A DNA stretch of 64,000 nt from Allobosea psychrotolerans. Its GTDB lineage: Bacteria; Pseudomonadota; Alphaproteobacteria; Rhizobiales; Beijerinckiaceae. Numbering within the stretch: the first letter of the stretch is position 1; each line of letters opens with the position of its first letter. Shown here in pieces: positions 1 to 64,000 of the stretch. Made by a program: the position numbers and the translations under genes. The notes below the pieces were generated by a model that was not told the origin of the DNA, made no database searches, and was given only the letters and a program-made list of their open reading frames with translations. The DNA is taken from the NCBI RefSeq assembly GCF_002917105.1, contig NZ_PQFZ01000016.1, positions 62,001-126,000 of the forward strand, in the 5' to 3' direction.

Positions 1-810
1 CTGAAGCCGCCGCTCGAAATGGTCGGTGGTTCGGCCCGCTTTTCCTTCCTGCCGGGCTGGGATGCGATCGGCCGGGCGCCGCCGGAGGTGGTACGCGCCA
101 TCCGCTGGCGCCACCTTTCCTACATCATGCAGGGCTCGATGAACGTGCTGAATCCGCTCAGGCGGGTCAGGTACAGTTTTCGCGACTTCGCCTGGCGCCA
201 TCTCGGCGGCAGCAAGGTCGAATTCGACGCACGGGTCGTAGCGCATATGGAGCGCGTCAAGCTCGATCCGTCTGTGCTCGACGCCTATCCGCACGAGCTT
301 TCCGGCGGCATGCGCCAGCGCGTGACCATCGCGCTCGCGACGATCTGCAAGCCGGATTTCATCATCGCCGATGAGCCGACCACGGCCCTCGACGTGGTGG
401 TGCAGAAAGACGTGCTGGGGATGATCCGCGCGATCCAATGCGAGATGGGCTCGAGCATATTGTTCATCACCCACGACATGGGCGTCCACGCCGCCCTGAC
501 CGACCGGCTCGGCATCATGTATGCGGGGCGGCTGGTCGAGGACGGCGAGACGCCCGAGATCTTTTCGCGGCCGCTGCATCCCTATACGCGGCACCTGATC
601 GCAAGCCTGCCGCGCATCGGCGATACCGAGCAGCGCGAGGGCCTGGACGGTACGCCGCCCAACCTCGCCGCCCCGCCGCCGGGCTGCCGCTTCCACCCGC
701 GCTGCCCGCTCGCCATGCCTGTCTGCACAACAATCGTGCCGGCCATGGTCGAGACGCTGCCCGGCCATCGCGTCGCCTGTCACGCGGTCAATCCGGGGAT
801 GGCGACATGA
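1..810 (+). CDS. Oligopeptide/dipeptide ABC transporter ATP-binding protein (DppD/OppD type), 5'-truncated by window edge
   Basis: Cytoplasmic ATPase subunit of a peptide/nickel-type ABC importer. The frame is open from base 1, so the start and the Walker A loop lie outside the window; the ATG at 19 is internal. Visible are the ABC signature LSGGMRQRV, Walker [12 protein letters not shown], the H-loop FITHD, and the C-terminal oligopeptide-transporter extension with the [14 protein letters not shown] motif and a closing cysteine segment ([14 protein letters not shown]). It overlaps the next ATPase gene by four bases (ATGA), so the two should be translationally coupled and form the usual heterodimeric ATPase pair. 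The downstream arabinofuranosidase suggests that the substrate is an oligosaccharide rather than a peptide; that is inference from context. Permease and binding-protein genes are presumably upstream, outside the window. Confidence 0.93.
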
Positions 811-1652
811 GCGCGCTGATCGAGCTCGACCGGGTCAGCAAGAGCTTCTCGCGCGGCGGGCTGTTCTCGACGCGACGCGTCGAGGCCGTCAAGGAGGTGA
901 GCTTCGCCCTCGATGCGGATAAGCCCGAGATCTTCACCGTGATCGGCGAGTCGGGCTCGGGCAAGTCGACCCTGGCGCGGATGATCCTCGGCATCCATGC
1001 GCCCAGCTCCGGCCAGGTCAGGCTCGGGGGACGTGACGTCGCGACCTATGAGCGGCGCGCCTTCATGGCCGAGGTCCAGCCAATCTTCCAGAACCCGTTC
1101 GAGGCGTTCAATCCGCTGAAGCGGCTCGACCGCTATCTGTTCATGACGGCCGAACGCTTCGGCGGCGCGACCGGCACAAGCGCGGTCGACGGATCGGTCG
1201 ATGAGGCGCTACGGCAGGTAGGACTGTCGCTCCCGGAAATAAAGGGGCGGTTTCCGCACGAACTCTCCGGCGGCCAGCTGCAGCGTGTCGCCATCGCCCG
1301 CGCCCTCGTCGCAAAGCCCAGGCTGATCGTCGCCGACGAGCCTGTCTCGATGATCGACGCATCGCTGCGCATGTCAATCGTCAACCTGTTCGGCCGGCTG
1401 CGCGACGAGCTCGGACTGTCGATCGTGTACATCACCCACGATCTCGCCACCGCCTACTACATCAGCGACCGGCTGATCATCATGCAGCAGGGCGTCGTGG
1501 TCGAGCAGGGACCGGCTCGCGCCGTGCTTTCGGCGCCCACGCATCCCTATTCCCGCCAACTCCGCGACGCCGTGCTCACGCCCGACAGCGCCGGAGCCTT
1601 CCGTGCCACCCATTCACGCAAAGCGGCTGAAACACCCGGAGCCAGGTCATGA
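807..1652 (+). CDS. Oligopeptide/dipeptide ABC transporter ATP-binding protein (DppF/OppF type)
   Basis: Second ATPase of the importer, 281 aa. Residue positions: Walker A GESGSGKST 47-55, signature LSGGQ 153-157, Walker B LIVADEP 173-179 and the H-loop histidine at 211. The end carries the THPYSRQL motif of the oligopeptide subfamily. The ATG at 807 overlaps the stop of the preceding ATPase; the frame is open further upstream, but that stretch is only the other gene read out of frame, so 807 is chosen. Its own stop overlaps the ATG of the GH51 gene in the same ATGA manner, which ties transport and hydrolysis into one operon. Family assignment is secure; the substrate is inferred. Confidence 0.94.
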   Translation: MSALIELDRVSKSFSRGGLFSTRRVEAVKEVSFALDADKPEIFTVIGESGSGKSTLARMILGIHAPSSGQVRLGGRDVATYERRAFMAEVQPIFQNPFEAFNPLKRLDRYLFMTAERFGGATGTSAVDGSVDEALRQVGLSLPEIKGRFPHELSGGQLQRVAIARALVAKPRLIVADEPVSMIDASLRMSIVNLFGRLRDELGLSIVYITHDLATAYYISDRLIIMQQGVVVEQGPARAVLSAPTHPYSRQLRDAVLTPDSAGAFRATHSRKAAETPGARS

Positions 1653-3184
1653 GACACGCCAGCATCACCTTCGACCGCGCCTTCACCATCGGCGACACCG
1701 ATCCGAGGCTCTTCGGAGCCTTCGTCGAGCATCTGGGCCGCTGCGTCTATGGCGGCATCTACGAGCCCGGGCACCCCACTGCCGACAAGCGCGGCTTCCG
1801 GAAGGACGTGCTCGAACTCGTCAAGGAACTCGGCCCGACGATCATGCGCTATCCGGGCGGCAATTTCGTCTCCGGATACAATTGGGAGGACGGCGTCGGC
1901 CCGATCAAGGACCGCCCCGCCAGACTCGACCTCGCCTGGTTCACCACCGAGCCGAACAGCTTTGGCACCAACGAGTTCGTGGACTGGTGCCGGGCAGCGA
2001 AGATCGAGCCCATGCTCGCCGTCAATCTCGGCACGCGCGACGGTGACGCGGCGCGCAACCTCGTCGAATACTGCAACCATCCCGGTGGGAGCGCCTGGTC
2101 GGATCTGCGCATCAGACATGGCTGGAAGAAGCCGCACGACATCAAGTTCTGGTGCCTCGGCAACGAGGTCGACGGGCCCTGGCAGATGGAGCACAAGACC
2201 GCGACGGAATACGGGCGCGTCGCGTATGAAGCCGCGAAGATGATGCGCTGGATCGATCCGTCGATCGAGCTCGCCGCCTGCGGCTCCTCCGGCCGCAACA
2301 TGCCGACCTATGGCCGCTGGGAAGATGAGGTGCTGGAGCACACCTTCGACCAGGTCGAATTCATCTCGCTGCACACCTACTTCAACAATTACGCCGGCGA
2401 TACCAAGGCCTTCCTTGCCAGCCCCGACCTGATGGATCAGTTCATCGAGGAGGTGGTCGCGATCTCCGACGCCGTCGCGGCGCGGCGGCGCTCCGACAAG
2501 CGCATCATGCTGAGCTTCGACGAATGGAACGTGTGGTACCGGACGCGGCGCGTGCGGGCCGACCGCGTCAAGGAAGGGTGGCCGGTGGCGCCGCCGATCC
2601 TCGAGGAAATCTACTCCATGGAGGACGCCCTGGTCTTCGGCGGCGCCTGCATCTCGCTTCTCAATCACGCCGATCGCGTGAAGACCGCCTGCCTCGCACA
2701 ACTCGTCAACGTCATCGCGCCGATCATGACCGAAACCGGTGGCCCGGCCTGGCGCCAGACCATCTTCTGGCCCTTCGCGCAGATGAGCCGGCTGGGGCGC
2801 GGGACCGTGCTCAAGGCGATCGTCAAATCCGAAAGCTACGAGGCCTCCTATTTCGATCCGCGCGGCAAGCAGGACCTCTACTATCCGATTGAAGCGCCCT
2901 ATCTGAAGGCGTCGGTGGTCAGCGACGACAAGGGCGTCTCGCTCTTCCTGCTCAACCGCGATCTGGAAGGCAGCCTCGACGTCACGGTCAATGCGCGCGG
3001 CTTCGGCAAGCTCAAGGTCGCCGAGGCGACCGAGTTGCGCCACAGCGATCTGAAGGCGATCAACAGCAAGAAGGAGCCGCTCAAGGTCAAACCGGCGACA
3101 TTGAAGGGCGTCTCGACCAAATCGGATGAGATCACCTTGGCATTGCAACCGGCCTCGTGGAATGTGATCAGGCTCGAAAGCTGA
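1649..3184 (+). CDS. Alpha-L-arabinofuranosidase, glycoside hydrolase family 51
   Basis: Predicted intracellular retaining exo-enzyme of 511 aa that removes terminal alpha-L-arabinofuranosyl groups from arabino-oligosaccharides. The N-terminus shows the family hallmarks FGAFVEHLGR and GGIYEPGHP. The acid/base glutamate is E173 in GNEVDG and the nucleophile is E292 in DEWNVWY. A C-terminal beta-sandwich follows from about residue 390. There is no signal peptide, so substrates must be imported first, which fits the ABC importer encoded just upstream with a four-base overlap. Length and motif order match bacterial AbfA proteins. Function is clear at the family level; the exact glycoside is not. 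Confidence 0.95.
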   Translation: MRHASITFDRAFTIGDTDPRLFGAFVEHLGRCVYGGIYEPGHPTADKRGFRKDVLELVKELGPTIMRYPGGNFVSGYNWEDGVGPIKDRPARLDLAWFTTEPNSFGTNEFVDWCRAAKIEPMLAVNLGTRDGDAARNLVEYCNHPGGSAWSDLRIRHGWKKPHDIKFWCLGNEVDGPWQMEHKTATEYGRVAYEAAKMMRWIDPSIELAACGSSGRNMPTYGRWEDEVLEHTFDQVEFISLHTYFNNYAGDTKAFLASPDLMDQFIEEVVAISDAVAARRRSDKRIMLSFDEWNVWYRTRRVRADRVKEGWPVAPPILEEIYSMEDALVFGGACISLLNHADRVKTACLAQLVNVIAPIMTETGGPAWRQTIFWPFAQMSRLGRGTVLKAIVKSESYEASYFDPRGKQDLYYPIEAPYLKASVVSDDKGVSLFLLNRDLEGSLDVTVNARGFGKLKVAEATELRHSDLKAINSKKEPLKVKPATLKGVSTKSDEITLALQPASWNVIRLES

Positions 3185-3203
3185 CAGAACGGCGCTCGCA
3201 AGG

Positions 3204-4235
3204 ATGAACGAGAATCCGCCATCACTGCATCGCGGACGCCGCAGCAATGCCAGCAGGGCGCCGCGCGCCGAGGGCCGGCAGGACCTTGGCTTCCTCGTCG
3301 TCAATGCGGACCGCCAATATCAGGTGCTGCGCGGATTAGCCTCCCCGGTCAGGCTGCGTATCCTGAGACTGCTCAACCGGCAGGGGCCGAAGAACATCAA
3401 CCAGATCGCCGAGGCGCTAGGCCTGCCGCAATCCACGATTGCGACCAATGTCCAGGTACTCGAAGAAGCTGAGCTGATCTCGACGTCGCTCGGCAAGGCA
3501 GCCAAAGGGCAGCAAAAGATTTGCGCCGCGCGCTATTCCGAGATCGTCGTCAATCTTGATCCAGACGACCCTAGCCGCGACCACAACATCGTCGAGGTCG
3601 AAATGCCGCTCGGGCTCTATACGAGTTCCAACGTCTCGGCGCCTTGCGGATTCTGCTCGACCGATCGCATCCTCGGCGTACTCGACGTGCCGGAGCTGTT
3701 CCTCGACCCGCGCCGGGTGCAGGCCGCACTGATCTGGTTCGGCCGGGGCTATGTCGAATACAAATTCCCGAACAACGCCAAAGTGCTGAATCGCGCGATC
3801 GCGGCACTCGAATTCGAGATGGAGATGTCGTCGGAGGTGCCCGGCACCAATGCCGATTGGCCTTCTGACATCAGCCTCTGGATCAACGAGCGCAAGATCG
3901 GCACCTGGACATGTCCCGGGGACTATGGCGATCGCCGCGGAACCTATACGCCGCCCTGGTGGAAGCTCGAAGGTTCCCAATACGGCATCCTGACGACCTG
4001 GCGTATCACCGCAGAAGGCACCTTCCTCGGCGAGCGCAAGCTCAGCGATATCGCGACGACCGATCTCGACCTCGATCGCCACCATTCGATCCGGCTGCGC
4101 ATCGGCATCGACGATAAGGAGGGTCGGCCGGGAGGGGTCAACATTTTCGGCCGCGGCTTCGGCAACCACAACCAGGACATCAAAATGCGGCTGTATCTGC
4201 ACGGTACGAACGCCCTGCCTCACATCGCGACCTGA
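3204..4235 (+). CDS. ArsR-type winged-helix transcriptional regulator with long C-terminal domain
   Basis: 343 aa. A winged-helix DNA-binding domain spans about residues 38-105 (LASPVRLRILRLL, then the recognition region QIAEALGLPQSTIATNVQVL), as in ArsR-family repressors. The remaining 240 residues match nothing I recognise. They contain a CGFC pair near residue 148 but no classical ArsR metal site, and could be a sugar-sensing or oligomerisation domain. The gene starts 19 bases after the arabinofuranosidase stop and runs the same way, so it is probably the last gene of the operon and may regulate it. The first 25 residues are basic and low in complexity, so the true start could be slightly downstream. 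Confidence 0.8.
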   Translation: MNENPPSLHRGRRSNASRAPRAEGRQDLGFLVVNADRQYQVLRGLASPVRLRILRLLNRQGPKNINQIAEALGLPQSTIATNVQVLEEAELISTSLGKAAKGQQKICAARYSEIVVNLDPDDPSRDHNIVEVEMPLGLYTSSNVSAPCGFCSTDRILGVLDVPELFLDPRRVQAALIWFGRGYVEYKFPNNAKVLNRAIAALEFEMEMSSEVPGTNADWPSDISLWINERKIGTWTCPGDYGDRRGTYTPPWWKLEGSQYGILTTWRITAEGTFLGERKLSDIATTDLDLDRHHSIRLRIGIDDKEGRPGGVNIFGRGFGNHNQDIKMRLYLHGTNALPHIAT

Positions 4236-4800
4236 GGCCCGATTGCCGGCACAACGAAGCAATCGCTTTTCGCCGATCATGTTGAGAAGTTTTTGTGTCG
4301 CTGCGGGCTTGAAGTCCTGCCTCGAGCGATATTTCCGACATCATCCGCTTGATCGATGACACCGCTTTTCAAACGAATCTGCTCGCGCTCAATGCCTCCG
4401 TGAAAGCTGCTCGCGCTGGCGAAGCAGCCAAGATATCTCGAATCAGATCGCCAACTCGACCCAGCAGGTCACCAACGCTGCTCCGGCGAGGTTTGACACC
4501 GCCAAACCATCTGGGTCCTCTGTAACCCGCTCGCTTTTCGGAGGCTTGCCTGGGGATCGAATATCACAAACCGCCGTTCAATCAGCGTATCCGCGTGATA
4601 ATCGGCTGGGAATCGGTCACTGACGTTTCGTCGACATGGGCCTCCGATCGAACGCCATGCCTTCGGCGGTAGTCTATGCCGTGTTCAGTTGCGACTTGGA
4701 CGGCTATAGCCACGTCCTTGAGTGCCGCCTCAAAACCGGCAACGACCGCAGCCCGGCCGCCTGAGCGGCCCCCTCCCGCGACAGGAGCACCGGCACCCTC
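4236..4800. other. 565-base interval without an intact gene
   Basis: Apart from the MCP remnant at 4316-4500 I find no intact coding sequence, RNA or clear promoter here. The last 60 bases lead into the oxidase gene at 4801 with an AGGAG 13 bases before the ATG, which is longer than usual. An antisense frame ending at 4582 looks weakly protein-like but continues as a shadow of the oxidase gene. Confidence 0.5.
4316..4500 (+). pseudogene. Remnant of a methyl-accepting chemotaxis protein signalling domain
   Basis: From 4316 the plus strand reads [20 protein letters not shown] followed by [16 protein letters not shown], which is the conserved hairpin tip of the MCP signalling domain. No start codon, HAMP or membrane segment precedes it. 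After base 4432 the frame slips and continues as [14 protein letters not shown], resembling a more distal MCP segment, so the GRGFAVVA part has been deleted. The consensus glutamate of the I-E-A-A-R motif is replaced by lysine (SVKAARAG). This is a dead fragment, not a gene; the parent receptor cannot be identified. Confidence 0.6.
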
Positions 4801-6090
4801 ATGCCGAGCTATCCCGACACCTTCTATGCTCGCACCCTTGCGACGAGGTACGACCGGCCTCCCCTGCGCGGACCTGTCGAGGTCGAGACCTGCATCGTCG
4901 GCGGCGGGCTGGCCGGGCTGACCTGCGCCTACGAACTCGCCCGAGCCGGGCGTTCGGTCGCGGTGCTGGAGGCGCAAGCCGTCGGCTGGGGCGCGTCGGG
5001 GCGCAATGGCGGCTTCGTCGGCTCGGGCTATTCGCGCGGCTACGCTTCGATCGCCGGCGCCATCGGTGAAGACAAGGCCCGCACTCTGCACAGGCTTTCG
5101 ATCGAGGGCATGCGCATCGTCGCCGACACGATCCGCGACCTCGGCGCGACGGACAGCGTCGCCCCCCTTCCGGGCAAGGTCGCCGCCGTACGTTACGACA
5201 GCGGCGACAGGCTGCAGCGGACTGCAGAGCGGCTGGCGCGCGACTTCGGCTACGAGGTGGAATTCTGGCCCCGGGACCAGGTTCGCGAGGTGCTGCGCTC
5301 GCCGAGCTATCATCAGGCCCTGTTCGATCCCAATTCCTTTCACATCCATCCGCTGAATTATGCCCGCGCGCTCGCCGACGCGATCGAGGCGCTGGGCGGG
5401 CTGGTCATCGAGGATGCCCGCGTCGTCTCGGCCGATCTGTCGGGCGCGCAGAAGCGCGTCGCCACCGCGGGCGGGTCGGTCACAGCGAAGAATGTCGTGA
5501 TTGCCTGCGGCGGCTATACCGACGGGCTGGTGCCGAAGCTGCGCGCCAGCCATTTGCCGATCGCAACCTATGTGCTGACGACCGAAGCCGCGCCGGATGC
5601 GCTGGCGCAGGTCATCGGCACGCGCGCCGCCGTCAGCGACGACCGCCGCGCGGGGGATTACTACCGCTTGGTCGAGGATGGGCAGCGCCTGCTCTGGGGC
5701 GGGCGCATCACCACCCGCACCAGCGAGCCGCGCGATCTCGCAGCGCTGCTACGCCGGACGATGATCGCGACCTATCCGCAGCTTGCGGAGCTGAAGATCG
5801 AGATGGCCTGGTCGGGCCTGATGTCCTATGCGCGGCATCTGATGCCGCAGATCGGCCGGCTCGGGCCCGGTGTCTGGCATTGCATGGGCTTTGGTGGGCA
5901 CGGCCTCAACACGACGGCAATCGGCGGGCGCGTCGTCGCAGAGGGCATTCTCGACACAAGCGACCGCCACACCCTGTTCGAGCCTTTCGGTCTCGTCTGG
6001 AATGGCGGCCCTTTCGGCACGGCCGCCGTACAGGCAACCTATTGGAGCTATCAGGTCGCCGACTGGTGGCGCGAGCGACGGACGCCCTGA
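4801..6090 (+). CDS. FAD-dependent oxidoreductase of the DAO/PuuB family
   Basis: 429 aa. The dinucleotide-binding fold begins at residue 32 (IVGGGLAGLTCAYELARAG, GxGxxG at 34-39), followed by the family motif GASGRNGGF at 64-72. The C-terminal half includes the WSGLMSYARHLMPQIG segment and the closing GFGGHGLNTTAIGG, typical of the gamma-glutamylputrescine oxidase (PuuB/OrdL) branch of D-amino-acid oxidase-like flavoproteins. Such enzymes oxidatively deaminate amines or secondary amino acids. No other putrescine pathway genes lie nearby, so the substrate is unknown. A strong hairpin follows the gene but is oriented for the opposing mucR-like transcript. Confidence 0.88.
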   Translation: MPSYPDTFYARTLATRYDRPPLRGPVEVETCIVGGGLAGLTCAYELARAGRSVAVLEAQAVGWGASGRNGGFVGSGYSRGYASIAGAIGEDKARTLHRLSIEGMRIVADTIRDLGATDSVAPLPGKVAAVRYDSGDRLQRTAERLARDFGYEVEFWPRDQVREVLRSPSYHQALFDPNSFHIHPLNYARALADAIEALGGLVIEDARVVSADLSGAQKRVATAGGSVTAKNVVIACGGYTDGLVPKLRASHLPIATYVLTTEAAPDALAQVIGTRAAVSDDRRAGDYYRLVEDGQRLLWGGRITTRTSEPRDLAALLRRTMIATYPQLAELKIEMAWSGLMSYARHLMPQIGRLGPGVWHCMGFGGHGLNTTAIGGRVVAEGILDTSDRHTLFEPFGLVWNGGPFGTAAVQATYWSYQVADWWRERRTP

Positions 6091-6143
6091 ATGTATCCGT
6101 TCAGGCTGATCGCCCACGCCGACGAGGGAGATCAAACGTGAAA

Positions 6144-6169
6144 AAGGCCGCCGGCAAGCCGGCGGCCTT
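6144..6169 (-). terminator. Rho-independent terminator of the mucR-like gene
   Basis: Perfect 11-bp stem (AAGGCCGCCGG with its complement) closing a CAAG loop. On the minus strand the stem is followed by a run of five T. It lies between two convergent genes and may also stop plus-strand transcription from the oxidase gene, but the U-tract favours the minus direction. Confidence 0.85.
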
Positions 6170-6246
6170 CTGAATTCCAGGGCGAGCGCCATGCGCCTGC
6201 GCGCAAGCGGCCCGCCGCCGTAAATCGTCTCGATGGTGCTTGCGTC

Positions 6247-6663
6247 TCAGCGGCGCTTGCGGCGCTGCTGGCCGAGGCCCATCTTCTTGGCGAGCTGCGA
6301 GCGCGCTTCGGCGTAGTTGGGGGCCACCATCGGGTAATCGGGCGGCAGGCCCCACTTCTCGCGGTACTGCTCCGGGGACATGTTGTATTGCGTCCGCAGA
6401 TGGCGCTTCAGCGACTTGAACTTCTTTCCGTCCTCAAGGCAGATCAGGTAATCGGCCGTGATCGACTTCTTGACCGGAATCGCGGGCTTGGGCGCCTCGG
6501 CCGGCAGGATCGGAGCGGCCCCCCCAACAACGCGGCTCAGCGCAGCATGCACATCACTGATCAGAGCAGGTAATTCGGACACAGGAACAGAATTATTCGA
6601 GACATAGGCCGATACGATGTCAGCCGTCAGCTCGATGAAATCCGAACCGTCATTATCAGTCAT
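6247..6663 (-). CDS. mucR: MucR/Ros family transcriptional regulator
   Basis: 138 aa, the usual size of MucR/Ros proteins, which are global DNA-binding regulators of exopolysaccharide, motility and cell-cycle genes in rhizobia and Brucella and commonly repress themselves. The prokaryotic zinc-finger region is [17 protein letters not shown] (residues 73-89), followed by [13 protein letters not shown] and the basic tail [14 protein letters not shown]75, D78 and H88 are present, but the second histidine expected near residue 92-93 is replaced by Q-Y, so classical zinc binding is doubtful; zinc-free members of the family are known. The start at 6663 has AGGAG ten bases upstream; a longer frame begins at 6696 without a ribosome site. 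A terminator hairpin follows the stop. Confidence 0.92.
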
Positions 6664-7069
6664 GATAGCATCACTCCTTTTGTGTTCTTGGACCAAGGCC
6701 TTGCCTGATCGCCCACGCCGGTCAAGGCGCCGATGCCTACGCTGATAACGGCCCGCGGTTGGTCAAGAACCTGCGGCCATAGAATCATCCCAAGCGGATC
6801 GATCAGATAGTCATGTAGTCGATACTCAACGACACCGCAAGTGAATGAGGCCGCGCGAATACGATCGCAGGCAAGCAATTATCGCAACAGGCCTAAATGC
6901 AGTGGCGCTCGGCACTATGCAGGTACGTGCATTAGCGCTCGCCATGGTTGTCTTGTCAGATATGACAACCATCTCTACCAGTCATCGGCGACAGAGGATC
7001 ATGGTGCCTTCAATGAGCGCAGCGAAATATTCAGAAAACATTTTAACGTCTTTGTCGCGCAGGAGAGTC
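6664..7069. other. Divergent intergenic region between mucR-like gene and oligopeptidase B
   Basis: About 400 bases, more AT-rich than the flanking genes. It must hold the promoters of both divergent genes. It includes the palindrome at 6944-6972. The oligopeptidase frame stays open back to 6845, but that segment reads as low-quality protein and has no ribosome site, so I treat it as noncoding. Confidence 0.5.
6944..6972. promoter_or_regulatory. Candidate operator palindrome upstream of oligopeptidase B
   Basis: Perfect 9-base inverted repeat ATGGTTGTC / GACAACCAT separated by 11 bases. The spacer together with the arm edge forms a second nested palindrome, TTGTCA-GATA-TGACAA. It lies about 100 bases before the peptidase start. 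The TTGTC-n-GACAA shape is like operators of GntR/FadR-type repressors, but no such regulator is encoded next to it, so the binding protein is unknown. Confidence 0.45.
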
Positions 7070-9181
7070 ATGCCTCCACGAGCCGAGATCCGCACGCAGG
7101 CGAAGACCGTCCATGGCGTGGAGCTTCGCGACGATTATGGCTGGCTGCGCGCCTCCAACTGGAAAGATGTGCTGCGTGACCCGGACGCGCTGCCGAAGGA
7201 CATTCGAGACTATCTCGAAGCCGAAAACGGCTATTGCAAGACGCTGATGGCGCCGACGCGCCCGCTGCAGCGCGCGCTCGTCAAGGAAATGCGCGGGCGG
7301 ATCAAGGAAGACGACGCCAGCGTTCCGCAGCCCGACGGTCCCTTTCTGTATTATTCGCGCTACCGCAAGGGCGGCGAACATCCCCTGATCTGCCGCAAGC
7401 CGCGCAACGCCAAAGCCGGGAGCAAGCCGCGCGAGCAGATCTTGCTCGACGCCGACGCCCTCTCCGAGGGCAAGGATTTCTTCGACCTCGGCGACGCCAG
7501 CCACAGTCCCGACCACAGCCTGCTCGCCTGGAGCGCCGACGAGGCCGGCTCGGAATTGCACGCCATCCGGGTCCGCGATCTCACCACCGGCCAGGACCTG
7601 GACGACCGTATCGACGATACAACCGGAGAGATGGTCTGGGCGCGCGATTCACGCTCCTTCGCCTATGTCCGGCTCGATACCGACCACAGGCCGTCCAAGG
7701 TCTTCCGACACCGTCTTGGGACGGATCCCGCGAGCGATGAACTGCTGCATGAAGAAGGCGATGCCGGCATGTTCGTCGACATCGACGAATCCCAGTCGGG
7801 CCGCTTCCTGCTGATCTCGATCGGCGATCACGAGACCTCGGAGGTCCGGGTCGTCGATCTTGCCTTGCCCGATTCACGGCCGGTGACGATTGCACCGCGC
7901 CAGCTGGGCCGCCAATACAGCGTCGAGCATCACGGCGATGCGTTCCTGATCCTGACCAATGCCGAAGGTGCCGAAGACTTCAAGATCGTCACCGCCCCCC
8001 TTGCCTCGCCTGGGCCCGAGCACTGGCGCGATCTCGTGCCGCATCGGCAGGGAACGCTGATCCTCAGCCATCTCTGCCTCGCGGGCCGATTGATCCGGCT
8101 CGAGCGCGAGGACGGCCTGCCGCGCATCGTGATCCGCGACCTTGCCAGCGGCAGCGAGAGCCAGATCGCCTTCGACGAGGAGGCCTATGGCCTGGGCCTC
8201 GACGCCGGCTATGAATTCGAGACCGACAGCCTGCGCTTCATCTATGCCTCGATGGCGCGGCCGGCAGAGACTTATGATTACGACATGGCGACCGCCGAGC
8301 GCACTCTGCTGAAACGGCAGGAGGTGCCGTCCGGTCATGACCCGTCGGCCTATCGCGTGCGCCGCATCTTCGCGACGGCCAAGGACGGCGCCAAGGTGCC
8401 GATCTCCCTGCTGCACCGGGCGGACACCAAACTCGATGGCTCGGCGCCCTGCCTGCTCTACGGCTATGGCTCCTATGGCTCGGCGATGTCGGCCTCGTTC
8501 CGGACGCGGCCCCTGAGTCTGGTCGATCGCGGTTTCGTCTACGCCATCGCTCATGTGCGCGGCGGCACCGACAAGGGCTGGCGCTGGTATCTCGACGGCA
8601 AGCGCGACAAGAAGGCCAACACCTTCACCGATTTCATCGCCGCCGCCGAGGCGCTCGCCGAGGCGGGCTTCACGGCTCGCGGGCGCATCGTGGCGCAGGG
8701 CGGCAGCGCCGGCGGGATGCTGATGGGCGCCGTTGCCAACATGGCCCCGAGCCTCTTTGCCGGCATCCTCGCCGAGGTGCCCTTCGTCGACGTGCTCAAC
8801 ACGATCCTCGACGACACCTTGCCTCTGACCCCGCCGGAATGGCCGGAATGGGGCGATCCGATCCGCGATGTCGCAGCCTTCGAGACGATCCGCGGCTACT
8901 CGCCCTATGACAACGTCAAGGCCCAGGCCTATCCGCCCATCCTGGCGATGGGCGGCCTCACCGATCCGCGCGTGACCTATTGGGAGCCCGCGAAATGGGT
9001 GGCGCGGCTGCGCGCGACCATGACCGGCGGCGGCCCGGTGATGCTGCACACCAATATGGAGGCCGGCCATGCCGGCTCGGCCGGGCGCTTCGATTCCCTG
9101 AAGGAAACCGCCCTCTCCTATGCCTTCGCGATCCAGGCCGTCGGAGAAGGCTGGCCCAACCCGGGTGGGCCGGAAGCCTGA
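7070..9181 (+). CDS. ptrB: Oligopeptidase B (S9A prolyl oligopeptidase family)
   Basis: 703 aa cytosolic serine peptidase that cleaves after basic residues in short peptides. An N-terminal beta-propeller covers about residues 1-420 and an alpha/beta-hydrolase domain follows. The catalytic triad is visible as S546 in QGGSAGGML, D632 in GGLTDPRV and H667 in EAGHAGSAGRF. The start at 7070 is chosen because AGGAGA lies just before it and the protein then begins in the conserved manner (HGVELRDDYGWLR); a frame open back to 6845 adds unrelated residues. Length is near that of E. coli PtrB (686 aa). Confidence 0.93.
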   Translation: MPPRAEIRTQAKTVHGVELRDDYGWLRASNWKDVLRDPDALPKDIRDYLEAENGYCKTLMAPTRPLQRALVKEMRGRIKEDDASVPQPDGPFLYYSRYRKGGEHPLICRKPRNAKAGSKPREQILLDADALSEGKDFFDLGDASHSPDHSLLAWSADEAGSELHAIRVRDLTTGQDLDDRIDDTTGEMVWARDSRSFAYVRLDTDHRPSKVFRHRLGTDPASDELLHEEGDAGMFVDIDESQSGRFLLISIGDHETSEVRVVDLALPDSRPVTIAPRQLGRQYSVEHHGDAFLILTNAEGAEDFKIVTAPLASPGPEHWRDLVPHRQGTLILSHLCLAGRLIRLEREDGLPRIVIRDLASGSESQIAFDEEAYGLGLDAGYEFETDSLRFIYASMARPAETYDYDMATAERTLLKRQEVPSGHDPSAYRVRRIFATAKDGAKVPISLLHRADTKLDGSAPCLLYGYGSYGSAMSASFRTRPLSLVDRGFVYAIAHVRGGTDKGWRWYLDGKRDKKANTFTDFIAAAEALAEAGFTARGRIVAQGGSAGGMLMGAVANMAPSLFAGILAEVPFVDVLNTILDDTLPLTPPEWPEWGDPIRDVAAFETIRGYSPYDNVKAQAYPPILAMGGLTDPRVTYWEPAKWVARLRATMTGGGPVMLHTNMEAGHAGSAGRFDSLKETALSYAFAIQAVGEGWPNPGGPEA

Positions 9182-10567
9182 TCAGACGCCGAGGCGGCTC
9201 TTCTCGCTGGCGAGATAGATCTTCAGCTCGTCCATCGAGGCGAAGTTGTAGTCGCCATCAGGCGTGCGCGCCTTGATCGAGCCATCGGCGAAGATGGTGA
9301 AATGTGCGTCGCCGACCTGGTAGGCGCCGACGATGCCCTCCTCCGAGGCCGCAGGCGGCGCGGCGGCGGAAGCCTCCTCCTCGGGAGCCTCCTTGCCGTG
9401 CGGGGCCGACGCGGCCTCATCTGGGCCGGCCTCGTCTTCGGGCGCCTCGCTCGCCGCAGCTGCGACCGCAGCCGGCTCCGCCTCATGCTCCGGCGCCGGC
9501 ACTTCGACACCATGCGTCACAGGCGGCCATGGCGGCAGCTCGGCCTCGGCCTGCGGCGCCTCGGCCGGAGTCGGGGCCGGATCCTGCGCATCATCATGCG
9601 CCTCGCCATCATCGGGGAACCAGGAATCGTGCTTTCGCGAGGGCGGCGCCATCCAGGCCGCAGCGGATTCGATCGCTTCGGGATCGCGAATTGCAGATAG
9701 CGGGGTCTCCGTCTCGGCCGGTGCGGAGGCCGCGCCCGGCTCGCCGAACTGCAAGCGCTTGGACAGGCTGTCGCGCAAGGCGCCGAACTCGTCATCGAGC
9801 CCCGTCATGCTCGAAGCGGCAGATTCTCGGGATCGCGGCTCCGGCTCCGGCCAGTGCAACACGTCTTCGAAAGAGCTTTCGAGATCGATCTGCGCGGAAC
9901 CGTGCGGCTCGGCCTCGGTCTCGATCGACGCCTTGGCCTTGGCCTGTAATGGCTCGGCTGCAGCTTCGGCAGTCGGCTCGGCCTTGTCCGCATCCGCGGC
10001 CTCGGGCGCAGGCTCCTTCGCTTCCTCCTCAGCCATCGCCGGCTCCGCTTGCGACGGCTCGACCGCTTTCGGCGCGTCAACTGGAGCCGAGCTTGCAGCC
10101 TCTGCCGCCGCCGACGACGCTTCCTCATGCGCGAGCAGCTCGCCGAAGAAGTCAGGCTCGTGCTCGGCCGCCGGCTCCGCTTCGGGCGAGACGCCCGGCT
10201 GCGCCGCATGCGCCGCGCTGCCGGCGAGCACGGCCGCGCCAGCTCCTGCCGCCAGGCCAAGCCCCGCAGCCGCCCCCGCACTCCCCTGGTCCCGATGGGC
10301 CGCCCCTTCAAGGGGAACCGGCTCGCCGCCGGCCATCGAAGCGAGCGATGCCGCCAGCACGGCGTTCGACAGATTCGTCCTGACGCGGCGGATCTCGACC
10401 AGCACATAGGACAGCATCAGCATGAGCAGGCCGGCCGTCGCAGCGATCGCGCCGATGATCACCTCGGTGAAACCGCGCTCGAGCACGAGATAGGGCCAGC
10501 CATCGACGATGGCCGCAGCACCGCCGCCGAGGAAAGCAAGGCCCAGCAAGATGAAGGTCGTGATCAA
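9182..10567 (-). CDS. Membrane-anchored Ala/Glu/Pro-rich protein of unknown function
   Basis: About 461 aa. The N-terminus has two hydrophobic helices (ITTFILLGLAFLGGGAAAIV and VIIGAIAATAGLLMLMLSYVL). A region of roughly 330 residues follows, dominated by Ala, Glu and Pro and presumably disordered. The last 50 residues are well ordered and look conserved (GAYQVGDAHFTIFADGSIKA, then DELKIYLASEK). The start is uncertain: the frame runs to 10714, but a TTG at 10567 has AGGAA about eight bases upstream and places the first helix at the N-terminus, so I prefer it. The gene converges on ptrB, whose stop it abuts. The architecture suggests a cytoplasmic adaptor domain on a flexible membrane tether; no family name can be given. 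Confidence 0.7.
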   Translation of the reverse strand: MITTFILLGLAFLGGGAAAIVDGWPYLVLERGFTEVIIGAIAATAGLLMLMLSYVLVEIRRVRTNLSNAVLAASLASMAGGEPVPLEGAAHRDQGSAGAAAGLGLAAGAGAAVLAGSAAHAAQPGVSPEAEPAAEHEPDFFGELLAHEEASSAAAEAASSAPVDAPKAVEPSQAEPAMAEEEAKEPAPEAADADKAEPTAEAAAEPLQAKAKASIETEAEPHGSAQIDLESSFEDVLHWPEPEPRSRESAASSMTGLDDEFGALRDSLSKRLQFGEPGAASAPAETETPLSAIRDPEAIESAAAWMAPPSRKHDSWFPDDGEAHDDAQDPAPTPAEAPQAEAELPPWPPVTHGVEVPAPEHEAEPAAVAAAASEAPEDEAGPDEAASAPHGKEAPEEEASAAAPPAASEEGIVGAYQVGDAHFTIFADGSIKARTPDGDYNFASMDELKIYLASEKSRLGV

Positions 10568-10875
10568 TGCAGCGTTCCTGACAAGACGGCCGAAATGGCC
10601 GACGATGGCACAGGCATTCCAGCCATCTTCTAACACATTGAATAAGAGAGAGTTTCGATAACGCGCCCGGATAGGACGATGAATCGGGCGCCAATGAGGC
10701 GCGCCCGTTCTCAAGACATGGCCCAGCCCCCGGCCGAGGCGGTTGCCCCTGGCGTGGTGGAGGCTTAACTAGCGTATGGAATGGCGGGCCGCTTCTCCAA
10801 GGCGACCCGGCTCGAACCGTTCACCGGAAAGCCATTCTCAGTTCAAGCGATTTGACAGCCCAAGGAGAGGCAACA

Positions 10876-11475
10876 ATGTCCTTTACCCTTCCCGATCTGC
10901 CCTACGCCCATGACGCGCTCCAGCCCTTCATGTCCAAGGAAACGCTGGAATTCCACCACGACAAGCATCATCTCGCCTATGTCACCAACGGCAACAATGC
11001 GATCAAGGGCACGGAATTCGAGGGCAAGTCGCTCGAGGAGATCGTCAAGGCCTCGTTTGGCAAGAACCCGGCCGTGTTCAACAATGCCGGCCAGCATTAC
11101 AACCATCTGCATTTCTGGAAGTGGATGAAGCCCAATGGCGGCGGCAAGCTGCCGGGCGCGCTGGAGAAGGCGATCGTCGACTCGTTCGGCTCGGTCGAGA
11201 AGTTCAAGGAAGACTTCGTCGCCGCCGGCGTCGGTCAGTTCGGCTCGGGCTGGGCATGGCTCGAAGTGAAGGGCGGCAAGCTCGCCATCTCCAAGACCCC
11301 GAATGGCGAGAGCCCGCTGGTCCATGGCGCGACCCCGATCCTGGGCGTCGACGTCTGGGAGCACTCCTACTACATCGACTACCGCAACCGCCGTCCCGAC
11401 TATCTCAAGGCTTTCCTCGAGAGCCTGGTGAACTGGGACTACGTCGCCGAGCTCTATGACGGCGCCAAGGCCTGA
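10876..11475 (+). CDS. sodB: Superoxide dismutase, Fe/Mn family
   Basis: 199 aa enzyme that dismutates superoxide to oxygen and peroxide. Metal ligands by family pattern are H27 (EFHHDKHH), H77 (YNHLHFW), D159 and H163 (DVWEHSYYIDY). The QHYNHLHFWKWMKP segment favours the iron or cambialistic group, but metal choice cannot be read safely. The ATG at 10876 follows AAGGAGAGG by five bases; an upstream in-frame ATG at 10852 has no ribosome site. A strong terminator follows at 11501. No signal peptide is present, so the enzyme is cytosolic. Confidence 0.96.
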   Translation: MSFTLPDLPYAHDALQPFMSKETLEFHHDKHHLAYVTNGNNAIKGTEFEGKSLEEIVKASFGKNPAVFNNAGQHYNHLHFWKWMKPNGGGKLPGALEKAIVDSFGSVEKFKEDFVAAGVGQFGSGWAWLEVKGGKLAISKTPNGESPLVHGATPILGVDVWEHSYYIDYRNRRPDYLKAFLESLVNWDYVAELYDGAKA

Positions 11476-11500
11476 AGCCTTCGAAGCCTGTGTCAGATGC

Positions 11501-11526
11501 AAACGGGGCCCTCGCGGGCCCCGTTT
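11501..11526 (+). terminator. Rho-independent terminator of sodB
   Basis: Perfect 11-bp stem AAACGGGGCCC / GGGCCCCGTTT with a TCGC loop, 26 bases after the sodB stop. The T-tract is short and partly within the stem. Confidence 0.75.
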
Positions 11527-11549
11527 CGCGTTGGCGCGAGCGATCGGCC

Positions 11550-11623
11550 AGAGCAGGATGCGAAAAAGCCCGAACCGTTTTTTCGCTTCGATCCTGCTCT
11601 CACTTTTAGATGAGAGCAGGATT
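11550..11623. repeat. Dispersed palindromic repeat, family A, copy 1
   Basis: AGAGCAGGATGCGAAAAA is followed by TTTTTCGC and then ATCCTGCTCT, so an 8-bp and a 10-bp arm pair around a short loop. A third copy of AGAGCAGGAT follows at the distal end. The same element recurs at 54844-54916. It lies between sodB and the convergent MCP gene. Confidence 0.8.
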
Positions 11624-11634
11624 CAGATTCAGCT

Positions 11635-13329
11635 CTAGGCGGCGACGCTGTGCAGGAACTGGTCGACGGTGGCGCGCAGGCGCAGAGCCTGGGCCGCGAC
11701 CTCTCCCGCCGCGCCTCTGACCTGCTCCGCCGACTGCCCGGTCTCCTCGACGCTGTCGGCGAGCACGCTCAGATCGCTCGACACCGACAGGGCCGAGGAG
11801 CTCGCCATGGCGACGCCGCTGGCGATCTCGCCGGTCGCAATGGCCTGCTGCTCGATCGAGGTCGCGACCGAATTGGCGAAGCTCTCGATCGCGCCCATGC
11901 GCTCGGCGATGTTCTGGATCGCACCGACGACCTCGCCGGTCGCGCCCTGGATGGCGCCGACCTGGGCGACGATGCGGTCGGTCGCGTCCGCCGTCTGCGA
12001 AGCGAGACTCTTGACCTCGGCGGCGACGACCGCAAAACCGCGCCCGGCCTCGCCGGCGCGGGCCGCTTCGATGGTCGCGTTCAGCGCCAGGAGATTGGTC
12101 TGGGCCGCGATATCGCGGATCAGGTTCACCACCTCGCCGATGGCGCGCGCCGTCTCGTCGAGCGCACGCACCGAGCTTGCCGTATCGCGCGAGACGGAAG
12201 CCGCTTCGACGATCTCGGCACGGACGCGCCGGACCTGGAACTCGACCTCGCGAATGGCCGCGCCCATCTCCTCGGCCGCCTGGGCGGCGTTCTCGACATT
12301 GACGGACGCCCCTTGTGAGTTCTGCGCGGCGCGCGCCGCACGGCCCGAGGATTCCGCCGCCACGCGGGCTAGGCCGTCGGAGGCCTCGCTCATCCGGTCG
12401 GCATTGCTCTTGAAGGCTTCGAGCGCGACGCCGACCTCGGCGCGGAACAGCGCGATCGCCTCATCGACCCGCTGCTGGTGCTGGCGACGCTCGGCTTCGG
12501 AGACATGCTGCTTCTCCTGCAGGACCGCGCGCTCGCCGAGCCGAACCTTCAGAATGCCGAGCGCATGGGCGATGGCGCCGATCTCGTCACGCCGGCCGAG
12601 TGCGTCGATCGGCGTGTCGAGCTTGCCGTCAGAGATGCTGACGATCGCCCGCGTCATGCTTTTCAGCGGCTTCATGGTGCGCGAGAGCGAGATCCAGAGC
12701 AGCGGCCCCAGGACCAGCAGGATGGCGACGCCGAAGCCGATCGTCGCGACCTGTTCCCAGGTCGACCTCGCGACCAGGCGCGTCTTGTCGAATCGGATCG
12801 CGATATAGCCGATCTGCTTCTGGATTCCGCCGATCTTCACCACATGCAGCTTCGTGACATAGGTCTGATCCTCGATCTCGGTCGAGGTCACGCCGGCCAT
12901 GACGTCCCAGGGCGGACGGCCGAGCGCGGCGGCCAGCGCACGCGGTGTCAGCGAGAGGCGCGCCTCTTCGGTCCGACCGGCGCTCGCCAGGATCGAAAGA
13001 TCGTCGGCCACGATGCCGGAATCGAAATCGGGATCGCGCCGCAGGGATTCCAGGATGTAGCCCAGCGTGGTGGTATCGCGCGCCAGGATCAGCGCCGGCG
13101 ATGCATTGACGACCATGGTGGTCAGCGCGGTCATCTTCTGTTCGAGGTCGCCGTGCGTCTTGGCGTCGTTATAGCGTGCAACGGCGACCACGACGAAAAC
13201 GATGGCGATCGCGACGAGAGCCACCGCCGCGCCAGCGATCTGGCTGCCCAGCGACTGGGTTACGCCTTCCCTGGTCGCGAGCGTTTGGGCAGGGGTTGCC
13301 GCCTTGCCAGCCCGCTTGAACCACTTCAT
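11635..13329 (-). CDS. Methyl-accepting chemotaxis protein
   Basis: 564 aa membrane receptor feeding the CheA/CheW pathway. One helix lies near residues 30-55 ([19 protein letters not shown]), then a periplasmic sensor of about 130 residues, a second helix ([18 protein letters not shown]), a HAMP linker, and the cytoplasmic signalling coil with hairpin tip [20 protein letters not shown] followed by [15 protein letters not shown]. The start at 13329 (MKWFKRAG) is chosen over 13386 because it gives a basic N-terminus before the helix and has GGGGAG upstream. No CheR-docking pentapeptide is evident at the C-terminus. The ligand is unknown. Confidence 0.92.
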
Positions 13330-13437
13330 TGCGCAGATGTCTCCCCGCTGTCGCGTGCTAGGCGCGCAACCGACTGCGATCCCCAAACACGCAGCATGAA
13401 TGAACGAGGTAAAGAATAGCTTGCGTGAAGGAGGGGT

Positions 13438-14322
13438 TCAGCGCTGTTCGCCGGCCGAGCCGGCTCTCGTCACAGACGTGAGGCCCATTTCCGAGAAACG
13501 GACCATGGCCAGGCCCTGGGGCGGCACGAAGCTCATCAGCGCCGCATGCTCCAATGGCCGCGTCGCGACGACCGGGTCGAGCCCCATCAACTCCTCGTCG
13601 ACGAAGCCCGGATGGCACATGACGAGATGAGCCGGCCCCGGCGCGACCAGGAAGCGCGCGAGATCAGCCCGGAAATCGCGAGCGGGATCAAAGGGCGAGA
13701 TGCCGGAAAAGCCGCGATTGACCGGAATGCCGCGCCTCAGGGCCGATCCGTGCAGGCCCCAGGCCAGGCCGGCGATGACCAGCGCCTTGCCGACGGCAAC
13801 GCCGCGCCGGCGGATTGCGGCGATCGAGTCGGCGGGGTCGCGCAGATAGATCGCGCCCTCGCGATAGCGCCTCTGCAGCGCCGCCAGCACTGCGCCGCGC
13901 ACGCCGGGCAGGACATGGGCATGCTGGTGCCCGTCGAGGAAATCCGGTGCGCGCCCCATCGCATCCTCGAAGGCGTCGAGCTGGCGCGCGATCTCGGCGG
14001 CAATCTCCGCGCGCGCCGCCCCAGACAGAAGCGCAGCCCGTGCCAGATCGCCCAGCTTCGGCAGGACGCCATTGGCGGCCAGGCGCGGCATCGCGCCGAG
14101 CGGGGCGGCGCAGGTCAGGTTCAGATGCAAGCCGAGATCCGCCCGGCCCGCTTGCGCCGCAAAGGCGCCGGCAAAGGACTTCCAATGCGGGCGGTTGGTC
14201 ATCGCGCCCGCCGCCGAGAGCTTGCCGGCTTCGAGCAAGGACAGGATCGAGCGGCTGACCCCCTCCGTCAGGGCGAAATCGTCGGCGCAGAGAATGAAGC
14301 CGGTCGTCATCTCGTCTGTCAT
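13438..14322 (-). CDS. ChbG/HpnK (YdjC) family carbohydrate deacetylase
   Basis: 294 aa. Metal-site motifs of the YdjC fold are visible: ILCADDFALTEGVSRSI near the N-terminus (Asp-Asp) and DGHQHAHVLPG in the middle (His-x-x-x-His). Family members remove acetyl groups from chitooligosaccharides or, as HpnK, from hopanoid side-chain sugars. The divergent neighbour is a polyprenyl-phosphate-type glycosyltransferase, which suggests a lipid-linked sugar pathway, but no squalene-hopene genes are present. Two in-frame ATGs at 14322 and 14310 are both possible starts; neither has a strong ribosome site. Confidence 0.85.
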   Translation of the reverse strand: MTDEMTTGFILCADDFALTEGVSRSILSLLEAGKLSAAGAMTNRPHWKSFAGAFAAQAGRADLGLHLNLTCAAPLGAMPRLAANGVLPKLGDLARAALLSGAARAEIAAEIARQLDAFEDAMGRAPDFLDGHQHAHVLPGVRGAVLAALQRRYREGAIYLRDPADSIAAIRRRGVAVGKALVIAGLAWGLHGSALRRGIPVNRGFSGISPFDPARDFRADLARFLVAPGPAHLVMCHPGFVDEELMGLDPVVATRPLEHAALMSFVPPQGLAMVRFSEMGLTSVTRAGSAGEQR

Positions 14323-14531
14323 CCCTGGTTCATCTGCGATCGGATACGGGCCGTGCGGCAAGCCGGCCCGACGTGATCGGGTCGCAGGCCGGCAGGGCTC
14401 GCTCTCACCGCCCTTGTGAGCGCGCCAGCTTTACGGTTCTGTGCGGACAGCGTCACCCCTCGTCGGGCGACGAGCCGCAAGGCTTCGTCGAGCAAGTCCT
14501 AATCGAGATCGACGCCTGAGAGGTTCTGTTC

Positions 14532-15566
14532 GTGTCCGAGACGTCGCCCATCCCTCCTTCGGAAGCCTCGCGCGCCCGGGCCAGCCGGCCGGAATTGTCT
14601 ATCGTCGTGCCCGTCTATGACGAGGCCGACAATCTGCCGATCCTGGTCGAGCGGCTCAAGACGGTGCTGGCGGGCGCGGTCTCGTCCTGGGAGCTGGTCT
14701 GCGTCGATGACGGCAGCCGCGACGGCACGCTGTCCGTGCTGAAGCTGCTGAGCGCCAGCGATCCCCGGATCAGCGGCGTCTCGTTCAGCCGCAATTTCGG
14801 CAAGGAGATCGCCATCGCGGCCGGGCTCGACCATGCCTCGGGCGACGCGGTCGTGATCATGGACGCCGATCTGCAGCATCCGCCGGAGACGATCCTGGTC
14901 TTCCTGGAAAAATGGCGCGCCGGCTTCCTGAACATCTACGGCCAGCGCGCCAGCCGGGCCGGCGAGAGCGCCCTCAAGCGCAATCTCGCCAGGGCGTTCT
15001 ACAAGCTGTTCGCGCGCTTCGGCGAAACCGAATTGCCGGAAGGTGCCGGCGATTTCCGTCTGCTCGACCGCAAGGTGGTCGACGCGCTGCGTGCCTTGCC
15101 GGAACGGGCGCGTTTCTCCAAGGGGCTCTATGCCTGGGTCGGCTTTCCCTCGACCGGCGTGACTTTCGAGGTCGCCGAACGCCAGCATGGCGAGACCAAG
15201 TTCCGCTTCGGCAAGCTGTTCAGCTTCGCCTTCGACGGATTATCGTCCTTCTCGACCGTACCGTTGAAGATCGCGACCTGGGCCGGCGTCGTGATCGCCG
15301 TCATCTCCACGCTCTCGGCCGCCTTCTTCCTGCTGCGCACGGTCTTCTTCGGCACCGACCTGCCCGGCTTCCCCTCGCTGATCGTCTCGATCATGTTCTT
15401 TTCCGGCATCCAGCTGATCTCGCTGGGCATGATCGGCGAATATGTCGGGCGCATCTTCGCGGAGGTGAAGCGCCGGCCGCTCTATCTGATCGGCGAGCGC
15501 GTCGGTTTCGACGCCCGCACCGTCGACCATCCGCGCGGCGACGCCCTGCCGCCATTGATCCGGTAG
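14532..15566 (+). CDS. Family 2 glycosyltransferase, polyprenyl-phosphate glycosyltransferase type (GtrB/ArnC/DPM1-like)
   Basis: 344 aa. The GT-A domain opens with LSIVVPVYDEADNLP and has VCVDDGSRDGT and the metal-binding DAD in VVIMDADLQHPPE. Two C-terminal helices (about residues 240-262 and 275-300) anchor it in the inner membrane. Such enzymes load a sugar from a nucleotide donor onto undecaprenyl or dolichyl phosphate. The start is a GTG at 14532 with GAGAGG nine bases upstream. It diverges from the HpnK-type deacetylase and precedes murJ, giving an envelope-oriented context. The sugar is unknown. Confidence 0.9.
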   Translation: MSETSPIPPSEASRARASRPELSIVVPVYDEADNLPILVERLKTVLAGAVSSWELVCVDDGSRDGTLSVLKLLSASDPRISGVSFSRNFGKEIAIAAGLDHASGDAVVIMDADLQHPPETILVFLEKWRAGFLNIYGQRASRAGESALKRNLARAFYKLFARFGETELPEGAGDFRLLDRKVVDALRALPERARFSKGLYAWVGFPSTGVTFEVAERQHGETKFRFGKLFSFAFDGLSSFSTVPLKIATWAGVVIAVISTLSAAFFLLRTVFFGTDLPGFPSLIVSIMFFSGIQLISLGMIGEYVGRIFAEVKRRPLYLIGERVGFDARTVDHPRGDALPPLIR

Positions 15567-15595
15567 ACGGCGAAGCCGCATGGCCGCACTGGACC

Positions 15596-15635
15596 ATCCT
15601 TCGAGACGCCGCTATGCGGCTTCTCAGGATGAGGG
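15596..15635. repeat. Dispersed palindromic repeat, family C, copy 1
   Basis: Element ATCCTTCGAGACGCCGC, a short loop, then GCGGCTTCTCAGGAT, so the two ends pair. It recurs with small changes at 31125-31164. It sits between the glycosyltransferase gene and murJ. Confidence 0.75.
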
Positions 15636-15665
15636 CTGAGGCTCCAGGCCGCCCCAAGGCACGCG

Positions 15666-17192
15666 ATGTTCAGAAAAATCCTCTCCGTCGGCGGCTTCAC
15701 GCTGCTCTCGCGCCTCTCGGGCTTCATACGCGACATCGTGCTGGCGGCCGTGCTCGGCGCCGGCCCGCTGATGGACGCATTTTCGGTCGCGCTGCGCCTG
15801 CCGAACCATTTCCGCGCGATCTTCGGCGAGGGTGCCTTCAACCAGGCCTATATCCCCGCCTATGCCCGGGTCAGGCAGCAGGCCGGCCAGGCCGCCGCCA
15901 CGCTCTTCTCCGACCGGGTCTTCACCCTCAACCTGATCGTCCAGATCATCCTGCTCGGGCTCGCCCTGCCCTTCATGCCCGACGTCGTGCGCCTGCTCGC
16001 GCCCGGCTTCGCGCATGATCCGCAGCGCTTCGAACTCGCCGTCGCGCTGACGCGGATCACCTTTCCCTATCTGCTCTTCATCACGCTGGTGACGCTGCTC
16101 TCGGCCAACCTCAATGCCGTCGACAAATTCGCGGCGGCGGCGGCGGCGCCGATCCTGCTCAATCTCTGCCTGATCGCGGCGCTTACCGTAGCGTTCCTGT
16201 TCCCCAATGCCGCCTATGCCGCCGCCTGGGGCGTGGTGATCTCCGGCTTCCTGCAATGGCTCGTGTTGGCGCTCGCGGCGCGCCAGGCGAATGTCGCGGC
16301 AACCGTGGTGCGGCCGCGCGTCGATCTCGACGTCAAGGCGTTCCTGAAGGCGTTCGGGCCGGCCGTCATCGGCTCGGCCGGTGTCCAGATCGCGCTTTTC
16401 GCCGACACGATCATCGCCTCGCTGCTGCCGGCGGGTGCCTATTCCGCGCTCTACTATGCAGGCGGCCTCTACCAATTGCCGATCGGGGTCATCGCCATCG
16501 GCGTCGGCACGGTCCTGTTGCCGACGATGAGCCGCCTGCTCGCGGCAGGCGACGTCGCCGGCTCCGACAGGGCGCAGAACCGGGCCGTCGCGCTGACGCT
16601 GATCGCCGCCGCCCCCTTCGCTGCCGCATTCCTCGCCGTTCCCGAACTGATCGTCTCCGCCTTGTTCGAGCGCGGGCGCTTCGACGCTGCCGCGAGCCAG
16701 GCGGCGGCAGCCGTGCTCTTCGCCTATGCGATCGGGCTGCCGGCCATCGTGATGATCCGCACCCAGGTGTCGAGTTTCCAGGCACGCGGCGACACCACGA
16801 CGCCGATGCTGGTCTCGCTGGCGGCCATCGCCGCGAATGTCGCGCTGAAATTGCTGCTCTGGCGCGACTGGGGCGCGCCGGGCCTTGCACTGGCGACTGC
16901 GGCGGGCGCTTGGATCAATGTCGGCGCGCTGTTCGCCTTGGGCGTGCAGCGTGGCTGGACCCGGCCGGCGGGGGGGCTGTCGAGTTTTGCCGCCATCGTC
17001 GTGCTGGCGGCGGTTCTGGCGGGCCTGGCGGCGCGCCTGTCCGTCCCCTCCCTGCTTGCCGCGACGGCGTGGTTTCCGCTACAGCCAAGGCTCGCGGCGC
17101 TCGCCTGCGTCGGGGCCGTGGCCGCGGCGATCTATCTCGCGACCGCGGCGCTGGCGCTCAAGCTCAGCCGGCTCGCCAGGCTACTGCGTTAG
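15666..17192 (+). CDS. murJ: Lipid II flippase MurJ (MviN)
   Basis: 508 aa polytopic inner-membrane protein of the MOP superfamily, the usual length for MurJ, which moves lipid II outward for peptidoglycan synthesis. About 13-14 hydrophobic helices are seen. The N-terminus has the signature FRKILSVGGFTLLSRLSGFI then RDIVLAAVLGAG and LPNHFRAIFGEGAFNQAYIP, closely matching the family. A repeat element separates it from the upstream glycosyltransferase, so it may have its own promoter. Confidence 0.95.
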   Translation: MFRKILSVGGFTLLSRLSGFIRDIVLAAVLGAGPLMDAFSVALRLPNHFRAIFGEGAFNQAYIPAYARVRQQAGQAAATLFSDRVFTLNLIVQIILLGLALPFMPDVVRLLAPGFAHDPQRFELAVALTRITFPYLLFITLVTLLSANLNAVDKFAAAAAAPILLNLCLIAALTVAFLFPNAAYAAAWGVVISGFLQWLVLALAARQANVAATVVRPRVDLDVKAFLKAFGPAVIGSAGVQIALFADTIIASLLPAGAYSALYYAGGLYQLPIGVIAIGVGTVLLPTMSRLLAAGDVAGSDRAQNRAVALTLIAAAPFAAAFLAVPELIVSALFERGRFDAAASQAAAAVLFAYAIGLPAIVMIRTQVSSFQARGDTTTPMLVSLAAIAANVALKLLLWRDWGAPGLALATAAGAWINVGALFALGVQRGWTRPAGGLSSFAAIVVLAAVLAGLAARLSVPSLLAATAWFPLQPRLAALACVGAVAAAIYLATAALALKLSRLARLLR

Positions 17193-17219
17193 CTTTCGTC
17201 CGTTTGATCCGAAACCGCC

Positions 17220-17255
17220 GTCATCCCGAGACGACCTTAGGTCGCCCGGGATGAC
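17220..17255. repeat. Dispersed palindromic repeat, family D, short copy
   Basis: TCATCCCG pairs with CGGGATGA, and an inner CGACC pairs with GGTCG around TTA. The element lies between the convergent murJ and aminotransferase genes and could act as a bidirectional transcription stop. A longer related element is at 23720-23795. Confidence 0.65.
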
Positions 17256-17297
17256 GCAGCAGTGCCGAGATCAACGGCAAACCCGCAAGCGTCGGCT

Positions 17298-18164
17298 TCA
17301 CGCCGCCTTGGTGTGAGCGAAGTCCATGTAGAGTTCGCGAGCGCGGCGGAACATCGGGCCGGGCTGCAGCGTCATGTTGTCGATGCGGGTGACCGGCATG
17401 CATTTGGAATAGTTGCCCGAGATGAAGATCTCATCGGCCTGCTCGAAATCGCTGTAGCGCAGGCTCATCTCCTCGACGGGGATACCGTCCTGCCTGAGCA
17501 GGCCGATGACGCGCTGGCGGGTGATGCCGTTCAGGAAGGTGCCGTTGGGAGCCGGCGTCCTGACGACGCCGTCCTTGGCCAGGAAGATGTTCGAGGTCGC
17601 GGTCTCGGCGACGTTGCCCAGCATGTCGAGCACCAGCGCGTTGTCGAAGCCCGCCGCCTTGGCGGCGCGCAGGATGCGGGCGTTGTTGGGATAGAGGCAG
17701 CCCGCCTTGGCGTCGGTCGGCATCGTCTCCATGGTCGGCCGGCGGAACGCTCCTTGCGTCACCGAGAAGCCATTGGTCGGCTGCGGCATCGGCGCCTCGA
17801 ACAGGCAGAGGCAGAACTGCGTCGAATCCGGGTCGGGCATGATGGTCGAGGGCCCGTCGGCCTCGCCCCAATACATCGGCTTGACGTAGAGCGCCGTGCC
17901 AGGGGCGAATTTCTTCACGCCCTCAAGCGTCTTCTCGATGATGAAGTCCTGCGTCACCGTGGCCTTGAGGCCGAGCGCCTTGGCGGAGCGGTTGACGCGG
18001 GCGGCATGGGCGGCGAGATCGGGCGCGACGCCATCGAAATAGCGGCCGCCGTCGAAGACCGAAGAGGCCTGCCAGAGGGCATGGCTGCGTGGGCCCACCA
18101 GGCCGGGGTTGCCTTCGTGCCAGGCACCGTCGAACCAGCTCCAGGTCTGAGAATACCATGCCAT
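17298..18164 (-). CDS. ilvE: Branched-chain amino acid aminotransferase (class IV PLP aminotransferase)
   Basis: 288 aa. Fold-type IV PLP enzyme that transaminates branched-chain 2-oxoacids with glutamate. The Schiff-base lysine is probably K153 in TDAKAGCLYPNNARI, and the VAETATSNIFL motif (185-195) that contacts the cofactor phosphate is intact, as is the later GITRQRVI segment. D-amino-acid transaminase and aminodeoxychorismate lyase are in the same fold. The adjacent AzlCD exporter genes on the same strand support a branched-chain amino acid role, though 126 bases separate them from this gene. Confidence 0.87.
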   Translation of the reverse strand: MAWYSQTWSWFDGAWHEGNPGLVGPRSHALWQASSVFDGGRYFDGVAPDLAAHAARVNRSAKALGLKATVTQDFIIEKTLEGVKKFAPGTALYVKPMYWGEADGPSTIMPDPDSTQFCLCLFEAPMPQPTNGFSVTQGAFRRPTMETMPTDAKAGCLYPNNARILRAAKAAGFDNALVLDMLGNVAETATSNIFLAKDGVVRTPAPNGTFLNGITRQRVIGLLRQDGIPVEEMSLRYSDFEQADEIFISGNYSKCMPVTRIDNMTLQPGPMFRRARELYMDFAHTKAA

Positions 18165-18290
18165 AGCGGCGCTCCAATTTGGTCAGTTTTGCTGACAGAC
18201 ACCGTCTGCCCAGAGATCGCCGGCGTCAACATGGCGCAAGCGGCCAAGCGATGACGGGATGTGATGGAAGCGATCGGAAGCGGTGATCGA

Positions 18291-18608
18291 TCAGAAGCCG
18301 AGCGCGCGCGCTGCCGAGACCGTCGCCATGCCGACCGCCAAGGCCAGCAACTCGCTGCGCCGCAGCACCATGCTGCCGATCGCCGCGATGAGTGCGAGTG
18401 CCGCAGTGAAACCGAGCCGCTCGATCAGCGGCAGCACGGTCGCGACCACGATCGAGCCCGGCAGCGCCGCAAGCCCACGCCGGACGCGCGGGGTCAGCGG
18501 AATGAAGCCCATCATGATCACGCCGGAGATGCGGCAGAGATAGGTCGCCAGCATCATGGCGAGGATGACGAAGGCCGCGCCCCATGGGCCGGGATCAGGC
18601 AGGGTCAT
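18291..18608 (-). CDS. azlD: AzlD family branched-chain amino acid transport subunit
   Basis: 105 aa membrane protein with three to four helices (WGAAFVILAMMLATYLCRIS at the start; PLTPRVRRGLAALPGSIVVA in the middle). It matches the small subunit of AzlCD/YgaZH exporters of branched-chain amino acids. The ATG at 18608 lies inside the end of azlC, giving a 14-base overlap, so the pair is coupled. A longer frame to 18662 would overlap azlC further and adds Ser/Arg-rich residues. Confidence 0.87.
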   Translation of the reverse strand: MTLPDPGPWGAAFVILAMMLATYLCRISGVIMMGFIPLTPRVRRGLAALPGSIVVATVLPLIERLGFTAALALIAAIGSMVLRRSELLALAVGMATVSAARALGF

Positions 18609-19326
18609 CGCTGAACGCCCCTGTAAGCGCGCCGGCAAGCGAGCCGACGATGATGAAGGCATAGCCGTCGATCAGCTTCGCCGTGACCAATGCGACGAGC
18701 CCCGCGACGACCCAGGGCACGGCCGCCCGCTTGCCGCGCCAGAGCGGCACGATCATCGCGGCGAAGAAGATCGGCATGACGAGATCGATGCCGTATTGGC
18801 GCGGATCGGCCACCAGGGCGCCGAGCAGGTATCCCGGGATCGTCGTCGCGACCCAGACGACCCAGAGCAGGACGCCGGCGCCGATGATCACGCCCAGATC
18901 GCGCCCGCCCTCGCCATGATAGCGCGCGCCGATCAGCCAGCTCGCATCGGTGAAGAGAAAGAGATGCGCGGCGTTGAGCGCCTTGGGATAAGGCGCGAAC
19001 CAGGGCTGCAGCGAAGCCCCCTGCAGCACCATGCGCGCATTCACCGTCGCGGTGACGACGGCAAGCCCCGCAATCGCCCCCCAGCTCCATTCCGGCCGCC
19101 ACAGCTCCATAGCCACGAGCTGCGCCACGCCGGCATAGACCAGCGCGCTCATCATGACCGTCTCCAGCAGGCTCAGCCCCTTGGCCGCTGCCGCCGCGCC
19201 GAAGGCGACCGCAAAGACGACGATGCCCGGCAGCAGCACGGAGACCCTGCGGACGCCCAGGCGCACGCCCTGCATGGTGAGCAAGGGGCGGGCGGCCTCC
19301 GAAGTCGGTTCGGGCGAAGCGGTCAT
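18595..19326 (-). CDS. azlC: AzlC family branched-chain amino acid exporter subunit
   Basis: 243 aa with six to seven predicted helices. Family features are PGIVVFAVAFGAAAAAKGLS, the ETVMMSALVYAGVAQLVA segment, and TVNARMVLQGASLQPWF. It forms the large subunit of the AzlCD exporter with the overlapping azlD gene. An ilvE-type aminotransferase follows on the same strand. Confidence 0.9.
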   Translation of the reverse strand: MTASPEPTSEAARPLLTMQGVRLGVRRVSVLLPGIVVFAVAFGAAAAAKGLSLLETVMMSALVYAGVAQLVAMELWRPEWSWGAIAGLAVVTATVNARMVLQGASLQPWFAPYPKALNAAHLFLFTDASWLIGARYHGEGGRDLGVIIGAGVLLWVVWVATTIPGYLLGALVADPRQYGIDLVMPIFFAAMIVPLWRGKRAAVPWVVAGLVALVTAKLIDGYAFIIVGSLAGALTGAFSDDPA

Positions 19327-19435
19327 GGCTCTTCAAGAGCGCTAACGCATCATACCGTCAACGGATGGCAGCACCGGCCGCTTATGAGGCCTGCGCAGGG
19401 CGGGACAAGCGCCAGTCCCGTGCTAGCCTTGCGCC

Positions 19436-20041
19436 ATGCACTGGCTGACCTGCCCCATCGCCGCCCCTGCCCTGCCCGCGACCTGGCTGATAGCGACCGG
19501 CGCGAGCCCGGCCAACCTCGCCGAGCGTTCGGCCTTGCGGCGCGAGACGGCGCGAACGATCATCGCCGCCCAGCTCGGCCTGCCGGTCGAGGCCATTGCG
19601 ATCGGGCATGACGAACGAGGCCGCCCCCTGCTGGCGCAACCTGTCGGGACGGGGCTGTATCTCTCGCTTGCGACGCGGGCGGGCTTCGTCGCGCTGGCGC
19701 TCGCGCCGCATCCTGTCGGGGTCGATATCGAGCGGCTCGAGCCCCTGGCCACGCCGCCGCTCGCGGTCTTGCATCCGCAGGAGCGGACGGCGCTGCTCAC
19801 CCTGCACGAACTGGCGCGACCACTTGCCTTCGCAGAGCTCTGGGCGGCCAAGGAGGCCTATGTGAAGGCGCTCGGCACCGGCTTCGCTCGCGCGCCGGAG
19901 AGCTTCTCCGTCACGCTCACCGCGCAAGGTGTGTTCAGTATCAGCGATCCGGAGCGACCGGGCGCAAATCTCGGCATGAGCCGCGTCACAGAAAACGGCG
20001 GCCAGGAGAGCCTGGCCGCCGCGGTTGTGGTTCTCAGCTGA
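19436..20041 (+). CDS. 4'-phosphopantetheinyl transferase superfamily protein
   Basis: 201 aa. Transfers phosphopantetheine from CoA to a carrier-protein serine. The magnesium-binding motif is GVDIERLEPL (D97, E99) and the second signature is FAELWAAKEAYVKALGTG (132-149) with E140 and K144. Size and motif spacing fit the Sfp/AcpT-like class rather than the 120-aa AcpS class. No polyketide or peptide synthetase is in the window, so its partner is elsewhere. It diverges from azlC with about 110 bases between. Confidence 0.88.
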   Translation: MHWLTCPIAAPALPATWLIATGASPANLAERSALRRETARTIIAAQLGLPVEAIAIGHDERGRPLLAQPVGTGLYLSLATRAGFVALALAPHPVGVDIERLEPLATPPLAVLHPQERTALLTLHELARPLAFAELWAAKEAYVKALGTGFARAPESFSVTLTAQGVFSISDPERPGANLGMSRVTENGGQESLAAAVVVLS

Positions 20042-20049
20042 GTGAGATG

Positions 20050-20790
20050 TCAGCCCGGCTGGTCTGCCGGCTTCTTCTTCAGCAGATAGGCGACGAGACA
20101 AACGAGCGCCGCGCCGATGGCCGAGGAGATATAGTGCGGCATGGCGGCCGGACCGATTCCGAGTGCGCTGGCATCTGTCGGCACAGGGGTGACCCAGCTC
20201 GGCATGTTGACCTGGAGCCATTGCAGCACGGCAATGTCGCCGATGATCATTTCCGCCGCGATCCAGCCGAGCAGGGCCGCGCCGAGCCAGACCAGGATCG
20301 GGAAGCGCTCGATGATCGAGGTCAGGAGCTGCGCGCCCATGATGATCAGCGGGATCGAGAGCAGCAGGCCGAAGATGAAGAGCTCGGGATGTCCGCGCGA
20401 GGCTGCCGCGATGGCGATGACGTTGTCGAGGCTCATCACGGCGTCGGCAATGGCGATGGTGCGCACCGCCCGCCAGAGATTGTCGCTCGCCTCGATGTCG
20501 CTATGGGCTTCCTCCTCGCCCATGGCGAGCTTGATCGCGATCCAGAACAGCAGGACGCCGCCGACCACCTTCAGGAAGGGCACGTTCAGCAGATAGCTGA
20601 CCACGAGCGCGAAGACGATGCGCAAGCCGACGGCTGCGCCGGCGCCGAGCCAGATGCCGATCTTGCGCCGGTTTTCCGGCAGCGAGCGGCAGGCGAGCGC
20701 GATGACGACCGCGTTGTCTCCGGACAGGAGCAGGTCGATCCAGATGATCTGGAGCAGCGACACCCAGAATTGGGATGATGAAAAGTCCAT
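20050..20790 (-). CDS. TerC family integral membrane protein (YjbE-like), copy 2
   Basis: 246 aa with seven to eight helices. TerC hallmarks are LLLSGDNAVVIALACRSLP near the N-terminus, MSLDNVIAIAAASRGHPEL mid-protein and acidic residues within helices. The family is linked to metal-ion (mainly manganese) export during exoenzyme metallation and to tellurite resistance. A close homologue lies just upstream on the same strand (20810-21514) with a 19-base gap. I see no yybP-ykoY-type manganese riboswitch in front of either gene. Confidence 0.88.
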   Translation of the reverse strand: MDFSSSQFWVSLLQIIWIDLLLSGDNAVVIALACRSLPENRRKIGIWLGAGAAVGLRIVFALVVSYLLNVPFLKVVGGVLLFWIAIKLAMGEEEAHSDIEASDNLWRAVRTIAIADAVMSLDNVIAIAAASRGHPELFIFGLLLSIPLIIMGAQLLTSIIERFPILVWLGAALLGWIAAEMIIGDIAVLQWLQVNMPSWVTPVPTDASALGIGPAAMPHYISSAIGAALVCLVAYLLKKKPADQPG

Positions 20791-20809
20791 AGGTCGGTCA
20801 GTCCCTGTG

Positions 20810-21514
20810 TCAGAGGGCCGGATCTGGCCGGCGTGGTTTCAGCCAATAGCCCAGCGCGAGCACGAGAATCGCACCCAGGGCAGCGGCCGGATATTCGAGG
20901 CGGTGCAGCATATCGGCGCCGAACCGGGTGATGAGCCAGGGATCGCTGTCGAACATTTCGCCGGCGACCCAGCCGAGCAGCGCAGCGCCCGCCCAGACCA
21001 GGACCGGAAAGCGCGTCAGCAGGCTGGTGATGAGCGAGGCGCCGAGCACGATCAGCGGGATCGAGATGACGAGCCCCGCGATCAGGAGCGGGATCGAATC
21101 CTTGGCGACGGCGGCGATGGCCAGCACATTGTCGAGGCTCATGACGATGTCGGCGATCGCGACCGTCTGGACCGCCTTCCAGAGCTTGCTGCTGGCGGTG
21201 ATCGAATCCTCGTCGCTCTCGCCATCCTCGATGATCAGCTTGACCGCGATCCAGACCAGCAGCAGCGCGCCGACGATATGCAGGAAAGGCGCGTTCAGCA
21301 GCGAGGCGATCAGCACGGTGAAGATGACGCGCAAGACCACAGCGACGCCTGCGCCGAGCGCGATGCCCTTGGCTCTTTGTGCGGGCGCCAGCGCCCGGCA
21401 GGCGAGCGCGATCACCACGGCATTGTCGCCGGAGAGGACGATGTTGAGCGCGATGATCTCCGCCAGTTTTCCCCAGATCAGAGGATCGACGAAGGAAATC
21501 GAGGAGAGATCCAT
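20810..21514 (-). CDS. TerC family integral membrane protein (YjbE-like), copy 1
   Basis: 234 aa. It shares with its downstream neighbour the motifs NIVLSGDNAVVIALACRAL, MSLDNVLAIAAVAKDSIP and PVLVWAGAALLGWVAGEM, so the two are tandem duplicates. The start at 21514 (MDLSSISF) has AAGGG nine bases upstream; the frame extends to 21535. It is probably the first gene of a two-gene operon. Metal export is the likely role by family; the ion is not shown by sequence. Confidence 0.87.
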   Translation of the reverse strand: MDLSSISFVDPLIWGKLAEIIALNIVLSGDNAVVIALACRALAPAQRAKGIALGAGVAVVLRVIFTVLIASLLNAPFLHIVGALLLVWIAVKLIIEDGESDEDSITASSKLWKAVQTVAIADIVMSLDNVLAIAAVAKDSIPLLIAGLVISIPLIVLGASLITSLLTRFPVLVWAGAALLGWVAGEMFDSDPWLITRFGADMLHRLEYPAAALGAILVLALGYWLKPRRPDPAL

Positions 21515-21630
21515 CAAAGCCAGCCCTTCCAGCAACGTCAGTTCAATTTCTAGTTAACCCGGCGGCGCTGTCGCGCCTCCGGGGTCCTGGGCACCGGAAT
21601 TTGGGTGCCAAAATCTTGGGCGCCGGGCTT

Positions 21631-22710
21631 TTAGCCCAGCGCCTGCTCGACAGCCTTGCCCGCGGCTTCCGTCCCCAGCGTGCCGCCGAGATCGCGGGTG
21701 CGGGTGCGGGCGTCGCCGAGCGCGCGCTCGATCGCGGCCTCGATGCCCTTGGCGGCTTCGGTCTCGCCGAGGTGATCCAGCATCATCGCGCCCGACCAGA
21801 TCTGGCCGATCGGATTGGCGATGCCTTTGCCCGCGATGTCGGGCGCCGAGCCATGGACCGGCTCGAACAGCGAGGGATGATCGCCGGTCGGGTTGATGTT
21901 GCCCGACGGCGCGATGCCGATCGTGCCGGTGCAGGCCGGGCCCAGATCCGAGAGGATGTCGCCGAACAGGTTCGAGGCCACGACCACGTCGAAGCGGTCG
22001 GGATTCAGCACGAAATGCGCCGTCAGGATGTCGATATGGTACTGGTCGACGGCGACGCCGGGATAGTTCCTGGCCATCTCCTTCACCCGCTCGTCCCAAT
22101 ACGGCATGGTGATCGAGATGCCGTTCGACTTGGTCGCCGAGGTCAGCTTCTTGCGCGGACGGCGCATCGCCAGCTCGAAGGCGTATTTCAGCACGCGGTC
22201 GACGCCGACCCGGCTCATCACCGTCTCCTGCATGACGATCTCGCGCTCGGTGCCGGCGAACATCTTGCCGCCGACCGAGGAGTATTCGCCCTCGGTGTTC
22301 TCGCGCACGACGAAGAAGTCGATATCGCCGGGCTTGCGGCCGACGAGCGGACCGGGAACGCCCGGCATCAGACGCACCGGGCGCAGGTTCACATACTGGT
22401 CGAATTCACGCCGGAAGAGCAGCAGCGAGCCCCAGAGCGAGATGTGGTCAGGCACCTGCGCCGGCATGCCGACCGCGCCGAAATAGATCGCGTCATGGCC
22501 GCCGATCTTCTCCTTCCAGTCGTCGGGAAGCATCTTGCCGTGCTTCTCGTGATAATCGCAGGAGGAGAAATCGAACTCGTCGAAGCGCAGTTCGAAGCCG
22601 TATTTCCTGGAGGCCGCCTCGAGCACGCGCAGGCCCTCGGGCATGACTTCCTTGCCGATGCCGTCCCCGGCGATGACGGCGATACGATAGACGCGATTGG
22701 TCCCACTCAT
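21631..22710 (-). CDS. Tartrate dehydrogenase/decarboxylase-type beta-decarboxylating dehydrogenase
   Basis: 359 aa of the isocitrate/isopropylmalate dehydrogenase family. RIAVIAGDGIGKEVMPEGLR opens the fold; metal and substrate motifs follow (FGAVGMPAQVPDHISLWG, RENTEGEYSSVGG, SNLFGDILSDLG, HGSAPDIAGKGIANP). The VPDHISLWGSLLLFRREFDQ segment is typical of tartrate dehydrogenase (TtuC/TDH) rather than LeuB, so NAD-dependent oxidation and decarboxylation of tartrate or D-malate is likely. The start overlaps the stop of the upstream hydrolase gene by four bases, so they are co-translated. Confidence 0.88.
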   Translation of the reverse strand: MSGTNRVYRIAVIAGDGIGKEVMPEGLRVLEAASRKYGFELRFDEFDFSSCDYHEKHGKMLPDDWKEKIGGHDAIYFGAVGMPAQVPDHISLWGSLLLFRREFDQYVNLRPVRLMPGVPGPLVGRKPGDIDFFVVRENTEGEYSSVGGKMFAGTEREIVMQETVMSRVGVDRVLKYAFELAMRRPRKKLTSATKSNGISITMPYWDERVKEMARNYPGVAVDQYHIDILTAHFVLNPDRFDVVVASNLFGDILSDLGPACTGTIGIAPSGNINPTGDHPSLFEPVHGSAPDIAGKGIANPIGQIWSGAMMLDHLGETEAAKGIEAAIERALGDARTRTRDLGGTLGTEAAGKAVEQALG

Positions 22711-23618
22711 GGGTTCTCTCCAAAGAAGGCCGTGAATTCGGCGGCGACGAGATCGGGAATCTCCTCCGCCAGATAATGCCCGCCTGGCAAGGCACGGCCT
22801 TGGACGTTCTCAGCGCGCTGCCGCCACAGCGCAAGCGGCTCGAAACATTTGCCGATGATGCCGTTGCCGCCCCAGAGCGCGAGCAAGGGCTGGGTCAGCT
22901 TGCGGCCGCCATCCTCATCGTCATGGCGGATGTCGATGGTGGCGGCGGCGCGATAATCCTCGCAACTCGCATGGATGGTCTGCGGATCGCTGAAGCAGCG
23001 CAGGTAATGGGCGAGAGCCTCGGGCACGAAGGGCGTCAGACCGGCCGAGCCGGAGCCGCATTTCTTGCGCCAATAGGCCTCGGGATCGGCCCCGATCATC
23101 CGCTCCGGGAAGGGCGCGGGCTGGATCAGGAAGAACCAGTGCCAATAGGCCCGCGCGAAGGCGTCGCTGGTATTGGCGTACATCTCGCGGGTCGGCGCGA
23201 TGTCCAGCGTCGCTAGCCTGGTGACACGCTCCGCATGGTCGAGCGCCAGGCGATGGGCAACGCGCGCGCCGCGATCATGCGCGCCGACAAAGAAGCGTTG
23301 ATGCCCCAGCGCCGTCATGACCTGCGCCATGTCGAGCGCCATGGCGCGCTTGGAATAGGGGAAATGCTCGGCATCGCTCGCCGGCTTGTCGCTGTCGCCA
23401 TAGCCGCGCAGATCGGCGCAGACCAAAGTGAAGCGGTCCTTTAGGCGCGCAGCAAGCTTGTGCCAGAGCGCATGCGTCTGCGGGTAGCCATGGAGCAGCA
23501 GGAGCGGCGGCCCCTCCCCGCCCGTCCGGACACGGATGCGCGCGCCCGATGTCGCGACATCAAGGAGGCGGAAACCGGGGAAGAGGCTGTCCTGGACAGG
23601 GATTTCGGTGACGCTCAT
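22707..23618 (-). CDS. Alpha/beta hydrolase, haloacetate/fluoroacetate dehalogenase-like
   Basis: 303 aa. The nucleophile elbow is unusual: GAHDRGARVAHRLALDH, with Asp115 where esterases have Ser, followed by R116 and R119. That pattern, a downstream LDIAPT, the YWHWFFL halide-pocket His-Trp pair, a Tyr in CEDYRAAATID, and GGHYLAEEIPD carrying the catalytic His together match fluoroacetate dehalogenases. Epoxide hydrolases also have an Asp nucleophile, but usually in a different context. The oxyanion motif is HGYPQTHALW. The start at 23618 (MSVTEIPVQ) is preferred; a TTG frame reaches 23666. The stop overlaps the tartrate dehydrogenase start. Confidence 0.82.
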   Translation of the reverse strand: MSVTEIPVQDSLFPGFRLLDVATSGARIRVRTGGEGPPLLLLHGYPQTHALWHKLAARLKDRFTLVCADLRGYGDSDKPASDAEHFPYSKRAMALDMAQVMTALGHQRFFVGAHDRGARVAHRLALDHAERVTRLATLDIAPTREMYANTSDAFARAYWHWFFLIQPAPFPERMIGADPEAYWRKKCGSGSAGLTPFVPEALAHYLRCFSDPQTIHASCEDYRAAATIDIRHDDEDGGRKLTQPLLALWGGNGIIGKCFEPLALWRQRAENVQGRALPGGHYLAEEIPDLVAAEFTAFFGENP

Positions 23619-23719
23619 CAGGGCCGCGTGGTTGCGATAATCGGTAGCCGATAGCCTGCTTCTCAAGCGATTGCGCGCGTCGATTATTACACAATCCTGA
23701 TCAATAGCGGGCGCGCGCC

Positions 23720-23795
23720 ATTCCCGGGCGCAGCGCAGCGGAGACCCGGGAACCTCTGGGGAGAGATGCCCCGGGTCTGCGCCCGGGCATGACGA
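23720..23795. repeat. Dispersed palindromic repeat, family D, long copy
   Basis: Nested palindrome with four CCCGGG-type cores: ATTCCCGGGCGCAGCGC, GAGACCCGGGAAC, then GATGCCCCGGGTCTGCG and CCCGGGCATGACGA. The halves fold into a strong cruciform. It sits between pheT and the divergent hydrolase gene and may end the pheT transcript. Confidence 0.75.
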
Positions 23796-23801
23796 GGTAG
23801 G

Positions 23802-26225
23802 TCAACCCCGCAGCGCCGCCCCATAGCGCTTGGCCATCTCGGCGACGATCTTGGCGCCGACCGCCTCGATCTCGGCCTCGGTCAGCGTCTTGTCGACCGG
23901 CTGCAGGGTCACGGCCAGTGCGACCGACTTCTTGCCAGCCTCGACGCCCTGCCCTTCATAGAGGTCGAAGACCGCGACATCCGAGATCAGGCCCCGGTCG
24001 GCGTTCTGCGCGGTCTTCATCATCTCGCCGGCCGCGACCGTCTTTTCGACGATGAAGGCGAAATCGCGCGTCACCGGCTGGAAGCCCGAGAGCGTAAGCT
24101 TCGGCTTGACCTTGGTCGGCTTGTATTTCGGCAGCGGCAGCGCATCGAGATGGATCTCGAAGGCGACGAGCGGGCCCTTGACGTCGAGCGCCTTCAGCAC
24201 CTTGGGATGCACCTCGCCGAAGGCGCCGATGACGCCCTTGGGGCCGAACCGGAGCGTGGCCGAACGGCCGGGATGGGCCCATGCCGGGCCGCCCGCGACG
24301 ATCTGCAGGCCGCCGACAGGAACGCCGAGCCCGGTCAGCAGACCCATGAGATCGGCCTTGGCGTCGAAGACATCGACGGACCTGGCGGCACCGTCCCAAT
24401 GGCGGCCGACGCCTTCGAGCGTCGCCGTGCCCCGGCGCAGGCCGGCGGCGGCGATGAACTGCCCCTCCGGCGTATCATCCTTGAAGACCTGCCCGACCTC
24501 GAACAGCGCGACGTCGCCGAGGCCGCGATCGGCGTTGAGCTGGCCGGCGCGGATCAGTCCCGGCAGCAGCGAGGGGCGCATGTCGGAGAGATCGGCCGCA
24601 ATCGGATTGGCGAGCACGAGCTGGCGCGCGCCGCCGCCGAACAAAGTCGCGGCGTCATGCGAGATGAAGGACCAGGTCACCGCCTCGACGAGGCCGCGGC
24701 TGGCGAGCAGGCGCTTGGCGGCGCGGGTGCGCTTCTGCAGCACGGTGAGGACGGGCTTCACCACCTCGCCCTTGATGCGCGGCAACGGCGTCGAGACGAC
24801 GCGGTCGAGTCCGGCGACGCGCACGATCTCCTCGACGAGATCGGCCTTTCCCACGACATCGCCACGCCAGGACGGAGCAGCGACCTTGACGCGCTCGCCG
24901 GCCCCCGAGACGTGGAAGCCGAGGGAGGTCAGCGCGAGCTTCATTTCGATCTGCGGCAGATCGAGCCCGGTCAGGCGCTTGACCTCGGACCAGGGGAAAT
25001 CGATGGCATGAGCGCTCTCGGGCAGATCGCCCTCGAAGACCATCTCGGAGGCTTCGCCGCCGCAGAGATCGAGGATCATCGCGGTGGCGAGATCGAGGCC
25101 CGGACGGGTGAAATCGGGATCGACGCCGCGCTCGAAGCGATAGCGCGCATCGGAGTTGATGCCGAGCGAACGGCCGGAGCGAGCGATGTTGAGCGGGTTC
25201 CAGAGCGCGCTTTCGACCAGCACGTCGGTGGTGGTCTCGTCGCAGCCTGAGGCCTCGCCGCCCATGATGCCGGCAAGCGACTCGACGCCATCAGCATCGG
25301 CGATGACGACCTGCTCGCCGGTCAGCGTGTAGCTCTTGCCGTCGAGCGCCAGGATCGTCTCGCCGTCCTTGGCCCGGCGCACCGTGAGATCGCCCCTGAC
25401 CTTGGCGGCGTCGAAGACGTGCAGCGGCCTGTTGCGGTCGAAGGTCATGAAATTGGTGATGTCGACCAGCGCGTTGATCGGCCTGAGCCCGATGGCGCGC
25501 AGCCGCGCCTGCAGCCATTCCGGCGAAGGCCCGTTCTTGACGCCGCGCACCAGCCGCAAAGCGAAGACCGGGCAGAGGGCCTTGTCCGCCTCGGCGAAAT
25601 CAAGCGTCACCTTGACCGGGCAGGGAAAGCTCCCCCGCACCGGCTGGACCGGCGGCGTCTTGAGCCCACCGAGCCCGGCGGCGGCGAGATCACGCGCGAC
25701 GCCGGAAACGCCGAGCGCATCGGCCCGGTTTGGCGTCACCGCGATCTCGATCACGGCGTCGTCGAGCCCGGCATAGGCGGCATAGGGCTGGCCGACGGGT
25801 GCATCCTCCGGCAGGTCGATGATGCCGTCATGATCCTCGGAGAGCTGCAACTCGGCGGCCGAGCAGAGCATGCCGTTCGACTCGACGCCGCGAATGACGC
25901 CCTTGCCGAGCGTGATGTCCTTGCCGGGGATATAGGTGCCCGGCGGCGAGAACACGCTCTTCATGCCGGTGCGGGCATTGGGCGCGCCGCAGACGACCTG
26001 CACGGGCTCAGCCCCGCCGGTGTCGACCATGCAGACGCGCAGCCGATCGGCGTTCGGGTGCTGCTTGGCCTCGATCACATAGGCGATGGTGAAGGCCTGG
26101 AGAGCCTTCGCCTTGTCCTCGACGGCCTCGACCTCGAGCCCGACGCGGGTCAGCGTCTCCGTGACGGTGTCGAGCGAATCCGTGGTGTCGAGATGGTCCT
26201 TCAACCAGGACAGAGTGAACTTCAT
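23802..26225 (-). CDS. pheT: Phenylalanine--tRNA ligase beta subunit
   Basis: 807 aa, normal for bacterial PheT, which pairs with PheS as a heterotetramer to charge tRNA-Phe. In order: N-terminal [14 protein letters not shown], a tRNA-binding EMAP-like domain (about 40-150, [15 protein letters not shown]), the B3/B4 editing region, B5 domain, the catalytic-like core and a C-terminal anticodon-binding domain ([14 protein letters not shown]). The start overlaps the stop of an upstream glycosyltransferase gene (ATGA), which separates it from pheS. A large palindrome follows the stop. Confidence 0.97.
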
Positions 26226-27409
26226 GAGTGTCCGTCACTTCTCAGATTGGCATGGGACATCGCGGGCGACGCAGCGTTGAGCTGGTCGTCCCCATCCGTC
26301 CGGATCTTCATGGAATTGCCGCGCCAGGTGACCTCGCCGGCGATGAAGGCATAGGCCCAGACGCCGGGAAAGATCAGATCCCGCAGCAACAGCGCCAGCG
26401 GCATGCGCCAGGAGAGATACCAGCCGACGCCATAGGCCAGCGCCATCTCCGCCACATACCAGGGCAGCAGCACGAGTGCCGGGCCAAGCCAGGCGGAATA
26501 GCCGTAGGCCGGCGCGACGAAAGCCGCGCACAGCGCCGGCAGCAGCGGGCCGGACAGGATCTCGGGCGCGAAGAAGGGCAGGAACGTCACCCGGCGCAGG
26601 CGCGCCCAGCGGAACTGCCGCTGCACGACGTCATACAAGGAGCGCTCGCCTAAGGGCTGCTCGAAGGGCTGGCCGACGAGATGGACATGCTTGCCGGCCC
26701 GGCGCACCAGCTTGGTCGCGGCGGCATCCTCGGCGATCTCCTCGCCCAGCACGGCAATGCCGCCATTGGCGTCGAGGAAGGGCTTGTTCCAGAGCATCGA
26801 CTTGCCCTGGGCGAAGCCGAAGCCGAGCGCCTCGCCGGCATATTGCCAGCGTGCCTGGAAGGTGTTGAGGAAGGCGCATTCAAGCTCGGCCCAGAAGCCC
26901 TGCGGACGCGAGCCCGCCGGTGTCGAGCAGACGAGCCCGGTGTCGGGACGCCAGGAGGCCAGCATGCGCTGGATGTAGTCCCTCGGCATCAGCACGTTGG
27001 AATCGGCCAGGATGACCCATTCGGTCGTCGCCGCCTCCCAGCCCTTGACGCAGTTGTTGAGCTTGGGATTGGCGCTGACGGCGACATCGCCGGTGATCAG
27101 GCTGACGCGCTCCGCGCCGAAGCGGCCGATCAATTCCTCGATCAGCGGCACGATCGGATCATCGGCATCGGCGACGCAGAAGATCGTCTGATAGCGCGGA
27201 TAGTCGAGCAGGAGGCCAGACGTCGCCGTCTCCCTGCTGAAGGCCTCGATGCCGCGCACCGGCCGCACGATCGTGACCGGGGGCTGCGCGTCGAGCAGAG
27301 CGCAGCCGGCATCCTTGCGACGCAGGCGCACGAAGGCGATCGCCTGGCAGAGCAGATTGATCGCGACGGCGAGCGCCGCGAACAGGCCAGCCGATGCAGC
27401 CAGGCTCAC
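26222..27409 (-). CDS. Glycosyltransferase, ceramide glucosyltransferase-like (GT21 type)
   Basis: 395 aa. One N-terminal helix, a GT-A domain with [17 protein letters not shown], the DADD motif at [34 protein letters not shown] and the late [10 protein letters not shown] of the (Q/R)xxRW type, then three to four C-terminal helices. This order is that of ceramide glucosyltransferases and the related HpnI. The product could be a glycosphingolipid-like or diacylglycerol glycoside; the sequence does not decide. The start is a GTG at 27409 with GGAGG five bases upstream. It lies between pheS (28-base gap) and pheT (four-base overlap), so it should be cotranscribed with them. Confidence 0.87.
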
Positions 27410-27437
27410 CGCAACCTCCCCTGATGCGGCGACGCGC

Positions 27438-28520
27438 TCACGACGACAGCCCGCCCGTCAAGGTCGGCAGGTCGAGCGGCCGGAAGCCGTAATGGGCGAG
27501 CCAGCGCAGATCCGCCTCGAAGAAGGGGCGCAGATCCGGCATGCCGTATTTCAGCATGGCGATGCGGTCGATGCCCATGCCCCAGGCGAAGCCCTGGTAG
27601 ACATCCGGATCGAGCCCGCAATTCTTCAGGACATTGGGGTGGACCATGCCGCAGCCCAGGATCTCGAGCCAATCCTCGCCTTCGCCGAAGCGGATTTCGC
27701 CGCCCTTGCGCGAGCATTGGATATCGACCTCGACCGAAGGCTCGGTGAAGGGGAAAAAGGAGGGGCGGAAGCGCATCTTGACGTTGTCGATCTCGAAGAA
27801 CGCCTTGCAGAACTCCTCAAGCACCCATTTCATGTGACCCATATGGGCCTTCTTGTCGATCACGAGCCCCTCGACCTGATGGAACATCGGGGTGTGGGTC
27901 TGGTCGGAATCCATCCGGTAGGTGCGACCGGGGCAGATCACCCGGATCGGCGGCTCCTGCGCGATCATGGTGCGAACCTGGACCGGCGAGGTATGGGTGC
28001 GCAGCAGCTTGCGCTCGCCATTCGCATCGGGCGCGAAGAAGAAGGTGTCGTGCATCTCGCGGGCGGGATGGCCGACGGGAAAGTTCAGCTTGGTGAAGTT
28101 GAGGTCGTCGGTCTCGACATCCGGGCCTTCCGCCACCGAGAAGCCCATATCGCCGAAGATCGCGGTGATCTCGTCGATGACCTGGCTGATCGGGTGGATG
28201 CGGCCGCGCGCCTCGGGCCCCTCGCGGACCGGCAAGGTGATGTCGACGGTTTCGGAAGCGAGCCTGGCGTCGAGCGCAGCCTCGCCCAGCGCCTCCTTGC
28301 GGGCGGAGAGCGCGCCTTGCACCTTGTCGCGCAGGCCGTTGATCAGCGGCCCCTTCTCCTTGCGCTCCTCAGGCGTCATCGCGCCCAGCGTCTTGAGCAG
28401 CGCCGAGATCGAGCCGGCCTTGCCCAGCGCCGCGATCCTGACCTGCTCCAGGGCGGCCTCGTCCTGCGCGCCGGCGATGTCGGCAAGGAGGCTCGCGCCC
28501 AAGTTATCGATCTCGTTCAT
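27438..28520 (-). CDS. pheS: Phenylalanine--tRNA ligase alpha subunit
   Basis: 360 aa class II aminoacyl-tRNA synthetase catalytic subunit. N-terminal coiled-coil tRNA-binding arm (about 1-100), then motif 2 ([10 protein letters not shown] and [20 protein letters not shown]) and motif 3 ([18 protein letters not shown]). The ATG at 28520 (MNEIDNLG) is chosen over the frame start at 28547. In many bacteria rplT lies directly upstream; here 4.2 kb of other genes intervene. No phenylalanine leader peptide is evident upstream. Confidence 0.97.
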
Positions 28521-28648
28521 GCCTGCTCTGGTCCATTTGCGAGGCATCTTCTAGGGTGTCGCCAGCGTCGATGCTAGAGGCAATCATGCCGGCAAAGCAG
28601 CGCTGGAACGCGAAATCCGGGCTGTTTCACAGCGATGGGTGCAATTGC

Positions 28649-29089
28649 ATGACAATCATGTCTCACTGGCAGGCGATGGCGCTGGCCGCGGCGCTCTCTG
28701 CTCTCCCCCTCGCATCCGCCGCCGCACAGGACGGCAGGCGCGTCACCGTCACCGGCGAGATCAGCGACACCTGGTGCACGGTCAGCGGGCTGATGTTCGC
28801 CAAGGGCACGGCTCATCACCAATGCGCGGTCTGGTGCGCGCTTGGCGGCATCCCGGTCAGCATCCGCGACGCCAAGGGCGAACTCTATCTGATCCTGAAG
28901 ATCGGCGACGACGAGGACAGCGCCGCCAATCCCCGCATCGCGCGGATGGCGACGCATGAGGTTGCGGTCGACGGCGAACTGCTCGAACGCGACGGCGTGA
29001 AATACCTGCTGGTCGACCGCATTGCCGACGACAAGGGCGTCATCACCATGACGCATGAGGAATACGGCATCCAGCCGTTCGGGAACTGA
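28649..29089 (+). CDS. Exported cysteine-containing protein of unknown function, paralogue 1
   Basis: 146 aa. A cleavable signal peptide is likely (ALAAALSALPLASAAAQDG, cleavage about residue 26). The mature part has VTVTGEISDTWC (C43), then HHQCAVWC (H56, H57, C59, C63) and a beta-rich tail ending DRIADDKGVITMTHEEYGI. The following gene has the same layout, so the two are diverged tandem duplicates. Both precede a SCO protein on the same strand with tiny gaps, suggesting copper or thiol chemistry in the periplasm; that is inference. The start is taken at 28649; 28658 is an alternative. The frame runs back to 28556 without a ribosome site. Confidence 0.72.
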   Translation: MTIMSHWQAMALAAALSALPLASAAAQDGRRVTVTGEISDTWCTVSGLMFAKGTAHHQCAVWCALGGIPVSIRDAKGELYLILKIGDDEDSAANPRIARMATHEVAVDGELLERDGVKYLLVDRIADDKGVITMTHEEYGIQPFGN

Positions 29090-29092
29090 GCG

Positions 29093-29617
29093 ATGAAGGC
29101 TCTCTCCACGATACGCCTCGCGCTGATGATTTTTACAGTGTCCAGCACCGGCTCCTCCTTGGCCGCCGAAGCCTGGAATATCCCGCATGAGAAGGCCGTT
29201 GTCCTGAAGGGACGCGTCGTCGACGCGCTGTGCCAGCTCAAGGGCCGCTGTGCGCCCGATTGCGGCGCCGGCAAGCGCCAGCTCGGCCTGCTGCTGACGG
29301 ATGGCACGTTCCGGCTCGTAGCCAAGTCGAACATCGATTTCGCCGGATCAATCCCCGATCTGATCGGCTTTTGCGGCAAGGAGATCGAGGCGGATGGGCT
29401 CCTGATCGAGAACCCGGCCATAACCCTGTTCTTCGTGCAGGGCATCAGGACGGATGCGGCTGGATCCTTCGTCCCGGCCGAGCGCTTCAAGGCGGAGTGG
29501 GAGACGCAGCACGGCAAGGCCGAAGAGTGGTGGCGCGCCGATCCGGAAGCGAACCGAATCATCGCTGCGGATGGCCCGCTCGGCATCAAGGGCATGGCGC
29601 CCAAGCCAAAGCCCTGA
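29093..29617 (+). CDS. Exported cysteine-containing protein of unknown function, paralogue 2
   Basis: 174 aa with an N-terminal signal peptide ending about AEA at residue 27. Mature features are VVLKGRVVDALC (C47), GRCAPDC (C53, C57), GLLLTDGTFRLVAK and an extra C94 in IGFCGKEIEADG. The G-x-V/I-x-D-x-x-C then C-A-x-x-C-x-x-G order matches the preceding protein. The gene begins three bases after the upstream stop and ends 10 bases before the SCO gene, so the three form an operon. No family name recognised; a metal-binding or disulfide role is inferred from the cysteines and the SCO neighbour. Confidence 0.72.
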   Translation: MKALSTIRLALMIFTVSSTGSSLAAEAWNIPHEKAVVLKGRVVDALCQLKGRCAPDCGAGKRQLGLLLTDGTFRLVAKSNIDFAGSIPDLIGFCGKEIEADGLLIENPAITLFFVQGIRTDAAGSFVPAERFKAEWETQHGKAEEWWRADPEANRIIAADGPLGIKGMAPKPKP

Positions 29618-29627
29618 GGCACCCGCT

Positions 29628-30236
29628 ATGACCGACGGGATCGCGCGCAGGGGCGTGCTGGCCGGCCTTGCCGCTTTCGCCACAGGACGCGCTGTCGCGC
29701 AGGATCAGGGCAGCCATCAGGGCAGCCTCCAGCATGATCGGCTCACGGCGCAGTTCGGCGGAGCTTTCACCCTCACCGATCACACGGGCAGGCGCGTCAG
29801 CAACGGCGATTTTCGTGGCCGCTTCATGCTGATCTATTTCGGCTTCACGCGCTGCACCGATACCTGTCCGGTTGATCTGCCGGTCATCGCGCAGGCACTC
29901 GATGCAATCGGCCCGCTCGCGGACAAGCTCGCGCCGCTTTTCATCACGGTCGACCCCGGCAACGATACGCCGCCGGTCATGGCGACCTATGTCGCCGCCT
30001 TCCATCCGCGCCTGATCGGGCTCACCGGCAGCGAAGCGGAGATCGCAGCAACCGCCAAAGCCTACAAGGTGCATCGCCGCAAGCTGACACAGCCTCACCA
30101 TGGCGCGGGCGAATATGCGGTCGACCATGGCTCGCTGACCTATCTGATGGGGCCGGACGGGCGCTTCGTGACGTTGCTGCCGCACAATTCGGGAGCCGAG
30201 CGGCTGGCCGCGATCCTGCGGAAATATCTCGCCTGA
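29628..30236 (+). CDS. SCO1/SenC family copper-binding thioredoxin-like protein
   Basis: 202 aa. Thioredoxin fold with the copper-binding CTDTC motif (C76, C80) in YFGFTRCTDTCPVDL and the conserved histidine in AVDHGSLTYLMGPDG. SCO proteins deliver copper to the CuA site of cytochrome oxidase or act as periplasmic thiol reductants. The N-terminus (RRGVLAGLAAFATGRAVA) is a signal or anchor, with a twin-arginine-like pair. The start at 29628 is chosen because the frame further upstream overlaps the preceding gene. No cytochrome oxidase gene is in the window. Confidence 0.9.
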   Translation: MTDGIARRGVLAGLAAFATGRAVAQDQGSHQGSLQHDRLTAQFGGAFTLTDHTGRRVSNGDFRGRFMLIYFGFTRCTDTCPVDLPVIAQALDAIGPLADKLAPLFITVDPGNDTPPVMATYVAAFHPRLIGLTGSEAEIAATAKAYKVHRRKLTQPHHGAGEYAVDHGSLTYLMGPDGRFVTLLPHNSGAERLAAILRKYLA

Positions 30237-30291
30237 GGCGACAAGGCCGGCGCAAGCGAGCTATGCAGAGCGCCTCACCGGAACGGACGCC

Positions 30292-31053
30292 ATGGCCGAC
30301 AACACCGCCCAGAAGACCTCGCCCTCCTATCGCCTCGCCGCGCTCGACCCCGACTTCATCCTCAGCGATTCCACGCGCGGGGCGCGCTTCATGCTCGAAT
30401 ACCAGAAGGCCGAGGACAGCCTGCGGGCACGCGGCATCGCCTCGACCATCGTGGTCTTCGGCTCGGCGCGGGTGCGCGAGGGCAATCCCTGGTACGAGGC
30501 GGCGCGGGCTTTCGCGCGGTTCGCCTCGGAGCGCGGCGGCGCCTTGACGCAAGCCGGCAACGGGCACCGCCATGTCATCGCCACCGGCGGCGGGCCTGGC
30601 ATCATGGAGGCGGCCAATCGCGGCGCGACGGAGGCCGGGGCGCTCTCGATCGGCCTCAACATCACCTTGCCGCATGAGCAGGAGCCCAATGCCTGGTCGA
30701 CGCCGGACCTGACCTTCCGTTTCCATTATTTCGCGATGCGCAAGATGCATTTCGCCATGCGGGCCGCCGCGCTCGTCGCCTTCCCCGGCGGGTTTGGCAC
30801 GCTGGACGAATTGTTCGAGGTGATGACGCTGGTCCAGACCGCCAAGATGCCGCCGGTGCCGATCGTGCTCTATGACAGCGCCTTCTGGAAAAGCCTGGTC
30901 AATTTCAACACGCTGCGCGAAGCCGGCTTCATCCGCCCGGAGGACCTGTCGCTGTTTGCCTTTGCCGACACGCCCGAGGAGGCCTATGCGCGCATCGTCA
31001 CTGGTGCCGGCGACGGCTGGGAGCCGGCCGCAAAGGACAGCGTGCAGACGTAA
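30292..31053 (+). CDS. LOG family protein (cytokinin riboside 5'-monophosphate phosphoribohydrolase-like)
   Basis: 253 aa. The Rossmann-type lysine-decarboxylase-like fold shows the LOG signature PGGFGTLDELFEVMTL and TGGGPGIMEAANRGA. Characterised members hydrolyse nucleoside monophosphates at the N-glycosidic bond; older annotation as lysine decarboxylase is wrong for the family. It is longer than the 190-aa plant-like LOGs and belongs to the group with an N-terminal extension (about 60 residues). It follows the SCO gene on the same strand at 55 bases. Confidence 0.87.
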   Translation: MADNTAQKTSPSYRLAALDPDFILSDSTRGARFMLEYQKAEDSLRARGIASTIVVFGSARVREGNPWYEAARAFARFASERGGALTQAGNGHRHVIATGGGPGIMEAANRGATEAGALSIGLNITLPHEQEPNAWSTPDLTFRFHYFAMRKMHFAMRAAALVAFPGGFGTLDELFEVMTLVQTAKMPPVPIVLYDSAFWKSLVNFNTLREAGFIRPEDLSLFAFADTPEEAYARIVTGAGDGWEPAAKDSVQT

Positions 31054-31080
31054 GGCTTTCCTGAGGAGTGGGCGTGACCC

Positions 31081-31138
31081 GCGTCTCGAAAGATGCTCCA
31101 GGAGGCCCCAGTGGAAGCTGGAGCATCTTTCGAGACGC
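31081..31138. repeat. Perfect 20-bp inverted repeat
   Basis: GCGTCTCGAAAGATGCTCCA at 31081-31100 is exactly complementary to 31119-31138, with an 18-base loop. The right arm is the beginning of the family C element at 31125-31164, so the left arm is an inverted partial copy of that repeat. It should end transcription from the LOG gene or form a stable RNA hairpin. Confidence 0.85.
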
Positions 31139-31164
31139 CGCTTCGCGGCTCCTCAGGATGAGGG
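31125..31164. repeat. Dispersed palindromic repeat, family C, copy 2
   Basis: ATCTTTCGAGACGCCGC, loop, GCGGCTCCTCAGGATGAGGG. It matches the element at 15596-15635 in order and orientation, with a few substitutions. It lies between the convergent LOG and M20 peptidase genes. Confidence 0.78.
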
Positions 31165-31240
31165 CTGGAGCTTCCAAACGGCCTCCGAGGCGCCGTCCTA
31201 TCAAGCGGACGCCGTGACGAGCATCGGCCGATAAGACCGC

Positions 31241-32470
31241 CTACGCACCAACGAAGCCAGCCACGGCAAGGATGGCAGTAAGGCTGGCCGTCATGCCCGA
31301 CACGCTGGCGGTCTTCTCGACATCGATCCACTCGGCGAGAGAATGCGCCCGGCCGCCGGTGCCGCCCGAACCGATCTTGATCGCGGGTATGCCGAGGCTC
31401 ATCGGAATATTCGCGTCGGTCGAGGAGGCCTCGTGCCTGGGCGCAAAGCCATGGGCCTGAAGGGCTGCCGTCGCAAACTGGACGATATCGCTGTCCATCG
31501 GCGTGTTGCCGGCGGGACGATCGCCCAGCGTCCTGATGTCGACGGTGATAGCGCCTTCACTGGTCGAGCGGGCCGTGTTCTCCTGTTCCACCGCCGCGGC
31601 CACGATCGCGCGGCAACGTGCGTCGAGCCTGGCAAGCTGCTCAGCCGATTCCGACCGGAGGTCGATGTCGATCCATGCCTCCTCGGGGATAGCGTTCACC
31701 GATGTGCCGCCGCCGACAATGGAGGCGCAGAATGTGGTGCGAGGCGTTTCCGGCACCTCGATGCGGCCGAGTTCGACGATCGCCTGCGCCATGGCATAGA
31801 TCGGGTTCACGATCCCGAACGCCTTGAAGCTGTGTCCGCCCGGCCCGTTGAACCGGACGGAGTAGCGTTTCGAACCGACTCCGCCGACGACGATGTTGTC
31901 CACCTGCGGACTGTCGACGGTGATGAACGCCTCGATCTGATCGCGATACCGCCCCTTGGTGAAGAGATGGCGGACGCCACGCAGGTCGCCGAGCCCTTCT
32001 TCGCCGACATCGCCGACGAACAGAATATCGTTGCGGGTTCGGATGGAGGCGGCATCCAGCGCGCGAATGAAGGCGAGCAGGACGGCAAGGCTGCGGGTGT
32101 CGTCGCCAATTCCCGGAGCGTAGAGCTTGGTGCCCTCGCGGCGCACGGTGACGTCGGTTCCTTCCGGGAAGACCGTGTCGAGATGCGCGGCGACCACGAT
32201 CAACCCGCCATTGCCGGTGCCGCGCCTGACGCCCATGACATTGCCGATCTCGTCCTGCTCCACATCCTCGAGACCATGCGCACGCAGCATCTCGAGATAG
32301 GCTGCGGCGCGCCGGTCCTCCTTGAAAGGTGGGGACGGAATCTCGGTCAGGGTGACGATGTCGGCAACGGTGCGGTCGTGATCGGCTGCGAGCTTTTCGA
32401 CCGCCGCCTTGAAAGCGGGATGGCGGGTGATCGCGGCGATTTCGGAGGCGTGGTCGCGCTGCACTGGCAT
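31241..32470 (-). CDS. M20 family metallopeptidase (peptidase T-like)
   Basis: 409 aa. Zinc-site motifs are AAHLDTVFPEG (His, Asp), GIGDDTRSLA (bridging Asp) and VGEEGLGDLRG (Glu pair). A dimerisation domain occupies the middle (GPGGHSFKAFG), and the C-terminal SLAEWIDVEKT carries the last metal His just before it. Probably an intracellular amino- or dipeptidase. The start at 32470 (MPVQRDHA) is chosen; the frame extends to 32533. No signal peptide. Its substrate cannot be predicted. Confidence 0.87.
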   Translation of the reverse strand: MPVQRDHASEIAAITRHPAFKAAVEKLAADHDRTVADIVTLTEIPSPPFKEDRRAAAYLEMLRAHGLEDVEQDEIGNVMGVRRGTGNGGLIVVAAHLDTVFPEGTDVTVRREGTKLYAPGIGDDTRSLAVLLAFIRALDAASIRTRNDILFVGDVGEEGLGDLRGVRHLFTKGRYRDQIEAFITVDSPQVDNIVVGGVGSKRYSVRFNGPGGHSFKAFGIVNPIYAMAQAIVELGRIEVPETPRTTFCASIVGGGTSVNAIPEEAWIDIDLRSESAEQLARLDARCRAIVAAAVEQENTARSTSEGAITVDIRTLGDRPAGNTPMDSDIVQFATAALQAHGFAPRHEASSTDANIPMSLGIPAIKIGSGGTGGRAHSLAEWIDVEKTASVSGMTASLTAILAVAGFVGA

Positions 32471-32633
32471 TTCCCCATCATGCGGTCGGCTTGCTACAAC
32501 GCAAGCTGTGCCGGCGGCCTCGGCGCGGCGCAAGGGCTCGTGGCGAACATCCGGTCTGCTTTTGTGACGATCGGAGAGCCGATCATGCGTGCTCGTCTTT
32601 CGGCTTCCAGGGCTCGTCGCGGCGCAAAGAAAA

Positions 32634-32655
32634 AGGCCGGCATCGCTGCCGGCCT
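32634..32655 (-). terminator. Rho-independent terminator of rpmI-rplT
   Basis: Nine-base stem AGGCCGGCA / TGCCGGCCT with TCGC loop, followed on the minus strand by a run of five T. It lies about 40 bases past the rplT stop, so the transcript ends here and does not continue to pheS. Confidence 0.87.
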
Positions 32656-32697
32656 CTTCCAGATCAGTCAGGCAAAACCGCTCGAGCAGCCTTGATA

Positions 32698-33075
32698 TCA
32701 GGCAGCTTTGGGCTCGGCAGCGGCGAGCGCGCCCTTGACCGTCTCGACCACGGCGGCGAAGGCCGCAGCGTCGTCGATGGCCATGGCCGACAGGGTCTTG
32801 CGGTCCAGCTCGAGGCCGGCCTTGTGCAGGCCGTTGATGAACATCGAGTAGACCAGGCCGTGCTCACGCACCGCAGCGTTCAGGCGCTGGATCCAGAGCG
32901 CGCGGAACGAGCGCTTCCGATTCTTGCGGTCGCGATAGGCGTATTGCATCGAGCGATCGACGGCCGCCTTGGCGGCGCGGATCGTGTTCTTGCGGCGGCC
33001 ATAGAAGCCCTTGGCGGCCTTGAGTGTCTTCTTGTGCTTGGCATGGGACGTTACGCCCCGTTTCACGCGAGCCAT
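32698..33075 (-). CDS. rplT: 50S ribosomal protein L20
   Basis: 125 aa, very basic N-terminal half ([40 protein letters not shown]) that threads into 23S rRNA, then the globular [20 protein letters not shown] region. Length and sequence are typical. It is 28 bases downstream of rpmI with GGAG eight bases before the ATG. A terminator follows, separating it from the pheS-pheT genes further on. Confidence 0.98.
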
Positions 33076-33103
33076 GTGATGATCTCCGGAAGGTTAGGGG
33101 GCG

Positions 33104-33304
33104 TCAGCCGTTGGGGAGGAAGTACTTCTTCACGTTGGCGGCGTCGCCCTCGAAAAGAACGTTCGTACCCCGGTGATTGCGGAGCTGCTTGTTGGTCCGC
33201 TTGATCATGCCGTGACGCTTTCCGGCCTGGGCGTAGAGCACCTTGCCGGTTCCGGTGATCTTGAAGCGCTTCTTGGCGCTCGACTTCGTCTTGATCTTGG
33301 GCAT
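33104..33304 (-). CDS. rpmI: 50S ribosomal protein L35
   Basis: 66 aa basic protein ([39 protein letters not shown]). AGGAG lies five bases before the ATG. It is the first gene of the rpmI-rplT operon; infC, its usual upstream partner, is 12 kb away on the same strand. Confidence 0.98.
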
Positions 33305-33583
33305 TTCAGCTCCTCATTGGTCGCGGACGCGCGAATTGCGCCGCTTTCAGTTTTGCTTGTTCAAGAAGTGCTCTTGGGGAAGCAAAGATCGATCGCCACG
33401 GCAGCCCTTATCAGCCGGGCGATCGAAGGCCGCGCGTATGACAGAAAAGCCGCGCTATGGCAAGCGCGCGACAAGGGCTCCGCGACAAGCCGCTTGACGA
33501 TATCCGGGGAACGAGCGCCAACACGTCACGACAACGTCTCACAGGGCTCGCTAAGAAGCCCACTCTACCAGAGAGGAAACATC

Positions 33584-34606
33584 ATGCGAATTTCAGTGGC
33601 CGGATTCCTTGCCGGCATCGTCCTGAGCACGGTGGCCAGCGCGCCTGCCCTCGCCCAGTCGACGCTCGACAAGATCAAGCAACGCGGCCAGATCATCTGC
33701 GGCACCAGCGAGGGCGTTCCCGGCTTCTCCCTGCAGGACGCCAGCGGCGCCTGGAAGGGCTTCGATACCGATATCTGCCGCGCACTCGCAGCCGCCATCT
33801 TCAACGACCCCGAAAAGGCCTCCTACCTCTCGCTCTCGAGCAAGAACCGGCTGGTGGCGCTGCAGAGCGGCGAGATCGATGTGCTGGCCCGCACGACGAC
33901 CTGGACCCTTGGGCGCGATGTCGGCCAGGGCCTGACCTTCACCGCCGTCAACTACTATGACGGCCAGGGCTTCATCCTGCGCAAGAAGCTGAATGTCGCC
34001 AGCGTCAAGGACCTCAACGGCGCTTCGATCTGCGTCGCCCAGGGCACGACGACCGAGCTCAACCTCGCCGATTACGGCCGCACCCACGGCATCAAATTCG
34101 AGACCGTCGCTTTCGCGACGCTGGAAGATACCGTGCAGGCCTATGAGGCGGGGCGCTGCGACGCCTATACCACCGATCTCTCGGCGCTGGCTGGAACGCG
34201 CAGCCGCCTGAAGGCCCCTGACGAGCATGTCCTGCTCGGCGAGGTGATCTCGAAGGAGCCGCTCGGTCCCTGGGTCCGCAAGAACGATCAGGCCTGGTTC
34301 GACATCGTGCGCTGGACGGTCTTTGCCCTGGTGAACGCCGAAGAGCTCGGCGTCACCCAGGCCAATGTCGCCGAGATGCTCAACTCCAAGAACCCGGAAA
34401 TCCGCCGCCTGCTCGGAGCCGAGGGCAAATTCGGCGAGGCGCTCGGCCTCAGCAACGACTGGGTCGTGCGCATCATCAAGGCCGTCGGCAATTACGGCGA
34501 GAGCTTCGAGCGCAATTTCGGGGTGAAATCGGGCATCAACCTGCCGCGCGGCGTCAACAAGCTCTGGACTGCTGGCGGGCTGCTATTCGCGCCGCCGATC
34601 CGCTGA
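33584..34606 (+). CDS. Amino-acid ABC transporter substrate-binding protein (AapJ/BztA type), orphan copy 1
   Basis: 340 aa with a Sec signal peptide (FLAGIVLSTVASAPALAQS, cleavage about residue 23). The mature protein has the family motifs KQRGQIICGTSEGVPGFS, WKGFDTDICRALAAAIF, ARTTTWTLGRDVGQGL, VAQGTTTELNLADY and NYGESFERNFG, as in general L-amino-acid binding proteins. No permease or ATPase gene is adjacent, so it must work with a transporter encoded elsewhere or as a sensor. The start at 33584 has GAGAGGAAAC upstream. A close paralogue is at 42972-44000. Confidence 0.92.
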   Translation: MRISVAGFLAGIVLSTVASAPALAQSTLDKIKQRGQIICGTSEGVPGFSLQDASGAWKGFDTDICRALAAAIFNDPEKASYLSLSSKNRLVALQSGEIDVLARTTTWTLGRDVGQGLTFTAVNYYDGQGFILRKKLNVASVKDLNGASICVAQGTTTELNLADYGRTHGIKFETVAFATLEDTVQAYEAGRCDAYTTDLSALAGTRSRLKAPDEHVLLGEVISKEPLGPWVRKNDQAWFDIVRWTVFALVNAEELGVTQANVAEMLNSKNPEIRRLLGAEGKFGEALGLSNDWVVRIIKAVGNYGESFERNFGVKSGINLPRGVNKLWTAGGLLFAPPIR

Positions 34607-34621
34607 CGGCACGACGACAGG

Positions 34622-34651
34622 GGGGCGGGAGATCCAGTATCGCCCCGCCCC
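34622..34651 (+). terminator. GC-rich hairpin after the orphan binding-protein gene
   Basis: GGGGCGG at 34622 pairs with CCGCCCC ending at 34651 around a 16-base loop, 16 bases after the stop. There is no T-run, so termination function is only possible. Confidence 0.4.
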
Positions 34652-34728
34652 TCCGATTCTCGGTGACCGCTTGATCATTTCAGCCCGCATCCTGAGGGAA
34701 GCTCAAACAGAGGTCTCTCTCAGCGGCT

Positions 34729-35613
34729 CTAGACCCGGAAGAAGTCGATGAACGCCCTGAGCGCCGGCCGCATCTGGCGGCGGCTGGGATAGTAGATATG
34801 GAAGCCGTCGAAAGGCGGGCACCAATCTTCCAGCACGCGCACCAGCCGGCCGTCGGCGAGGGCATCGCGAACATAGTCCTCGAACACGAAAGCGATGCCG
34901 GCGCCATCGATGGCGGCCTGCACGATGAGGCGATCCTCACCCAGGATCAAAGGCCCCTCGACCGGCGGCTCGATGGCGACGCCCTCCTTCTCGAACTCCC
35001 AGCGATAGATCACACCGCTGGAGAAGCGGAAGCGGATGCAGCGATGAGCGGACAGGTCCTGCGGCCGCTCCGGCCTGGGCCTGCCTTCGAAATAGGAGGG
35101 TGCAGCGACCGCCGCACCCCGCATCGAAGGCCCGATGCGAACGGCGATCATATCGCGCTGCAGGCTTTCGCCGAGCCTGATGCCTGCGTCGAAACCACCC
35201 TCGACGACGTCGGAAAACCGGTCCTCGATCACGATCTCCAGCACGATCTCGGGGAAGGCCGCGGCGAAGGCGCCGAGCTTCGGCGCCAGCACGGTATGAG
35301 CCGCCGTGCGCGGCACGGTCAGCCGGAGATTGCCAGCGGGCTCGTCTCGGGACGCGACCGCCGCCTCCAGCGCAAGATCGATTTCCAGCAGCGCCGGGCG
35401 CAGCCGCTCCAGCAACTGGGCTCCGGCTTCGGTGGGCGCGACGCTGCGGGTGCTGCGCGCCAGCAAGCGAACGCCCAAGCCGGTCTCCAGCGCCGACACC
35501 GCATGGCTGACGGCGGAGGGAGCGATGCCGAGCTCCTTCGCCGCGTCGCGAAAGCCGCCATTGCGGGCGACCGCCGCCAGGACGGCCAATTGCGAGAGAT
35601 GACTGCGGCTCAT
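34729..35613 (-). CDS. LysR family transcriptional regulator
   Basis: 294 aa. N-terminal winged helix (LAVLAAVARNGGFRDAAKEL, APSAVSHAVSALETGLGVRL) followed by a periplasmic-binding-protein-like effector domain (from about residue 90, NLRLTVPRTAAHTVLAPKLG). The start at 35613 gives the standard MSRSHLSQL beginning; a longer minus-strand frame to 36741 is a shadow of the neighbouring reductase gene. It diverges from an aldo/keto reductase gene with 96 bases between, the classic LysR-target layout, so it probably controls that gene and itself. Confidence 0.93.
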   Translation of the reverse strand: MSRSHLSQLAVLAAVARNGGFRDAAKELGIAPSAVSHAVSALETGLGVRLLARSTRSVAPTEAGAQLLERLRPALLEIDLALEAAVASRDEPAGNLRLTVPRTAAHTVLAPKLGAFAAAFPEIVLEIVIEDRFSDVVEGGFDAGIRLGESLQRDMIAVRIGPSMRGAAVAAPSYFEGRPRPERPQDLSAHRCIRFRFSSGVIYRWEFEKEGVAIEPPVEGPLILGEDRLIVQAAIDGAGIAFVFEDYVRDALADGRLVRVLEDWCPPFDGFHIYYPSRRQMRPALRAFIDFFRV

Positions 35614-35709
35614 TGCTCTATTTAATCGATCAAGCCGTGCACATTCAAGGCGATTATCGAACGACGCCAGCGACGCTATCTCAACCTCATCACAGCAGAG
35701 GAGCCCGTG

Positions 35710-36705
<996 letters not shown>

Positions 36706-36835
36706 CAAGGGCGCAATGGCGGGAGCGCGCGGCCGCGCCACTCCCGCCAGGCTTGCGTCCGGCGCGCCCTAAGGGCTTTATCGTGGTCCTGATCACGCCG
36801 CTCTGCCTTGCCCGCCCAGGACGTCTTGCCCGCCC

Positions 36836-37663
36836 ATGACCACGCCCTGCATCATCACCGTCGCCATCACCGGCTCGCTGCCGACAAAGCGCGACAACCC
36901 GGCCGTACCGATCTCGATTTCCGAGCAGATCGAATCCACGCAGGCCGCTTTCGAGGCCGGCGCGACCCTGGCGCATTGCCATGTCCGCAATGACGAGGGT
37001 GCGCCGACCTCCGACCCCGAGCGCTTCGGCCGTTTGCTGGAAGGCCTGCGACGGCATTGCCCCGGCATGATCGTGCAGTTCTCCACCGGCGGGCGCTCCG
37101 GTGCGGGGCGCGAGCGCGGCGGCATGCTCTCGCTGAAGCCCGACATGGCCTCGCTCTCGACCGGCTCCTGCAATTTCCCGACACGCGTCTATGAGAACAG
37201 CCCCGAGCTGGTCGACTGGCTGGCCAGCGAGATGCTCGAGCATGGCGTCAAGCCGGAGATCGAGGCCTTCGACCTTTCGATGATCTTCAAGGCGGTCGAG
37301 ATGAGCATCGCGGGTGCGATCAAGGGGCCGCTGCATGTGCAGTTCGTCATGGGCGTGAAGAACGCGATGCCGGTCAACCGCGGCGCCTTCGAATTCTACA
37401 TCGCGACGCTGAAGCGGCTCGCGCCCGATGCGACCTGGACCGGCGCCGGCATCGGCCGCGACCAGATAACGCTCAACCGCTGGTCGCTCGAGCTCGGCGG
37501 CCATTGCCGCACCGGGCTGGAGGACAATGTCCGGCTCGACCGCGACACGCTCGCGCCGTCCAACGCTGCGCTGGTGAAGCGCGTGGTCGATCTCTGCCCC
37601 GAATACGACCGTCGTCCGGCGACAGCGGCCGAGGCACGCGCCCTGCTCGGCCTCGCAGCCTAG
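36836..37663 (+). CDS. BKACE family beta-keto acid cleavage enzyme (DUF849, Kce-like)
   Basis: 275 aa TIM-barrel zinc enzyme. BKACE proteins condense a beta-keto acid with acetyl-CoA to give acetoacetate and a new CoA ester. Zinc ligands are H47 and H49 in LAHCHVRNDEG and a glutamate in HCRTGLEDNVRL. Other family segments are IVQFSTGGRSGAGRERG, PVNRGAFEFYI and TWTGAGIGRDQ. No lysine-fermentation or carnitine genes adjoin it, so the keto acid is unknown. It stands alone between the reductase and a repeat. Confidence 0.9.
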   Translation: MTTPCIITVAITGSLPTKRDNPAVPISISEQIESTQAAFEAGATLAHCHVRNDEGAPTSDPERFGRLLEGLRRHCPGMIVQFSTGGRSGAGRERGGMLSLKPDMASLSTGSCNFPTRVYENSPELVDWLASEMLEHGVKPEIEAFDLSMIFKAVEMSIAGAIKGPLHVQFVMGVKNAMPVNRGAFEFYIATLKRLAPDATWTGAGIGRDQITLNRWSLELGGHCRTGLEDNVRLDRDTLAPSNAALVKRVVDLCPEYDRRPATAAEARALLGLAA

Positions 37664-37674
37664 ATCAGTTTTCT

Positions 37675-37722
37675 ATTTTAGCGCGTTTTTTTCACGCGAA
37701 CCGGTGTCCACTTCGCTCGAAA
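37675..37722. repeat. Dispersed palindromic repeat, family B
   Basis: Contains CGCGTTTTTTTCACGCG, then AACCGGTGTCC and CTTCGCTCGAAAA. TTTTC / GAAAA arms and CGCG arms make an interrupted palindrome. I recognise the AACCGGT-TCC-ACTTCGCTCGAAAA pattern as a common intergenic repeat of this bacterial order; only one copy is in this window. It lies between the convergent BKACE and CheW-domain genes. Confidence 0.6.
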
Positions 37723-37735
37723 ACCCTCCAAGGCG

Positions 37736-40330
37736 CTATTCGGCAGCGCGCAGCAGCGTCGGAGCGGGCTCGCCGTCGAGCCGCGCGCCGAGCCTGTCGA
37801 CGTCGAGCAGCATCAGCATGCCGGCCGGCGCCCCTTGCGCATCGCGCGCGGCGACGACGCCGAGCGCGGGGACTTCCTGCTTCGCGGTCAGGTCCCGCAA
37901 GGGCTGCAGTTCCGAGACCGGGATTTCCGGTATCGGGCCGAGCGAATCGACGATGAGCCCGAGCGTCCGGCCGGCCGCGCGCACGATGACGATCTGCTGA
38001 TCCTCAGCGGAGCCATCCGGGATGCCGAGCAGCCGCGCCAGGCGCAGCACCGGCACGGGGTCGCCCTGATGCAGCTTGTAGCCTGCGAGCAGACCGTCTT
38101 CCGCCTGCTTGGCAGAGGGCTTCAGGCCGGCGAGATCGACGGCCTCGACGACATCGCGCGCCTTCACGCCGAGCCAATGCCGGCCGATTTGGAAGGTCGC
38201 GGCCTCGAAGGCCTCGACGCCGTCAGGCAGCCGGCGCGCCGCGATGGCATTGGCTGCCGCGCTCGACGGCCGCGCCCCGGCATCAGAGGCGATATCGCCG
38301 AGCGGCACGACGCAGAGCGCCACCACATCGGCATGATGCCCGTCGCTGGTCTTGTATTCGCGATAGCCCTTGGACAGCGCCGCGCCGACCGCGACATGCC
38401 TGCCCTCGAATGTTCGGATTCCGGCGAGATCGCCCTCATTGGCCAACCCTTGCGGGTCGATGACGATCGGGCTCGGTGCGCCCACAGCGAAGCGCGGCTC
38501 GGTCGAGGAAATGATGCGGCCATCGCCCGCCACGAACAGCGTGAAGGCGCCGGGCAGCGCCGCGCCGGCCTCATCGGCCGGCAGGGAATCCTGCAGGATC
38601 GCGCCGAATTGCGGCGTCGAGTCGAAGACGATCGCAATGCCGCCGACCGACTTGCCGCCAACCACCTTGCCCCCAGCCGGAGCCTGGACGGCGGCCGTAT
38701 AGATCAGGGTCGATGCCTGCCCATAAAGCGGCGAAGGCTCGAAGCCCGACACCGCATAATGCTGGCCCGAGCGCAGCGCCAGGGTCCGCTGCACCCATTC
38801 CGCTGCCAACGTCTCGCCGACCAGATGCGCCTCGGCCGGCTGCGAAACCGCAACGACGACGCCCTTGGCGTCGAACAGGATCAGGTTGCTGTAGACCGTA
38901 TAGAGCGAATTGATCGTCGCCAGGATCTCGCCGCAATGCCGCGCGCCCTCCGGCGTCGGCTCCGAGAGCACCCGTGCGAAGGTCGCGTTCAGCGCCCACC
39001 AGCGGCAATCATTGGCGCGCTCATAGAGGTTGCGGTCCATGACATCGATGGCGAAGGCCGCGCGCGAGCGGCATTTCTCCATGATCGCCGCGACCACGGT
39101 GCGGTGGAGATCGCCGATCGAGGCGTCGAAGACGGCCTGCGTCCTGCGGCCGGCATTGGAGATTTCCCAGAGCAGGATTTTCGAAAAGGCGGCATTGGCG
39201 GCCGTCGATCCGGCCTGGCGGATCGAGCCGTTCCAGACCGAGCGGTTGAGGTCGCGCTGGATCATCGCGGCCTGGCGCGAGACCGTGAGCAGGTCCTCCG
39301 AGAACAGGTCGGAATGACCGGTCACCGCCGCGAGCAGGCCATCGTCGATCCGTGCGCCGAGCGCGCCGTCGCCCTGAGTGAAGGCAGCCTCCAGCGGCAG
39401 CAGGCCGAGCCCGATCCAGCCCGGCCCCATATAGCCCTGATAGCCGGAGCTGCGGCAGGCAACAGCGAGATATTGCCGGCCGCCGAGCTTGAGCACGGGC
39501 TCGCGCCCCTGCAGCGCTGCCGGCGACAGGGCAAGCCCCGCCGGCAGTTGAATGGCGCAGGAGCCGGCGATGACCTCGCCCTGCGGCGTGGCGCAGCCCA
39601 GGATCGTCCAATCATCCTCCGGCAGCAGCTTGCGGAAGATCCCCGCCATCTCGTCGGCGAGGCGGAAGACCAGCACGAGCACGCCGAGCGGGCGCTTGGC
39701 GCGGTCCTCGACGCGCCAGGCATAGACCAGCGACTGCGCCTCCGAGACGAAATCGACCACGCCGTAATGCTCGACATAGGCGCCGCTCGAACTCAGCGCT
39801 TCCTGGATGATGGCGTGCCGCACCGTCTCAGCCGGATGGGGCTGGAGCCTGGCCCGGACCGCACCCTCGCAATCGACCAGGACGATGTCGGAATAGACCG
39901 AATATTTCGCGACATAGTCGCGGAAGCGCGCCTCGATCGCCTCGCGGGCAGCGGGCGTCGGCGTCGCCTCCTCCAGCATCTCGCGGATATCGGTGTCGGC
40001 CGCGAGGAAGCCGATATCGGCCGTGCGCTCGAAGAGATTGCGCACCAGCACGTCGATGGCGTTCTGCGCCTTGGTCCTGAGATCGCTGACGACCTTGTCG
40101 CGCGTCTCGATGGCGAGATGGTTGAGCAGGCTCGCAGTCAATTCCTCGAAGGCGGAGCGTGTGCCCGACATCTCGGTCGCGTTGCCCGAGAGCTGGCCGA
40201 GCAGGGTCAGCGTATCCCACGACGCCTGCAAGCGATCGAAAACCTGCCGATAGTCGTCGATCGCATGCATGTGGCGGATGATGCCCGCCAGCGAAGGATC
40301 GATCGCAATTCCCTTGTGTAGCGTCTGCAA
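37736..40330 (-). CDS. Large soluble protein with two related Cache-like halves and a C-terminal CheW domain
   Basis: 864 aa without transmembrane helices. Two halves repeat one pattern: a helix with RNLFERTADIGFLAADTDIR (98-117) leading to AKYSVYSDIVLVDCEGAV (141-158), and RNLYERANDCRWWALNATF (433-451) leading to SLYTVYSNLILFDAKGVV (475-492). Both resemble Cache-type sensor folds. Residues 708-855 are a CheW domain (FQIGRHWLGVKARDVVEAV, GDPVPVLRLARLLGI, VRAAGRTLGLIVDSLGPI). It may couple a cytoplasmic or bound signal directly to CheA. The start is a TTG at 40330 with GGAAG nine bases upstream; the ATG at 40270 is an alternative. No che genes adjoin it. Confidence 0.8.
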   Translation of the reverse strand: MQTLHKGIAIDPSLAGIIRHMHAIDDYRQVFDRLQASWDTLTLLGQLSGNATEMSGTRSAFEELTASLLNHLAIETRDKVVSDLRTKAQNAIDVLVRNLFERTADIGFLAADTDIREMLEEATPTPAAREAIEARFRDYVAKYSVYSDIVLVDCEGAVRARLQPHPAETVRHAIIQEALSSSGAYVEHYGVVDFVSEAQSLVYAWRVEDRAKRPLGVLVLVFRLADEMAGIFRKLLPEDDWTILGCATPQGEVIAGSCAIQLPAGLALSPAALQGREPVLKLGGRQYLAVACRSSGYQGYMGPGWIGLGLLPLEAAFTQGDGALGARIDDGLLAAVTGHSDLFSEDLLTVSRQAAMIQRDLNRSVWNGSIRQAGSTAANAAFSKILLWEISNAGRRTQAVFDASIGDLHRTVVAAIMEKCRSRAAFAIDVMDRNLYERANDCRWWALNATFARVLSEPTPEGARHCGEILATINSLYTVYSNLILFDAKGVVVAVSQPAEAHLVGETLAAEWVQRTLALRSGQHYAVSGFEPSPLYGQASTLIYTAAVQAPAGGKVVGGKSVGGIAIVFDSTPQFGAILQDSLPADEAGAALPGAFTLFVAGDGRIISSTEPRFAVGAPSPIVIDPQGLANEGDLAGIRTFEGRHVAVGAALSKGYREYKTSDGHHADVVALCVVPLGDIASDAGARPSSAAANAIAARRLPDGVEAFEAATFQIGRHWLGVKARDVVEAVDLAGLKPSAKQAEDGLLAGYKLHQGDPVPVLRLARLLGIPDGSAEDQQIVIVRAAGRTLGLIVDSLGPIPEIPVSELQPLRDLTAKQEVPALGVVAARDAQGAPAGMLMLLDVDRLGARLDGEPAPTLLRAAE

Positions 40331-40697
40331 GGTTGGGCTCTTCCATTCGCGCCAATGGCCGCCTGGGCGAGACCCGGCGGCCGAGAAAAGGCTGAACTCA
40401 ACGCAACCGTTCCAGATCGAACCAAATCATCTGAGCGGCCGATTCGCACCAAGGTCGCCCTGCCCGCAGCGCTCAAATTTGCGGCAAATGCAACGATCAT
40501 TCACAGGGCGCGCGGCCGGCCGGGCGCAAAGCGCTCCACGACGCCGGCAAGCCGCCTCGCGCTGCGCTTTGTGCAGCCCCCCGCCGGGCTGCTCGCGCCT
40601 CGGACCCAATACTGCGATGCGGTCTGCATTGGAATGCATCATTCGTTTCATATGATAATTTAAGAATCATCTGTTTCATTCCATCGCGGATCCCGCT
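40331..40697. other. Divergent intergenic region between CheW-domain gene and RpiR regulator
   Basis: 367 bases without a supported gene. The last 70 bases are markedly AT-rich against the background and hold the repeats at 40630-40683. The rest is GC-rich and shows nothing recognisable. Confidence 0.5.
40630..40683 (+). promoter_or_regulatory. Candidate operator/promoter of the RpiR-led cluster
   Basis: Two direct repeats, ATCATTCGTTTCAT at 40638-40651 and ATCATCTGTTTCAT at 40666-40679, are spaced 28 bases start to start (near three helical turns). They are bracketed by a 7-base inverted repeat, TGGAATG at 40630 and CATTCCA ending 40683. The block lies just before the regulator start and is the most AT-rich stretch nearby, as expected for an autoregulatory operator of an RpiR protein. 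Confidence 0.5.
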
Positions 40698-41603
40698 ATG
40701 ATCCCCGCCATGGATCAGATCGGCGTCGCCACCGCCCTGGATGCGCAATTCGATGAGCTGCCTCCGCAGCTGCAGGCGGTCGCGCGCTGGGTGCTCGATC
40801 ACCCCGCCGATGTCGCCTTGCTGACCACGCGCGAGCAGGCGCGCCGCGCCGGGCTTGCGCCCGCGACCTTCACGCGGCTGGCGCAGCGCCTTGGCCTTCC
40901 CGGTTACGATGCCCTGCGAACGGCTTATGCCGCCTCGCTGCGCCAGCGCCCCGACGGCTTCGCCAACCGCGCAACCGAATTGCTCGAACGTCATGGCGAC
41001 GAAGGCGACAGCGCCATCGCGCAGGACATGTTCGCGGCCCTGGCCGAGCATGTCCGAGCCTTGCGGGCGCCTCAATCCGTCGCCTGCCTCGAACGCGCGG
41101 CCGTCTTGCTGGCGAATGCGCGCAGCGTCTTCTGCTTCGGGCTGCGCTCGGCTTTTCCGGCCGTCTATATGTTCGATTATATCCGCACGCTGATCGGCGC
41201 GGAGTCGGTCCTGGCCGACACGGCCGGCGGGCGCGGCATCGACGCCTTGCGCCGGATCGGCCCGGGCGACGTGCTCTTCGTCATCTCGGTGTCGCCCTAT
41301 ACGCGCCTGACGCTCCAGGCCGCCGCCTATGCGCGCGACAAGGGCGCCTCGATCGTCGCACTGACCGACAGCGCGCATTCGCCGCTCGCCGCACTCGCCG
41401 ACGAGACCGTTCTGGTGCGCACCGAGACGCCCTCCTTCTTCCACAGCATGACGCCGGCCTTCGCAGCAGTGGAATGCCTGGCGGCGCTGATGACGGCGAG
41501 GCGCGGCAAGCCGGCGCTCGACGCCATCGCTGCCTCCGAGGCCCAACTCGACGCCTTCTCGACCTTCGAGATCCCTCGCCGCACCAAACGGAGACCCTCA
41601 TGA
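40698..41603 (+). CDS. RpiR/MurR family transcriptional regulator with SIS domain
   Basis: 301 aa. N-terminal helix-turn-helix (about 1-85; ARRAGLAPATFTRLAQRLGL) and a C-terminal SIS phosphosugar-binding domain (about 115-260; SVFCFGLRSAFPAVYMFDYI, VLFVISVSPYTRLTLQAAAY). Members usually sense sugar phosphates, but several control amino-acid catabolism, which fits here: the stop overlaps the start of a class III aminotransferase gene by four bases (ATGA). The start may be 40698 or the ATG at 40710; no clear ribosome site helps. Repeats upstream could be its own operator. Confidence 0.9.
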   Translation: MIPAMDQIGVATALDAQFDELPPQLQAVARWVLDHPADVALLTTREQARRAGLAPATFTRLAQRLGLPGYDALRTAYAASLRQRPDGFANRATELLERHGDEGDSAIAQDMFAALAEHVRALRAPQSVACLERAAVLLANARSVFCFGLRSAFPAVYMFDYIRTLIGAESVLADTAGGRGIDALRRIGPGDVLFVISVSPYTRLTLQAAAYARDKGASIVALTDSAHSPLAALADETVLVRTETPSFFHSMTPAFAAVECLAALMTARRGKPALDAIAASEAQLDAFSTFEIPRRTKRRPS

Positions 41604-42931
41604 GCCATGTGCTTCACCGCAGCGTCAACGGCGCCTATTCCGTCGCCGTCGGCGGCAAGGGCGTCATGCTCTACGACGCGCAGGGCAAGAGCTATATCGA
41701 CGCCAGCGGCGGCGCGGCGGTCTCCTGCCTCGGCCATGGCCATCCCGACATCGTTGCCGCAATGCATGCCCAGATCGACAAGCTGGCGTATGCCCATACC
41801 AGCTTCTTCACCTCGGAGCCGGCCGAGGAGCTGGCGGAGCATCTCATCGCGCGCGCACCGAAGGGTCTGAGCAACGTCTTCATCTGCAGCAGCGGCTCCG
41901 AGGCGATCGAGGCCTGCCTGAAGCTGGCGCGGCATTATTTCATCGAGACGGGCGAAAGCCGGCGGACCAACTTCATCTCGCGCCGGCAGAGCTATCACGG
42001 CATCACGGTCGGAGCGCTCTCGGTCGGCGGCCGCATGAAGGATCGCGCGCCATTCAAGGAGATGCTGCTCACCGGCCACCATATCGCGCCCTGCTACCTC
42101 TATCGCGACCGGCGCACCGACGAGACGCCCGAGCAATACGGGCTGCGCGTCGCCGACGAGCTCGAGGCCAAGATCCTGGAGCTCGGGCCCGACACCGTCG
42201 CGGCCTTCGTCGCCGAGACGGTCGTCGGCGCGACGCTGGGGGCCGCCACGCCGGCGCCCGGCTATTTCAAGCGCATCCGCGAGATCTGCGACCGCCATGG
42301 CGTGCTGCTGATCCTCGACGAGGTGATGTGCGGCATGGGCCGCACCGGCACGCTGCATGCCTGCGAGCAGGAAGGCATCGCGCCCGATCTGATGGCGATC
42401 GCCAAGGGGCTGGGAGCCGGCTATGCGCCGATCGGCGCGATGCTGGCCTCGGGTCGGATCGTCGACGCTATCCGGCAGGGCTCCGGCGCCTTCCCGCACA
42501 GCCAGACCTATAACGGCCATCCGCTCGCCTGCGCGACCGCGCTCGCCGTGCAGAAGGTGATCGAGCGCGACGACCTGCTCGCCAATGTCCGGCTTCAGGG
42601 CGACCATCTGGAACGCCGCCTGAAGGAGCGCTTCGGCAATCATCACCATGTCGGCGACGTGCGCGGGCGCGGCCATTTCTGGGGCATCGAACTCGTCGCC
42701 GACCGCGCTTCGAAGACGCCCTTCGAGGCCAACCTCAAGCTCAACGCCAGGATCAAGCAGGCGGCGATGGCGCGGGGCCTGATGGTCTATCCGATGGGAG
42801 GAACCGCCGACGGAACCGCCGGCGACCATGTGTTGCTGGCTCCGCCCTTCATCGCCGACGCAGCGGTGATGGACATGATCGTCGAACGGCTCGGAGAAGC
42901 CGTCGATGCCGCGATCGCTGATGCTCTCTAG
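41600..42931 (+). CDS. Class III PLP-dependent aminotransferase
   Basis: 443 aa, fold type I, omega-aminotransferase group. The cofactor lysine is K269 in LMAIAKGLGAGYAPIG and the pyridine-nitrogen aspartate is D240 in LLILDEVMCGMGRTG. CSSGSEAIEACLKLAR binds the phosphate. The aspartate aminotransferase family III label in databases covers many omega-amine and beta-amino-acid transaminases, so the substrate is open. The ATG at 41600 overlaps the RpiR stop. A periplasmic amino-acid binding protein and a racemase-like gene follow, suggesting uptake and catabolism of one unusual amino acid. Confidence 0.92.
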   Translation: MSHVLHRSVNGAYSVAVGGKGVMLYDAQGKSYIDASGGAAVSCLGHGHPDIVAAMHAQIDKLAYAHTSFFTSEPAEELAEHLIARAPKGLSNVFICSSGSEAIEACLKLARHYFIETGESRRTNFISRRQSYHGITVGALSVGGRMKDRAPFKEMLLTGHHIAPCYLYRDRRTDETPEQYGLRVADELEAKILELGPDTVAAFVAETVVGATLGAATPAPGYFKRIREICDRHGVLLILDEVMCGMGRTGTLHACEQEGIAPDLMAIAKGLGAGYAPIGAMLASGRIVDAIRQGSGAFPHSQTYNGHPLACATALAVQKVIERDDLLANVRLQGDHLERRLKERFGNHHHVGDVRGRGHFWGIELVADRASKTPFEANLKLNARIKQAAMARGLMVYPMGGTADGTAGDHVLLAPPFIADAAVMDMIVERLGEAVDAAIADAL

Positions 42932-42971
42932 CGTTCCGCGAACCACCCAAACCATAAACAGGGGACTATCC

Positions 42972-44000
42972 ATGAGATTGAAACAATGGCTCATCGGCGC
43001 GGGCCTTTGCCTCGCCGGCGCGTTCTCCGTGACGGCGGCGAACGCCCAGACCTCGACGCTGGAGCGCGTCAAGGCGCGCGGCGAATTGATCTGCGGCAAC
43101 CACATCGCCCTGCCCGGCTTCGGCCTGCAGGGGCCCGACGGGCGCTGGGACGGGCTCGACATCGATCTCTGCCGCGCCGTTGCGGCGGCGATCTTCAACG
43201 ACCCCAACAAGGTCCGCTTCGTGCCGACGACACCGCAGATGCGCTTCGTCGTGGTGCAGGCCGGCGAGGTCGACATGCTCGCCCGCAATGCCACCTACAC
43301 GATGTCGCGCGACACCTCGCAGGGCATGTCCTGGCCGATCATCAATTATTTCGACGGCCAGGGCTTCATGGTGAAGAAGGCGCTCGGCGTCACCGAGGCG
43401 AAGGGGCTGAACAGCGCCTCGATCTGCGTGACGCAAGGCACGACGACCGAGCTCAACCTCGCCGACTTCTTCCGCTCCAATAACCTGAAATACGAGATCA
43501 TCGGATTCTCCACCAATGAAGAGGGCGTCAAGGCGCTGGAGGCCGGGCGCTGCGACGCCTTCACCACCGATTCCTCGGGGCTCGCCGCCGAGCGCCTGAA
43601 GTTCTCCAAGCCGGACGATTTCGTCATCCTGCCGACCCTGATCTCGCGCGAGCCGCTCGGCCCCGCCGTCAAGCGCGGCGACGAGAGCTGGGTCGCCCTG
43701 GTGAAATGGGTGCACTACGCCATGCTCAACGCCGAGGAGTTCGGCGTCACCAAGGCCAATGTCGACGAAATGCTGAAATCCTCGAACCCCGAGATCAAGC
43801 GCCTGCTCGGCGTCGAGGGCAAGTTCGGCGAGGGCCTCGGCCTGACCAACGACTGGGCCTATCGCATCGTCAAGCATATCGGCAATTACGGCGAGAGCTT
43901 CGAGCGCAATGTCGGCATGGGCTCGAAACTGCAGCTCAAGCGCGGCCTCAACGCGCTGGCCTCGCAGGGCGGGCTGCAATACCCACATCCGGTCCGCTGA
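42972..44000 (+). CDS. Amino-acid ABC transporter substrate-binding protein (AapJ/BztA type), orphan copy 2
   Basis: 342 aa with a signal peptide (IGAGLCLAGAFSVTAANAQT). Family motifs KARGELICGNHIALPGFGL, WDGLDIDLCRAVAAAIFND, VTQGTTTELNLADFF and NYGESFERNVG parallel those of the copy at 33584. It lies 40 bases after the aminotransferase stop and 18 before the racemase-like gene, so it belongs to the RpiR-led operon. No permease genes accompany it. The ligand is probably the amino acid handled by the operon. Confidence 0.93.
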   Translation: MRLKQWLIGAGLCLAGAFSVTAANAQTSTLERVKARGELICGNHIALPGFGLQGPDGRWDGLDIDLCRAVAAAIFNDPNKVRFVPTTPQMRFVVVQAGEVDMLARNATYTMSRDTSQGMSWPIINYFDGQGFMVKKALGVTEAKGLNSASICVTQGTTTELNLADFFRSNNLKYEIIGFSTNEEGVKALEAGRCDAFTTDSSGLAAERLKFSKPDDFVILPTLISREPLGPAVKRGDESWVALVKWVHYAMLNAEEFGVTKANVDEMLKSSNPEIKRLLGVEGKFGEGLGLTNDWAYRIVKHIGNYGESFERNVGMGSKLQLKRGLNALASQGGLQYPHPVR

Positions 44001-44018
44001 CCGCCGCCTGGAGCCACC

Positions 44019-44648
44019 ATGCGTATCGCCCTGATCCACGCACTCCGGCATTCGCCGCCTCCGATCGAGGCGGCGTTCGCAGAGCTCTGGCCCCAAGTCA
44101 GGCTGATGAACCTGCTCGACGACAGCCTCTCAGCCGATCTTGCCCGCGACGGCACGATCACGGAGGCGATGACAGGGCGCTTCCTGGACCTCGCGCGCTA
44201 TGCGAAGGCGACCGGCGCCGACGGCATCCTGTTCACCTGCTCGGCCTTCGGGCCCTGCATCGAGGCGGTGCAGCGCGAGCTTGCGCCGCTGCCGGTGCTG
44301 AAGCCGAACGAGGCGATGATCGAGGAGGCCGAAAAGACGGGCGGGCGCATCGGCCTCCTCGCCAGCTTCGCGCCGACGCTGGCCTCGATGCCGCCGGAGT
44401 TTCCACCCGGATTGACGATCATGCCGAAGCTGGCGGAAGGGGCGCTCGCCGCCCTCGACCGTGGCGACGGCGCCGAACACGACCGCATCGCCGCAGAGGC
44501 GGCGCGCGATCTCGCCGGTTGCGACGTGATCGCGCTCGCTCAGTTCAGCCTGGCGCGATCCGCGCCCGCAGTCCTGGCCGCGACCGGCAGGCCGGTGCTG
44601 ACGACGCCGCAGAGCGCGGTGAGGAAGCTGAGGCGCCTGCTCGGCTGA
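44019..44648 (+). CDS. Aspartate/glutamate racemase superfamily protein
   Basis: 209 aa. The fold begins MRIALIHALRHSPPPIEAAF and has the first catalytic cysteine region GILFTCSAFGPCIEAVQRE. The matching second cysteine, expected in the later DVIALAQFSLARSAP segment, is absent (Gln-Phe-Ser instead), so a normal two-base racemase mechanism is unlikely. Hydantoin racemase, AroM-like and maleate isomerase relatives share the fold. It is the last gene of the RpiR-aminotransferase-binding-protein operon and converges on the aldolase gene with eight bases between stops. Confidence 0.8.
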   Translation: MRIALIHALRHSPPPIEAAFAELWPQVRLMNLLDDSLSADLARDGTITEAMTGRFLDLARYAKATGADGILFTCSAFGPCIEAVQRELAPLPVLKPNEAMIEEAEKTGGRIGLLASFAPTLASMPPEFPPGLTIMPKLAEGALAALDRGDGAEHDRIAAEAARDLAGCDVIALAQFSLARSAPAVLAATGRPVLTTPQSAVRKLRRLLG

Positions 44649-44656
44649 AAAGCCGG

Positions 44657-45403
44657 TCAGACCCCTTCGATGCGTCGCAGCGCCTCGAAATGCTTCTCCG
44701 ACTGAAACACCAGCACGTCGCGCCAGTCGCGCGCCGTCGCCTCGATCTGCTGCTGCGGAATGAGCTTCAGCGGCCGGCCGGTCGACATTGCCAGCACCTG
44801 CTGCCGGCAGGCGCGCTCCAGGAAGTAGAGATCGTCGAAGGCGACCGCGATCGAGGGGCCGCCGATGGTCACGCCGTGATGAGCGAGGAAGGTGATGTCG
44901 ACATGCTCGTAAGCCTTGCTGGCGGCGATGATGGCCTCGCCCTCGCTCGCATCGAGCGCGAGCCCGCCGAAATGGTCGACATAATGCGTGCGGCCATGGA
45001 AGCGGCAGGCGGTCTGATGCGCCATCTCCAGCCTGCCGCCCTCGACCATGGTCAAAGCGGTGGCGTAGGGCATGTGGACGTGCAGCACCGCGACATGGCG
45101 CAGATTGGCCTTATGGGCGGCGACATGGATGTTGCGGGCGGTGGCCTCGACCTCGCCCTCGCCTTCCAGCACCTCGCCCTTGTCGTCGATCAGGAGCAGG
45201 TCGGAGGGCTTCATCTCTGACCAGTGCACGCCATAGGGGTTGATCAGGTAGCGCGGCTTGCCGTCGGGGCCGTTCGGCAGGGCGACCGAGAAATGATTGC
45301 AGATGCCCTCGTTCAGCTCGAACTTCGCGGCGAGGCGGAGCGCGGCGGCAAGGTCGCGGCGCTGATTCGTGATGCTGGGCAGGGAGGACATGTGCAAGGA
45401 CAT
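44657..45403 (-). CDS. Class II aldolase/adducin family protein
   Basis: 248 aa. The zinc site is formed by the HxH of VLHVHMPYATAL and the later His of FLAHHGVTIGG; NEGICNHFSVALP is the phosphate/substrate loop. The family includes fuculose- and ribulose-phosphate aldolases, and many bacterial paralogues of unknown substrate of this length. The start at 45403 (MSLHMSSLP) is preferred to upstream frame codons; an ATG at 45391 is also possible. It lies downstream of infC on the same strand but separated by a hairpin. Confidence 0.85.
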   Translation of the reverse strand: MSLHMSSLPSITNQRRDLAAALRLAAKFELNEGICNHFSVALPNGPDGKPRYLINPYGVHWSEMKPSDLLLIDDKGEVLEGEGEVEATARNIHVAAHKANLRHVAVLHVHMPYATALTMVEGGRLEMAHQTACRFHGRTHYVDHFGGLALDASEGEAIIAASKAYEHVDITFLAHHGVTIGGPSIAVAFDDLYFLERACRQQVLAMSTGRPLKLIPQQQIEATARDWRDVLVFQSEKHFEALRRIEGV

Positions 45404-45468
45404 GGAGCAGGGTCTCTCGATTATCGGAAGCGAACCGGATCGAAACATCGCGGTGCCGGATATGACAA

Positions 45469-45508
45469 GGCCCGGCCAGCCTGACATGACAAGGCTGGGC
45501 CGGGCCTG
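45469..45508 (-). terminator. Hairpin downstream of infC
   Basis: AGGCCCGGCCAGCCT pairs with AGGCTGGGCCGGGCCT (one bulged base) around a nine-base loop. No T-run follows, but the stem is strong and lies 30 bases past the infC stop, so it may end the infC transcript. The arms are embedded in a direct repeat of ATGACAAGGC. Confidence 0.55.
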
Positions 45509-45536
45509 AGCCAAATCGCATAACGGACACCGCCCG

Positions 45537-46079
45537 TTATTTGGGCGCGAGCACCATGACCATCTGGCGGCCTTCGAGCTGCCAGTCGCTCTCGACCTTG
45601 GCGACGTCGACGAGGTCGACCTTGACGCGCTCGAGCACCTTCACGCCGAGATCCTGGTGGGCCATCTCACGGCCGCGGAAGCGCAGGGTCACCTTGACCT
45701 TGTCGCCCTCCTCGAAGAAGCCGTGCATGGCCTTCATCTTGACGTCGTAATCGTGCTTGTCGATGCCCGGCCGGAGCTTGATCTCCTTGATCTCGATGGT
45801 GCGCTGTTTCTTGCGCGCCTCGGCCGCCTTCTTCTGCTCGAGAAAGCGGAAGCGGCCATAGTCGAGAATCTTGCAGACCGGAGGCTCGGAGTTGGGGGCG
45901 ATCTCGACCAGGTCGAGACCGGCATCCTCGGCAATCTTCAAGGCCTCGAAGAACGACACCACGCCACGATTGGCGCCGGTATCATCGATGAGCTGGACAT
46001 CGCGGACACCACGAATGTCGCGGTTCGAACGCGGGCCGTCTTTGGTCGGGGTCGGGGCAGCGCGGAAAGGACGACGAAT
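45537..46079 (-). CDS. infC: Translation initiation factor IF-3
   Basis: 180 aa. N domain with [20 protein letters not shown] and [20 protein letters not shown], linker [18 protein letters not shown], and C domain with [20 protein letters not shown] and [17 protein letters not shown]-3 keeps 30S subunits apart from 50S and checks the start codon. The start is the rare codon ATT at 46079 (IRRPFRAAP), with AGGAG nine bases upstream; this discriminating start is the known basis of infC autoregulation. Upstream in-frame codons to 46136 lack a ribosome site. rpmI-rplT, the usual next genes, are 12 kb downstream. Confidence 0.95.
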
Positions 46080-46219
46080 GGGGGTATTCTCCTGTTTCAG
46101 GCGCGAGCAGCGCCGCTGAGCAGACACATTGCACAAAGATGCGCGATGTCAATGTGGGAGGCGGGGAATGACGCAGCAATAGGCATACACCTGCCGCATT
46201 CCACCCCCCTGTTATGCAT

Positions 46220-47437
46220 TTACCGACCCAACAGCGCGCAATAGACGTCGAGTGTCTGCGCCACCATCGTCTCCAGCGAGAAATGCCGCTCGACATGCTG
46301 GCGCGCGCGCCGGGCCAGGGCGTCGCGCGCGGAAGGGCGCAGGGCGAGCGCCTCGGCGAGGCTGGCGGCAAGCGCCGCTGCATCGCCCGGCGGCACGCGC
46401 CAGCCGGTACGTTCGGCCGGCGTGACCTGCGGCGGAGCCAGGACGGTCTCCGGCACGGCGCCGAGATCGGCCACCACGACGGGCGCGCCCATAGCCTGCG
46501 CCTCGACCGCGACGCGGCCGAAGGCTTCAGGCTCTGTCGATGGCACGGTGACCACGGCCGCCGAGAGCAGCGCCGCCGGCATGTCCGTGCAATGGCCGAC
46601 GCGCTTGACGCGGCCTTCCAGCCCCGCCTTGGCGATGAGCTGGTCGAGCTCCTTGACATAGCCGTCGCGTCCCTGCGGGTCGCCGGCCAGGATGAAGGCG
46701 GTCTCGGCATCGCCGCCATCGCGCAGGATGCGGGCGGCCTCTATCAGGACGCGATGCCCCTTCCAGCCGGTCAATCGGCCGGGCAGCAGCACGATGCGCT
46801 GATGCGGGTCGACCTTCCAGGCCGCGCGCAGGGCCTGGATGCGCTCCGTCCCGACGGCGGCCGGTGCGAAGGCCGAGAAATTGGTGCCGCGATGGACGAC
46901 CCGGATGCGGTCGCGCGCGAACCCGTGCTTGGCCAGGATCAGGTCGGCCGTATAGCCCGAATTCGCGATCACGACGTCGCCGCGCGCCATCACCGAATTA
47001 TAGAGCGTCTTCACCACCGAGCGGCTGGCATAGGAGCCATGATAGGTCGTGACGAAAGGCAGTTTCAGCGCGCGAGCCGCCGCGAGCGCGACCCAGGCCG
47101 GCGCACGCGAACGGGCATGGATCAGCTCGACGCCCTCATGCCGGCAGAGCAGCGCCAGGCGGCGGACATTCAGCGCCATGGCGAAAGGACTCTTCGTGGC
47201 TGCGGGAAAGGGCAGCCAGACGCCGCCCTTGGCCTGCAGTTCGGCGACGAGGCGGCCGCCCTCGGTCGCGACGAGCGCGCGCGCGCCGACATCGGTCAGG
47301 CCCTTGGCGATATCGACGGCCGTGCGCTCGGCCCCACCCGCCTCGAGATCGGGAATGATCTGCAGGATGGTGCGGCCGCTGAGCGGGTGCGTCTCGGTCG
47401 AAGGCAGCGACAGATGCGCGCCGGGCTGGAAGGACAT
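46220..47437 (-). CDS. Family 4 glycosyltransferase
   Basis: 405 aa GT-B enzyme. N-terminal Rossmann domain with LQIIPDLEAGGAERTAVDIA, C-terminal nucleotide-sugar domain with VLLPGRLTGWKGHRVLIEAA and the E-x7-E motif region PSTEPEAFGRVAVEAQAMGA. Such enzymes build lipopolysaccharide or capsule cores from UDP- or GDP-sugars. The ATG at 47437 is chosen over a GTG at 47443. It is isolated from other envelope genes, and a tandem 22-base duplication lies in the promoter region that it shares with a divergent hydrolase gene. Confidence 0.9.
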   Translation of the reverse strand: MSFQPGAHLSLPSTETHPLSGRTILQIIPDLEAGGAERTAVDIAKGLTDVGARALVATEGGRLVAELQAKGGVWLPFPAATKSPFAMALNVRRLALLCRHEGVELIHARSRAPAWVALAAARALKLPFVTTYHGSYASRSVVKTLYNSVMARGDVVIANSGYTADLILAKHGFARDRIRVVHRGTNFSAFAPAAVGTERIQALRAAWKVDPHQRIVLLPGRLTGWKGHRVLIEAARILRDGGDAETAFILAGDPQGRDGYVKELDQLIAKAGLEGRVKRVGHCTDMPAALLSAAVVTVPSTEPEAFGRVAVEAQAMGAPVVVADLGAVPETVLAPPQVTPAERTGWRVPPGDAAALAASLAEALALRPSARDALARRARQHVERHFSLETMVAQTLDVYCALLGR

Positions 47438-47461
47438 GCTCACAGTTTCAGAGAACTCTTT

Positions 47462-47505
47462 CTACAAACGGCGATACGACCACCTACAAACGGCGATACG
47501 ACCAC
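47462..47505. repeat. Perfect 22-bp tandem duplication
   Basis: The 22-base unit beginning CTACAAACGGCGATACG occurs twice without gap or mismatch (47462-47483 and 47484-47505). It lies 25 bases upstream of the glycosyltransferase start and 64 bases upstream of the divergent hydrolase start, within the shared promoter region. Confidence 0.9.
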
Positions 47506-47568
47506 GTGCGCCGGGCGAGCGCAGCCTATATTCGCCTCGCAAGGCAGATTCGTCACAGGAGATTTGAC

Positions 47569-48345
47569 GTGGAGCGAGACGCGCCGCAATGGCTGGACCT
47601 CGGCGAAGGCGCTGAACGGCGCAAGCTCGCCTATCTCGCGCAGTCCGGCGATGGCGCCCCAGTGCTCTGGCTCGGCGGCTTCCGCTCCGACATGCGCGCG
47701 ACCAAGGCCGAAGCGCTGGCGCAATGGGCGCGGCTGACGGGACGCGCCTTCCTGCGCTTCGATTATGCCGGCCATGGCGAGACCGGCGGCGATTTCGCAC
47801 GCTGGACCTTGTCGCATTGGCTCGAGGACGCGCTTGCAATGATCGCGGCCCGCTGCAGCCGGCCGCCGATCCTGGTCGGCTCGTCGATGGGCGGCTGGAT
47901 CGCCCTGCTCGCCGCCCGCAAGCTGCTGGGCACAGCGCTCGCACCGGCCGGCCTGGTGCTGATCGCGCCGGCCGTCGATTTCTCCGAGGATCTGATGTGG
48001 GCGCAGATGCCGGAGGCGATCCGGCAGACCATCCTGCGCGACGGCGTCTGGCTGAGGCCGTCCGAATATTCGCCCGATCCGACGCCGATCACGCGTGCGC
48101 TGATCGAGGACGGCCGCAGGCATCTGATGTTCGGGAGCGAGATCAGGACCGGCTGCCCGGTGCATATCCTGCAAGGGATGGCCGACCCCGATGTGCCGTG
48201 GCGGCAAGCGGTCAAGCTCGTCGAGCATCTCGCCGGCGATCCCGTCCTGCTGACGCTGATCAAGGATGGCGATCACCGCCTCTCGACGCCGGGCGACATC
48301 GCCCGGCTGACGTCAGCAGTCGCCGGAATCACCGCCCCGGCCTGA
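47569..48345 (+). CDS. Alpha/beta hydrolase (ABHD10-like)
   Basis: 258 aa. Oxyanion segment LWLGGFRSDMRATKAEAL, FDYAGHGETGGDF, nucleophile Ser in LVGSSMGGWIALLAARK and final His in KDGDHRLSTPGD. These match the ABHD10-type depalmitoylase/esterase family common in alphaproteobacteria. The start is a GTG at 47569 with AGGAG seven bases upstream; the frame is open to 47506 across the tandem repeat edge but lacks a ribosome site there. Substrate unknown. Confidence 0.85.
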   Translation: MERDAPQWLDLGEGAERRKLAYLAQSGDGAPVLWLGGFRSDMRATKAEALAQWARLTGRAFLRFDYAGHGETGGDFARWTLSHWLEDALAMIAARCSRPPILVGSSMGGWIALLAARKLLGTALAPAGLVLIAPAVDFSEDLMWAQMPEAIRQTILRDGVWLRPSEYSPDPTPITRALIEDGRRHLMFGSEIRTGCPVHILQGMADPDVPWRQAVKLVEHLAGDPVLLTLIKDGDHRLSTPGDIARLTSAVAGITAPA

Positions 48346-48369
48346 AGCAGCGTCCGGCCTGGGACAGCG

Positions 48370-48636
48370 TCAATGGACGCTGACCATCCTGAGGTCGTGC
48401 TCCCAGGCGTTGGCGGTCGCGGCATCACGCGAATCGGTCACCAGGATCGGTGCGCCATCGGCCGAGAGCAGTGCGAAGAGCTGCAGGCCGGGCTGGATCT
48501 CGGGCGCCTGCGGGAAGATGCGCAGGAGCTCGTCCGACGTCATCGGCTTCAGATAAGCGACCTCGCCCGTACCAAGCGCCGCGAATTCGGCCTGGGTCAG
48601 AGGAGTGGTCTGGATCATCGTTCTATCTTCGTTCAT
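48370..48636 (-). CDS. DUF1150 family protein
   Basis: 88 aa small acidic protein (GTGEVAYLKPMTSDELLRIF, LQLFALLSADGAPILVTDSR). It matches the DUF1150 family, typically encoded next to a small heat-shock protein in rhizobia, as here. AGGAGG lies five bases before the ATG at 48636. Function unknown; an auxiliary role with the Hsp20 partner is inferred from co-occurrence only. Confidence 0.87.
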   Translation of the reverse strand: MNEDRTMIQTTPLTQAEFAALGTGEVAYLKPMTSDELLRIFPQAPEIQPGLQLFALLSADGAPILVTDSRDAATANAWEHDLRMVSVH

Positions 48637-48730
48637 CGCGCCCTCCTTCAGAGCAGTGCGAGTAGCGGCTTTCAGAATACGCCTCAGATTATGAACAGAT
48701 GCAAAAACCGCGCTGCACCCGTCCTGCCGG

Positions 48731-49159
48731 TCAATCCCGGCTCACGATATCGATACGCCGGATGAGACGCTCAGGTTCCGGCCGCACCAAGTCGATCGCG
48801 AGAAGTCCGTTGGAGAGATCGGCCCCCATCACCTGCATTCCTTCCGCCAGCAGGAAGCTGCGCTGAAACTGGCGCGCCGCGATGCCGCGATGAAGGAACT
48901 GCCGGCTTTTGTCGTCGCTCTGGCGACCCCGGATGGTGAGCTGGTTCTCTTCCAGCGTGATCTCGAGCTGCTCGCGGGCGAAACCCGCTACCGCCAATGT
49001 GATTCGGAGCCGGTCCGGCTCGTCGTCGCAGCGCGGCATGCGCTCGATATTATAGGGTGGGTAGCCTTCGCTGCCCCCCTTCGTCACCCGGTCGAGCGCG
49101 CGTTCGATATCATCGAACCCAAGCAGGAACGGATGCGACAGACTTGGCGTACGCGTCAT
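48731..49159 (-). CDS. Hsp20 family small heat-shock protein
   Basis: 142 aa ATP-independent holdase. The alpha-crystallin domain spans about 35-125 (YNIERMPRCDDEPDRLRITL, VAGFAREQLEITLEENQLTI, FLHRGIAARQFQRSFLLAEG), and the N-terminus reads LSHPFLLGFDDIERALD, as in IbpA/HspH-type proteins of rhizobia. GAGG precedes the ATG. It is upstream of DUF1150 on the same strand with a 94-base gap. No ROSE-type thermosensor is evident in the short leader. Confidence 0.93.
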   Translation of the reverse strand: MTRTPSLSHPFLLGFDDIERALDRVTKGGSEGYPPYNIERMPRCDDEPDRLRITLAVAGFAREQLEITLEENQLTIRGRQSDDKSRQFLHRGIAARQFQRSFLLAEGMQVMGADLSNGLLAIDLVRPEPERLIRRIDIVSRD

Positions 49160-49339
49160 ACGGCCCTCGAAAGGCGCCCTCTCGGATCATGCGGGGCCCG
49201 CTGGTCGCAGCACCCCACCGGTGGGAGGCGAACCCTCCCATCCATCAAGATATGGCGAGAGAAACGGGCGGGTTCAAGAGCCTGCCGGGCGGCGCGTCCG
49301 AAGTGCGGCGGTGAAACCGGACTTCGACAATGGTGCGGG

Positions 49340-49416
49340 TGGTACAGCCACCCCGGCTTGAACGGGGGACCTCTAGATCCACAATCTAGCGCTCTAACCA
49401 ACTGAGCTATGGCTGC
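49340..49416 (-). tRNA. tRNA-His (GTG anticodon)
   Basis: 77 nt on the minus strand including an encoded CCA. Acceptor arms GCAGCCA / TGGCTGT (one G-T pair at the end), D-arm AGCTCAGTTGGTTAGAGC, anticodon stem CTAGA / TCTAG with loop TTGTGGA (anticodon GTG), T-arm CCCCG-TTCAAGC-CGGGG. The extra 5' G of most bacterial tRNA-His is not paired with a C at the discriminator, as is usual in alphaproteobacteria. Confidence 0.95.
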
Positions 49417-49565
49417 CCGCACCCGGCGCTTGGCGATCGGTCGCAAAGTCACGATCGGCGGCGGCGCGGAACCTAGTGCGGTCGCCAGCCGATTGCAACC
49501 GTCGAATTCACGCCGCGCCCAACGGATTTTGGAGCGGTGCTTCGCGCTCCCCTGGACCCTTGCCC

Positions 49566-50702
49566 TCAACCCCTGCGCAAGGGTGTGCTCGCGATCTGCG
49601 CGAGGTCGTTGAGATGGGCCGAATAGGCCTCGTAGCCGCGCCGGATGGCCTTGGTCTGGAGCACAACGGCGTCGGCCGCGCTGTCGGTGCGCGCCAGCGT
49701 CTCGGCCTCGCCGAGCGTCGCCTTCAACTCCGCGCAGGCGTAATCCAGCATGCGGGCCTGCAGCGCCCCGAAGGTGCGCGCCAGAGCCAGCGTCTGGGTC
49801 ACCACGGTAGCGGTGGTGACGACGGCGAATTCCGGCGGCTTCGGGATCAGCTTGGGAACCAGCGCGGTCACGGGAGCGAGCACAGTCTTGCCCGTGAACG
49901 TCACGATCTCGGCCGATTGGGCGACGGCCGGCTTCACCGCCTCGACGATCTTCGCGGCTGCAGGCATGGGGGCGGCAGCTTTGGGGGCGGCAACCTTGGG
50001 GGCGGCAGCCTTGGGAGCCGCAACCTTGGGGGCCACGGCCTTGGGAGGCGCGACGGGCGCAACCGGGCTCACGACCTGGGCCCCGGCCTTGGCGGTGCTC
50101 TTGGCCGCTGCCTTGATCGCGGGCGTCTTCTCGATGCGCGTCTTGGCAGGCGGGATGCGGGTCGCAGCCGGCTTCACCACCTTCGCGGCGAGCTTCGCCG
50201 GGGCAGCCGACTTGATCGCGGGAGCCGGGCTGGGCGCAGCCTTTGCGGCCGGCTCCGCGGCCTTCGCCAACGGAGCGCTCGGCTTGGGAGCAGCAACCTT
50301 GGGAGCAGCAACCTCGGGAACCTTGGGAGCTTCGACCTTGGAAGCTTGGACCTTGCTGTCGGCGAGCTTGGGAGCCTCGATCTTCGAAGCCTCCGGCTTG
50401 GGCGCGGCAGCCTTGGGAGCCTCGACCTTGCCAGCCTCGACTTTGGGAGCCTCCGGCTTCAGCTCGATGGCGGGGGCGCCCGCCACCGGCTCGAGCGCCT
50501 CGACCTTTGGCGCGGCAGGCGGCGTCGCCGGAACGACGGCCGCGACAGGCTTGACCTCGACAGGCGAGGTCTCGACAGGTTTGGCAATGACGGGGGCCGG
50601 CGCCTCGGAAATGGGAGGCAACGCCTTCACCGGCGCCAGGCTGATCGGTGGTTTGGCAGTCGTCTTTGTCGGGGTAGGCTTGGTCGGGGTGGATTTGACC
50701 AT
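49566..50702 (-). CDS. Phasin-domain protein with long Ala/Pro/Lys repeat region
   Basis: 378 aa. About 270 N-terminal residues are almost entirely Ala, Pro, Lys, Val and Glu, with short repeats such as PKVEAPKAAAPKPEA and PKVAAPKAAAPKVAAPKAAA. The last 90 residues form amphipathic helices (TQTLALARTFGALQARMLDY, LKATLGEAETLARTDSAADA) like phasin-type granule-coating proteins. The basic PAKK-like tail could bind DNA or polyphosphate, as does PhaF-type phasin. GGAGG precedes the ATG. A second phasin gene lies upstream on the same strand (162-base gap). Confidence 0.78.
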   Translation of the reverse strand: MVKSTPTKPTPTKTTAKPPISLAPVKALPPISEAPAPVIAKPVETSPVEVKPVAAVVPATPPAAPKVEALEPVAGAPAIELKPEAPKVEAGKVEAPKAAAPKPEASKIEAPKLADSKVQASKVEAPKVPEVAAPKVAAPKPSAPLAKAAEPAAKAAPSPAPAIKSAAPAKLAAKVVKPAATRIPPAKTRIEKTPAIKAAAKSTAKAGAQVVSPVAPVAPPKAVAPKVAAPKAAAPKVAAPKAAAPMPAAAKIVEAVKPAVAQSAEIVTFTGKTVLAPVTALVPKLIPKPPEFAVVTTATVVTQTLALARTFGALQARMLDYACAELKATLGEAETLARTDSAADAVVLQTKAIRRGYEAYSAHLNDLAQIASTPLRRG

Positions 50703-50864
50703 CGCGATCCTCCATCAAAAGAGAAAACAACGCGCGCAAACGCTAAAACGACGCGTGCCGGGCTCATCGCCCGGCCGCTCAATCTTCATCTCGTCCGCTT
50801 CCGGGCGCGGCCAGGGCGCCCGTCGCGACTCAATCGGCCTTCGGTCAGGCCCTTGCTTGGCCCT

Positions 50865-51260
50865 TTACTTGGCCTTCGTCGCCTTGGCGGCCGTTTCGGC
50901 GACCTTGTTCGCGACTTCCTGCGCCGCCGAGCCCATCTCCTTGAGCTGGCTCTGGAGCGCAGCCATCTGCGACTTCAGGAACTCGGACTGGTGCTGCATG
51001 ACCTCGGTCAGGTCCTTGGACTTCACCAGCTTCTGGGCGAGATCGAAGGCGGCCGCGACATTGGTCTCGGCATAGCTCATCGCCTTGCGGGTCACGTCCT
51101 GCGCATTGGCGCGGGCCGACTCGGCCGAACCGTGAGCGGTGTCCACGGCCTTCTGAGCCGCGCCGATGAAACCGTCGAAAGCCTTGCGGGCCTGCTCGAC
51201 GCTCTTCTCGGCGAACTCACGCATTTCAGTCGGCACTTCGTAAGGTGTCTTGCCGTTCAT
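50865..51260 (-). CDS. Phasin family protein
   Basis: 131 aa, fully helical. Phasin core: EMREFAEKSVEQARKAFDGF, AQKAVDTAHGSAESARANAQ, NVAAAFDLAQKLVKSKDLTE then FLKSQMAALQSQLKEMG, and an Ala/Lys tail. Phasins coat polyhydroxyalkanoate granules. The start at 51260 has AGGAGG nine bases upstream; the frame extends to 51290. No PHA synthase gene is in the window. Confidence 0.93.
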   Translation of the reverse strand: MNGKTPYEVPTEMREFAEKSVEQARKAFDGFIGAAQKAVDTAHGSAESARANAQDVTRKAMSYAETNVAAAFDLAQKLVKSKDLTEVMQHQSEFLKSQMAALQSQLKEMGSAAQEVANKVAETAAKATKAK

Positions 51261-51491
51261 CGGGGGCATCCTCCTGTTGCAATGACTCATGAGCAGACGC
51301 GGTCATTGTGCAGTGCAATATCATTGTTGCGCCGCAATGACAACGGCACGCGGCTCTGCCCACCCGCTCACGTTAACGCTGTTTGTACGAGACGCGGGAG
51401 AGCCCGTCTCAGTTCCATGGCTTTGCTGTCATTTGGGCGCTATTAAAGCTTTGTTAGCCATAAGGGCGTGGACTGAAACAAGCAGGCAAGC

Positions 51492-54400
51492 ATGAGCGAA
51501 GCCGGACAGGACTGGGCGCGACTAGGCGCTGCGGCGGCGCAGGACGCCGGGCTTGTGTCCTTCGCGAATGGCGGGGCCGTACTGCTATGGGATGCCGAGG
51601 CCGGCCGGCCGGGTTTCGCCGATGCCGGTGCCAGGGCGCTGCTGGGCGGCGACGGCCTTTCCGCGAATCTGCCGGCACCGACGCGGCAGAGGCTCGCCTT
51701 GCTGGCTGGCGGCCTTGCGCCGCGCGACGGCATCAGGCTCGAGCGGCTGCGACTGACCTCGGGCTTCTCCGCGACCATGATCACCTGCGGCTGCCGGCTG
51801 TTGACGGCCCCCGACGGGCGCGAGGTGCTGGCAATCGCCGTGCCGTCGGGCGAGATGCGCCGGCTCGGCGTCGCAGTGCCTGCTGCCATACCCGGCGCCG
51901 AATCGGCCGCGGCGACCGCCACACCTGCCCCGGCCCCCGTTGTCCCGCCCCTGGCGCCAGCCACACCGCGCCGCGCCCTGCTGCGCTTTCTCTGGAACAG
52001 CGATGCCACTGGGCGCCTGACCAGCGTCTCTCCCGATTTCGCCGAGCTCGCCGGGCCGCAGGCCGCTGCCGCTCTGCCCGGGCGGAACTGGGCGCAGATC
52101 ATCGGCCACGACCTGATCGACAGGGATGGCGGCCTCGCCCAGCGTCTCGCCAGCGGCACGACCTGGAGCGGCCACCATGTGCTGTGGCGCACCGAGCTGC
52201 CGCAGGAGGGTGCGCGCGTCGAATTGTCGGCCGCGCCCTTCCTGGACGCGGCACGCCAGTTCGCCGGTTTCCGCGGCTTCGGCCTCGCACGCCTGACGGA
52301 ACGCGAGCCGTTTCCCGATACGGCGATCGCGGAGACGCCCGCAGACGAGATTGAACCGGACGCGCCCGAGACTGTGAACGCCGAGCTCGAAGCCGAGCAA
52401 AATCCCGTCGTCGCGACGGAGCTCCCGGCGGCCATGGAGCCCGTGACGGTCGAGGCCCCTGCCGCGCCCGTCGCCGAGGCCGAGACTATGGAAGAGACCG
52501 AGTCGGCTACGCCCGTGGCTGCGAACGCCGGGCCCGCGGCCGAGCAAAGCCCCGTCGTCGCGGCGGAGCTCCCGGCGGCCATGGAGCCCGTGACGATCGA
52601 GGCCGCTGCCGCGCCCGTCGCCGGGGCCGAGGCTGTGGAAGAGATCGAAGCGCCCGCGACCGAGCCGGCGGAGGCCGAGTTCGGCTCCGCGCTGGAGGCG
52701 GACGAGGCGGCGCTTGATGCCGAAGGCCACGAGGCCGCAGCCGAGGCGCCCGAACCGATTCCCGCAGCCAAGGACGAGACCAGGGCGCCGGAAGACACCA
52801 AGGCTGCGGAAGCTGCCGCCCCGGCCGTATCCGAGGGGCCCGCCCCCGGCGGCAATATCGTGCCGTTGCGCAACGGTCACCTCGCCAGCGTCCGGCCGGT
52901 GCTGGAGCCCTCGAAGCCCAATCTCAGCTCGGCCGAGCGCAATGCCTTCCGCGAAATAGCCAAGGCACTGGGCGCGCGCATCGCCGGCGATGACGAGATC
53001 AGCCCGCGCCTGCCCCCCGTCGCGCCGTTGCGGCTGAAGGAGAGCGGCGAGCAGCCGCCCGCGCCTGCCGCAGAGCCGCGGGACCAGGACGCCGCCCTTG
53101 GCCGCCACCTGGCCGAACTGGCGCCGGCCGAGCTGCCTGCCCCGACGCAGGCACCGACCGAGCCCGCAATGGAGGTCGGCTCCGAGACCGCGCGGCAGCG
53201 GCAGCCCAACTCCCATGCCGACGTGCTCGACAAATTGCCGATCGCGGTCCTGGTCAATCGCGGCGACGAGGCGCTCTACGCCAATCGCACGCTGCTCGAC
53301 CTGCTCGATTATGCCGATCTCGACGATCTCAAGGCGGGCGGCAATGTCAGCCGCCTGATCAAGGAGGCCTCACGCACCGATGGCGGCGCGATGATCCTGA
53401 TCGACCGGCTCAACCATCTCATCAGCGTCAACGCCGTGCTCTCGAGCGTGTCCTGGCTGGGCGAGGCGGCGACTCTGATGGCCTTCCGCCACGCAGATGG
53501 CGGCGGCGAGGTCAAGGTGCTGACGCCGGAGGAGGCCGAGGAAGCCGAGCTCGCGGCGGAGTTCGCGGCCGAGGACGAGGAGAGCGCCGCCCGCGTCAAC
53601 GCCCTGCGGCTCGATGTCGATGCGCGCGAATCCCGCATCAGCGAACTCGTCGCGATGCTCGACACGGCGACCGACGGCGTCGTCACCGTCGATGAGCGCG
53701 GCCGCGTACTGTCGCTCAACAAGACCGCCGAGGCGCTGTTCGGCTACGACCAGCGCGAGGTCACCGGCGAATTGTTCACGCTGCTCTTCGCCGCCGAGAG
53801 CCATGCTCCGGCACTCGACTATCTCGAAGGGCTGAAGGGTGGCGGCGTCGCCTCGGTGATGAATGACGGGCGCGAGGTCGTCGGCCGGGTGCGCCAGGGC
53901 GGCAAAATCCCGCTGTTCATGACCATGGGCCAGATCACGGAAGGCTCCGAGCGCCGCTTCTGCGCCGTGCTGCGCGACATCACCGCCTGGAAGAAGACCG
54001 AGGGCGAGCTGGTCGAGGCGCGCAAGGCGGCCGAGAAAGCCAGCGCCCAGAAATCCGACGTGCTCGCCAAGATCAGCCACGAGATCCGTACGCCGCTCAA
54101 CGCCATCATCGGCTTTGCCGAGGTCATGGCGGAGGAGCGCTTCGGGCCGATCGGCAACGAGCGCTACAAGGAGTATCTGCGCGACATCCATCAGTCGGGC
54201 GGCTACGTCATCAGCCTGGTCAACGACCTGCTCGACCTCGCCAAGATCGAGGCCGGCAAGCTCGACCTCGATTTCGTCAGCGTCAATCTGAACGAGATCG
54301 CGCTCTCGACTGTCGCCCTGCTGCAGCCCGAGGCGCAGCGCGGCCGCGTGGTGCTGCGCTCGGGCCTCTCGCCGAAGCTGCCGCCGGTCGTCGCCGACCA

Positions 54401-54743
54401 GCGCTCGATTCGCCAGATCGTGATCAACCTGCTCTCCAACGCGGTGAAGTTCACCGATGCCGGCGGCCAGGTGATCGTCTCGACGGCGCTCGGCGACCAG
54501 GGCGAGGCGATCCTGCGGGTGCGCGACACCGGCATCGGCATGGACGACAACGAGCTCGCGCTGGCGCTCGAACCCTTCCGCCAGGTGCCGACGACGCGTC
54601 GCAAGGGCGGCACCGGCCTGGGGCTGCCGCTGACCAAGGCGCTGGTCGAGGCCAACCGCGCGGCGATGAGCATCACCAGCGTCAAGAAGGAAGGCACGCT
54701 GGTCGAGGTCACCTTCCCGCCGCAGCGGGTTCTGGCCGGGTAA
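51492..54743 (+). CDS. PAS-domain sensor histidine kinase, PdhS/PleC-like
   Basis: 1083 aa, no transmembrane segments, so cytoplasmic. An N-terminal PAS-like region covers about 160-270, a low-complexity Ala/Glu/Pro linker about 280-480 with an internal duplication, then two PAS domains (about 580-680 and 720-830) and the kinase core. The phospho-acceptor is H863 in KISHEIRTPLNAIIGFAEVM, followed by ERFGPIGNERYKEYLRDI. ATP-binding motifs are NLLSNAVKF, DTGIGMDDNE and GGTGLGLPLTKALV. The ERFGPIGNERY segment is typical of kinases that act on DivK in cell-cycle control (PleC, DivJ, PdhS). No response regulator gene is adjacent. Confidence 0.88.
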   Translation: MSEAGQDWARLGAAAAQDAGLVSFANGGAVLLWDAEAGRPGFADAGARALLGGDGLSANLPAPTRQRLALLAGGLAPRDGIRLERLRLTSGFSATMITCGCRLLTAPDGREVLAIAVPSGEMRRLGVAVPAAIPGAESAAATATPAPAPVVPPLAPATPRRALLRFLWNSDATGRLTSVSPDFAELAGPQAAAALPGRNWAQIIGHDLIDRDGGLAQRLASGTTWSGHHVLWRTELPQEGARVELSAAPFLDAARQFAGFRGFGLARLTEREPFPDTAIAETPADEIEPDAPETVNAELEAEQNPVVATELPAAMEPVTVEAPAAPVAEAETMEETESATPVAANAGPAAEQSPVVAAELPAAMEPVTIEAAAAPVAGAEAVEEIEAPATEPAEAEFGSALEADEAALDAEGHEAAAEAPEPIPAAKDETRAPEDTKAAEAAAPAVSEGPAPGGNIVPLRNGHLASVRPVLEPSKPNLSSAERNAFREIAKALGARIAGDDEISPRLPPVAPLRLKESGEQPPAPAAEPRDQDAALGRHLAELAPAELPAPTQAPTEPAMEVGSETARQRQPNSHADVLDKLPIAVLVNRGDEALYANRTLLDLLDYADLDDLKAGGNVSRLIKEASRTDGGAMILIDRLNHLISVNAVLSSVSWLGEAATLMAFRHADGGGEVKVLTPEEAEEAELAAEFAAEDEESAARVNALRLDVDARESRISELVAMLDTATDGVVTVDERGRVLSLNKTAEALFGYDQREVTGELFTLLFAAESHAPALDYLEGLKGGGVASVMNDGREVVGRVRQGGKIPLFMTMGQITEGSERRFCAVLRDITAWKKTEGELVEARKAAEKASAQKSDVLAKISHEIRTPLNAIIGFAEVMAEERFGPIGNERYKEYLRDIHQSGGYVISLVNDLLDLAKIEAGKLDLDFVSVNLNEIALSTVALLQPEAQRGRVVLRSGLSPKLPPVVADQRSIRQIVINLLSNAVKFTDAGGQVIVSTALGDQGEAILRVRDTGIGMDDNELALALEPFRQVPTTRRKGGTGLGLPLTKALVEANRAAMSITSVKKEGTLVEVTFPPQRVLAG

Positions 54744-54843
54744 GGTTCTTGCTGGGTAAGGTTCTCGTGCGGCCATAGTTTCGCCGTCTCGGGCGGCGCA
54801 TAGACGGGTCGCGCCGGCGCTCACCCCCAAGGCCTGGCAGCCC

Positions 54844-54916
54844 AGAGCAGGATGCGAAAAAGTGGGAACCGGTTTTTCGCATCGACCCTGCTCTAACTCT
54901 TAGATTGAGAGCGGGA
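54844..54916. repeat. Dispersed palindromic repeat, family A, copy 2
   Basis: AGAGCAGGATGCGAAAAA, TTTTTCGCATCGACCCTGCTCT-type second arm and a terminal AGAGCGGGA. Same order and orientation as 11550-11623. It ends 14 bases before the start of the M23 peptidase gene, so it may affect its translation. Confidence 0.82.
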
Positions 54917-54930
54917 CGGGCAGAGCCGAG

Positions 54931-56874
54931 TTGAACTTCCTCTACGACGACAGCGCCGAGCCTCTTGCCGATCCATTCGCCGCCCCGGCAGAATTGCCGG
55001 TTTCCGAGCACCACTCGCTCAACTGGCGCTGGCTCTGCGCCTGCGCCTTGATCGGCCTGCTCGGCGCCGCCCTGATGGGCTCCTCGCTTTATGTCTCCGA
55101 AGGAGACCACGTCACGGCGCAGCGGCCGGAGAAGGCGACGCCCCCGCATAATGACGAGACCGCGGTGGGCAAGGCAGCCCATAAGGGCGACAGCCTGGTC
55201 CAGCACAGCTTCGCGATCAGCACGACGCAGCATTTCCGGGCGCCGTTGACGGAGGTCTCTGCCGGACGCGAGATCACCAAGGTGCATGCCTTCGCGCATG
55301 TCTCCGTCGCCCTGTCGCCGCTCCCCGTCGCCAATCTCGACATCCCGGATTTCGATCCCGCCCGGCTGCTCGCCGGCTCGGCGCGTGAGGCGCCGCCCCA
55401 GGATGCGACCGACCCCGCCGACGCGGATGTCTCGGTCACGCGCCGGGATCTCGCGGCGCTCGTCATAGACCCGGATGCTCCGGGCCTGTCCGACGCCGCG
55501 ATCGACGAACAGATCGCCGAAATGGCCCGGCTCTCGGCCGGTTCGCCGCAATTGCCGCCCGATTATTCGAATCAGCGTATCCTGTCGCGAACGCTGCGCA
55601 TGGTCGGCGAATCGGCCAGCACCGAGGCCGACGCGGAGGATGCCCGCCGCTTCGGCTCGCTCGATGTCCGGATCATCCCCGAGAATGTCACGGATGTTTC
55701 GGCGGACGCCGACAACCACGAGCGCTTCGGCGATGTCGATATCGCGCTCGAGCGCGGGCAGACGCTCGCCGCGGCGCTCGCCGCGAACGGGGCCTCCAGC
55801 GAGCGCGTCGCCGCAATCCTCGCCGCGCTCGGCAAACGGGCCAGGGGTGATCTGCCCGATGGCCAGCATCTGCGCGTCACGATCGGGCCCGAGGCCGGCG
55901 AGCGCACGATCCAGCGCGTCATCCTGTTCGACGAGAGCGGCCCGCAGCAGGTCGTGGCCCTGGACGATCGGGGCCGTTTCATCACCGTCGCCCTGCCCGC
56001 GCGCGGCCATGACGGCACGCAGGGCAAGGCGGAAGCCGATGACGAGGAGGACGACGGCAACAACGCCACGCTCTACCAGAGCGCCTATGCCAGCGCCTTG
56101 AAGAGCGATGTGCCGCGCGAGGTGATCGACGATTTCATCGGCGCCTTCGCCGCCGGCCTCGACCTCAAGCAGCATGCCGGCAGCGGAGACCGGCTGGAGC
56201 TGGTCTTCACCGACGACCAGCCCGCACCGGCAAACCATCGCGAACTGCTCTATGCGGCGCTGTCCACCGGCGGCGAAACGCAGCAGATCTACCGCTATGC
56301 CTCACCGGAAACGGGCGAGCTCGACTATCTCGACGATGACGGCGTCTCGCTCAAGAAACTCTTGATGCGAAAGCCGGTGCAGGAGGGGCGGATCAGCTCG
56401 CCCTTCGGCATGCGCTACCACCCGATCCTGCACTATTCCCGGCTGCATAACGGCGTCGACTGGGCCGCGCCGCGCGGCACGCCCATCATGGCCGCAGGCG
56501 ACGGCACGGTGACGGCCGCCGGGGTTCACTCCGGCTACGGCAACCGTGTCGAACTCGAGCACGCCAATGGCTATGCCAGCGCCTATAACCACATGGCCAG
56601 CATCGCCCGCCGGATCAAGCCGGGCGCCTCCGTCCATATGGGCGAGATCATCGGCTATGTCGGGACGACGGGCCTCTCGACCGGCCCGCATGTCCATTAC
56701 GAGGTCACCACGAACGGGCACTTCGTCGACCCCATGAAGGTGAAGCTGCCCAGCAGCCGCGCCCTTCAGGGCGCTGCGCTGGCGGAGTTCAAGGAGCACA
56801 AGAAGCAGATCGACGAGTTGCGCCACCATGTCGACGCGACCGTGGCGGTGGCGCCGGGCGGGCATCCGACATGA
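54931..56874 (+). CDS. M23 family metallopeptidase with N-terminal membrane anchor
   Basis: 647 aa. A single helix (WLCACALIGLLGAALMGSSL, about residues 33-55) places a long domain in the periplasm. The C-terminal lysostaphin-like zinc peptidase has H506 and D510 in LHNGVDWAAPRGTPI and H587 / H589 in GPHVHYEVT. All metal and catalytic residues are present, so it should cut peptidoglycan cross-links. The middle (about 260-480) resembles the LysM/OapA-like linker of MepM-type enzymes. The start is a TTG at 54931. Alphaproteobacterial relatives act in cell division or septum splitting; this is inference. Confidence 0.9.
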   Translation: MNFLYDDSAEPLADPFAAPAELPVSEHHSLNWRWLCACALIGLLGAALMGSSLYVSEGDHVTAQRPEKATPPHNDETAVGKAAHKGDSLVQHSFAISTTQHFRAPLTEVSAGREITKVHAFAHVSVALSPLPVANLDIPDFDPARLLAGSAREAPPQDATDPADADVSVTRRDLAALVIDPDAPGLSDAAIDEQIAEMARLSAGSPQLPPDYSNQRILSRTLRMVGESASTEADAEDARRFGSLDVRIIPENVTDVSADADNHERFGDVDIALERGQTLAAALAANGASSERVAAILAALGKRARGDLPDGQHLRVTIGPEAGERTIQRVILFDESGPQQVVALDDRGRFITVALPARGHDGTQGKAEADDEEDDGNNATLYQSAYASALKSDVPREVIDDFIGAFAAGLDLKQHAGSGDRLELVFTDDQPAPANHRELLYAALSTGGETQQIYRYASPETGELDYLDDDGVSLKKLLMRKPVQEGRISSPFGMRYHPILHYSRLHNGVDWAAPRGTPIMAAGDGTVTAAGVHSGYGNRVELEHANGYASAYNHMASIARRIKPGASVHMGEIIGYVGTTGLSTGPHVHYEVTTNGHFVDPMKVKLPSSRALQGAALAEFKEHKKQIDELRHHVDATVAVAPGGHPT

Positions 56875-56910
56875 TCGCCGAGCCTCGCCCCGGCGCCTGC
56901 CATCGATACG

Positions 56911-58314
56911 TCAGAGCAAGGTCCCGCTCAGGATCACCGCCGCCACGCCGAAATAGATCACCAGGCCGGTGACATCGACGAGCGTCGCCACAAAAGGCGC
57001 CGAGGCGCTGGCAGGGTCGAAGCCAAGCCGCTTCAGGACGAAGGGCAGCATCGAGCCCATCAGCGAGCCGAAGGTGACGATGCCGATCAACGCGCCGCCC
57101 ACGGTTGCCGCGATCAGGGCCCAGTGCTCGCCGTAATTGTAGATGCCGAGCTTCTGCCAGAGCACGATGCGTGCGACGCCGATGGCGCCGAGGATGGCGC
57201 CCAGCGTCAGCCCGGTCGGCAATTCGCGTAGCGCGACCCGCCACCAATCCTTCAGGCTGATCTCGCGCAAAGCGAGCGCCCGGATGATCAGCGAGGTCGC
57301 CTGAGAACCAGAATTGCCGCCCGAACTCATGATCAGCGGGATGAACAGCGTCAGCACGATCGCCTTTTCGAGCTCGCCCTGGAAGTACTGCATGGCCGAG
57401 GCCGTGAGCATCTCGCCGAGCAGCAGGATCGAAAGCCAGCCGGCGCGCTTGCGGATCATCCGTGCGAAACCGATCTCGTTATAGGGCTCGTCCAGCGCCT
57501 CCATGCCGCCGAGCTTCTGCACGTCCTCGGTCGTCTCCTCGATCATCGCATCGATGACGTCGTCGACGGTGACGATGCCGATGACGCGATTGGCGGAATC
57601 GACGACGGGCACCGCGAGCAGATTGTATTTCGAGATCAGCCGGGCGACGTCCTCGCGATCCGTCGCCGGCGTGACGCTGATCGGCTTGTGCGCCGGCACG
57701 ACGGAGGTGACCACCGCATCGGAAGCGCTGCTGATCAGCCGGCGCAGCGGCACCGCGCAGATGAGCGCGCCCGTCACCGGATCGAGCACATAGGTCGCGT
57801 AGACCGTCTCGCGCGAGCGCTCGACATGGCGGATATGGTCGAGCGTCTGCGCCACGGTCCAGTTCGCCGGCACGCTGACGAACTCGGTCGTCATGATCGA
57901 GCCCGCGCTGTGCTCGGGATAGGAGAGCAGCCGCGTCAGGGCCGAACGCGTCTCCTGGTCGAGCCGCGCGGTGAGTCGCTCGCGCGCTGGGGCGTCGAGC
58001 ACGCGGATGATGTCGGCGACGCGGTCGGCCGACATGGCGGAGAGGAAGGCGGCCGCGCGCTCTTCGGTGAGGAGCGTGAGCGCGGCGGGCGCGTCGAACA
58101 ATTCGGGCTGGTCCAGGACCTCGACGGCGCGCTCGAACGGCAAGGCGACGAGGACCTCGGCGATGGTCGCCGTGTCCTGATCGTTCAGCGTCTCGACGAT
58201 GTCGGCGATGTGTTCCTGCGCCAATGTGCAGGCCAGGGTCTTCGCGAGCAAGTCCGTCTTGACCAGCAAATCGGGCGCTGCCGCGCCCCTGTCCTGCGTG
58301 ACGATATCGTTCAT
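56911..58314 (-). CDS. mgtE: Magnesium transporter MgtE
   Basis: 467 aa. N-terminal cytoplasmic MgtE_N domain (helical, about 30-140), paired CBS domains (about 140-270; [40 protein letters not shown]) that sense magnesium, then five helices including [20 protein letters not shown] and [20 protein letters not shown], the conserved pore motifs. AAGGA precedes the ATG. I see no magnesium riboswitch in the upstream interval. Confidence 0.95.
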
Positions 58315-58656
58315 GGCTCGGTTCCTTGCGATCGGCCGTCATCGGCCGGTCGCAAGCGAGCCGGTTACCCGGTCAGGCGCGCGAGGCGGCGGCGGACGGC
58401 ATCGACTGTCGGCTGGGACTGTCGGTTGGCATTGCGATTGGGGTTCCTGATAGCGGCCTTCCCCGAAGGTCCGGCGGCGTCGGCGAAGTGCACCCTGCGG
58501 CGGCGCACGTCAAATAAAATCTGCATAAGGATGCGTGGTGTCGATGGCGCTTCGCCCTGGGGAGAATACCCCCCACCGCACGGCAGCGATTGTTGGCCCG
58601 CGCGGCTCGCCCTATGGTGCGCACGCCCTCAGCTTCTCTGCCGAAAGCCTCACCGC
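58315..58656. other. Divergent intergenic region between mgtE and GST genes
   Basis: 342 bases. A near-perfect tandem GACTGTCGGCTGG / GACTGTCGGTTGG occurs around 58400-58430. Nothing else recognisable; it must contain both promoters. The GST frame stays open across it, but a 300-residue leader would be atypical. Confidence 0.4.
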
Positions 58657-59319
58657 ATGACCCTGACGATCTATGGCTGCTACCGCTCGCGCGCCTCGCG
58701 CAACATCTGGCTCGCCAACGAGCTCGGCCTCGCTTTCACCCATGTCCCGGTGATCCAGGTCTATCGCGTGCCCGATCCCCAGGCGCCGGACGCGCCGCTG
58801 CACACGCGCAGCCCTGATTTCCTCAAGGTCAATCCTAACGGCCATGTCCCGAGCATCGACGATGACGGCTTCAAGCTGCATGAATCGCTCGCGATCAACC
58901 TCTATCTGGCGCGCAAGCATGGCGGGCCGCTCGCCCCGCGCGACGCCCAGGAGGAAGGCCTCGCCGTGATGTGGGCGCTCTGGGCCGCAACCGAATGCGA
59001 GACCCATGCGCTGAACCTGCAATACCACCTTGCCGCCTATCCGCCGGAGAAGCGCAAGCCCGAGGTCGCCGCCGCGGCGCTGGCCGCGCTCGCAGCCCCG
59101 TTCGCCGTGCTCGATCAGACGCTGGCGCAAGGCGGCGGCTTCGTCATGGGCGGGCGCTTCACGGTCGCCGACATCAACCTCGCCGAGGTCATCCGCTACG
59201 CCAAGCCGGCGACACAGCTCTTCGAGGCCGCGCCGCACGTCAAGGCCTGGCTCGAAGCCTGCCAGGCCCGTCCCGCCTTCAAGGCGATGTGGCAGGCGCG
59301 CGACGCCGAAGCCGCCTGA
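58657..59319 (+). CDS. Glutathione S-transferase family protein
   Basis: 220 aa, the normal GST size. Thioredoxin-like N-domain ([20 protein letters not shown] with a Ser/Arg-rich active site, then [20 protein letters not shown] with the cis-Pro and GSH-binding Glu-Ser pair) and helical C-domain ([20 protein letters not shown]). The start at 58657 is chosen because the fold begins there. Substrate is unknown. An EamA transporter gene follows on the same strand. Confidence 0.92.
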
Positions 59320-59409
59320 GCGGAAAACGGGTGGCGCCGCACTATCAACGCGCCTAGCCAGGACGCGACAGGGGAGCGCTGGCGCGCTCCCTCGGATAGG
59401 GCTTTCCAG

Positions 59410-60345
59410 ATGACCACCGCTCCCACCTCGTCTGGCCCCGTGATGGGCGCGCGCGAATGGCTCCTGCTGCTGGCGCTCTCGCTGCTCTGGGGCGGCTCCT
59501 TCTTCTTCGGCAAGATCGCCGTCGCGGAGTGGCCGCCTCTTGCCGTCGTCCTGTCCCGCGTCAGCCTGGCGGCGGCCGTGCTCTATCTCGTCTTGCGGAT
59601 GCGCGGGCTCGACATGGCGGTCGGCCGCCGGATGTGGCTCGCCTTCTTCGTCATGGGGCTGCTCAACAATCTCATTCCGTTCTGCCTGATCTTCTGGGGC
59701 CAGACCCAGCTCCAGAGCGGCGTCTCCGCGATCCTGAACGCCACCACACCGGTCTTCGGCGTCATCGTCGCGCATCTGTTCGGCACCGATGAGAAGGCCA
59801 CCCCGCTCAAGCTCGCCGGCGTGCTGGCCGGGCTCGTCGGCGTCGGCATCCTGATGGGGCCCGATGCGCTCAGTGGCCTGGGCGGCGCGCTCCTGCCGCA
59901 GCTCGCCTGCCTGGGCGCCGCCCTGTCCTATGGTTTCGCCGGGCTCTATGGCCGGCGCTTTCGCGATACGCCGCCGCTGGTGACGGCGGCGGGCCAGCTC
60001 AGCGCCACGACCGTGATGTCGCTCCCGCTCGTCCTCGTCTTCGCCCCACCCTGGAGCCTGCCCACGCCGTCCTGGACAGCCGCGGCCGCGCTGGTCGGGC
60101 TCGCCTTGATCTCGACCGCGCTCGCCTATGTGATCTTCTTCCAGATCATGCGGCGGGCGGGCGGAAACAACGCCATGCTCGTCACCTTCCTGGTGCCCGT
60201 CAGCGCCATCATGCTCGGCGTCGGCCTGCTCGGCGAGACGCTGCTGCCGCGGCATCTCGCCGGCATGGCCGCGATCTTCGCCGGTCTCGCCCTGATCGAC
60301 GGCCGGCTTTTCCGACGCAAGGTCCAAATGAGCGCGGCGCGCTGA
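59410..60345 (+). CDS. EamA/DMT superfamily transporter
   Basis: 311 aa with ten predicted helices in two EamA repeats of five. Motifs include LSLLWGGSFFFGKIAVAEWP, NNLIPFCLIFWGQTQLQSGV and, in the second repeat, LISTALAYVIFFQIMRRAGG with FLVPVSAIMLGVGLLGETL. Drug/metabolite transporters of this type usually export amino acids or metabolites. The ATG at 59410 is 90 bases after the GST stop. Confidence 0.92.
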   Translation: MTTAPTSSGPVMGAREWLLLLALSLLWGGSFFFGKIAVAEWPPLAVVLSRVSLAAAVLYLVLRMRGLDMAVGRRMWLAFFVMGLLNNLIPFCLIFWGQTQLQSGVSAILNATTPVFGVIVAHLFGTDEKATPLKLAGVLAGLVGVGILMGPDALSGLGGALLPQLACLGAALSYGFAGLYGRRFRDTPPLVTAAGQLSATTVMSLPLVLVFAPPWSLPTPSWTAAAALVGLALISTALAYVIFFQIMRRAGGNNAMLVTFLVPVSAIMLGVGLLGETLLPRHLAGMAAIFAGLALIDGRLFRRKVQMSAAR

Positions 60346-60482
60346 TTGCGGCCAGGGCATTGTTGCCAAAAGATTATGAATTCCTCTAGAGTCGCTTTCG
60401 CGACCAGAGCCGCTAGAGGCATGACGATAGCGGCTGGAAGATATCGGAAAACGATACGCCAGAGGGGGAGCAGACGAGCGCC

Positions 60483-61472
60483 ATGGACGTCAGGCAACTG
60501 CGATGTTTCATCGCGGTGGCAGAGGAGTTGCATTTCGGTCGCGCAGCCGAACGGCTTGGACTCGCGCCACCCGCTCTTTCCCGCCAGATCAGCGCATTGG
60601 AAGATGGTCTCGGGGTCGCCCTGTTCACGCGCACCACGCGCCAGGTCGCGATGACGCGCGCCGGTCTGATCATGCTGGAGGAGGCCAAGGGCATCCTCGT
60701 CAAGATGGAGCACGCCTCGCGCGCGGTGCGCGGAGCCTCGCTCGCCTCCGGCAAGGTCCTGCGCATCGGCGCGATCGACGCCGCCTCTTCGAGCTTCGTG
60801 CCCGAGGCGCTCGCCTATTTCCGCGAGCAGCATCCCGGCATCGAGATCAAGTTCGTCGAGGCGATGACAGCCCCGCTGATTCAGATGCTGGAGGCCGGCA
60901 AGCTCGATCTCGCTCTGACACGTCCGCCGCGCAAGCCGACCGACTGCGCCTTCGAGATCCTGCGCGTCGAGCGGCCGCTCGTCGTCCTGAACGAACAGCA
61001 CCCGCTGGCGGCGCGCGAACACCTGACGATGCTCGACCTCGTCGGCGAACCCTTCATCGTTCCCTCCAAGCGCAGCCGGCCCTTCGCCTATGATCTGGTG
61101 ATGGCCTATTTCGAAAGCGTCGGGGCCGTGCCCAACGTCTCGATCGAGGCCACCGAAAAGCCGGCGATGATGTCGGCCGTGGCCGCCGGACTCGGCATGG
61201 CGCTGGCGCCCGACTGGGTTTCGCGCCTGAGCTTTCCGGGTGTCACGATGCGCCGCCTGCGCGGCGCGCTGCTCGACCCCCCGCCACCTGGCGCGCTGGT
61301 CGGCGTCGCCTGGCGGCCGCAGCAGAAGCTCAGCTCGCGCGACGACTTTCTCGCCATCCTTCGCGAGAGCGTCACCCTGATCGACGAACGGCATGTTTTT
61401 CCGTTCGTCATCTCGCCACCCAAGATGAAACGCACCGCCCGCGCCGTCGGGCCGTCTACCGGAGGAGCCTGA
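60483..61472 (+). CDS. LysR family transcriptional regulator
   Basis: 329 aa. Winged helix in the first 65 residues (FIAVAEELHFGRAAERLGLA, PPALSRQISALEDGLGVALF), effector-binding domain after about 90 (VLRIGAIDAASSSFVPEALA). It is transcribed in the same direction as tctB, and its TGA overlaps the tctB ATG by one base (TGATG). LysR regulators usually diverge from their target, so this layout makes it the first gene of the tct operon. A tricarboxylate or other carboxylate is the likely effector by context. Confidence 0.93.
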   Translation: MDVRQLRCFIAVAEELHFGRAAERLGLAPPALSRQISALEDGLGVALFTRTTRQVAMTRAGLIMLEEAKGILVKMEHASRAVRGASLASGKVLRIGAIDAASSSFVPEALAYFREQHPGIEIKFVEAMTAPLIQMLEAGKLDLALTRPPRKPTDCAFEILRVERPLVVLNEQHPLAAREHLTMLDLVGEPFIVPSKRSRPFAYDLVMAYFESVGAVPNVSIEATEKPAMMSAVAAGLGMALAPDWVSRLSFPGVTMRRLRGALLDPPPPGALVGVAWRPQQKLSSRDDFLAILRESVTLIDERHVFPFVISPPKMKRTARAVGPSTGGA

Positions 61473-61990
61473 TGAGTTTGAATCCTATCGAACGGGCGCA
61501 GGGTCTGCGCATTCGCTCGCAGCAGGACATGGCGGCCGGCCTGTTCATGGTCGCGCTTGGCGTCTTCGCCTTCCTCCTGTCCGGCGACCTGCCTCTCGGT
61601 AGCCTTCGCCAGATCGGGCCGGGCATGCTGCCGAAATCCTTTGCGGTGATCTGCGCCGTGCTGGGCCTCATGCTCTCGCTCGCCTCGCTGCGCTTCAACG
61701 GCGAGAAGCTGACGGGCTGGGCCTGGCGTGGCGTCTTCCTCGTGCTCGGCGGAGCCTGCCTGTTCGGGCTCGCCATTCGCGGCTTCGACATCGGGCCGAT
61801 CCATGTCCCGCAGCTCGGGCTGCTCGTCGCAGGGCCGCTGGTCATCCTCGTCTCCGGCCTCGCCGCCGACGACATGAAATGGAAGGAGCTGATCATCTTC
61901 GCCATCGCGATGACGACCGCCTGCGCCCTGCTCTTCAAATACGCACTCAGCCTGCCTATTCCGCTGGCGCCCTGGCTCCTGGGGATCTGA
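61472..61990 (+). CDS. tctB: Tripartite tricarboxylate transporter, small membrane subunit TctB
   Basis: 172 aa with four helices (DMAAGLFMVALGVFAFLLSG, LRQIGPGMLPKSFAVICAVL, LVAGPLVILVSGLAADDMKW, ALLFKYALSLPIPLAPWLL). It matches TctB, the small permease partner of TctA. GGAGGAG lies just before the start, inside the end of the LysR gene. The LPLGSLRQIGPGMLP motif is typical of the family. Confidence 0.9.
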   Translation: MSLNPIERAQGLRIRSQQDMAAGLFMVALGVFAFLLSGDLPLGSLRQIGPGMLPKSFAVICAVLGLMLSLASLRFNGEKLTGWAWRGVFLVLGGACLFGLAIRGFDIGPIHVPQLGLLVAGPLVILVSGLAADDMKWKELIIFAIAMTTACALLFKYALSLPIPLAPWLLGI

Positions 61991-61994
61991 CACG

Positions 61995-63494
61995 ATGGAC
62001 ATGATCGCCAATCTCACGCTCGGCTTCGGCGTCGCGCTGTCCCTGCAGAACCTGGCCCTGTGCTTCGCCGGCTGCTTCATCGGCACGCTGATCGGCGTGC
62101 TGCCCGGCGTCGGGCCGATCGCCACCATCGCGATCCTGCTGCCGATCACCTTCGGCGTCGATCCCGTCGGCGCGCTGATCATGCTGGCCGGCATCTATTA
62201 CGGCGCGCAATATGGTGGCTCGACCACCGCGATCCTGGTCAACATCCCGGGCGAGGCGACCTCCGTCGTCACCACGCTCGACGGCCACCAGATGGCAAAG
62301 CAGGGCCGCGCCGGCGTCGCGCTCGGCATCGCCGCGCTCGGCTCCTTCTTCGCCGGCTGCGTCGCGACCCTCTTCATCGCCGCGCTCGGCGCGCCCCTGA
62401 CCAAGCTCGCCTTGCTCTTCGGTCCGGCGGAATATTTCTCGCTGATGGTGATGGGCCTGTGCTTTGCCGTCGTGCTGGCGCGCGGCTCGATCCTCAAGGC
62501 CTTCTGCATGATCATGCTGGGCCTGCTGCTCTCGACGGTCGGCACCGACCTCGAAACCGGGCAGGAACGCCTCACCTTCGGCTTCCCGCCCTTGTCGGAC
62601 GGTATCGATTTCGCCGTGCTCGCCATGGGCGTCTTCGGCTTTGCCGAGGTGCTGCGCAATCTGGAAAACCCCGAGGCGCGCGACGTGGTGAAGGCCAAGA
62701 TCGGCCGGCTGCTCCCGGACTGGAGCGAGATCAAGCAGTCGATCAACCCGGTGCTGCGCGGCACCTTCATCGGCGGCATCCTCGGCATCCTGCCGGGCAA
62801 TGGCGCGGTGCTTGGCCCCTTCGCGAGCTACACCCTCGAGAAGAAGATCGCCAAGGATCCCTCGCGCTTCGGACGTGGCGCGATCGAAGGCGTCGCTGGT
62901 CCCGAATCGGCCAATAACGCCGGAGCGCAGACCGCCTTCATCCCGCTGCTGACACTCGGCATCCCGCCCAATGCCGTGATGGCGCTGATGGTCGGTGCGA
63001 TGACGATCCACGGCATCATTCCCGGCCCGCAGGTCATGACCAAGAACCCGGAGCTGTTCTGGGGCATGATCGCCTCGATGTGGATCGGCAACCTGATGCT
63101 GGTCATCATCAACCTGCCGCTGGTCGGCGTCTGGGTGAAGCTGCTGCAGGTGCCCTACCGCCTGATGTTCCCGGCGATCCTGATCTTCTGCTGCATCGGC
63201 ATCTACTCGGTGAACAACCAGCCGGTGGACGTCGCCTTCACCGCGATGTTCGGCCTGTTCGGCTACCTCTTGATCAAGCTCGGCTTCGAGCCCGCACCGA
63301 TGCTGCTCGGCTTCGTTCTGGGCAAGCTGCTCGAGGAGAAGATGCGCCAGGCGCTGATCATCTCGCGCGGTTCGTTCATGACCTTCATCGAGCGGCCGAT
63401 CTCGGCCGGCCTGCTGATCGTCGCCGTAGTGGTCCTGGTGATCGCGCTGCTGCCTTCGATCTCGAAGAAGCGCGAAGAGGTCTTCGTCGAATGA
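61995..63494 (+). CDS. tctA: Tripartite tricarboxylate transporter, large permease TctA
   Basis: 499 aa with about 11-12 helices. Family signatures are GTLIGVLPGVGPIATIAILL near the N-terminus, IYYGAQYGGSTTAILVNIPG, and PGNGAVLGPFASYTLEKKIA. Imports carboxylates driven by the sodium or proton gradient with the periplasmic TctC-type protein. It starts four bases after the tctB stop. Confidence 0.95.
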   Translation: MDMIANLTLGFGVALSLQNLALCFAGCFIGTLIGVLPGVGPIATIAILLPITFGVDPVGALIMLAGIYYGAQYGGSTTAILVNIPGEATSVVTTLDGHQMAKQGRAGVALGIAALGSFFAGCVATLFIAALGAPLTKLALLFGPAEYFSLMVMGLCFAVVLARGSILKAFCMIMLGLLLSTVGTDLETGQERLTFGFPPLSDGIDFAVLAMGVFGFAEVLRNLENPEARDVVKAKIGRLLPDWSEIKQSINPVLRGTFIGGILGILPGNGAVLGPFASYTLEKKIAKDPSRFGRGAIEGVAGPESANNAGAQTAFIPLLTLGIPPNAVMALMVGAMTIHGIIPGPQVMTKNPELFWGMIASMWIGNLMLVIINLPLVGVWVKLLQVPYRLMFPAILIFCCIGIYSVNNQPVDVAFTAMFGLFGYLLIKLGFEPAPMLLGFVLGKLLEEKMRQALIISRGSFMTFIERPISAGLLIVAVVVLVIALLPSISKKREEVFVE

Positions 63495-63559
63495 CGGGGT
63501 TGCTAGAGCTGCTCGTTCAATCCAGCGTCCATCAAAACATCTCAAGGGAGGCATCGTTC

Positions 63560-64000
63560 ATGAGGAAACTGACACTTGGCCTGGCGGCCGCGATCACCAT
63601 CGCGTTCGCCGGCGGCGTCCAGGCGCAGACCTATCCGACGCGCCCGGTCACCATGATCGTGCCGTTCGCCGCCGGCGGGCCGACCGACATCATCGCGCGT
63701 ATCGTCGCCGACCATATGTCGAAAACGCTCGGCCAGCAGGTCGTGATCGAGAACGTCGCCGGCGCCGGCGGCACCACCGGCATCACCCGCGCGGTCACGG
63801 CAGTGCCCGACGGCTACACCATCGCGATGGGGCATCTGGGCACGTTCTCGGCAGCGCCCGCGACCTATCCCGGCCTGAAATACGACCCGATCAATGGCAT
63901 GCAGGCCATCGGTCTGGCTGGCGGCACGCCGATCCTGATCGTCGCCCGCAAGAATTTCGAGCCGAAGGACCTGAAGGCGTTCGTAACCTATGTGAAGGCG
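63560..64000 (+). CDS. Tripartite tricarboxylate transporter substrate-binding protein (Bug/TctC family), 3'-truncated by window edge
   Basis: The first 147 residues are in the window. Signal peptide (LGLAAAITIAFAGGVQAQT), then the Bug-family opening YPTRPVTMIVPFAAGGPTDI and ENVAGAGGTTGITRAVTAVP. AAGGGAGG lies nine bases before the ATG at 63560. It is the periplasmic receptor for the tctA/tctB permease encoded just upstream. The stop lies outside the window. Confidence 0.93.
   Translation, partial: MRKLTLGLAAAITIAFAGGVQAQTYPTRPVTMIVPFAAGGPTDIIARIVADHMSKTLGQQVVIENVAGAGGTTGITRAVTAVPDGYTIAMGHLGTFSAAPATYPGLKYDPINGMQAIGLAGGTPILIVARKNFEPKDLKAFVTYVKA

Follow-up and report, generated by a model that had tools for sequence, protein, structure and literature searches.

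How would a sensor of the Cache type work if it lay inside the cell and were joined directly to CheW? The question is raised by an ORF in a stretch of 64,000 nucleotides of the Allobosea psychrotolerans genome (hereafter the window), the product of which had been described, from the sequence alone, as a soluble double-Cache protein fused to CheW. Cache domains are described by Upadhyay et al. (PMC4822843) as the dominant extracellular sensors of prokaryotes, with 78% confidently extracellular and with families that are principally extracellular except for two small ones. We analyzed the architecture of the window protein, its relatives in other genomes, the genes and promoter-like sites that accompany them, and the chemotaxis components with which they might work.

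The fusion gene, dCache-dCache-CheW, occupies positions 37736..40330 on the minus strand and encodes 864 amino acids from a TTG start, as judged from the ORF and from comparison with its family. The TTG agrees with the N-terminus of the family in an alignment of 51 members, and a candidate ribosome-binding site, GGAAGAG (40338..40344, minus strand), can be read 7 bases before it. The preliminary description gave this interval and length correctly and left the strand unstated; the plus strand over the same interval translates to a different, overlapping frame. The paired motifs on which the description had based its two similar halves are present, at positions that differ from those first given by at most one residue: RNLFERT spans residues 97-103 (previously given from 98) and YSVYSDIVLVD 143-153 in the first half, and RNLYERA spans 433-439 and YTVYSNLILFD 477-487 in the second. 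Thus the observation as first made stands in part: the ORF, the CheW domain and the two halves are upheld by the results that follow, and the strand and the motif positions are corrected.

The C-terminal domain is a genuine CheW domain, as had been proposed for residues 708-855. It matches PF01584 over residues 711-847 with an E-value of 1.4e-14 and 54.3 bits, above the cut-off of 23.5, and in an AlphaFold2 model built from a 51-row alignment (mean pLDDT 84.4, pTM 0.78) residues 706-853 (37772..38215, minus strand) superimpose on CheW 2ch4_W with a VIA Z of 18.0 (rmsd 2.1, 139 aligned). All 51 family members scanned match the CheW profile. The sensor halves are less readily detected by profile. 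The Pfam dCache_1 match in the window protein (E 0.1, 12.6 bits) lies below the cut-off of 45; within the family, 50 of 51 members reach an E-value of 1 or better with dCache_1, the best being 1.6e-17. Homology between the two halves (hhalign probability 99.5, E 5e-23) bears out their reported similarity. In the model, the first half is placed at residues 75-320 (39371..40108, minus strand), with residues 78-313 aligning to DctB 3e4o (VIA Z 19.6, rmsd 2.5, 211 aligned), and the second at residues 404-679 (38294..39121, minus strand), with residues 411-679 aligning to DctB 3by9 (VIA Z 19.5, rmsd 3.1, 223 aligned). The top structural match was to an integrative McpB-McpC chemoreceptor model, over residues 371-679 (Z 20.2, rmsd 4.3, 259 aligned). 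Predicted helices at residues 22-110 (40001..40267, minus strand) run into the first Cache half, and a second pair of long helices at residues 345-446 (38993..39298, minus strand) runs into the second. A second model with the relative at locus L029 as target (24 rows, pLDDT 82.1) has an identical order of elements. The reading of each half as a Cache domain thus survived a test that had been set in advance, since the model and the structural alignments both give the Cache fold. As modelled, each half is a complete double Cache, with PAS-like folds and a long N-terminal helix, so that the protein carries four PAS-like modules. A weak NCBIfam match to PhyK, a kinase, covers residues 464-554 (E 3.2e-4), with 19.4 bits where the cut-off is 750.

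The absence of a membrane helix, also proposed earlier, agrees with the hydropathy of the protein. Judged from Kyte-Doolittle means, neither a transmembrane segment nor a signal peptide is apparent: the highest 19-residue mean is 1.55, at residues 214-232, where a strand and a helix are predicted in the first half, and two real MCPs analyzed for comparison score 2.84 and 3.11. The maximum across the 51 family members is 2.07; stretches exceeding 1.6 occur in 18 of them, at differing places and mostly in predicted strands of the second half or of CheW. The fusion protein is therefore probably cytoplasmic, and the usual extracytoplasmic placement of Cache domains would not hold for it. Because that placement is not universal, we did not treat it as defining for Cache.

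A scan of genome contigs matched at least 597 stretches, of which 577 contain a relative; the best 80 matches, representing 79 loci, were kept, and for this reason the locus set leans to close relatives. The preliminary description suggested surveying homologues for the Cache-Cache-CheW order; each of the 79 kept loci contains one continuous ORF of 849-1402 amino acids, including any upstream in-frame extension (L017, L025, L055 and L056 meet a contig edge). Relatives ranging in identity from 97% to 38% can be aligned across almost the full length, and from these alignments the fusion would seem to be more than a chance joining. The hosts include Bosea, Pseudorhodoplanes, Azonexaceae, Rhodocyclaceae, Zoogloeaceae, Gallionellaceae and Thiobacillaceae, as well as Methylophilaceae, methanotrophs, Steroidobacter, Desulfatibacillum, Seleniivibrio and Verrucomicrobiota bins. 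Among the matches listed, the nearest relative is that of Bosea sp. OK403 (97% identical), from which the window's genome would be Bosea-like, and a full-length match was found in 4 of 149 genomes of the window genome's own taxonomic family. A tree of 80 rows, built by a quick method and rooted at the midpoint, groups the Bosea rows with L021 (Pseudorhodoplanes), L023 (Parasulfuritortus) and L024-L027 (Azonexaceae or similar), apart from the other 60 rows. This grouping and the patchy distribution suggest that the fusion gene was transferred into Bosea.

In the window and in 12 loci of the Bosea group the fusion gene lies between infC and rplT, with little else between these two genes in L014-L016. 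Genome G019, of another genus, has infC-rpmI-rplT contiguous and the fusion elsewhere. Four genomes of the same genus that lack the fusion were compared; three have a gap of about 2.8-6.8 kb between infC and rpmI, and in the fourth (G084) rpmI and rplT were not found in the 16.5 kb covered. A gap that exists with or without the fusion suggests that genes become inserted at this site, and the housekeeping context may provide for expression of the Bosea copy.

Elsewhere the gene keeps different company. Clustering of flanking ORFs identified nif or draG-like neighbors in 15 of 83 flank sets and none in the other 68, the 83 including the window's own genome and two likely duplicates (L090 and L091, on the Bosea side, look like duplicates of L028 and L020), with many flanks cut by contig ends. 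When ten neighbors were chosen for verification, nine matched nifE, nifN, nifD, nifK, nifB or nifX over NCBIfam cut-offs, and the tenth, in L035, falls in a cluster of which the member in L034 matches Pfam NifQ. The name draG-like rests on a match to Pfam ADP_ribosyl_GH (ADP-ribosylglycohydrolase) in L034; a draG-like gene is the only neighbor of either kind in L036 and L050. The members of the nifD/E cluster in L040 and L063 are nifE. Along the tree the neighbor label changes 8 times, so the loci with nif or draG-like neighbors are not one clade. Locus L068, from Methylobacillus, has an ammonium-transporter gene upstream with two ORFs between, and its genome gave no PF00148 match. Other recurring neighbors are scattered clusters of GGDEF, kinase, ABC and efflux types, in 4-8 loci each and at mixed distances.

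The association extends to whole genomes. PF00148 was matched over cut-off in 37 of 47 non-Bosea fusion genomes and in 15 of 33 genomes of a further set. Ten of those 15 belong to the 16 genomes outside what we term the Bosea-side group, with E-values of 1e-113 or better; the remaining 5, among 17 Bosea-side entries, reach only about 1e-83 to 1e-84, look like bacteriochlorophyll-type reductases and were not counted as nif. These five represent four genomes plus G110, apparently identical with G208. Of 300 genomes sampled from the order of Rhodocyclus (L032), 37 carry the fusion and 46 carry nifH over cut-off. The nifH gene occurs in 21 of the 37 fusion genomes (16 lack it) and in 25 of the 263 others, with an odds ratio of 12.5 and a Fisher p of 2e-10; leaving out 8 previously known genomes gives 15/29 against 25/263 (p 1.7e-7), and both p-values overstate the association because the counts ignore phylogeny and shared ancestry.

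We searched the regions before the fusion for sigma-54-type sites, using the general -24/-12 consensus with GG and GC kept invariant, a match at 9 or more of the 12 positions, and a distance of up to 150 bases. Starts were re-set from a conserved Trp motif. Eleven loci without the Trp pattern were left out (L017, L024, L025, L026, L056, L071, L079, L081, L082, L086 and L088), three of which (L081, L082 and L086) had scored at least 9 in a first count, and 72 rows remain, the window included. Sites of this type precede the fusion in 26 of the 72 loci, at distances of 30-146 bases from the starts assumed; in 200 shuffles the count averaged 1.6 and never exceeded 6. Neighboring control ORFs, obtained by a greedy choice of the longest ORF so that some may be spurious, have such sites in 26 of 519 cases. 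The first count, with leftmost starts and a longer stretch, had given 35 of 80 loci at 9 or more, and 73 of 600 control ORFs. All 26 sites fall among the 55 loci outside the Bosea-side group, and none among the 17 inside it (the window, L010-L016, L018-L022, L028 and L090-L092). NifA-type sites, TGT-N10-ACA, lie upstream of 4 of the 26 (L023, L034, L053 and L060; shuffle mean 0.7, a count reached in 1 of 300 shuffles), and three of these four loci adjoin nif or draG-like genes. NtrC-type sites are not enriched: 1 of the 26 loci has one, against a mean of 0.24 in 300 shuffles, of which 63 gave at least as many. In many bacteria flagellar genes, too, are transcribed with sigma-54, so the promoter alone is no proof of nitrogen control. 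For the window's own copy we looked for nif in the genome, a sigma-54-like site and nif neighbors, and found none of them.

We consider it somewhat better than an even guess that the fusion is a soluble, cytoplasmic chemosensory input in which the dCache halves sense, the CheW domain feeds CheA, and the sensed state is tied to nitrogen. The two double-Cache halves would sense small molecules within the cell, and the CheW domain at the C-terminus would pass their reading straight to CheA, or to the ring that CheA and CheW form in the receptor array; swimming would then follow the internal metabolic state. Outside the Bosea-side group, in hosts that are largely beta- and gammaproteobacteria and mostly carry nitrogenase genes, the gene has a sigma-54-type promoter in many cases, accompanied by NifA-like sites in a few. 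Such promoters, together with a location in or next to nif clusters in a number of these hosts, make nitrogen fixation or the supply of nitrogen the most likely basis of the sensed state. The window's copy, situated between infC and rpmI/rplT, is part of a side branch that lacks nif. A narrower version, which we put forward only tentatively and regard as rather doubtful, is that these widespread proteins are cytosolic receptor-adaptors which, under sigma-54 and NifA in diazotrophs, sense a metabolite of nitrogen fixation and drive CheA without a membrane receptor. If this were true, they would provide taxis towards places where the cell can fix nitrogen.

Components with which a CheW-type input could work are present in the genomes. 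In the window, as stated earlier, no chemotaxis gene adjoins the fusion: the nearest MCP match, at 11740-12186, is about 25 kb away, another short MCP match with two stops lies at 4277-4426, and no other place with CheW or CheA was detected within the 64 kb. The genome as a whole has 3 CheA places, 31 MCP matches (30 over cut-off) and 9 places with a CheW domain, those of CheA included; partners for the fusion therefore exist. The CheA domain PF02895 was found over cut-off in all 50 fusion genomes searched, which correspond to 50 of the 79 kept loci. Two or more PF02895 places occur in 49 of the 50, and G150 gave only a partial match. The multiple CheA proteins, three of them in the window's genome, would also suit a fusion coupled to a different CheA system, one that controls type IV pili, c-di-GMP or gene regulation, with an output other than swimming. 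However, no linkage to a che cluster appears among the recurring flank families listed, and the only verified chemotaxis neighbors are MCP genes, at L029 and L031; we think it unlikely that such a system is the one served.

Those two loci also bear on the suggestion, made when the protein was first described, that it would bypass the MCP. An MCP gene directly follows the fusion in both (PF00015 at 2.7e-40 and 2.8e-42), with a 1-bp overlap in L029. The ORF that comes next in L029 belongs to the nifD/E cluster, and in L031 a gene of this cluster lies beyond one opposite-strand ORF. The bypass is not borne out by this arrangement, which suggests instead that the fusion may work with MCPs. The earlier interpretation is thus supported for the Cache folds and the CheW domain, but not for the bypass.

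The residues of CheW that bind CheA and receptors, whose absence would have counted against the first description, give an ambiguous picture. Glu729 is kept in 49 of 51 members, whereas the canonical NLRG loop, which we take to be the loop that contacts receptor and CheA, is degenerate and reads YKLHQG in the window protein; an Arg at the key loop position is found in 17 of the 51. Four ordinary CheW proteins of the window's genome have an NLRG or DVRG loop, a feature that does not define membership of PF01584. The degenerate loop implies that the ordinary receptor and CheA contacts may be altered, and the fusion may contact CheA but not MCPs, or dock in another way. A degenerate loop on a conserved CheW fold would also suit a brake. 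In such a brake, a fusion expressed from sigma-54 promoters when the cell fixes nitrogen or is microaerobic would compete with ordinary CheW for CheA and dissolve or silence the arrays; the bulk of the N-terminal part would probably hinder packing of the ring, and the Cache halves would be mainly bulk, or a switch for the competition. The pattern of conservation argues otherwise. The sensor halves are the most conserved part of the protein, with 78 of the 99 columns that are invariant among the 51 members, compared with 4 in CheW, and this is more than a pure competitor would need. We regard a brake as improbable. The invariant polar residues (among them K142, Y143, Y146, Y185, E187, Y203 and R206 in the first half; D432, R433, E437, R438, Y477 and Y480 in the second) are as expected for a retained function. 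Loss of sensing, with the protein serving structurally, to link arrays or to bind another protein, would fit the below-cut-off dCache_1 match of the window protein and the failure to find a ligand motif in its Cache halves, but the conservation of polar residues across phyla and the dCache_1 matches in nearly all members make it very unlikely.

We return to the reading of the fusion as a nitrogen-related input to CheA. CheW is generally taken as a passive coupling part, and a conserved soluble protein with two dCache modules wired to CheW would amount to receptor and adaptor in one chain. We found no Cache-Cache-CheW protein in titles or abstracts of the open-licence PMC literature, among the matches listed; none is named in the passages considered from papers on arrays and CheA architecture (PMC7184735, PMC10782961), and neither CheW nor Cache occurs in a paper on the NifA regulon of Azoarcus BH72 (PMC3916325). 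A heme Cache is treated in PMC12889525. What is new here is the gene company of the fusion, that is, its association with nitrogen fixation, which offers a concrete, testable candidate for a connection between nitrogen fixation and chemotaxis. A link between chemosensory systems and nitrogen has a precedent in Azospirillum brasilense, where CheA mutants are reported to alter nitrogen fixation (PMC8561660).

Known systems share one or another part of this architecture. The extracytoplasmic dCache sensors, such as DctB (3e4o, 3by9), PctA, PctC and Tlp3, have the fold and the long N-terminal helix in common with the fusion, with Z of about 17-20. Unlike them, the fusion has no apparent transmembrane helix, carries its dCaches in tandem, and ends in CheW rather than in an MCP or kinase output. 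The CheW scaffold (PF01584; 2ch4, 1k0s, 2qdl) has the fold and family of its C-terminal domain; the fusion differs in about 700 additional sensor residues and in not keeping the NLRG loop. CheV consists of CheW and a receiver and, like the fusion, joins CheW to a second regulatory part, but the window protein shows no receiver match at E up to 10 and its sensor halves are N-terminal. The MCP signalling hairpin, PF00015, was likewise not matched in the window protein at any E up to 10 and is absent among the best 25 of 28 families found in the 51 fusion members. The fusion is Cache by fold and CheW by profile; it is neither a CheV, having no receiver, nor an MCP, having no hairpin.

The nearest single-half relatives of the fusion, as far as scanned, are chemoreceptors. 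These soluble mini-chemoreceptors include single-half ORFs of 301-459 amino acids (L093-L110) and two plasmid genes (L119 and L120). Each of the 10 scanned carries an MCP tip at its N-terminus (PF00015 over cut-off) and, after it, a dCache, with dCache_1 at E up to 0.02, below the cut-off. One candidate interpretation, that the helical pairs of the fusion are degenerate MCP tips and that the protein consists of two mini-chemoreceptors plus CheW, was rejected for want of evidence; only the Cache part is common. In hhalign the mini-MCP hairpin aligned to the two helical regions with a probability below 1; the two regions aligned to each other at 92.4, over residues that extend into the beginning of the Cache halves; and an HMM of the hairpin reached at most 2.3 bits on the family, compared with 3.7 on reversed and 1.0 on shuffled sequences. 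The Cache domain of the mini-chemoreceptors aligns to the halves of the fusion (hhalign 99.5 and 99.9), and like the fusion they have no apparent transmembrane helix (highest Kyte-Doolittle mean 1.59). They dock by their MCP tip, however, whereas the fusion, if it docks at all, would do so by CheW, and it has two halves instead of one.

In the window, the infC-rpmI-rplT ribosomal-protein operon is interrupted: some 12 kb of genes unrelated to it, among them the gene for the dCache-dCache-CheW fusion, separate rplT (32698-33075) from infC (45537-46136). The same infC-rplT gap holds the fusion in 12 Bosea-group loci and is occupied by other DNA in three genomes of the same genus that lack the fusion. 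The gap is apparently an insertion-prone site within the ribosomal-protein operon.

Within this segment, the fusion gene has on either side a gene for an ABC substrate-binding protein of the amino-acid type (33581-34606 and 42969-44000); the two proteins share 54% identity. Immediately past the 3' end of the fusion, on the opposite strand, is a BKACE-family gene (36836-37663) with a match to 3-oxoadipate:acetyl-CoA acetyltransferase over the cut-off. The chemotaxis gene closest to the fusion is a minus-strand open frame of 600 aa whose MCP (chemoreceptor) signalling domain lies at 11740-12186. A short MCP match with two internal TGA codons was also found on the plus strand at 4277-4426.

More than one match to the fusion family (E up to 1e-100) was found in 9 of 47 genomes: three matches in G152, and two each in G151, G153, G154, G158, G170, G176, G181 and G192. 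Some of the matches in these nine genomes are diverged or shorter.

The single-half relatives of the fusion (loci L093-L110) and the plasmid genes L119 and L120 form a family of small soluble chemoreceptors. All 10 members sampled and scanned carry an N-terminal MCP tip, the signalling domain, followed by a C-terminal dCache sensor, a domain order opposite to that of usual chemoreceptors.
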